NCBI GenBank assembly: GCA_016928395.1
Contig: JAFGKV010000272.1
Coordinates: 1-29,851 of the forward strand
Length of the DNA stretch: 29,851 nt
Direction of reading: 5' to 3'
Source: Candidatus Fermentibacterota bacterium
Lineage (GTDB): Bacteria > JAFGKV01
The notes under the pieces: generated by a model
Told to the model about the DNA's origin: nothing
Databases searched by the model: none
The model's input: only the letters and a program-made list of their open reading frames with translations
Program-made: the position numbers and the translations under genes
In this document: positions 1-29,851 of the stretch, one piece after another
Layout of the letters: the number at the start of each line of letters is the position of its first letter
How positions within the stretch are numbered: position 1 is the stretch's first letter

Positions 1-92
1 CTATGGGGTTTCGAATGGGAGCTTTCGCGAGCACAATTCTGGACCCCGAACCCCCGAACCTGAGCATCGTTGCTCCCAAGGAGGTTCCATGA
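1..92 (+). CDS. Possible 3' end of an upstream gene
   Basis: The third reading frame is open from the window edge and stops with TGA at 90-92, overlapping the ATG of the Nudix gene as ATGA, a common arrangement of coupled operon genes. The last residues would read ...[17 protein letters not shown] do not recognise the family, and about 29 codons are too few to prove coding. The other two forward frames also run on for at least 20 codons, so this is tentative. If real, it would be translated together with the Nudix hydrolase. Confidence 0.28.
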
Positions 93-526
93 AGGAATAC
101 CAAAACCCGAAGCCCACGGTTGACATCATCATCGAAGTACCCGGAGGGATCGTACTGATCCGCCGAAGTCAACGGCCACTGGGGTGGGCGCTCCCCGGAG
201 GATTCGTGGACTATGGCGAGAGTCTGGAGAAGGCCGCGATCCGGGAGGCCCTTGAGGAAACGGGACTGGCGGTGACGCTGCGTCGTCAGCTGTACACGTA
301 CTCTGACCCCCTCCGGGATCCTCGCCATCACACCGTCAGCACAGTGTTCATCGCCCGGGCGGCCGGGTCGGCGAAGGCGGGGTCGGATGCCGCCGAAGCG
401 GACGTGTTCTCCCCGCCTTGGCCGTCACCCCTGGCGTTCGACCACGAGCTTATCCTGCGCGATTATCTGATGTGGAGGGATGATCCCCTCTACTCTCCCC
501 TGGTTCGGATTGCCGCAGGCTCTTGA
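89..526 (+). CDS. Nudix hydrolase (ADP-ribose pyrophosphatase-like)
   Basis: A 145-residue protein with a complete Nudix box: G38, E44, R52-E53, E56-E57 and G59 fit GX5EX7REUXEEXGU. These residues bind the divalent metal that cleaves nucleoside-diphosphate-linked substrates. The flanking strands (VDIIIEV at the N-terminus, WALPGGF before the box) and the C-terminal [11 protein letters not shown] helix resemble small ADP-ribose or general nucleotide Nudix enzymes; the substrate cannot be read from the sequence. The ATG at 89 follows AAGGAGG at 78-84, a strong but close Shine-Dalgarno site. The last 77 nt overlap the 3' end of the convergent mazG gene. Both genes encode nucleotide-pool cleaning enzymes, so their pairing may be functional, although they are on opposite strands. 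Confidence 0.93.
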
Positions 527-1253
527 CCTCGCGCCAGGCGACCTCCATCTCGGCCAGACCGGCCGCACCCACGGGGATGCCTCGTTCAGCCAGCAACCGC
601 TCCATGTCCGCGAACCTCATCGAGAACCGGGTGACCGCCTTGTGCAGGACGTCTTCGGCAACCAAATCGATGTGTCGGCCGAAGCTCACCAGTGCAAAGA
701 AGAGGTCGCCCAGTTCATCAGCCACCGCGGCGGCGTCCGCGTCGCCCATGGCGGCCTCCAACTCCCCCACTTCCTCCTTCACCTTTTCCCATCGGGCTTC
801 AACCGTCGGCCAGTCAAAGCCGACTTCGGCGGCTCTCTGCTGGCACCGCCAGGCCCGGAGTAGTGCAGGCAGGGAACGGGGAATACCGTCCATCAGAGAT
901 GTACGCCCGCGTTCCTGGAGTTTTCGGGTCTCCCACGTTGTCGCCGGATTGGCCGGTGCGTCAATGAGGATGTGCGCGTGTCTGGTAGCGAGTTTGTCAG
1001 TGATACGCCCGATCACCTCCTCCAGCCCGAATGACCCGCGGTCCTGTGCCAACTGCGCTTGGAACACGATATGGAGCAGAAGATCACCCAACTCCTCCAT
1101 GATCCGAGAATCATCTGACTGAGAGATAGCCTCCAGCAGCTCGTAGGTTTCTTCAAGCAGGAATGGCGCGAGAGATACGCTGGTCTGGGCCCGGTCCCAT
1201 GGACACCCATCCGGGCCGCGAAGCCTTTTGAGCAGAGAAATGAGTCGTTCCAT
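450..1253 (-). CDS. mazG: Nucleoside triphosphate pyrophosphohydrolase MazG
   Basis: A 267-residue protein with two tandem MazG domains, the usual bacterial length. It hydrolyses (d)NTPs to NMP and pyrophosphate and helps clean the nucleotide pool. The N-terminus has the family signature [15 protein letters not shown] (about residues 10-24). Metal-binding acidic motifs occur twice: E34-E35-E38 with E54/D57, and E160-E161-E164 with E180/D183. I chose the ATG at 1253 because the family normally begins right there; a GTG at 1277 adds eight residues, and neither start has a clear ribosome-binding site. The last ~20 residues run antisense into the Nudix gene, giving a 77-nt tail-to-tail overlap. 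It diverges from the STAS operon across a short promoter region. Confidence 0.95.
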
Positions 1254-1291
1254 GCCAGCAACATCGCATCGGCACACCAGCCCCGCAACCC

Positions 1292-1320
1292 TTGACGCCG
1301 AGAGGGCACCGGCCTACAAT
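1292..1320 (+). promoter_or_regulatory. Sigma70-like promoter of the STAS/SpoIIE operon
   Basis: TTGACG (1292-1297) and TACAAT (1315-1320) are separated by exactly 17 bp, each five of six matches to the housekeeping consensus. Transcription would start near 1327, leaving a leader of about 45 nt before the ATG at 1373. This placement argues against starting the STAS reading frame at its first upstream codon at 1292. Confidence 0.75.
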
Positions 1321-1372
1321 GAGCACTGAGAATCTCCCTCCCTCAAGGATTCCCTCTGCTGCGGAGCGTGCA

Positions 1373-1717
1373 ATGATGAAAATCACTCGTCGTGATGTGG
1401 GCAATGTCGTAGTATTGACCCTGAAAGGTAAGCTGATCGGCGGCCCGGAGGCCATTGAGTTTCGGGAGACCGTGAAGAACCTGATTGCCGAGGACAAGAC
1501 AAAGGTCCTGGTGGATTTGGGGGGCGTGAGCTGGATCGATTCCACGGGCTTGGGAACATTGATTTCGGGGTATACCTCGTTGAAGAAGAGTAATGGGGAT
1601 CTCAAACTCTGCCATCTCACCAAGAAGATCCACAGCCTCCTGGTGATCACCCAACTGATTACTGTGTTGGAGGATTACGACGACGAAGAACAGGCCATAG
1701 CCACGCTACAGTCCTAA
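1373..1717 (+). CDS. STAS-domain anti-anti-sigma factor (SpoIIAA/RsbV-like)
   Basis: About 114 residues forming a single STAS domain, the standard size for anti-sigma factor antagonists. The sequence VDLGGVSWIDSTGLGTLI holds the conserved DSTGLG loop; Ser57 (56 from the second ATG) is where RsbV/SpoIIAA proteins are phosphorylated by their cognate kinase. GGAG at 1363-1366 lies 6 nt before the ATG at 1373 (9 nt before the ATG at 1376), so the start is one of these two. It is the first gene after the promoter at 1292-1320 and is followed after 39 bp by the SpoIIE-like gene and then the RsbW-like kinase. The three together form a partner-switching module: kinase phosphorylates this protein, phosphatase restores it. 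The final target is not encoded here. Confidence 0.93.
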   Translation: MMKITRRDVGNVVVLTLKGKLIGGPEAIEFRETVKNLIAEDKTKVLVDLGGVSWIDSTGLGTLISGYTSLKKSNGDLKLCHLTKKIHSLLVITQLITVLEDYDDEEQAIATLQS

Positions 1718-1756
1718 AGAACCAGCAGTCATCGCGCAGAAAGGCAGGGTAATGCC

Positions 1757-3898
1757 GTGCCCGGGAAGACCGACCTGAGGCTGCTCGGGGTGAGTGTTGT
1801 GTGCCTCGCGATAGGGGCTGCGGCATTCCTGCAATGGTATCCCCGTACGAAGGCAGCGTGGGGAATTGGCCGGGCGCCGTTGCGAGCCAAGGCCATAGCC
1901 GTAGCCGAGGCATTGGGCGACAAAGACGCGCGTTCGATACATCCCACGCTTGACGTCGCCCGCCCCCTGTGGGTCGCAAAGAGCCATACCGAGGAGCGAT
2001 CGCTGGTGGTAGCCCTGGAGCCGGACGGACGCTTGATCTACGTCCGCCGGGTCCCCGCGATGCTTCCCGCCGATGTGCCATCGGATGCCATGTGGGGATG
2101 GCTCCAGTCGCTGACGGGATCACTGCCCCCGAACGTCGGCCGCCTCACCTCATCAAGGGAAGCCGGGGACGCAATCGAGGGGTCACTTGTTCGTACCGAC
2201 GGCGTGATTCTCTCGGTGAGAGCGGCCCGCACGGCTTTGGCTACTTCAGTGGAAATCCTTCCCGACAGCGGCGTACCCCGAATGCACTCGACGGTGCGCT
2301 TTCCGCTTGTCGGTGCCATGGTGACCCTGGCGACGATGGCGGTTCTAGCCGTTCCATTCCTGTGGAATACCGTGCTCCAGGGAAGTGCGCACGCCGGCAT
2401 GGCTGCACCGCTGGGGATTGCCGCGGCAACGACGGCGCTCCTGGGGTGCGCGGCTCTGTTCCTTCCCCGAGGAGAACCGGCCGCCCCGGTCGCGGCGATT
2501 ATTGCCGTGGCTAGCGCCCTGGGGGCGGTGGTGGCGGCGGGCCAAATGCTCGTGTCCAGCCGGCCGTCACTGCGCGGGCGGTCCTTACGCCATGAGATCC
2601 GGGTGGGGTGGACTCTGGCCGGCGCATCGCTGGGCATGGCTTCCATCAGCCTGCTGTTCCCCCTGACTGCAGCGCCCACCGTGGCGGGATCTACGGTGAC
2701 GGGGTTGTCGGCGGTGGCCGCCATCCTCCTTGGCATGAGCTGCGGCGTGGGCATCGAGATGGGCGTGCGACCGATTGCCGAGACCGCCTTCTCTTCAGCA
2801 GGGTCCCCTCTTCGCCTTAGTATCGTGGGTGTGTTGACCGGTCTCATCTTGACCCCTCTCATTCCCGGCCCCTGGTTGTGGGCGTTCATCTTTGGCTCTC
2901 TGTCAGGCGTCGCCTCCGGCCTCGTCGCCCAACGAAACGGTCGTGGCGCATCGACGGTGGTTTTGGCCGTCTACGTCACCGGGCTGCTCGCACTCCCGGG
3001 GCTGGCGACCTCACTCCTCAATGGAATGTGCAGCACGGCCGCCATTCTCATTGCCTGTGTCGTGGCGCCCGCATTCGCGGCCCGCCGGGCGTCAGCAGAG
3101 GCACCGCCCTCGACCGATGATGCCTTACCCGCGTATATCCAGGAGATCCGTGGGGAAGCCCTCCACACTCACCTTGCCACTCTGGCCGCAGATCTACAGA
3201 CCCCTTTCTGCGTCACCGCTGCAGCTCAGGAACGCGGTATCGAGGTAGGTTGCACTCTGCGACGAGCCCATCCTCCGGCCGCCGACATCTGCCGGATCAT
3301 CGGCATTACCCGCGACAGGCTCGGGGTAGTCATGGGAGAAGTCCCCGAAGGTGGCGTCCACGGCGCCATTCAGGCTTCGATCTTGTCTGTGGCGGTACTG
3401 TCCGCTGCAGCCGACACCAAGAACTTGGCATCGTTGCCTGCAGAGGTGGAACGGCTCATGGGTGCCACGTGGAACGGCGGCGGTGAGGCCGTGACCATGA
3501 GCTATGGTCTCTTGGACCGCCGCTCCAAGACCTTCTCCTTTGTCAGAGCAGGCCATCAGCCCGTGCTCCTCTACCGTGCCTTGGTAGGAAGATTCGAACG
3601 AGTCTTCCCTCCGGGTGATCCACTGCGAACCACGCCGTCGGACGAAAAACGGTCATTTGATGTGGCGACAATCCAGCTCGTGACGAAAGACCTCCTGATC
3701 TTCTTCTCGGATGGCCTCCTCACTGTGCCTGTTGCTGGCGGGCTCTACTCGCCTGATCATCTCGAGAAGCTCGTGCGGGACAATCCGGGCGCATCATGTG
3801 AGGAGATGGCGAAAGCTCTTGATGCAGAGCTGGCCAAGCTCCTGGGAACCAAGCCCCCGGCAGATGACATTGTGGTGTTGTTCCTCAGGGGCAAATGA
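1757..3898 (+). CDS. Membrane protein with SpoIIE/PP2C-like phosphatase domain
   Basis: A 713-residue protein starting at GTG 1757. It has a membrane segment near residues 8-27, a probable extracytoplasmic part (about 40-180), a stretch of hydrophobic segments (about 185-445) and a C-terminal SpoIIE-type domain from about residue 460. In partner switching such phosphatases dephosphorylate the STAS protein. Retained elements are D510 (in PAADI), the SDGLL motif with D652 and the ADDIVVL motif with D704. The glycine-rich metal loop reads MGEVPEGGVHGA, so the usual Asp of GDVSGHG is E528, and the second Asp of the DxxD motif is R513. Activity may therefore be altered. The gene ends in TGA sharing ATGA with the kinase gene, which implies coupled translation. 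Confidence 0.88.
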   Translation: MPGKTDLRLLGVSVVCLAIGAAAFLQWYPRTKAAWGIGRAPLRAKAIAVAEALGDKDARSIHPTLDVARPLWVAKSHTEERSLVVALEPDGRLIYVRRVPAMLPADVPSDAMWGWLQSLTGSLPPNVGRLTSSREAGDAIEGSLVRTDGVILSVRAARTALATSVEILPDSGVPRMHSTVRFPLVGAMVTLATMAVLAVPFLWNTVLQGSAHAGMAAPLGIAAATTALLGCAALFLPRGEPAAPVAAIIAVASALGAVVAAGQMLVSSRPSLRGRSLRHEIRVGWTLAGASLGMASISLLFPLTAAPTVAGSTVTGLSAVAAILLGMSCGVGIEMGVRPIAETAFSSAGSPLRLSIVGVLTGLILTPLIPGPWLWAFIFGSLSGVASGLVAQRNGRGASTVVLAVYVTGLLALPGLATSLLNGMCSTAAILIACVVAPAFAARRASAEAPPSTDDALPAYIQEIRGEALHTHLATLAADLQTPFCVTAAAQERGIEVGCTLRRAHPPAADICRIIGITRDRLGVVMGEVPEGGVHGAIQASILSVAVLSAAADTKNLASLPAEVERLMGATWNGGGEAVTMSYGLLDRRSKTFSFVRAGHQPVLLYRALVGRFERVFPPGDPLRTTPSDEKRSFDVATIQLVTKDLLIFFSDGLLTVPVAGGLYSPDHLEKLVRDNPGASCEEMAKALDAELAKLLGTKPPADDIVVLFLRGK

Positions 3899-4326
3899 CC
3901 GGGGAATCCCGCAACCGCACGGTAACCGTTGAGTTGCCCAGCGACATATCCCTGCTGGAGTTAGCTCATTGCCTTTCCAAAGAGATTCCTCACGCTCTGG
4001 GTGTGCCCGAGGACGACGCCGAGGCCATGGGGAACGCCGCTCTAGAAGCGGTGGGCAATGCCATGCGTCACGGCAACCGCTTGGATCCATCGATTCCGGT
4101 GGCCCTGTGCTTCACGGTTGAGGGAGCATGGATCACGGTAAGCGTGAGCGATCGCGGAGAGGGCTTTGATCCTGCCAAGCTCTGTGATCCCACGACCACG
4201 GAGAATCTCCTGAAGACGTGCGGGCGTGGTCTCTTTCTCATGCGCGCGTTTACCGACTCCGTAAGCGTCCGCCCACGGCCAGGGGGTGGCACCACGGTCA
4301 CTCTCCGCAAGGCCTTCACCGCGTAG
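3895..4326 (+). CDS. RsbW/SpoIIAB-like anti-sigma factor kinase (HATPase)
   Basis: A 143-residue GHKL ATPase-fold protein, the size of stand-alone anti-sigma serine kinases. The N box is NAALEAVGNAMRHGN, with E51 and N55; the G1 box is DRGEGFDP (D86, G88, G90); the G2 box is GRGLFLMRAF (from G110). Proteins of this type bind a sigma factor or another partner and phosphorylate the STAS antagonist on its conserved Ser. The ATG at 3895 overlaps the stop of the SpoIIE-like gene (ATGA). The STAS gene, phosphatase and kinase being in one operon strongly supports the role; the regulated target is unknown, because no sigma factor is in the window. The gene ends 3 bp before the flippase gene. Confidence 0.92.
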   Translation: MTGESRNRTVTVELPSDISLLELAHCLSKEIPHALGVPEDDAEAMGNAALEAVGNAMRHGNRLDPSIPVALCFTVEGAWITVSVSDRGEGFDPAKLCDPTTTENLLKTCGRGLFLMRAFTDSVSVRPRPGGGTTVTLRKAFTA

Positions 4327-4329
4327 CCG

Positions 4330-5868
4330 GTGAGCCTCCTCCCGGCGAACCCTGAATCTGGCTGCCCGGCCGGCACGTTGGCGGGCAAGGGCGTCTGCAA
4401 TGTTCTGAACACCCTTGTGGTGGTACTGCGATCATTGGTGCTTTCGGTAGTGGTGGCTCGGGCGCTGGGGCCGTCACTCCAGGGTGTCTACTCGGTCTTG
4501 CTCTACGTCATCCAGGTGGGGGTCCAGGTAGTAAGCCTTGGGTTCCCCAGCACTCTGGTGCGTTTCATGGCCCAACGACGCGCCGACGGCGACGATGCCG
4601 GCGCCGGCGCGGTGCTGGGATACGTGATTCGCCGGGAGCTATTCCTGGGTGCCTTCGCCACGATGGCCTGCGCCATGTTGGCCCGACCTTTGGCGGCGCA
4701 CGTGGCTCAGGGTGCCCCGGCATGGCTGTTTCTCATTGCGGCTCTCGCCATCCTGCCCGACAGTCTGACCCTGGCGTACGAGGCGGGATTCGAAGGCATG
4801 CTGGCCTACGAAACCCTTCTCCGCATTAACCTGGCCCTGGTGCCTGCCTCGCTGGTGACAGCCATTGCGATACTCGGGCTGGGCGGAGGAATCACGGAGC
4901 TATTGATCCTGAAAGTGTTTCTTGCGGTGATCCGGGTGATCCTGTACCGCCGCATCCTTGGCCGCCGTGTGCCCCGCGGCGGTGTCCTGACACAGCAGAC
5001 CTCGACCATGATGGGGCGATACACCAGGAGCCTTTCATTCATCTTCCTCTGCGATGCGGTCGTGTGGCAGCGCTCAGAGGTGTTCTTCCTGGGGATCTTC
5101 TGCTCCCCAGCCTCCATAGCCTTCTACGACATTGCCTACCAAGTGGTTGGCACGACTATGCGCGTACTCCCGGAGAAGCTGACGGATATCCTATTCCCTG
5201 TGATGTCGGGCCTTGAGCAGCGAGGCCAACGGGAGCGCACTGCCGCGCTCTACGGGCGTAGTGTCCGTTTGCTCTTCGCGATGACGTTGGGTATCGCAGT
5301 AGCCCTGGCGGCGTATTCGCCCCTGCTGATACGTCTCCTCTACGGAAGCGCCTTCGCACCTGCGGCCAGTGTGATCCGCGTGCTCTGTGCGGCGGCTCCT
5401 GTGGTAATCGTGGCGAGAGCAACGGCGTATGTGCTCTATGCGGCGGGCTGGCAGGATTTCAACGTTCGCCTCGCCGGCGCGGCGGCCGTAGTGAATATCG
5501 CGCTATCGCTGATACTCATCCCGCGCAATTGCGTCATCGGGGCGGCGTTGGCGAATAGCGTGACGCAGTCCGTGTCGGTATGCGCTCTGGTGACCTACGT
5601 CCTTAGGCGTGCCCAGATCAGCCTCCCCTGGCAGGCCATGGCCCAGACGGTCACTGCTGGCATCGCCCAGGCTGCGGTTATGGCGGGGGTCCTCAACCTG
5701 CTCCACGGATGGACGGCGCTAACCACGGGAACCGCAGCCGGTCTGTTGGTCTACGGAGCCGTGCTGGTGAAGATGGGCGTGATCGAGAAGGAAGAGCGGC
5801 AGGGAGCAACGAGATGGGTCCGCGGCCGCTCTCGTCGTGGGAAGCAGAGTGCCGGGGGGCGGAATTGA
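4330..5868 (+). CDS. Polysaccharide flippase (Wzx/MOP superfamily)
   Basis: A 512-residue, highly hydrophobic protein with many predicted membrane segments. The N-terminal pattern KGVCNVLNTLVVVLRSLVL followed by VVARALGPSLQGVYSVLL is typical of polysaccharide transporters of the PST/MOP group, which flip lipid-linked glycans across the inner membrane. It starts at GTG 4330, 3 bp after the kinase stop, with no clear ribosome-binding site, so it probably depends on coupling with the upstream genes. Being last in a partner-switch operon suggests that the switch may influence envelope or exopolysaccharide export; that is inference. The C-terminus is a short Arg/Lys-rich tail whose last 19 nt overlap tRNA-Phe on the other strand. 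Confidence 0.88.
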   Translation: MSLLPANPESGCPAGTLAGKGVCNVLNTLVVVLRSLVLSVVVARALGPSLQGVYSVLLYVIQVGVQVVSLGFPSTLVRFMAQRRADGDDAGAGAVLGYVIRRELFLGAFATMACAMLARPLAAHVAQGAPAWLFLIAALAILPDSLTLAYEAGFEGMLAYETLLRINLALVPASLVTAIAILGLGGGITELLILKVFLAVIRVILYRRILGRRVPRGGVLTQQTSTMMGRYTRSLSFIFLCDAVVWQRSEVFFLGIFCSPASIAFYDIAYQVVGTTMRVLPEKLTDILFPVMSGLEQRGQRERTAALYGRSVRLLFAMTLGIAVALAAYSPLLIRLLYGSAFAPAASVIRVLCAAAPVVIVARATAYVLYAAGWQDFNVRLAGAAAVVNIALSLILIPRNCVIGAALANSVTQSVSVCALVTYVLRRAQISLPWQAMAQTVTAGIAQAAVMAGVLNLLHGWTALTTGTAAGLLVYGAVLVKMGVIEKEERQGATRWVRGRSRRGKQSAGGRN

Positions 5869-5922
5869 ACCGCCGACACACGGATTTTCAGTCCGCTGCT
5901 CTACCTGCTGAGCTACCCCGGC
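5850..5922 (-). tRNA. tRNA-Phe (GAA)
   Basis: A 73-nt cloverleaf on the minus strand. The acceptor stem GCCGGGG (5916-5922) pairs with CCCCGGC (5851-5857), with discriminator A at 5850. The D arm contains GCTCAGCAGGTAGAGC; the anticodon stem GCGGA/TCCGT encloses loop CTGAAAA with anticodon GAA at 5887-5889; the T arm is GGCGG TTCAATT CCGCC. The CCA end is not encoded (CTC follows), so it must be added after transcription. The 3' end overlaps the last 19 nt of the flippase gene in antisense. It lies just downstream of mltG on the same strand. Confidence 0.97.
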
Positions 5923-5972
5923 ATTCAGATATGAGGCTAATTTGTCCTAAGATATCGCATTGACCTGTAGCG

Positions 5973-6974
5973 TCAAGACCCGTCCGATCGAGCAGCTCGG
6001 GATTCGCGGATTGCCGCCCGATGCGCCGAGAAGGTCTCACTGAACTCGTGGGAGCCGTCTCCGCGAGCGACAAAAAAGAGGGCCCGACAGGAGCGGTCAG
6101 GGTGCAAGACTGCTTTTATGCTACCGAGGCCCGGAGAGCAGATTGGACCTGGGGGTAGGCCTCGATTGAGATAGGTATTGTACGGCGAGGGCCGGCGCAG
6201 ATCCGCGTAGGTCAATCTCCTGCCGACGAGACCCAGGCCATACGCGACGGTCGGGTCTGCATCCAGCTTCATGCCAATGGCCATGCGATTTAGATACACC
6301 GCAGCCACCATCGGCCGTTCGCGGGGGAGGCTCGTCTCCTTCTCAACGATAGAGGCCAAAGTAAGAATCTCATGAAAGGAGAGCCGGGTCAATCCCTCAT
6401 CCCAGTCGATACTCCCCAGCATCGCCCGAAGCCGGGCCACCATCACAGAAGCGATTCGATCCGCCCGGGCATTGAGGCGGAACGAGTAGGTGTCCGGGAA
6501 GAGGTAACCCTCCAGAGACGCGGCCGAGAATCCCAATGTTGCTATGAACGAGTCACTGGTGCAGATACGCATGAACTGCGCGGAATCAACGCCCACGGAA
6601 GCCTGCAGCGCAGATGCAATTTCCACCATCATGATCCCTTCAGGCAGCGTCACGCTGGTAGCGATGACCTGTCCCCGAGCGAGATGATCGAGGATCTCCT
6701 GGGGCGACATGGCCGAGCTGAGAAGGTATGGCCCCGCCTGGATGACTCGGTCCTTACGGCTGAGCCGCCCCCAGAGGCGCAGCACATCGGGGTGACGAAT
6801 CAAGCCGCTGTCGGCCAGCATGGCTGCGGCTTCAGAGAGCGTGACGCCGTTGGAGAGATCGAACCGCACCCACCGTTCGGCCCCTGCAGGGGTAGTCATG
6901 ATACGCCACACCATTGCCACGCTGATAACGGCCACGAGGAGAGTGCTTGCTGCGATGAGAGTCATCACCCTCAT
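5973..6974 (-). CDS. mltG: Endolytic murein transglycosylase MltG
   Basis: A 333-residue protein of the YceG/MltG family, which cuts nascent glycan strands in the periplasm and is anchored in the inner membrane. An N-terminal membrane segment covers about residues 5-24. A LysM-like part (about 36-108) is followed by the catalytic domain with [11 protein letters not shown] (155-165) and LASIVEKET, where E211 is the likely catalytic Glu. Then come the family blocks [26 protein letters not shown] and [11 protein letters not shown]. Its ATG overlaps the ruvX stop (ATGA), so translation is probably coupled; mltG and ruvX (yqgF) are neighbours in many bacteria. The length is normal. Confidence 0.97.
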
Positions 6975-7417
6975 CGCAGGCTCTCCAGAAACACGCGCAG
7001 CACCAAGGCCGCGGCGATGTCATCACAACGGCTGCGACGCCGGCGGGAACGGGCTACCCGGGCCGCTTCTGCAGAGGTCAGCCGCTCGTCAACCAAATGC
7101 AGAGGCACACCGCATACGGCGCCGAGTCTCGTTGCCCATTCTCTCACCTCCATCGCCATGGCTCCCTCCTCTCCTCGCATACACCGGGGAAGCCCAACAA
7201 CGAGATCGGTGATATTCAATTCCCGGACGAGGCGCGCGACAACATTGATACCATGTTCAGGATTTTCGATGTCGACCGCGCGCAGGGGGCTGGCAATGAT
7301 CCGCAAGGGATCAGAGACCGCGATCCCCAGATGCCTCCGGCCGTAGTCGACGGCCATTGCACGGCCGTCACCCTCGTCACTGTCCGCAGACTCCGGTTCA
7401 TCACTGCGGTAGCGCAT
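6971..7417 (-). CDS. ruvX: Holliday junction resolvase-like YqgF/RuvX
   Basis: An RNase H-fold protein of the YqgF family, linked in bacteria to 16S rRNA 5'-end maturation or Holliday-junction processing. The first strand and catalytic Asp are in [18 protein letters not shown]. Other blocks are [24 protein letters not shown] and the C-terminal [15 protein letters not shown], with the last conserved Asp. I chose the ATG at 7417 (148 residues) because an ATG at 7357 would cut off part of the first beta strand. No good ribosome-binding site is visible and the frame is open upstream to 7489, so the start remains uncertain. The stop overlaps the mltG start. Confidence 0.92.
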
Positions 7418-7554
7418 CACGAGCAACGAAGCAACCGAGCAGCGTGGCGAGGAAGGGGGGACGCACATCTGCCGCGATAGCCGGCCCATCGAGGCGCACC
7501 GATGCCCGAATCAGAGCAGCGCTCCAATGCTGCCGTACTCACAAGGCCGAGCAT

Positions 7555-9123
7555 CTATTCACTCTCATCATACGCGAGATGCGCGAGGGTATCAGGGCGC
7601 ACGTCTGCCCGCAGATCAAGTGCGGCCTCGTAGCGGACCGGATCCGCCAGGAACGCCAGTGCTACATGCACCAACGTGTCGGTAGCCGCGAGATACTTCG
7701 AGGCCCCGGAGTCGGGCCACCACCGTCGAGCCAGCTCCGCACCAAAGAACTGCCGCGCCGCGGGATGTCCGTCGCGCAGGGCTGAGGCCAATGCGGCGGC
7801 CGAGTCGGGATTCGATGCAGCCAGAGGTGAGTTGTGCGCCAGCCAGGTACCGGCCGTACGAAGCAGGCTATCGTCGACCTGCAACTCAGTAGGTCCCCGG
7901 GGAGGGTGAACCACGCGGGCAACGGAGTCCATCCACGCAACGGGAAGTGCATCGGCGAGCTCTGCCTCAAGGAAGGCGGGAGTCGGTTCTTCTACCAGGA
8001 TATTGGGCACCACGCCGACCCGGGGCGGAGTCGTAGGCGCGAGTCGCGTCGTGTCAACACCTCCCAACTCGCGATCGATGCAGTAGCCGTGAGGCGTGAA
8101 CCACCGCGCGGTTGTGATCTTCACCGCATTGCCATCGCCCAACTCACGGATCTCCTGCACGGTGCCCTTGCCGAAGGTCGGCCGCCCTACGACGATACCG
8201 CGGCGGTTCTCCTGAAGGGCTCCGGCGACGATTTCTGACCCGCTGGCGGTTCCCTCCTCGACCAGCGCGACCACCGGAAGGCTGTCGATACCGGGAGTAA
8301 CGCTCGCGTGGTCTGTCCGCTGGCTTCCTTGGCGCCCAATGGTATAGCAGATGGGTACGCCCTCGGCGAAAAGCAAGTCCGCCACGCCGACAGCTTTGTC
8401 TAGGAGGCCTCCGGGATTGGCCCGAAGGTCCAAGATGATCCCGGCGCATCCTTCCTTCACACTCCTCTGCAGCGCATCCCTGGACTGCTCGACCGCCGTG
8501 GTAGTGAAGGAAGCCAGCCGGACATAGCCGTAGCGACGGTTGTCCGGGCCCCGCAGCGTGAAGCTGTAGGGAACGGTGGGAATCGTAATCATGCGCCGCT
8601 GGATTCTCAAGACCAGATCATCGCTGAAACCCTTGCGGCGCAGAGTAAGTTCAACCCATGATCCTGGAGACCCTCGCATCAGCGCCACTGCCCGGCGTAG
8701 TGGAAGAGCCTGCGTTGTCTGGCCGTCTATCTCGACAATGACATCGGCAGGCCTGAGGCCTGCTTCAGCGGAGGGTGACCCTTCAAGTGGTGCCACAACG
8801 GTGATGAATCCACCCCGGCTGGCAACAACAACGCCGACGCCACCGAAGGTGCCCTCCGCCTCCTGGCGAACTGCTTCCAGGTCCTCGGAGTCAAGATAGG
8901 TGCTATGCTGATCGAGGGATTCCACCATGGATCGCAGCGCATAGTCCACAAGCACCGACACGTCAACAGGGTCCACATAGGCATCGCGCACTATGGAGAG
9001 ACTCTGGCCCAGCAGCTCCAAATCCCGGTACACGTTAGAGGATCCGGTGGCATTCACCCCGACTGCTGCCGCACAGACCGCGAGGCCGACTGCCGCAGCC
9101 AGCACATGGCGAACACGGTTCAT
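7555..9123 (-). CDS. S41 C-terminal processing protease (CtpA-like)
   Basis: A 522-residue exported serine protease. A signal peptide covers about residues 1-26, a PDZ domain about 88-165, and the S41 catalytic core about 190-370. The Ser-Lys pair is visible as S294 in EEGTASGSEI and K319 in RPTFGKGTVQ, 25 residues apart as in D1-processing proteases. A region of about 150 residues after the core matches no domain I know. The ATG at 9123 has GGAG at 9130-9133, 6 nt upstream; an in-frame TTG at 9135 lies in the ribosome-binding site and is unlikely. Family members trim periplasmic proteins or degrade tagged ones, including cell-wall hydrolases. It precedes ruvX and mltG on the same strand. Confidence 0.95.
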   Translation of the reverse strand: MNRVRHVLAAAVGLAVCAAAVGVNATGSSNVYRDLELLGQSLSIVRDAYVDPVDVSVLVDYALRSMVESLDQHSTYLDSEDLEAVRQEAEGTFGGVGVVVASRGGFITVVAPLEGSPSAEAGLRPADVIVEIDGQTTQALPLRRAVALMRGSPGSWVELTLRRKGFSDDLVLRIQRRMITIPTVPYSFTLRGPDNRRYGYVRLASFTTTAVEQSRDALQRSVKEGCAGIILDLRANPGGLLDKAVGVADLLFAEGVPICYTIGRQGSQRTDHASVTPGIDSLPVVALVEEGTASGSEIVAGALQENRRGIVVGRPTFGKGTVQEIRELGDGNAVKITTARWFTPHGYCIDRELGGVDTTRLAPTTPPRVGVVPNILVEEPTPAFLEAELADALPVAWMDSVARVVHPPRGPTELQVDDSLLRTAGTWLAHNSPLAASNPDSAAALASALRDGHPAARQFFGAELARRWWPDSGASKYLAATDTLVHVALAFLADPVRYEAALDLRADVRPDTLAHLAYDESE

Positions 9124-9129
9124 CTGTAT

Positions 9130-9133
9130 CTCC
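9130..9133 (-). promoter_or_regulatory. Ribosome-binding site of the S41 protease gene
   Basis: GGAG, 6 nt before the ATG at 9123. It fixes the start, because the longer frame's TTG at 9133-9135 overlaps this site. Confidence 0.7.
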
Positions 9134-9332
9134 AATCAGGGGACAGAGGTGGCGGGCGTGACCATAGAAATCATCAAGAGCTCAAACCCGCAAGGGCGAG
9201 CCCAACTTAGAGGGTCTGCACGCCGCAGGCAATACTGCCCTGCTATGCTCTCTTCCCTGTTGCCGTTGCGTCACGAAGCGGCAAGGCCGTAGTTGATCGA
9301 TCCTCTGCGAGAATCCAGAACTGGAGTGTAGT

Positions 9333-10409
9333 ATGGGCACAGTCCCGGATGACGGCGCGGCGCGACCGCGCATATCCCTTGTCATTGCGGCCCGCAACGC
9401 ATCCGGGTTCATCCACCCCGTGATGGCCAGCATTCGGCGATCCGAAACGGCAACCATGGAAGTCGTGGTGGTCGACGACTGCTCCACCGACGATACGGCG
9501 GAGCTGGCCACGATGCTGGGTGCCAAGCTCGTCAGGCTGGAGTCCCCTGCCGGTGCGGCTGCGGCGCGCAATGCCGGGGCGCGGGAGGCCACCGGCGATG
9601 TGGTGATGTTCATCGATCATGACTGCTGCCTGTGTGAGGATACCATCGACCGGGTGCTGGAAGCTATGGCGCGATACCGGGGAGAGGTGGTCCTGGGAGG
9701 AACGTATACCCTTGAGCCGTTCGATGCTCACCGTTTCGCGTCCTGCCTCCAATCGCTCCATGTGCACTATTCCGAGACGAGACGCCCCGATCCTGACTAC
9801 ATTGCGTCCCATTGCTTCATCATGGTCCGGGCCCTGTTTCTCCGGGAGGGGGGGTTTCCCGAGGCGCTCTCCCTGCTGCTCGCCAATGGGTGCTGCCAGG
9901 ATGTGCTCTTCTCCCATCTCCTGAGACGACGTGGGTACCGCCTGGTGATGGACCCATCACTTCAGGTTCGCCACATCTTCAACTTCACAGTGCGACACAG
10001 TATCTTCAACGCATTCTGGAAGAGCAGGGCGTGGACCCGTTTCGCCCTGTCGGAAGGATCTCTTCTCAGAGACTCAGGATCGGCCAGCTCCGAGATGAAG
10101 GTCTCCTCGGTTCTCCTTACCTTGGCGCTGGCGTCGCTAATGGCATCGGCGTGGTGGAAACCAATGGCCCTGGCAAGCCTCGCCCTGGCCGCGGCGTCTT
10201 TGGCGGCCAACGCCCGGTTGTATGCGTTCATCTTTCGCCACAAGGGAACATGGTTCACCCTTCGGGCCGCCGGTCTCTACTCTCTCCAGCTCTTGGCGGT
10301 GGTTGCGGGTGGCGTGGCGGGATTGGCCCAGGGACCGCTGACCCCGGCCCGGAACGCCCCAGCATCCGAGGGCAGCTGTGGTTCAACCACGAACATGGGG
10401 CGTTCCTGA
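9333..10409 (+). CDS. Family 2 glycosyltransferase with C-terminal membrane segments
   Basis: A 358-residue GT-A fold enzyme. The nucleotide-sugar binding start is PRISLVIAARNASGF, followed by VVVVDDCSTDDT (D48-D49), AGAAAARNAGA and the metal-binding FIDHDC (D95, D97). Roughly residues 255-335 contain two or three hydrophobic segments, so it is probably bound to the inner membrane. Such enzymes build lipid-linked or surface polysaccharides; donor and acceptor cannot be inferred. The ATG at 9333 has GGAG at 9323-9326, 6 nt upstream. The last 54 coding bases and the stop lie within or beside a perfect 10-bp inverted repeat. Confidence 0.93.
   Translation: MGTVPDDGAARPRISLVIAARNASGFIHPVMASIRRSETATMEVVVVDDCSTDDTAELATMLGAKLVRLESPAGAAAARNAGAREATGDVVMFIDHDCCLCEDTIDRVLEAMARYRGEVVLGGTYTLEPFDAHRFASCLQSLHVHYSETRRPDPDYIASHCFIMVRALFLREGGFPEALSLLLANGCCQDVLFSHLLRRRGYRLVMDPSLQVRHIFNFTVRHSIFNAFWKSRAWTRFALSEGSLLRDSGSASSEMKVSSVLLTLALASLMASAWWKPMALASLALAAASLAANARLYAFIFRHKGTWFTLRAAGLYSLQLLAVVAGGVAGLAQGPLTPARNAPASEGSCGSTTNMGRS
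10351..10406 (+). repeat. Inverted repeat at the end of the glycosyltransferase gene
   Basis: The arms GGAACGCCCC (10351-10360) and GGGGCGTTCC (10397-10406) are perfect complements and end one base before the stop codon. The 36-nt interior contains a second small hairpin, GTGG-TTCAA-CCAC (10378-10390). In RNA this could form a strong two-tier stem-loop. No T-run follows, so it is not a standard intrinsic terminator; it may stop or stabilise the mRNA end. Confidence 0.5.
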
Positions 10410-10465
10410 AGCCGGTTCCCTTCCAAGAGAGCGCCGGCGTCTTGGGGAGTCAGGGCGTGCCGGGG

Positions 10466-10494
10466 TTGAAGACGCAGGGCCTCTGTCGTACCTT
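10466..10494 (+). promoter_or_regulatory. Possible promoter of the GAPDH gene
   Basis: TTGAAG (10466-10471) and TACCTT (10489-10494) are 17 bp apart in the 212-bp gap before the GAPDH gene. The -35 box is good, the -10 box weak. The implied leader is about 120 nt. A 7-bp inverted repeat, GCGTCTT (10437-10443) and AAGACGC (10469-10475), overlaps the -35 box. Confidence 0.3.
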
Positions 10495-10537
10495 GCTGCG
10501 AAAGTGCCTGCTGGTGGGTGACCGTATCCTTCGGTGA

Positions 10538-11620
<1,083 letters not shown>

Positions 11621-11926
11621 CAGGAGTCGAAATCCTCTCGTGCACTGCTGTATCGTGGGGCGGGGCGTTACCTCCCTTCCCCGCGGTGCATCGAGGCGTC
11701 CTCTCCTGAGGTTGGCCGCATCACGGGGTGTCCCTGCATGCCATGCGCATGATGCAGCCCTCGGTGGATCGGCCCCTCTCCCCACGTGTGCCTGCCCTGC
11801 TGAAGGAACCCGTGTGGGGGGGCAAGGCGGCAGACATACCACGAGCGTGCTCGTCAGTGGGCCGACTCGGAATCCGGCGCAACCCATGAAGAACGCCTGT
11901 TCCCGCACAAGAAGGGGGATTTCCCA
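11621..11926. other. Intergenic region between GAPDH and tex
   Basis: About 306 bp without a convincing gene. An imperfect hairpin can form between CTCCCCAC (11778-11785) and GTGGGGGG (11814-11821), with a loop of about 28 nt and no following T-run. No riboswitch or RNA family was recognised. The tex ribosome-binding site lies at its right end. Confidence 0.4.
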
Positions 11927-14248
11927 GTGACGCCTGAACTCATCGTCGCCCAACGCACGCACATCGACTCGATTGCGGCCGAGCTTGCGGTGGCTCCGCA
12001 TCAGGTAGAGGCAACCGCCGCCCTTCTGGGGGACGACGCCACCGTCCCGTTTATCGCCCGCTACCGCAAGGAGGCAACCGGCGGTTTGGACGAGGTGGCC
12101 ATCCTTGCTATACGAGATCGTCTCGAGCAGCTCACAGCCCTTGATGCGCGGCGGGCTGCAATCCTGAAGTCACTGCGTGAACAGGGAAAGCTTACCGAGG
12201 AATTGGCCGGTATGGTCGCGGCGGCGCAGACCATGGCGACCCTGGAGGATGTCTACCTCCCCCACCGTCCCAAGCGCCGAACCCGCGCGATCGTGGCCCG
12301 CGAGAAGGGACTGGAGCCTCTCGCATCCCTGCTGCTGGCCCAGGGCGACATCGATCCGGATGCGCAGGCCACGGCGTTCGTTGACGAGGGCAAGGGTGTT
12401 TCCTCTGTCGAGGCCGCCCTTGAAGGGGCGAGGGATATCCTGGCCGAGTGGGTCAGCGAAGACGCCAACACCCGGGCTTCGTTGCGTGCATTGTTCCGGG
12501 AACGGGCCACTATTCGCTCCAAGGTTGTCTCGGGCAAAGAGGATACGGGCGGCAACTTCCGTGACTACTTCGCGTGGGAAGAAATGGCTGCCACTGCACC
12601 ATCCCATCGCATTCTGGCCATCCGCCGGGGATCGGATGAGGGCATACTCACCACGCGAATTCTTCCCCCGGAGGAAGACGCCCTTGGCATCGTCGAGCGG
12701 CACTTCCTTCGCGGTGAATCTCCGGCGACTGCCCAGGTGCGCAGCGCCGTGCATGACAGCTACCGGCGCCTCCTGGGGCCATCACTGGAGAACGAGATTC
12801 GCGCGGAGATCAAGGAGCGGGCTGACCGGGAAGCCATCGCCGTCTTCTCCCAGAACCTACGAAACCTGCTGCTGGCGCCACCCCTGGGCCAAAAGGCCGT
12901 GCTTGCCATCGACCCCGGGCTGCGCACGGGGTGCAAGGTGGTCTGCCTCGATCGACAGGGCAGGCTCCTGCACTCCGAAACGCTCTATCCTCTGGCTCCC
13001 TTCGGCAAGGTCGATGAGGCTCGAACCAGGCTGCAGGAGCTAGCCCGCCAATTCGGCATCGAGGCGCTCGCCGTGGGCAACGGCACGGGCGGAAGAGAGA
13101 CCTATGCCGTGTGCCGCGCCATCGATTTCGGGACCTCGATTCCCGTGGTGATGGTGAACGAGAGCGGCGCCTCGGTGTACTCCGCCTCGGAAGTGGCCCG
13201 GGAGGAGTTCCCTGATCGCGATGTCACGGTCAGGGGCGCGATCTCCATCGGTCGGCGCCTCATGGATCCGCTGGCGGAGCTGGTCAAGGTCGACCCGAAG
13301 GCCATCGGGGTGGGCCAGTACCAGCATGATGTTGACCAGAAGGCCCTTCGCCGCGCACTGGACGACGTAGTCACCAGTTGCGTGAATGCAGTTGGCGTCG
13401 AGGTCAACACGGCGAGCGCGCAGCTCTTGCGCTACGTATCAGGGCTGTCGGAGCGCCTGGCGAGTGCGCTGGTCGTCCATCGGGATACCCACGGTCCCTT
13501 CACTTCGCGAATCGAGCTTGAGGCGGTGGGCGGAATCGGCCCGAAGACCTTCCAGCAGGCCGCCGGGTTCCTCCGTATCCGCGAGGGGAGCAATCCTCTG
13601 GATGCGTCAGGCGTTCACCCCGAGCGCTATGCTTTGGTGGAGACGATGGCCCACGACGCAGGCTGCACGGTGACTGACCTCATGGGGCACGGCGGGTGGA
13701 GAGAAAAGGTGGATATGACGCGCTACGTCTCCGGCGACGTAGGCATGCCGACCCTGCGTGACATCATGGCTGAGCTGGCAAAGCCTGGGCGGGATCCGCG
13801 GCGCAGCTTCGAGCCGGTGCCCTTCATGGATGGCATCAAGGATCTCGCCGATCTCAAACCCGGCATGAGGCTTCCTGGAGTGGTAACCAATGTGACGGCC
13901 TTCGGAGCGTTCGTAGACGTGGGTGTGCACCAGGATGGCCTGGTGCACATCAGCCAACTGGCGGATCGTTTCGTCCGCGACCCCCACGAGGTAGTCAAGG
14001 TCAACCAGCAGGTGACCGCCACGGTTCTCAACGTCGACACAGAGCGCCAACGGATTTCCCTCTCTCTTCGTCATTGCCCGGATGAGAGACCTCGCACCAC
14101 GACTACGGGCGAGCGGCCCACGCGCCGGCAACCGCAGCGGCGACCTGCCCGAAAACCCACCCCTCCGCCCAAGCCCGCCTCGCCTCCCCCGAACAATCCT
14201 TTCGGCCAGCTGCTGGAACAGCTTCAGAAGCCTAAGAGGAAAGGGTGA
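11927..14248 (+). CDS. tex: Transcription accessory protein Tex (S1 RNA-binding)
   Basis: A 773-residue, full-length Tex/YhgF protein, a nucleic-acid-binding factor acting with RNA polymerase and also linked to stress and toxin expression in some bacteria. The N-terminal helical part contains VPFIARYRKEATGGLDE. The YqgF-like domain starts at VLAIDPGLRTG (D329); a helix-hairpin-helix region (about 500-565) has VGGIGPKTFQQAAGFLRI. The S1 domain (about 646-715) runs from GMRLPGVVTNVTAFGAFVDVG to RISLSLR. The last ~55 residues are Pro/Arg/Lys-rich and of low complexity, probably a flexible nucleic-acid-binding tail. It starts with GTG at 11927 after the A/G-rich GAAGGGGGAT at 11911-11920. Confidence 0.97.
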   Translation: MTPELIVAQRTHIDSIAAELAVAPHQVEATAALLGDDATVPFIARYRKEATGGLDEVAILAIRDRLEQLTALDARRAAILKSLREQGKLTEELAGMVAAAQTMATLEDVYLPHRPKRRTRAIVAREKGLEPLASLLLAQGDIDPDAQATAFVDEGKGVSSVEAALEGARDILAEWVSEDANTRASLRALFRERATIRSKVVSGKEDTGGNFRDYFAWEEMAATAPSHRILAIRRGSDEGILTTRILPPEEDALGIVERHFLRGESPATAQVRSAVHDSYRRLLGPSLENEIRAEIKERADREAIAVFSQNLRNLLLAPPLGQKAVLAIDPGLRTGCKVVCLDRQGRLLHSETLYPLAPFGKVDEARTRLQELARQFGIEALAVGNGTGGRETYAVCRAIDFGTSIPVVMVNESGASVYSASEVAREEFPDRDVTVRGAISIGRRLMDPLAELVKVDPKAIGVGQYQHDVDQKALRRALDDVVTSCVNAVGVEVNTASAQLLRYVSGLSERLASALVVHRDTHGPFTSRIELEAVGGIGPKTFQQAAGFLRIREGSNPLDASGVHPERYALVETMAHDAGCTVTDLMGHGGWREKVDMTRYVSGDVGMPTLRDIMAELAKPGRDPRRSFEPVPFMDGIKDLADLKPGMRLPGVVTNVTAFGAFVDVGVHQDGLVHISQLADRFVRDPHEVVKVNQQVTATVLNVDTERQRISLSLRHCPDERPRTTTTGERPTRRQPQRRPARKPTPPPKPASPPPNNPFGQLLEQLQKPKRKG

Positions 14249-14530
14249 ATCTGAGCTCAGGGGCAGTGTGATTAGGGTTCCAAAGGTAGGTCCCGCGGTA
14301 GACCATATCGGCAGGGTTCGGTGTTCAGTATCGAAACCGCACGAAGATGCGGCCCCCCTTTCGTGTGGTATGATGTGCGCACGGGTCTACGGACACACCC
14401 CTCCCTTGCGGCAGGCGGCAGATGGCACTCGCCAGTCCGAGGTTGACTGAGAACCGCGAGCGAAGCGACCCCGAGGCCCACTGAACTCTCACCACCATCC
14501 CCCTACTCCCCGAATCACGCGCGGGTCGCG
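14249..14530. other. Convergent intergenic region between tex and the SUMF1-like gene
   Basis: About 282 bp without a supported gene. It holds an imperfect inverted repeat, ACCGCACGAA (14336-14345) with TTCGTGTGGT (14360-14369), ten pairs with one G-T. Its site between two convergent genes fits a bidirectional transcription end, but there is no T-run. A smaller hairpin, CCGCA/TGCGG, competes within it. Confidence 0.35.
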
Positions 14531-15472
14531 TCAGAGCGTACCGCGAACGATGCGAAATCCCATTTCGCTGCCCCGATACCCCGGGAGTCGCCCATCGCGA
14601 AAATCGGGGCGGCACTTCGCCGCCTGGTAACGCCACGCGCCCCCCCGATCAACCCGGACCGTTCCCGTGTCCGCACCCATGGGATCGGCGAAAGAACCTG
14701 CAGCAAGGGGCCCAAGCCAGTCATGGCACCATTCCCAGACATTCCCGAGCGTATCGTGAAGTCCCCAGGCATTCGGCTCCCGTCCGCCCACAGGCAGCGT
14801 ACCGCAACGAGCGCACTGCTCCTGCCTGCCCAGCCAGGCCGCGCACTCCTCGCCGCCTTCATAGGTGACGCAGCTGTTGCCCCCGTACCAGGCAATGCGG
14901 CCCAGCTCAGGCGAGTGGTTCGGGCTGACGATGGTCATTCCGCCCGAGTACAACGCCGTATTCGTGCCTGCCCGGCAGGCGTACTCCCACTCAGCCTCTG
15001 TGGGCAGCCGATACCCATTGGCCAACCGGTCTAGGGCCCAATTCTCCTCATGATAGCACGGCTGCAGACCTTCCAACTCGCTGAGCCGGTTGCAGAACGC
15101 TGCTGCGTCGAACCACGATACCTGCTCCACGGGGCACTGGCCGCCGCACCCAACGAAGCGGGAGGGATTCGTCCCCATGACGGTCTCATACTGGGTTTGG
15201 GTCACCTCGTACTTGCCAATCCAGAATCCGCGCAATGCGACCGTGCGGTACGGCTCTTCACCCCCCCGGGGATCATCCCAAGGCATGGCGGCGGTGAAAC
15301 TGCCCGGAGGTATCCACATCATCATGATGCTCGCGGTGTGCGTCGCAAGACTTTCTCTCGGGCGGGGTTCATTGTCTCCCCGTCCAGCACAACGAACCCC
15401 GACGGCGGCGACCAGAACAGAGGCAGCCAGGCATACCCCTACCTCGGCTCGGCGAGGCAGGCCGAGAATCAA
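14531..15472 (-). CDS. SUMF1/formylglycine-generating-enzyme-like protein
   Basis: A 313-residue protein with an N-terminal hydrophobic segment (about 11-27), so probably exported or membrane-tethered, and an SUMF1/FGE domain. Family marks are FWIGKYEVTQTQYETVM, PVEQVSWFDAAAFCNRLS, YRLPTEAEWEYACRAG, LGNVWEWCHDW and the terminal MGFRIVR. True formylglycine-generating enzymes have two Cys in a CHRSYC-like motif after RGGS; here the stretch is RGGAWRYQAAKC, with only C287, so sulfatase activation is doubtful. It may be a substrate- or sugar-binding variant; the domain is common with changed function. The start is TTG at 15472, overlapping the glgC stop (TTGA), with only a weak ribosome-binding site. 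No sulfatase gene is in the window. Confidence 0.9.
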   Translation of the reverse strand: MILGLPRRAEVGVCLAASVLVAAVGVRCAGRGDNEPRPRESLATHTASIMMMWIPPGSFTAAMPWDDPRGGEEPYRTVALRGFWIGKYEVTQTQYETVMGTNPSRFVGCGGQCPVEQVSWFDAAAFCNRLSELEGLQPCYHEENWALDRLANGYRLPTEAEWEYACRAGTNTALYSGGMTIVSPNHSPELGRIAWYGGNSCVTYEGGEECAAWLGRQEQCARCGTLPVGGREPNAWGLHDTLGNVWEWCHDWLGPLAAGSFADPMGADTGTVRVDRGGAWRYQAAKCRPDFRDGRLPGYRGSEMGFRIVRGTL

Positions 15473-16725
15473 ATCACCGCACCCGAAGGAAGGACGGCGT
15501 TCTTTTCGATGACCACCAAACCCTCGCGAATGGAAAAGCCGGCACCCTCGAAGTCCTGCGCACCCCGTTCATTGACGATGCGGCACCCCTCACCGATCCG
15601 GGCATTCTTGTCGATAATGGCGTTCTTGATATGGCAATGATCGCCGATGCCAAGCCGTGGCACATGGCCGTCGATGGGAGGGCCGTCAGGTTCCCTCAGT
15701 TCAAAGAAGTCGGCACCCATCACATAGCTGTTCTCGATGACTGTGCCGATGCCAATCTTAGAACGGATGCCGATGACGGAATCCTCGATGCGCTTGGCCA
15801 GGATGATACACCCGTCGGCGATCAGCGATTGCCGGATCAGGCAGCCGTCGATCACGGTGGCGGGTAAGAACCTCGGACGGGAAAACAGAGGATTGCTTTC
15901 ACTGTACAGCCTGAAATGGGGATCAAGTTCTGCCAACGATAGGTTGGCCCGGTGAAACGATTCCATTGTCCCGATGTCTTCCCAATACCCCTGGAAGGTA
16001 TGGGCGACGACGCGATGAGTGTTCATGGCCATGGGAATGACCTGGCGCCCGAAGTCCTCCTCTTCACGCCCTTCCAGCAGTTCGCGCAGTACCGACAGGC
16101 GAAAGGCGTAGATTCCCATGGATGCCAGGAAGGTCCGTTGCTCGCCCCGCCCGATGGCAAAACCCTCCAGCGCATCAGGATCAGGGGGTTTCTCGACAAA
16201 CTGGATGACGCGCCCATCAGGCGCCACGCGCATGAGGCCGAACCTATTAGCATCGACGGGGGATACAGGAATAACGGACAGAGTCACATCCGCACCGCTG
16301 GACACGTGGGTATCGAGCATTTCGCGGAAATCCATGCGGTAGAGATGGTCCGCAGCCAGAATGAGAATGTCCTGGTGTTTGCCGCTGAGGAATCGGGTAA
16401 GATTCTTCCGCACGGCATCGGCCGTACCCTGGAACCAGTCATCATGGCTTATGGTCTGTTCGGCTGCCAGGATATCCACGAATCCGCGACCAAAGGCGTC
16501 GAACTTGTAGGTTCGACTCACGTGACGGGCCAGGGACACGGAGTTGAATTGGGTGAGTACGTATACTTCCCGCAACCCTGAGTTAATGCAGTTGGAGAGC
16601 GGAATATCGATGAGGCGGTACTTGCCTCCCAAGGGGACCGCGGGTTTGCATCGATACTTCGTCAAGGGGTATAGCCGCGTGCCCCGGCCTCCGCCGAGGA
16701 CTGCAACGAGAGTCGATCTGCGCAT
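15469..16725 (-). CDS. glgC: Glucose-1-phosphate adenylyltransferase (ADP-glucose pyrophosphorylase)
   Basis: A 418-residue enzyme making ADP-glucose for glycogen synthesis. The nucleotidyltransferase N-terminus has VLGGGRGTRLYPLTKYRCKP, then KYRLIDIPLSNCINSG, WFQGTADAVRKN and DHLYRMDF. VEKPP and a C-terminal left-handed helix domain with hexapeptide-like repeats follow. The motif set and the end (GLVVIEKNAVLPSGAVI) resemble cyanobacterial/plant-type enzymes more than the enteric type. The ATG at 16725 is preceded by GGAGGT (16730-16735). It is transcribed from the promoter at 16767-16795 and is followed by an overlapping SUMF1-like gene. No other glycogen genes are in the window. Confidence 0.97.
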   Translation of the reverse strand: MRRSTLVAVLGGGRGTRLYPLTKYRCKPAVPLGGKYRLIDIPLSNCINSGLREVYVLTQFNSVSLARHVSRTYKFDAFGRGFVDILAAEQTISHDDWFQGTADAVRKNLTRFLSGKHQDILILAADHLYRMDFREMLDTHVSSGADVTLSVIPVSPVDANRFGLMRVAPDGRVIQFVEKPPDPDALEGFAIGRGEQRTFLASMGIYAFRLSVLRELLEGREEEDFGRQVIPMAMNTHRVVAHTFQGYWEDIGTMESFHRANLSLAELDPHFRLYSESNPLFSRPRFLPATVIDGCLIRQSLIADGCIILAKRIEDSVIGIRSKIGIGTVIENSYVMGADFFELREPDGPPIDGHVPRLGIGDHCHIKNAIIDKNARIGEGCRIVNERGAQDFEGAGFSIREGLVVIEKNAVLPSGAVI

Positions 16726-16766
16726 GGCGACCTCCGAAGATCATCGGGAAACCATCAGAGGTACAC

Positions 16767-16795
16767 ATAGTACACCGCGACGTCCCGCAAATCAA
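16767..16795 (-). promoter_or_regulatory. Sigma70-like promoter of glgC
   Basis: On the minus strand TTGATT (16790-16795) and TACTAT (16767-16772) are 17 bp apart, and the -10 box is preceded by GTG. The start of transcription would be near 16760, giving a leader of about 35 nt before the glgC ATG. Confidence 0.6.
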
Positions 16796-16843
16796 AGCCT
16801 CGCAACAGAGCGAAAAGAGCAGTCCTCTCAGGGATGAGGGGCC

Positions 16844-16867
16844 GGATGAATGGACGAATGGATGAAG
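16844..16867. repeat. Three-copy 8-bp tandem repeat
   Basis: GGATGAAT, GGACGAAT and GGATGAAG follow each other directly in the gap between the COG3014-like gene end and the glgC promoter. Function unknown; perhaps a binding site or simple slippage product. Confidence 0.4.
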
Positions 16868-16930
16868 ACGAGGGAGAGCGGGCTGCTCCTGTGAACCGTA
16901 CCCGGCGACCTCCTCGCGGAGCGGGCAGCG

Positions 16931-18409
16931 TCAGAGAAAGAATCGATGCGAGATGAAGTTGACGCGGCCCTCGATGATGGTGACGGGAACAGTCCCTTGG
17001 GCGGCGATGCCTCCGGCCCGGTCCCGCAGCCGAACCGCCAGATCCTGCGAGCCAGCCTGTAGTCGAAGCCGGACGAGATAGATCTCTCTCGGCAGGCCAA
17101 GCCATGCCCGCAGATCCGCCTGTTCGGTGGCGAGGGCTGCGAGGTTCAGAATCGCTCCCACCGCAGAGCCCGCGGAATCGCCGTGCCTCTTGGCCACGGC
17201 ATCCTCGCTCTTGGTGGTCGCCAGGTACTTGGCCAGAGCGCGGGCAATGGTCTTCAACAGGACCCGCGGCATCCGGTCTTCCAGGCTGGCGCGGGCCACC
17301 ATATCGAGGTTCTCCACCAAGGTTGCCTTGGCGCCTTCCACCTCCACGCTCGACCAAAACGGCACGATTCCGGGGGGGTATCCCGGGAGGGCCATCTTGA
17401 GCCAGTAGTGGACATCTCGCCACGATCGCCGCTCATGGGCTCGGTCGCGAAGTTTCCCCGTGAGGGTAACACTGCTCTCGTTCCTCTCGCTTTCAAGAAT
17501 GGGGATACTGAGGTCAAGTTCGGTCTTGGCCGGCACGAAGCCGACCTCAACCAGCACCACTGCCTCCCCCGACCCCGGCGGCGGGGGCGCCCGGAGCCTG
17601 GCGGCAGGGAACCGGCGCTGCAGCTCCTGGTGGTCATCCTGAAACGAAAGGCGCGTCGTGACGGTGAGCAGGTCGTCTGCCAGAGACGGCGGGATCGAGA
17701 CTCCGAGCACTCCGTCGTTCTCCTGGAAGCCCTCGACGGCCTTCTTGAACGAGATGTAGGCGTCGTTCATCTCCCCAGCACTCTCCTGAATGAGTCCCAT
17801 CAGGTAGTGCACGAAGGGATCGGTGCGGTACTTCTTGTCGCCGTCGTGGAACTCCTCGTAGAACTGCAGTTTCCTCTGCACCTTGCGACACTCGACCAAG
17901 GCGCCCTCGACCTGCCCCAGATCCAGGTAGTTGAGGGCCCGGTAGTAGTTGATCAGCACCCGCTCGAAGTCTTCCCCTTCGTAGGGGAGGATAGCGTCGC
18001 TGGTGAGCAGGGAGGCCACGTTTTGCGACACGCTCTTGGTGTAGAGGTCTTCGGCGCGCTGCTCCGCACGCTCGAAGGTGACATTACTCTCCTGCAGGCG
18101 GCCGGCGTGCCGGAGAAGCAGGCCCCGCTCCATGAGATAGACCAAGTCATCGTCGTGGCCCTCGAAACGCGCATCCAGCCTGGCAAGGGCGGCCTGCACA
18201 TTGTGACGACGAAGCTCAGCCTTGACCGGCGCCATGCGGTCGACGTACGACGCACACCCCATCGCGCTTACGACCGCCAATAGGGCCAGCGGAGCCGACA
18301 GACGGCGTGGCGCGGGGAACGGTATGCGGCGCGCACGATCATGCACTGCGGGTACGGCCTCAGCGCCCCACGGCGCCGCCGGCACCTGGGAAAGTGGCGC
18401 CACACTCAC
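16931..18409 (-). CDS. COG3014-like TPR lipoprotein
   Basis: A protein of up to 492 residues. After a basic N-terminal stretch comes a hydrophobic segment ending SAMGCAS, an acceptable lipobox with the Cys near residue 52. The mature N-terminal half contains TPR-like helices (LDARFEGHDDDLVYLMERG, INYYRALNYLDLGQVEGAL, VHYLMGLIQESAGEMNDAY). The C-terminal half is rich in strands and carries GEAVVLVEVGFVPAK. This resembles COG3014, an uncharacterised family often found next to LpoB genes, as here (9 bp downstream). It is probably outer-membrane anchored and involved in envelope assembly. The start is uncertain: GTG 18409 lacks a good ribosome-binding site, and GTG 18346 would give a more usual signal-peptide length. 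Confidence 0.8.
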   Translation of the reverse strand: MSVAPLSQVPAAPWGAEAVPAVHDRARRIPFPAPRRLSAPLALLAVVSAMGCASYVDRMAPVKAELRRHNVQAALARLDARFEGHDDDLVYLMERGLLLRHAGRLQESNVTFERAEQRAEDLYTKSVSQNVASLLTSDAILPYEGEDFERVLINYYRALNYLDLGQVEGALVECRKVQRKLQFYEEFHDGDKKYRTDPFVHYLMGLIQESAGEMNDAYISFKKAVEGFQENDGVLGVSIPPSLADDLLTVTTRLSFQDDHQELQRRFPAARLRAPPPPGSGEAVVLVEVGFVPAKTELDLSIPILESERNESSVTLTGKLRDRAHERRSWRDVHYWLKMALPGYPPGIVPFWSSVEVEGAKATLVENLDMVARASLEDRMPRVLLKTIARALAKYLATTKSEDAVAKRHGDSAGSAVGAILNLAALATEQADLRAWLGLPREIYLVRLRLQAGSQDLAVRLRDRAGGIAAQGTVPVTIIEGRVNFISHRFFL

Positions 18410-18418
18410 CCCGGGGTC

Positions 18419-19015
18419 TTACGGACGGTAGCGCCCGCGGGTGACCACCTTCTTGATCTTGTGGCTCTCGGACCAGACCTTCTCATTGGTCTCGATGCTG
18501 ATCAAGGTGAGATCGGTTTGGAAGAAGACCGCCTTCTCCCCGGAGCCAACGTCGTCGATTTGGCTGATGACCCCGCTCAGCATGTAGTCAGCGCCACGCT
18601 CCCGGCCCATGCGCTTGGCGGTCTCCTCACTGGCCCAATGGGCTTGGTCGTCCCGCTCGCCGCGGACCTCGCCGCGTTCCTCTTGGCTCGCAACGACCCG
18701 TACCAGGTTGCTGTTGATGAACTCCCGCTCGATGTCCTTGACGAAGGTATCGATGGCAATGTGTTGCATGCTCTTGTTGCGGATCGGGCCGACGATGACC
18801 ACAGGGGTCTTGCCAGCGGTCTCTGCGCTGTGGCGGCCAATCCATGGACGGTTTAGACAGTCCTGGATCATGGTCTGGGCCACCCCGCGGCTGTCCGTGT
18901 CATTCCACCCCTCGGAGAAATCGGTGGTAGTGGTGGCATCCACTCGGGTCACCTTCTTGCCGGCCGCGCAGGCAAGCATCAGCAGGCATACAAGGGCAGC
19001 GACTGCCTTTTTCAT
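18419..19015 (-). CDS. Penicillin-binding protein activator LpoB-like lipoprotein
   Basis: A 198-residue lipoprotein. The signal peptide MKKAVAALVCLLMLACAAG has its lipobox Cys near residue 17. The body matches the LpoB/CsgG-like group: PVVIVGPIRNKSMQHIAIDTF, FINSNLVRVVASQEER, GADYMLSGVISQIDD and a final strand pair before VTRGRYRP. In E. coli LpoB activates PBP1b from the outer membrane; here the same role is inferred. The ATG at 19015 has a strong site GGGAGG (19021-19026); the open frame extends upstream to 19036 but lacks support. The gene lies between yraN and the COG3014-like gene, a pairing known in other proteobacteria-like genomes. Confidence 0.9.
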   Translation of the reverse strand: MKKAVAALVCLLMLACAAGKKVTRVDATTTTDFSEGWNDTDSRGVAQTMIQDCLNRPWIGRHSAETAGKTPVVIVGPIRNKSMQHIAIDTFVKDIEREFINSNLVRVVASQEERGEVRGERDDQAHWASEETAKRMGRERGADYMLSGVISQIDDVGSGEKAVFFQTDLTLISIETNEKVWSESHKIKKVVTRGRYRP

Positions 19016-19038
19016 TGGAACCTCCCTCTGAGCCACGC

Positions 19039-19425
19039 TCAGTAGTAGTACCTCGAATCGGCCTGAAACGCATTGACCAGATGGAGGAGATTGGCGCTCC
19101 TCCCCGGCCGGTCCCAGGTTATCCCTATCACATCGAACCGCAAGTTCACGCCGCGGCCGAACTTTGACGCAGCATAGTTCACCGCGGCCTTGACCACTAG
19201 CTGCTGCTTCTTGGGCACTACTGCCTCAAACGCCGAGGCGCCGGCGGTAGCCGCGTCCCGAAGCTTGACCTCTACAAAGGCAACGGTGTCGCCAATCCGG
19301 GCGATCACGTCGATTTCGGCCTTGCCGAATCGGTAGTTCCGGGCGAGCACGGTATAGCCGTGGAGGCGAAGAAAGTCCACGGCCATGTCCTCCGCGATAT
19401 CGCCGCTTCGGTCACCGTATGACAT
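19039..19425 (-). CDS. yraN: UPF0102 family protein YraN (endonuclease-like)
   Basis: A 128-residue protein of the YraN/UPF0102 family, with a nuclease-like fold of unknown physiological role. The restriction-enzyme-like motif is AEIDVIARIGDTVAFVEVK, with Asp and the ExK pair visible. Preceding GDIAEDMAVDFLRLHGY is the family's N-terminal helix. The ATG at 19425 shares a base with the rnhB stop (TGATG), so translation is coupled; the frame is open far upstream inside rnhB but without similarity. rnhB-yraN adjacency is common across bacteria. Confidence 0.94.
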   Translation of the reverse strand: MSYGDRSGDIAEDMAVDFLRLHGYTVLARNYRFGKAEIDVIARIGDTVAFVEVKLRDAATAGASAFEAVVPKKQQLVVKAAVNYAASKFGRGVNLRFDVIGITWDRPGRSANLLHLVNAFQADSRYYY

Positions 19426-20093
19426 CACCAGAGTTCCTGTTGGGCCAGCGGCGCAAACGACACACGATGGCACGACGCCGGGCCAAACCGCCTGATTCGA
19501 GCTAGGTGGTCGGCGGTGCCATATCCTTTGTGGCGGTGGAATCCATAGAGGGGACACGCGTACGCCAGGAGAGCCATGGCGCGGTCGCGCCTGACCTTGG
19601 CCACGATGCTGGCGCTGGCAATGGAGAGGCTCTGTGCATCGCCGTCAACGATGGCCGTCTGCGGCAGGATGATACCGCTGATCTCTAGACTGCCGTCCAT
19701 CAGCACGTGGTCCACCGGCACCGGCAGCGCGCGCAGGGCCCGCCTCGCGGCCAGGCATGTGGCCCGCCAGACATTCAGCCTGTCGACTTCCTGGGCGGAT
19801 GCGCTGCCCACACCGACCGCCAGAGCCTGACGGGAGATGGTCTCAAACAAGTCTGACCGCCGCTGAGGAGAAAGCCTCTTGGAATCCTGCACGCCGTGCA
19901 CCACCATCCATGGCGCCAACACCACCGCGCCAACCATAACAGGGCCTGCCAATGCTCCCCGCCCAGCCTCGTCAAGGCCGGCGACGAACCGCATACCTCT
20001 CCGCCACAACACTGCTTCGTGGTCAGTGTCGGGCGGAGGACTTTCTCTACGTGAGCAGGAAACGTGCCGCCGGCCAAGGCCCGCTGGTTCCAT
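19425..20093 (-). CDS. rnhB: Ribonuclease HII
   Basis: A 222-residue enzyme that removes RNA from RNA/DNA hybrids and nicks at misincorporated ribonucleotides. The active-site residues are D41-E42 in GLDEAGRGALAGPV, D133 in LMDGS and D152 in VDGDAQSLSIASASI. DSKRLSP and FHRHKGYGTADHL are further family blocks. The ATG at 20093 is chosen because the helix DHEAVLWRRG before the first strand belongs to the family; GAGGC upstream is a weak ribosome-binding site. It follows rplS by 40 bp and overlaps yraN by one base. Confidence 0.96.
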   Translation of the reverse strand: MEPAGLGRRHVSCSRRESPPPDTDHEAVLWRRGMRFVAGLDEAGRGALAGPVMVGAVVLAPWMVVHGVQDSKRLSPQRRSDLFETISRQALAVGVGSASAQEVDRLNVWRATCLAARRALRALPVPVDHVLMDGSLEISGIILPQTAIVDGDAQSLSIASASIVAKVRRDRAMALLAYACPLYGFHRHKGYGTADHLARIRRFGPASCHRVSFAPLAQQELW

Positions 20094-20133
20094 GGGTGGC
20101 GCCTCGGAGTGTCCACTCCGGGCTACAGGGATG

Positions 20134-20484
20134 TCACGATTTCTTCTCTTTCAGACGGGCGGCCTTGCCCTTGCGATCCCTCAGATAGAACAGCTTCGCC
20201 CGTCGCACTCTGGCCCGACGTGAGACTTCGATCTTGCTGATCACCGGTGAGTGCAACGGAAAGACACGCTCCACGCCGATGCCCCCGGAAACCTTCCGAA
20301 CCGTGAACGTTGCATCGACTCCCTGCCCACGGCGCTGGAGCACGACTCCCTGGAATATCTGTGCGCGTTCCTTGTCTCCTTCCACAACCTTCAGGTGAAC
20401 CTTGACGGTGTCACCCGGGTTGAACTCCTCCACCGTTGCAGGATCTCGCATCTGCATCCGGCTCACGGTCTGAAGTATGTCCAC
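20134..20484 (-). CDS. rplS: 50S ribosomal protein L19
   Basis: A 116-residue protein, normal length. [33 protein letters not shown] is split by the usual loop, and [22 protein letters not shown] and [17 protein letters not shown] complete the family pattern. The start is GTG at 20484, chosen from the GGAGGT site at 20490-20495; the open frame continues upstream to 20586 but that part is trmD in another frame. The first 74 nt are shared with the 3' end of trmD. Confidence 0.96.
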
Positions 20485-21277
20485 ATTCCACCTCCATTGT
20501 TCGAGCACCACCGTCACTTTCGTCATCGCAGGACGAGCGGTCGTGCCGATCGAGAAATCGTCTCTCTTCTTCGGAAAGCGACACAAGGTTGAGCAGATCG
20601 CGCCGCCGCTGCAGTGTACGCAAGAGGCTTTGCTGCCTGCGCCACAGAGCTATGGCCCGGTGGTCCCCCGACAAGAGAACCGGGGGAACGCTCCACCCTC
20701 TGAGTACTTCCGGCCTTGTATAGTGCGGGTGATCCAGCAGCCCGGCGCTATAGGAGTCCGATGCGACCGTCGCCGGATTGCCAACGACCCCAGGAAGGAG
20801 TCGCGTGGCCGCATCGATGAGCACCATGGCCGCCAGTTCCCCTCCGCTCAGTACATAATCTCCCAGTGACACCTCGCGATCGACCAGGTGCTCCCGCACC
20901 CTTTCATCAACGCCCTTGTAGTGCCCGCAGATGAGCACCCAGTGATCTAAACGTGCCAGTTCCTCAACTCGTGATTGGGTCAGAACCTCGCCCTGGGGAG
21001 ACAGCAGTATGATCTCGCCACGCCCGTGCTCTTGGGTGATACGCTCCACCACCCGGAAAATCGGCTCGGCCTTGAGCACCATTCCGCCTCCACCGCCATA
21101 GGGCGCATCATCGATGGTCCTGTGGGGATCGGTGGTTTCGTCCCGCGGGTTGTGCATCGCCAGGACAAGCCGGCCGGTGATCTGCGCCCGCCCGGGAATG
21201 CTCTCATCCAGGGCGCTGAACATCCCGGGAAACGGGGTGACGACGTCAATGCGCAGGACCCGTGTCGAGGAGGCCAT
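20411..21277 (-). CDS. trmD: tRNA (guanine-N1)-methyltransferase TrmD
   Basis: A 288-residue SPOUT enzyme that methylates G37 of tRNAs reading CNN/UNN/GGN-type codons. [12 protein letters not shown] near the N-terminus, [29 protein letters not shown] and [19 protein letters not shown] make up the trefoil-knot S-adenosylmethionine site. The recognised family ends near residue 245; about 40 further residues are Asp/Gly/Arg-rich and are encoded partly by the rplS ribosome-binding site and first 74 nt of rplS. The ATG at 21277 has GTGAGGG 7 nt upstream and overlaps the rimM end by 32 nt. The tail could be a real extension or reflect loss of an earlier stop. Confidence 0.96.
20490..20495 (-). promoter_or_regulatory. 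Ribosome-binding site of rplS
   Basis: GGAGGT, 5 nt before the GTG at 20484. It lies inside the trmD coding region and decides the rplS start. Confidence 0.75.
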
Positions 21278-21767
21278 CCAAAGCCCTCACCGTTATTCGT
21301 TGCAGGGAGACATCAATGTCCATAATCAGCGCCTTGGCGGCGGGAAGCCACCAGGTGTGGTCGCCACGTACAACGACATACACATCTTGCGCGGGCATCT
21401 CCAATACCTCGGCCACGACACCCAACATCGTTTTCGCCTCGTCCACCACAGTGCACCCGATGATCTGGTGCTGGTAGTACTCTCCCCGGGCAAGCGGAGC
21501 CATCGCGTCTTCCGGTATGAGCAGAAGCATATCGCGCATTGCTTCCGCGGCAGCCCGGTCCGCGATTCCTTCCAGGGTCACAATCACTTGGCGGCCATGG
21601 TTCCGCACGCTCTGCACGTGAAACTCATCGCCGCGGGTTTCCTCGTCGGTACGGCCCAAGCGCACAGTCCCGACCTCTCGAATCCGCTCCGGATCAGAGG
21701 TCAGCAGATCAACGGTGAACGCACCGTCAAGACCGTGGGGGCGGCGCACCTTGGCCAGTGCGATCAC
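21246..21767 (-). CDS. rimM: 16S rRNA processing protein RimM
   Basis: A 173-residue 30S maturation factor. The N-terminal barrel has AKVRRPHGLDGAFTVDLLTSDPERI; the PRC-barrel half begins at EYYQHQIIGCTVVDE and has the typical WWLPAAKALIMDIDV block. It starts with GTG at 21767, overlapping the khpA stop as GTGA, and its end overlaps trmD by 32 nt. The order rpsP-khpA-rimM-trmD-rplS is the classic conserved ribosomal operon. Confidence 0.96.
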   Translation of the reverse strand: MIALAKVRRPHGLDGAFTVDLLTSDPERIREVGTVRLGRTDEETRGDEFHVQSVRNHGRQVIVTLEGIADRAAAEAMRDMLLLIPEDAMAPLARGEYYQHQIIGCTVVDEAKTMLGVVAEVLEMPAQDVYVVVRGDHTWWLPAAKALIMDIDVSLQRITVRALDGLLDTGPAH

Positions 21768-22009
21768 CCGTCAACAATCTCCAGTTCAATACGCACGCCC
21801 TTCTTGGCCGCCGCCGCGCCCAAGAGCGCGCGGATCGCCCGGGCGGTACGCCCGCCTCTGCCTATGATCTTGCCTTTCTCCGACTCGGCGACCTTGAGCC
21901 TATACAGGATCTTCTGACCCTGATCCTCCTCGGAGAGCGACACCGCATCGGGTTCATCAACCAGCGACCGGGCCAGAAGGAGAACCAGATTCCTGAAGTC
22001 CTCATTCAC
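21764..22009 (-). CDS. khpA: KH-domain RNA-binding protein KhpA (YlqC-like)
   Basis: An 81-residue protein with one KH domain; the GxxG loop is in GKIIGRGGRTARAIR. Small KH proteins in this position (between rpsP and rimM) are RNA-binding partners affecting cell division and growth in Gram-positives; the role in this organism is not known. The start is GTG at 22009, 8 nt inside the rpsP end; the stop overlaps rimM. Confidence 0.94.
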   Translation of the reverse strand: MNEDFRNLVLLLARSLVDEPDAVSLSEEDQGQKILYRLKVAESEKGKIIGRGGRTARAIRALLGAAAAKKGVRIELEIVDG

Positions 22010-22367
22010 GCGACTGGCCTCCCTCAGGATCCGCCTGCGGTGCCTCCGCTGCCTGCTGTTCCTCGATGCTTCTCCGCTCTAATGCCTCACGCAGGAATGC
22101 ATCCTTGCGTTCCTGATCCATGCGAGATAGAAGGCCGGACCGTCGAAACAGGCTGCGGACCGTCTCAGAAGGCTGTGCCCCTACGCCCAGCCAGTACTTC
22201 ACCCTATCGTCCTTGACCACGATCTCTGGCTCACCCTCCGTCCGAGGGTTATAGTGACCGACAATCTCCAGAAACCGGCCGTCGCGCCGCATGCGCGAGT
22301 CGATAGCCACGATTCGATATGTCGGGGCATGTCGTCGCCCCATTCTCATGAGCCGGAGTTTTACCAA
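22002..22367 (-). CDS. rpsP: 30S ribosomal protein S16
   Basis: A 121-residue protein. VKLRLMRMGRRHAPTYRIVA and GRFLEIVGHYNPR are the S16 signature, and RVKYWLGVGAQPSETV the next conserved block. The core ends near residue 85; the remaining ~36 residues form a charged Glu/Arg/Gln-rich tail longer than in most species. The start is TTG at 22367, which aligns with the universal first Met and has an excellent site, GGGAGGTGA (22371-22379). It follows ffh by 34 bp. Confidence 0.96.
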   Translation of the reverse strand: MVKLRLMRMGRRHAPTYRIVAIDSRMRRDGRFLEIVGHYNPRTEGEPEIVVKDDRVKYWLGVGAQPSETVRSLFRRSGLLSRMDQERKDAFLREALERRSIEEQQAAEAPQADPEGGQSRE

Positions 22368-22370
22368 CTC

Positions 22371-22379
22371 TCACCTCCC
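22371..22379 (-). promoter_or_regulatory. Ribosome-binding site of rpsP (TTG start)
   Basis: GGGAGGTGA, a near-perfect Shine-Dalgarno match, stands just before the TTG at 22365-22367 and supports that rare start for a ribosomal protein. Confidence 0.75.
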
Positions 22380-22401
22380 GCGGCGTATGCCGCCTGTGTA
22401 C

Positions 22402-23724
22402 CTACTGAAGTCGGCCGAAGGGGAACCGATGGCCGAGTTTCGCCCCCCCGACACGTTTCATCATCTTCTGCATCGCTTCGAACTCACGAAGGAGGCGGTT
22501 CACCTCCTGGACGGTCGTCCCGCTCCCTCGAGCAATGCGTTTGCGCCTACTGCCATTAATCAGTACGGGCCTGGCGCGCTCCTCCTTCGTCATGGAGAGA
22601 ATGATGGCCTCCATGCGCGCAAGTCCGCCTTCATCCACCTGCGCGTCCGCAAGCCCCAGTTTGGAAGCGCCGGGGATCATGGAGACAAGCTGCTCCAGAG
22701 AGCCCATCTTCTTCACCTGCCGGAGCTGGTCGAGGAAATCGCTGAGCCCAAGCTCGCCGCGCCTCAACCTCCGCTGCATCTCTGTGGCCTTTTCCTCGTC
22801 CGCCTGGGCACGGGCTTTCTCTACCAAGGACAGCACATCGCCCATACCCAGAATGCGCGAGGCGATCCGGCTCGGATGGAACGGCTCCAAGTCCTGCAGC
22901 TTCTCACCCACGCCGACGAACTTGATCGGCGCTCCGGTCACCGCCCGCACTGACAGGGCCGCACCACCACGGGCATCACCGTCGAGCTTTGTCAGGATGA
23001 TTCCCGTCAAAGAAAGCGTGGCATGAAACTCCTGTGCTGTCTTGACCGCATCCTGACCGGTCATGCCGTCGGCTACCAGAAGCCGCTCTTTGGGCGACAC
23101 GGCGGCAACGATCCTCGCCAACTCCTCCATCATTTCGCTGTCGATGTGCAGCCTGCCGGCGGTATCCAGCACCACGGCATCATACACCTCTCGACGCGCC
23201 CGAACGGCCGCTGCAGAGCAGATAGCGACCGGATCGCCCTCTCCGCCGTCGCAATCGACACCGATCTGTGACGAGAGCGTACGAAGCTGCGCCACTGCCG
23301 CAGGCCGGTATACATCGGCCGCCACCAGAAGCACCCGACGCTGCTGCCTTTTCAAGAGCAGCGCAAGTTTCGCCGCGGTGGTGGTCTTGCCTGATCCTTG
23401 CAGGCCGGCCAGCATGATCACCATCGGATCGATCCCGCTCCAGTGGATCGGCGCCGACTCGCCGCCTAGGAGCCGTACCATCTCCTGATGCACGATCCAT
23501 GCCACCTGATGCCCCGGAGTGATGCTGGCCAGCACCTGCTCCGACAGAGCCTTCGGACGAATGGATGCGACGAAATCCTTTACGACTCGGTAGTTTACAT
23601 CGGCCTCAAGCAACGCGAGCCTGAGCTCTCGCAGCGCCTCATCGACTGTACGTTCATCAAGCTTGCCATGGCCCTGGAGTTTCTTCAGAATGCCGTCGAG
23701 CTTGGCAGCCAGGGAACTGAACAT
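22402..23724 (-). CDS. ffh: Signal recognition particle protein Ffh
   Basis: A 440-residue SRP54-type GTPase that binds signal sequences and 4.5S RNA and delivers nascent membrane proteins to FtsY. The N helical domain is followed by the P-loop GLQGSGKTTT (107-116), DVYRPAA, DTAGRLHIDSEMM and TKLDGDARGGAAL. The M domain has IPGASKL and the RNA-binding RRKRIARGSGTTVQEVNRLL, with Met-rich EAMQKMMKRV near the end. The ATG at 23724 has GAGGG 5 nt upstream; four extra upstream codons from a TTG are unlikely. It heads the long ribosomal/RNase H/envelope gene series. No 4.5S RNA gene was found in the window. Confidence 0.98.
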   Translation of the reverse strand: MFSSLAAKLDGILKKLQGHGKLDERTVDEALRELRLALLEADVNYRVVKDFVASIRPKALSEQVLASITPGHQVAWIVHQEMVRLLGGESAPIHWSGIDPMVIMLAGLQGSGKTTTAAKLALLLKRQQRRVLLVAADVYRPAAVAQLRTLSSQIGVDCDGGEGDPVAICSAAAVRARREVYDAVVLDTAGRLHIDSEMMEELARIVAAVSPKERLLVADGMTGQDAVKTAQEFHATLSLTGIILTKLDGDARGGAALSVRAVTGAPIKFVGVGEKLQDLEPFHPSRIASRILGMGDVLSLVEKARAQADEEKATEMQRRLRRGELGLSDFLDQLRQVKKMGSLEQLVSMIPGASKLGLADAQVDEGGLARMEAIILSMTKEERARPVLINGSRRKRIARGSGTTVQEVNRLLREFEAMQKMMKRVGGAKLGHRFPFGRLQ

Positions 23725-23751
23725 GGTGTCCCTCAAGCGTCAAAAGGGACC

Positions 23752-23779
23752 ATTTTACGGTTTGTGGTGCCGATTGCAA
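23752..23779 (-). promoter_or_regulatory. Sigma70-like promoter of the ffh operon
   Basis: On the minus strand TTGCAA (23774-23779) and TAAAAT (23752-23757) are separated by 16 bp. The -10 box matches five of six consensus bases. Transcription would begin near 23745, about 20 nt before the ffh ATG. Confidence 0.6.
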
Positions 23780-23949
23780 GTCCAGACAGAGACGGACCGG
23801 TGGAGTCGGCGGTCATCCGTCAAGGACAGAACCGTGAAGGATGAACTGCAGCCTCCTCGCGAGACGAAGACCTTGCGAGACTGCGACCCACTCCCCAACC
23901 TGAGCGGATATGATGTACCGAAGAGGCCTTCTGCGGTCGGAGACCCTTC

Positions 23950-24285
23950 ATGTCCGCACTCTATGATCGAATCCGCGAAGTCGTTCGCGCCATCCCGCCG
24001 GGGCGCGTCGCGACCTATGGGCAAATCGCCCGGCTCGCGGGGATCGGGGGCCACGCCCGTCAGGTCGGGTATGCGCTGCACTCCCTCCCCGAGGGCTCCG
24101 ATGTCCCCTGGCATCGCGTCATCAATGCCCGGGGAGAAATCAGCCTCAAGGGGGAGCCGCCCTGGGAGCATCACCAACAACACCTCCTGGAAGAGGAGGG
24201 CGTGCGGTTCGATGTCCGCAGACGAGTCTCTCTTAGGCGATTCGGGTGGCGGCCTGAGGCCCGGGCCCCCCACGAGAGCCGGTAG
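23950..24285 (+). CDS. Alkyltransferase-like protein (ATL, MGMT-related)
   Basis: A 111-residue protein related to the DNA-binding domain of O6-alkylguanine-DNA alkyltransferase. YDRIREVVRAIPPGRVATYGQIARLAG is broken only by normal loops, with RQVGYALHSLP and the active-site block following. The alkyl-accepting Cys of PCHR is Trp54 in PWHRV, the mark of ATL proteins, which bind alkylated guanine, flip it and hand the lesion to nucleotide excision repair without repairing it themselves. The ATG at 23950 has GGAG at 23939-23942, 7 nt upstream. It is divergent from ffh; no repair partner is next to it. Confidence 0.95.
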   Translation: MSALYDRIREVVRAIPPGRVATYGQIARLAGIGGHARQVGYALHSLPEGSDVPWHRVINARGEISLKGEPPWEHHQQHLLEEEGVRFDVRRRVSLRRFGWRPEARAPHESR

Positions 24286-24533
24286 CATCCGGGCCGTTAC
24301 GACGACTCACCCCGCACGCATCCGTGGTCGTGCTGCCCCGGGTCTGGGCCAGCATGATTCCAGGGTGCATAGAATGCAGCCCGCTGACTCCCTCATACGC
24401 CACCCATGATTCCCGAATGCCACCCTCCCCTCTTCGTCACTTGCGCATTTGAGTAGGATTCCATGTTTCATACCTGTCCGTTCACCTGAACCCCGAACCT
24501 CCCGTTCCGCACGTCAAGGAGTAGACGATCACC

Positions 24534-27365
24534 ATGAGAGTCACCGTCCTCTTCATTCTCTTACCCCTCCTGTCCCTGCACGCATCGGCCTTTAACCGGT
24601 GCGGAACGTACCTCTTCCATGAGGAGGCGGTACGCCTCGACAGCCTCTGGGGCAAGGGGCCTGCTGCCTGGGCCAAGGCCGGCGCGACGGTGCCCAGGGC
24701 CGAGTACTTTGAGGGCGATACCAAGACCTTCTACTCGTCCATCGGCAGTCGGTGGCTGCCTGCGACCCTGCGGCTGAAGGGAACGAACTGCTACTTGTGG
24801 GCGGAGGATGCCCTGTGGGGCTCCACCATCACCATGGGCAAACTCCAGGTGATGCGCACCATGTTCGACGATTCCACCGCCGCGGATCCCTCCAGGGGCG
24901 CCTACGCGATCGACGTCGAGGCCTTCGGATCCCCTCCCGATATCGACAATGATCACCGCATTCACATTCTCGTGCTCAATATCGGCCCCGCAGGTGTCGG
25001 CGGCTACTTCCGACCCGCCAACGAGTATCCGTCGTCTGTGGAGCCCACGAGCAATGAGTTGGACATGTTCTACTACGATGACGACCTCGACCCTCGGGCA
25101 TCCGCGTTCGCCGCTGCCGTTCCCGCCCATGAGTTCCAGCACATGATCAACTGGAATCAAGACGCCAATGAGGATCTGTGGATCAACGAGGGCTGTTCCG
25201 GCCTGGCGGAACTCCTGGTGGGCTACCTGAATGCCGGGGGGTGGGCAGCCACGTGGGCACAGCATACTGACGGTTCGCTTCTAAACTGGGAACCCAATGA
25301 AGGTGACTATTTCGCCACAGCATTGTTCGCCATCTACCTGTACGACCATTTCGGAGGCACCACGTTCACGCGACAGCTCCTGGCCGAGCAGGCCAATGGA
25401 ATCGCGGGAATACAGAATGCACTGGCCCATTTCGGTTTCGGCATGGACTTCCGCGAACTGTTCGCGCGTTGGAGCCTGGCCAACTTGCTGGACAACCCCT
25501 CACCGTCCTTCTACGGCGGAGTGTACGGGTACGAGATAATCAACCTTCCGGTCTCAATCGCCTTCGCCCAGGATCACGGCCTCTATCCGGTACCCTCGAC
25601 ATCGGAGACCGTGGCGGGCTGGGGAGTCGACTACGTCCGGCTGCGAGACGGAGGCCTCATGCAGTGGGCCGCCACCGGCCCCAATGACCAGTGGCGCCGT
25701 CTGGACGTGCTCCACGTTCGCTACCCGTTCTCTGATGTCGCGATGCAGGTTGTGGACCATGGGAGCATAGTAGATACTCTCATCGTATCACTGGATCGGT
25801 TCGGCGCCGACTGGGATCCCGAGGTGATGGTTGTGCTCAACACCTCGCCAACCGTCGTCACCCTGACCTATCAGGAGTTTACTCTCGTCCACCCCGATGC
25901 CGCTCCCACGGTGGCAGGCTGGCCTGCGACAGGCTTAGGAATGCTGGCCAGCAGCCCGGTGGTCTGCGACAATCTCGTGGCGGTGAGCGACCGCAATGGC
26001 GCGGTGCATCTGCTGTCCTCATCGGCATCGTCTCGGCCTGGATGGCCGATCCAACTCCCTGATCAGCTCTGGGCCACACCCACCATGGCGGATCTAGACG
26101 GCAACGGGTTGGCGGAGATCATCGTTGGAACCCGGGGAGCCATGCTTCACGTCTTCAATCAGGATGGAACCTCCCTTCCGGGATGGCCTGTCTCCTTTGA
26201 CGGCTCGACCTATGGCCTGCCCAGCCCCGTGGCAGCCGCTGACCTGGATGGCGACGGACTCCTCGAACTGATCGCCGCCAGCTTCAGTGGCGAGCTTGCC
26301 TGCCTCAAGGCCGACGGCAGCCCCCTGGCGGGATGGCCACTACAGGTGGGTTCGCCCCTGTACTCGTCACCGGCGCTAGGTGATCTGGATGGTGATGGCC
26401 TCCCGGATATCGCGGTAGCCTCCATGGACAGCATGCTCCACGTCTTCGATACCGCAGGCCAGGAAAGACCAGGCTGGCCGAAGCCCTTGTCGGCACGATC
26501 GTGGAGTGGCCCAGTCATCGGGATGCCGGTCAACGGCATCCCCGCGGTGCTGGTGTCGGATGAAGCGGGTATGGTCCATGCCTTTGACTCCTCGGGCACT
26601 CCGCTTCCGGGGTGGCCGGTGTCATTGGGCAGCCGGATTCAGTCCCCTATGGCCCTGGCCGACCTGAACGGTGACGGGGCCTCGGAAGTCATGGCCGCGA
26701 CGCTTTCGGGCGTTGTGCATGTACTCAGCGGCACAGGCGTGAACCTGCCGGGATGGCCGCGCGCCACGGGAGGCGAGATCTGGGGCAGCCCGGTGCTGGC
26801 CGACATCGACGGCGACGATATTCAGGAGGTAGCGGTTGCCTCGAAGCAGGGCAAGATCCTGATCTGCAATGCCGATGGTTCCTGTGCCGATGGCTGGCCT
26901 CTTCTGCTGGGTTCCCACCTGCAGGCGGGGCCGGCGGTGGCCGACCTTGACGGCGACGGCAGCGCCGAAATCGTGCTGCCCGGCCTCACGGGAATCATGC
27001 AGGCGTGGGCTGTGAATGTCCCCTTCGCCGGCGCAGACTGGCCTCAGACCGGGCGCAATGCCGCCCATACAAGCAGCCTGCTGGATCCCGACGCCGCGGG
27101 CAAAGATGCGGCCCTGCCCCGCCGCCTTGTCGTCTCCGTCTATCCCGTGCCGGCCGATAGGGAGATCATGGCCAATGTGCTCAACGTGACGGGATCGGTC
27201 AGGTTCGAGCTGTATGCCCTGAGCGGCAGGCGTCTCATGTCGCGGCTCATGGAGGTTCACGGGCCTGTGACTCTGGACACGGCTGGCCTGGGTTCCGGAA
27301 CCTACATGCTGAGAGTCCGCAACGGGAAAGCGGCCGCCTCTATCCCCGTCATTGTCGTGAACTAG
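24534..27365 (+). CDS. Secreted metalloprotease with FG-GAP-like propeller and sorting-like C-terminal domain
   Basis: A 943-residue exported protein with a signal peptide (about 1-19). The N-terminal part carries a gluzincin-type zinc motif, HEFQH (199-203), with WINEG placing E219 15 residues after the second His, resembling M30/M1-type peptidases. Residues about 462-830 form eight tandem units of about 46 residues, most with GWP at the start and the DLDGDG/DIDGDD calcium loop followed by EI/EV. The last ~75 residues (VSVYPVPADREI to the end, with GSGTYMLRVRNG) resemble the type A sorting domain of type IX secretion or FlgD-like domains. The ATG at 24534 has AAGGAG 12 nt upstream. Substrate unknown; it probably acts at or beyond the outer membrane. 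Confidence 0.9.
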   Translation: MRVTVLFILLPLLSLHASAFNRCGTYLFHEEAVRLDSLWGKGPAAWAKAGATVPRAEYFEGDTKTFYSSIGSRWLPATLRLKGTNCYLWAEDALWGSTITMGKLQVMRTMFDDSTAADPSRGAYAIDVEAFGSPPDIDNDHRIHILVLNIGPAGVGGYFRPANEYPSSVEPTSNELDMFYYDDDLDPRASAFAAAVPAHEFQHMINWNQDANEDLWINEGCSGLAELLVGYLNAGGWAATWAQHTDGSLLNWEPNEGDYFATALFAIYLYDHFGGTTFTRQLLAEQANGIAGIQNALAHFGFGMDFRELFARWSLANLLDNPSPSFYGGVYGYEIINLPVSIAFAQDHGLYPVPSTSETVAGWGVDYVRLRDGGLMQWAATGPNDQWRRLDVLHVRYPFSDVAMQVVDHGSIVDTLIVSLDRFGADWDPEVMVVLNTSPTVVTLTYQEFTLVHPDAAPTVAGWPATGLGMLASSPVVCDNLVAVSDRNGAVHLLSSSASSRPGWPIQLPDQLWATPTMADLDGNGLAEIIVGTRGAMLHVFNQDGTSLPGWPVSFDGSTYGLPSPVAAADLDGDGLLELIAASFSGELACLKADGSPLAGWPLQVGSPLYSSPALGDLDGDGLPDIAVASMDSMLHVFDTAGQERPGWPKPLSARSWSGPVIGMPVNGIPAVLVSDEAGMVHAFDSSGTPLPGWPVSLGSRIQSPMALADLNGDGASEVMAATLSGVVHVLSGTGVNLPGWPRATGGEIWGSPVLADIDGDDIQEVAVASKQGKILICNADGSCADGWPLLLGSHLQAGPAVADLDGDGSAEIVLPGLTGIMQAWAVNVPFAGADWPQTGRNAAHTSSLLDPDAAGKDAALPRRLVVSVYPVPADREIMANVLNVTGSVRFELYALSGRRLMSRLMEVHGPVTLDTAGLGSGTYMLRVRNGKAAASIPVIVVN
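25917..27032 (+). repeat. Eight tandem GWP/DxDGDG coding repeats
   Basis: Units begin at residues about 462, 503, 549, 598, 645, 691, 738 and 785 by their (A/P/D)GWP step and average about 139 bp. They differ enough to be old propeller blades and not recent DNA duplications. The fifth lacks the calcium loop (GMPVNG). Confidence 0.8.
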
Positions 27366-27429
27366 CAACGACGGGCCATGGGCGGCGGGACGAGCCGAGG
27401 CGTGGGTCGTGACATAATCGGCACCGGTT

Positions 27430-29712
27430 GTGAACGGAACTGATCCCGTGACATGGTCTGACTCCCAACCCTTGCGCGTGCCCGCCCGCACGGTCGAGGA
27501 TCACCATGACGAGTTGCTGGCGGCCGTACCCTCCCTCACCGCCAAGGGCGCGGCAGTCCGGCTGTTGCTCCACGCGCGCTGGCTGCCGCCGGTAGAAGCC
27601 TCTCCCCAGACACTCTTCTATCACGTAGACACCGTGTCGCGGTTGGTCGATCTTGTCCTGGCGCCGGCTCCGTTCACCGGGCACATGGGGCTCCTCAAAG
27701 ATCTGCGTGACCTTCTGGCGCCCACACTCAATGGACGGGTCATGGCACAGGTACCGCGGCTCTGGGCAGCATGGCAGCGGGTCTGCGCGCTCAGAATCCT
27801 GGAACTGGCGATCCGCGGCCGACAGGAGGAATGCGCCACGGCGGCTGCCGCCTTGGGATGTCAGAACCACGGCGATATCGATATTGACGGCCTGCTGGCG
27901 GCATTGCTGGGTTCATGGCGGGATGGGCGCTGTGAGATTCCGTGGCATTTCCGCGACCCGGCGATCCTTCCCCAAGGTTCGGTACTCACCGTGCTGGTGG
28001 ATGGCCCTGATATCCCTTCTCAGTACCGAGAGGCGTACCTGGCCAGAGTGTCGGTCATGGTGACCGTGAAGGGCACGCGCCAGCCCACACCTCCCACGGT
28101 ACGGGCGCGGGATGCGCTGGGCGAAGATGTGCCTTTAGGGGAGGAATTGAAGGATCTGGTCCGCGAGGCCGTTGAGCAGGCCGTAGCCTTTCTCGGCCCA
28201 TCTGCCCGTGCCCGATGGCACAGGGCCCATCTCACCGTGGAACTGGACATTCGCTGCCCCTTCACCGTGACGGCCGTCACTGGCCGCTCTATCCTCCTGC
28301 CACTGACCCTAGTGATTGCACGGTGCCTGGGCGAGGAGTTCAACCTCTCGGCTGCGGTCCATCCGGATCCGGGCATCGTGTGGACCGGTGATCTCGATGA
28401 CCATGGGGCCGTGGGCAGCGTGCAGGATCTCGATCTCAAGCTAGAGCGCGTCATGGCATCCAGAGCCCGCGGATTCGCCTTTCCCGCGGCGGACCGAGGC
28501 TTTGTGGACGGCGCCAGTCCTTTCGTGCGGTCCGAGCCCCTGGCACTTATCCCCCTGACCCATCTCCAAGATGCCGGTACCTCCGCCGGGGTTGCCATCA
28601 GGAGCCGATCGGTGCCAACTCGGGCGATCAGCGGTCTGCGGCGGCGGGCCCGCCCTTTGGGCCTGGCCGGCACCGTGGCTGTGGGACTGCTTCTGGCCGG
28701 CCTCGCTTTGGTGATCGGCAACCTGGCCACTCTGCTTGACACTGCCCCGGCAACAATCCGGTTCGCGGGCGATCACCATCGCATCGAAGTGCTCAATTCC
28801 CGGGAGCGAACCCTGCGGCGCATCCCCATCGACTCGACCAGTACACGGCATCCCCTGCTGGTCGAAATCGACGGTAGAGGAGAACCCGAGATCCTCTTCG
28901 GCAGCCAGGCCAACGACTCGCCGCCGGGGATGCTCTACTGTCTCGACAGTCGTGGCCGGGAACTGTGGCGATTCCAGGGAGGATTCCGGCCGGGGGAGTT
29001 CTGCCCGGAAGGCATGGAAAGCAGATTCTGTTGCGATGCCGCCTATGTCCATGACCTTGATCACGATGGAAAGCGGGAGGTGGTGGCGGTGTTCCACCAT
29101 ACCCCTTTTTACCCGACCCAGGTGGCTCTGCTCGACAGCGAGGGGCGATACGAGTCAAGCTTCTGGCATGCGGGGCACCTGAGCGCAAATGCGTTCTGGG
29201 TCGAGGGCAGCCAAGTCTTGTTCTTTGATATCGATGCCGACGGCTATGACGAGATCCTTCTGACTGGCGCAAACAATGCCCTGAACAGTGCGGTTCTCGT
29301 GGTGCTTGATCCCCGATCCATCCACGGCCACGGGCCAACCCGTTCTTCCGAGGGCTCGTTCACGTGGCAGAGCTATGTCGTGTTCTCTCGGTCTGAGGAG
29401 TTACACACGGCCATGGGATCCGATCGCCTCCACGGGCGGGATGTACGGCTGCAGCCCTGGGCCGGGGCCTCGCGCCTGAGGCTCTCGGTGTGGGCCCACA
29501 TCTCCGGCCGCGACCGGATCGGCGCTCTGACTCTCTTTCTAGATCCCGACTTCTCCGTCATCGACATCTATGCGGCCGATGAGTTCATCCAGTGGATGGC
29601 CGAAACCCATGCCGCCGGGCGCCTGAGCTTCCGTTTCGATTCCCCCGAGTTCCAGGCTCAGATGCGCCAAGTGAAGGTCATTTCGGGACCTCCGGCGCTG
29701 CTTTACCCCTGA
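27430..29712 (+). CDS. Membrane protein: Lon-like (S16) protease domain, one membrane segment, FG-GAP-like outside domain
   Basis: A 760-residue protein. Residues 1-205 are helical and not recognised. Residues about 220-370 resemble the Lon proteolytic domain: TVTAVTGRSILLPLTLVIA, with S287 where Lon has its catalytic Ser, IVWTGDLDDHGAVGSVQDL, and LDLKLERV, with K337 at the place of the catalytic Lys (50 residues later; 43 in E. coli Lon, with an insertion here). No AAA+ ATPase is present. A membrane segment (about 410-436) follows RRRARP, so the Lon-like part should be cytoplasmic. The C-terminal part has three calcium-loop motifs: VEIDGRGEPEILFG (478), HDLDHDGKREVVAV (541) and FDIDADGYDEILLTG (599). 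The GTG at 27430 lacks a Shine-Dalgarno site. Function unknown. Confidence 0.82.
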   Translation: MNGTDPVTWSDSQPLRVPARTVEDHHDELLAAVPSLTAKGAAVRLLLHARWLPPVEASPQTLFYHVDTVSRLVDLVLAPAPFTGHMGLLKDLRDLLAPTLNGRVMAQVPRLWAAWQRVCALRILELAIRGRQEECATAAAALGCQNHGDIDIDGLLAALLGSWRDGRCEIPWHFRDPAILPQGSVLTVLVDGPDIPSQYREAYLARVSVMVTVKGTRQPTPPTVRARDALGEDVPLGEELKDLVREAVEQAVAFLGPSARARWHRAHLTVELDIRCPFTVTAVTGRSILLPLTLVIARCLGEEFNLSAAVHPDPGIVWTGDLDDHGAVGSVQDLDLKLERVMASRARGFAFPAADRGFVDGASPFVRSEPLALIPLTHLQDAGTSAGVAIRSRSVPTRAISGLRRRARPLGLAGTVAVGLLLAGLALVIGNLATLLDTAPATIRFAGDHHRIEVLNSRERTLRRIPIDSTSTRHPLLVEIDGRGEPEILFGSQANDSPPGMLYCLDSRGRELWRFQGGFRPGEFCPEGMESRFCCDAAYVHDLDHDGKREVVAVFHHTPFYPTQVALLDSEGRYESSFWHAGHLSANAFWVEGSQVLFFDIDADGYDEILLTGANNALNSAVLVVLDPRSIHGHGPTRSSEGSFTWQSYVVFSRSEELHTAMGSDRLHGRDVRLQPWAGASRLRLSVWAHISGRDRIGALTLFLDPDFSVIDIYAADEFIQWMAETHAAGRLSFRFDSPEFQAQMRQVKVISGPPALLYP

Positions 29713-29719
29713 TTCACCC

Positions 29720-29851
29720 CTACCGGCGCGCCTTCTCCCGCACTCCGGATGAGCCGATCCCTCCCCCCATGCCCACACCGAACTGTCCGGCGGCCAGCTC
29801 CACTCCACCCGCGTGCTGCACAACCCGCACGCAATGCCGGCATCCGCCTCC
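29720..29851 (-). CDS. Possible 3' end of a convergent gene
   Basis: One minus-strand frame is open from the window edge to a TAG at 29720-29722 and would end VELAAGQFGVGMGGGIGSSG plus a short basic tail. The Gly/Ala-rich sequence matches no family I can name, and 43 codons of GC-rich DNA can be open by chance. The plus strand is also open here. Tentative. Confidence 0.22.
   Translation of the reverse strand, partial: GGGCRHCVRVVQHAGGVELAAGQFGVGMGGGIGSSGVREKARR

What the first reader, a model, noticed from the sequence alone, without database searches (positions are those of the whole stretch)
27430..29712. ATPase-free Lon-like protease domain fused through a membrane segment to an outside FG-GAP-like domain
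Seen: TGRS with S287 and LDLKL with K337 occupy the places of the Lon Ser-Lys dyad, with the intervening TGDLDDHGAVGSV matching Lon's TGE(x)4G(x)V block; a hydrophobic segment at about 410-436 follows a basic stretch; three DxDxDGxxE loops follow. Known: S16 domains are usually fused to AAA+ (Lon) or PDZ domains. Inference: an outside binding or calcium-sensing domain could control a cytoplasmic protease, forming a transmembrane signalling protease. This is the best candidate for an undescribed system here.
Basis: partly seen in the sequence, partly recalled or inferred. Interest (0 to 1): 0.78.

Follow-up and report, generated by a model that had tools for sequence, protein, structure and literature searches.

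The report
Membrane Lon-like protease with outside propeller
Some little-known bacteria carry several copies of a membrane protein that joins, through one membrane segment, a probable Lon-type protein-cutting domain inside the cell to a propeller-shaped domain outside it, a layout I found no description of and which could let an outside signal switch on cutting inside.

Summary
The finding holds up. ORF 27430-29712 (+) is a real gene, one of at least four divergent paralogs in its genome, with relatives in both other held genomes of its phylum (NCBI names: Ca. Eisenbacteria, Ca. Fermentibacteria). S287 and K337 are invariant in all seven members that cover them, although these are only 35-47% identical. 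Profile-profile comparison places both exactly on the Lon catalytic Ser and Lys (P=8e-9; score 62 against a best of 22 in 100 column-shuffled controls). Foldseek on a low-confidence model of a relative's domain ranks Lon, BrxL and RadA Lon domains first. A single membrane segment (409-439) with a strong positive-inside bias puts the Lon-like domain in the cytoplasm and an FG-GAP propeller outside. Pfam and NCBIfam do not recognise the Lon-like domain. One paralog sits in an operon with an ECF sigma factor and a zf-HC2-like protein, echoing CalpL/CalpT/CalpS, where an AAA-free Lon cuts an anti-sigma factor. The other copies have no such neighbour, and proteolysis, ligand and substrate are untested. 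Verdict: new variant of a known kind (AAA-free Lon-like proteases), lineage-restricted, probably regulatory.

The parts
27430..29712 (+). Gene for the Lon-like / membrane / propeller protein (760 aa, GTG start)
   Evidence: ORF and codon-position GC; four relatives in the same genome
27430..27924 (+). N-terminal helical domain (residues about 1-165), no known family
   Evidence: AlphaFold2 helices, pLDDT about 60-80 over residues 21-140; no Pfam match; conserved in relatives from about residue 17-20
27967..28599 (+). Lon-like (S16-fold) domain, residues about 180-390
   Evidence: hhalign to Lon P=7.8e-9; Foldseek Lon/BrxL/RadA domains on the model of a relative's domain; profile hits to Lon ORFs in other genomes
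28288..28290 (+). S287, equivalent of the Lon catalytic Ser (GRS)
   Evidence: invariant in 7 of 7 members; aligned to Lon/LonB-like Ser by hhalign
28381..28422 (+). WTGDLDDHGAVGSV, equivalent of Lon TGE(x)4GxV
   Evidence: W318, T319, G320, D323, G326, V331 invariant
28438..28440 (+). K337, equivalent of the Lon catalytic Lys
   Evidence: invariant in 7 of 7; aligned to the Lys of Lon 'EK'
28615..28662 (+). Basic juxtamembrane stretch (PTRAISGLRRRARPLG)
   Evidence: 6 basic and 0 acidic residues in the 20 positions before the membrane segment; 6-7 against 0-1 in all seven members
28654..28746 (+). Single membrane segment, residues 409-439
   Evidence: best hydropathy window, Kyte-Doolittle mean 2.36, with a counterpart in all members; long helix 395-436 in the model
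28747..29709 (+). Outside FG-GAP / integrin-alpha-like beta-propeller, residues 440-760
   Evidence: Foldseek to BtuG-type and integrin alpha propellers E 3e-4 to 1e-3; VIA-align Z up to 12.8; Pfam FG-GAP_3 in 7 of 8 members
29053..29079 (+). Canonical DxDxDG loop 1 (DLDHDGKRE, residues 542-550)
29227..29253 (+). Canonical DxDxDG loop 2 (DIDADGYDE, residues 600-608)
24534..27365 (+). Neighbouring gene 64 nt upstream: secreted HExxH metallopeptidase-like FG-GAP protein with T9SS tail; probably not functionally linked
   Evidence: its G001 orthologue (74%) has no Lon-like neighbour

Best explanation
A single-pass inner-membrane protein, N-terminus inside. The cytoplasmic half is a helical domain followed by an AAA-free Lon-like Ser-Lys (S287/K337) protease domain; the outside half is an FG-GAP (integrin-alpha-like) propeller. 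It most likely works as a regulated, substrate-selective protease rather than a bulk degrader: it has no ATPase to unfold substrates, so something bound by the propeller, or clustering driven by it, brings the Lon-like domains together and lets them cut a specific cytoplasmic regulator. For the C170 paralog the candidate substrate is the zf-HC2-like (anti-sigma-like) protein encoded immediately upstream, which would release the ECF sigma factor. Shown by computation: domain homology, dyad conservation, membrane segment with charge bias, propeller, paralogy, and one sigma/anti-sigma linkage. Inferred: catalysis, signal gating, and the substrate.
For: S287 and K337 are invariant across seven members at 35-47% identity to the window protein. 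hhalign to a Lon set: P=7.8e-9, probability 95.8%, 139 columns, Ser on Ser and Lys on Lys; real score 61.9 against a null maximum of 21.7 in 100 column shuffles. A profile built only from this family hits ORFs carrying the Lon GPSAG/GDSAS motif in six other genomes at E 5e-7 to 6e-4. Pfam Lon_C ranks the C170 paralog at E=0.037, just below the recognised Lon, RadA and ComM matches. Foldseek on the domain-only model of the relative L036: 49 of the top 50 rows are Lon, BrxL or RadA Lon-like domains, best E=7e-5; on the full-length window model Lon domains also appear (3wu4 E=0.011, prob 0.99) beside integrin and BtuG propellers. Membrane segment with 6-7 basic residues before it and 1-3 after it, in all members. 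C170 paralog: ECF sigma 6020-6658, zf-HC2-like 5055-5975 and Lon-like 2744-5068 on one strand, the last two overlapping by 14 nt. Precedent: CalpL, a Lon that cuts the anti-sigma factor CalpT bound to the ECF sigma factor CalpS (PMC11417357).
Against: No biochemical evidence. The Ser motif is GRS[IL]LLP, not GPSAG or GDSAS: bulky residues follow the Ser and the HxH ... PKDGPSAG context is missing. The domain model has pLDDT of only 51, so dyad geometry could not be checked. Pfam Lon_C does not reach its cut-off for any member. The sigma/zf-HC2 linkage occurs for one copy of those whose flanks are held; in G002 the homologous ECF/zf-HC2 pair has no Lon-like ORF in the 1.1 kb that follows, and in G001 the contig ends there. 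No ligand for the propeller is known.
Confidence: 0.5

Rival explanations
1. A pseudoenzyme: the Lon-like domain keeps the fold but serves as an oligomerising or binding scaffold, as in RadA and ComM, and the propeller protein signals or adheres without proteolysis.
For: Non-canonical GRS[IL]LLP around the Ser and no HxH/PKDGPSAG context; RadA and BrxL Lon-like domains are also among the fold matches.
Against: Both dyad residues and the TG(D/E) block are invariant across deep paralogs; the RadA and ComM sequences read here have no Ser at that place.
Confidence: 0.25
2. A constitutive membrane-tethered quality-control protease, cutting misfolded or membrane proteins without signal gating; the propeller is a structural or envelope-binding anchor.
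For: Most copies have no regulatory neighbour; YlbL is a membrane Lon-like protease that acts on a membrane protein, with protease activity required in vivo (PMC6051672).
Against: No unfoldase; several divergent propellers in one genome suggest different ligands or roles; a sigma-factor operon for one copy.
Confidence: 0.18
3. Not a Lon-like domain but another ribosomal-protein-S5-domain-2-like fold (GHMP-kinase-like), the Ser/Lys match being accidental.
For: VIA-align gives mevalonate-pathway GHMP enzymes Z of 5-6, close to Lon at 5.9-6.3 and BrxL at 7.1, on a weak model.
Against: Profile comparison pairs Ser and Lys exactly with Lon at P=8e-9; the family profile retrieves Lon ORFs; 49 of the top 50 Foldseek rows are Lon-type.
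Confidence: 0.04

Closest known systems
CalpL (SAVED-Lon) of the CalpL/T/S system (PMC11417357)
   Same: Lon-type protease domain with a sensor domain in place of an unfoldase; the Calp system also pairs it with an anti-sigma and an ECF sigma factor, as the C170 paralog may be
   Different: CalpL has the Lon domain first and a C-terminal SAVED sensor of the internal messenger cA4; here a membrane segment and an outside propeller. The window copy has no sigma/anti-sigma neighbour
YlbL/DdcP of Bacillus subtilis (TM-PDZ-Lon; PMC6051672)
   Same: AAA-free, membrane-anchored, Ser-Lys Lon-like domain
   Different: YlbL has an N-terminal membrane segment, a PDZ domain and a Lon domain thought to lie outside the cell; here the Lon-like domain is predicted inside and no PDZ domain is found
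LonC (MtaLonC; PMC3391209)
   Same: Lon-type protease without ATP-powered unfolding
   Different: LonC is a soluble hexamer with a degenerate ATPase module and a canonical Lon domain; here no such module, plus a membrane segment and propeller
LonB-like AAA+ proteases (GDSAS type)
   Same: Best sequence match of the single Lon subgroups tested: hhalign P=1.4e-6, against 7.2e-5 for LonA
   Different: They have an AAA+ part; S-to-K spacing is 43 residues there and 50 here
FG-GAP / integrin-alpha-type and BtuG-type propellers
   Same: Propeller fold and DxDxDG loops
   Different: No known FG-GAP protein found that carries a Lon-like domain; a 2008 survey reports trypsin-FG-GAP but not Lon-FG-GAP (PMC2605481)

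Membership tests
Lon-like (peptidase S16-fold) proteolytic domain | S16 fold | tested here: met
   Foldseek on the L036 domain model: best 4ypm E=7.3e-5, 49 of the top 50 Lon-type; hhalign P=7.8e-9. Caveat: model pLDDT 51 and superposition poor (TM about 0.3)
Lon-like (peptidase S16-fold) proteolytic domain | Catalytic Ser (G-x-S) and Lys on the helix after TG(E/D) | tested here: met
   S287 and K337 invariant in 7 of 7 and aligned to the Lon dyad by hhalign
Lon-like (peptidase S16-fold) proteolytic domain | Score over Pfam Lon_C curated cut-off (a library threshold, not a biological feature) | tested here: not met
   only one of 8 members matches, E=0.092, below cut-off; C170 paralog 14.9 bits against 21.1
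Lon-like (peptidase S16-fold) proteolytic domain | Proteolytic activity | not testable with these tools
   needs purified protein, wild type against S287A
Lon proteases proper (LonA/LonB) | AAA+ ATPase domain in the same chain | tested here: not met
   no AAA match in Pfam for the window protein or the other family members
Lon proteases proper (LonA/LonB) | GPSAG (LonA) or GDSAS (LonB-like) around the Ser | tested here: not met
   GRS[IL]LLP in all members
FG-GAP / integrin-like propeller | FG-GAP repeats and propeller fold | tested here: met
   FG-GAP_3 in 7 of 8 members, best E=1.1e-8 (window copy E=6.5e-5, just under cut-off); integrin and BtuG propellers in Foldseek
CalpL/CalpT/CalpS | SAVED/CARF sensor domain on the Lon protein | tested here: not met
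   no such Pfam match in any member; C-terminal half is a propeller
CalpL/CalpT/CalpS | ECF sigma and anti-sigma genes beside the Lon gene | tested here: inconclusive
   met for the C170 paralog only; absent beside the window copy
YlbL/DdcP | PDZ domain | tested here: not met
   no PDZ match in Pfam
zf-HC2 anti-sigma factor (C170 neighbour) | H-x3-C-x2-C zinc motif, zf-HC2 match | tested here: inconclusive
   HFSECQYC present, no Pfam hit for this copy; homologs in G001 (E=3.8e-7) and G002 (E=0.0043) do match zf-HC2

The most novel reading that the evidence does not exclude
A one-protein transmembrane receptor-protease: an integrin-like propeller outside the inner membrane gates an AAA-free Lon-like Ser-Lys protease inside, which cuts cytoplasmic anti-sigma or other regulators. 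That would be a one-step alternative to regulated intramembrane proteolysis, expanded into several parallel receptors in one lineage.
Probability: 0.2. Interest if true: 0.85.

Novelty: new variant of a known kind. Interest (0 to 1): 0.6.

Why it matters
Lon-type protease domains without an unfoldase are turning up as regulated cutters wired to sensors (SAVED in CalpL, CARF, PDZ in YlbL). This family would add the first I know of that is wired through a membrane segment to an outside propeller, with several paralogs in one genome, and it is invisible to Pfam and NCBIfam as a protease. If it cuts, it offers a direct route from an envelope signal to cytoplasmic proteolysis, and the C170 operon gives an immediate substrate to test.

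Tried and rejected
phmmer of the window protein and hmmsearch of the family profile against PDB sequences gave nothing significant (best human Lon E=0.92): too distant for sequence alone. AlphaFold2 with four sequences gave weak models (pLDDT 61 full length, 51 domain), so S287-K337 geometry was not measured; own-genome paralogs could not be added to the fold job under its rule. VIA-align on the domain model was indecisive (Lon, BrxL and GHMP enzymes tied at Z 5-7). An operon with the upstream metallopeptidase-like gene was rejected: its G001 orthologue has no Lon-like neighbour. Conserved linkage to the ECF/zf-HC2 pair was tested and found in one of three genomes, absent in G002, cut off in G001. 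No relatives outside the phylum: 386 genomes across the domain, 195 genomes of one other phylum, and a motif scan of 84,980 species genomes returned only the same clade, Lon-type proteins and one Lon-like NACHT protein. Calcium sensing was not adopted: DxDxDG loops bind calcium structurally in integrins (own knowledge) and one of the three loops is degenerate here. The minus-strand ORFs over the gene were not adopted: the plus-strand gene is conserved in relatives and has a coding-like GC pattern. No promoter was found by the consensus scan, and its terminator hits were no more than in shuffles.

Full report
Observation. ORF 27430-29712 (+, 760 aa, GTG) is as described. Pfam and NCBIfam recognise only weak propeller/FG-GAP matches in it. 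The genome (G000, 4.79 Mb, 343 contigs; the window is all of contig C341) holds further members: C182 copy A, C170, a copy cut at the start of C209, and the start of a gene at the end of C182. Because G001 contig C256 shows the same tandem pair followed by a polysaccharide deacetylase and TsaB, the C182 end and C209 start are probably one tandem pair split by the assembly. That makes at least four copies. G001 has three and G002 one complete copy. These three genomes are all that are held for the phylum; the public records of two of them are named Ca. Eisenbacteria Prado127 and Ca. Fermentibacteria CSMAG_2897. In a tree, the two tandem copies each pair with their G001 counterpart (100/100), while the window copy, C170, C460 and C111 are separate deep branches.

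Lon-like domain. In seven members spanning the region, at 35-47% identity to the window protein, the invariant residues include G285-R286-S287, L289-L290-P291, W318-T319-G320, D323, G326, V331, K337, R340-V341 and S344-R345. In the N-terminal 440 residues only two of five Lys and two of twenty Ser are invariant; S287 and K337 are among them. hhalign without any hint aligned S287 with the Lon catalytic Ser and K337 with the Lon catalytic Lys against both LonA and LonB-like sets. With larger sets P was 7.2e-5 (LonA), 1.4e-6 (LonB-like) and 7.8e-9 (both); real scores of 38, 48 and 62 compare with maxima of 23, 22 and 22 from 100 column-shuffled controls each. The S-to-K distance is 43 residues in Lon and 50 here, the extra residues lying in the loop before the TG(D/E) strand. 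The family profile, built without Lon, retrieved outside the family four matches in 386 genomes and three in 195 genomes of another phylum; six of these loci carry the Lon GPSAG or GDSAS motif and the seventh encodes a Lon-like domain in a NACHT protein. Pfam Lon_C gives the C170 paralog E=0.037, below cut-off but next after the recognised Lon-domain proteins.

Fold. AlphaFold2 with four sequences gave pLDDT 60.6 for the full protein and 50.9 for the domain of the relative L036, which was chosen as first row. Foldseek on the domain model listed Lon proteolytic domains first (4ypm E=7.3e-5), and 49 of the top 50 rows are Lon, BrxL or RadA Lon-like domains. The full-length window model gave BtuG-type and integrin alpha propellers first, and Lon domains further down; VIA-align gave propellers Z up to 12.8 over 438-719. 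The models are too weak to measure the dyad.

Topology. Every member has one strong hydrophobic segment (window 409-439) with 6-7 basic and 0-1 acidic residues in the 20 before it, and 1-3 basic and 2-4 acidic after it. By the positive-inside rule the Lon-like half is cytoplasmic and the propeller outside. There is no N-terminal hydrophobic segment. Two DxDxDG loops are canonical and the third is degenerate.

Context. The window copy follows a secreted HExxH metallopeptidase-like FG-GAP protein with a T9SS tail by 64 nt, but the G001 orthologue of that gene has no Lon-like neighbour. The C170 copy lies directly after an ECF sigma factor (Sigma70_r4_2 E=3e-9) and a protein with an HxxxCxxC motif whose homologs match zf-HC2; the zf-HC2-like and Lon-like genes overlap by 14 nt. 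Homologous ECF/zf-HC2 pairs exist in G001 and G002; G002 shows no Lon-like gene in the 1.1 kb downstream and the G001 contig ends. So the link is real for one copy but not general.

Mechanism. Without an unfoldase a Lon-type domain is expected to cut accessible sites in particular proteins. CalpL shows such a domain, gated by a sensor and by oligomerisation, cutting an anti-sigma factor that holds an ECF sigma factor (PMC11417357). YlbL and LonC show AAA-free membrane and soluble forms (PMC6051672, PMC3391209). I propose that the propeller binds an outside ligand or surface, clusters the protein, and so switches on cytoplasmic cutting of a regulator, in the C170 case the zf-HC2-like protein. 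Homology, dyad conservation and predicted topology rest on computation; catalysis, gating and substrate are inference. A pseudoenzyme scaffold is the main rival because of the unusual residues after the Ser.

Novelty. A 2008 survey of S16 architectures lists AAA+, Sigma54-activator, Mg-chelatase, DnaB and PDZ partners, but no FG-GAP partner for Lon (PMC2605481); later work adds CARF and SAVED (PMC9704534). My literature searches found no Lon-like/FG-GAP fusion, within an open-access library only. I rate it a new variant of a known kind.

Noticed in passing
L099:1219-6507 (-) (G510:C63): A 1762-aa protein with a Lon-like domain (RGPSWMAAVVL ... ITGELDADGLVIPVGDIPDKV), a NACHT-like NTPase and HEAT repeats, near trypsin-like and subtilase-like genes: a likely conflict-system Lon-like protein; found by this family's profile at E=1.1e-4.
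   Followed up: partly
window 24534-27365: Secreted protein with an HEFQH metallopeptidase motif, FG-GAP propeller repeats and a T9SS-type C-terminal tail; orthologue in G001 (74%), more distant relatives in G002.
   Followed up: partly
L053:6020-6658, 5055-5975 (-); L084; L083: ECF sigma factor / zf-HC2-like protein pairs with a large C-terminal domain on the zf-HC2-like protein, in all three genomes of the phylum; beside a Lon-like gene only in G000.
   Followed up: partly
L053:7323-7904 (-): Zeta-toxin-like kinase gene (Pfam E=7e-8) with a small gene after it, near the C170 Lon-like operon; possible toxin-antitoxin pair.
   Followed up: no
L033 (G001:C418): RadA reading frame whose end runs into unrelated sequence after the start of its Lon-like domain; may be an assembly or insertion junction.
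   Followed up: no
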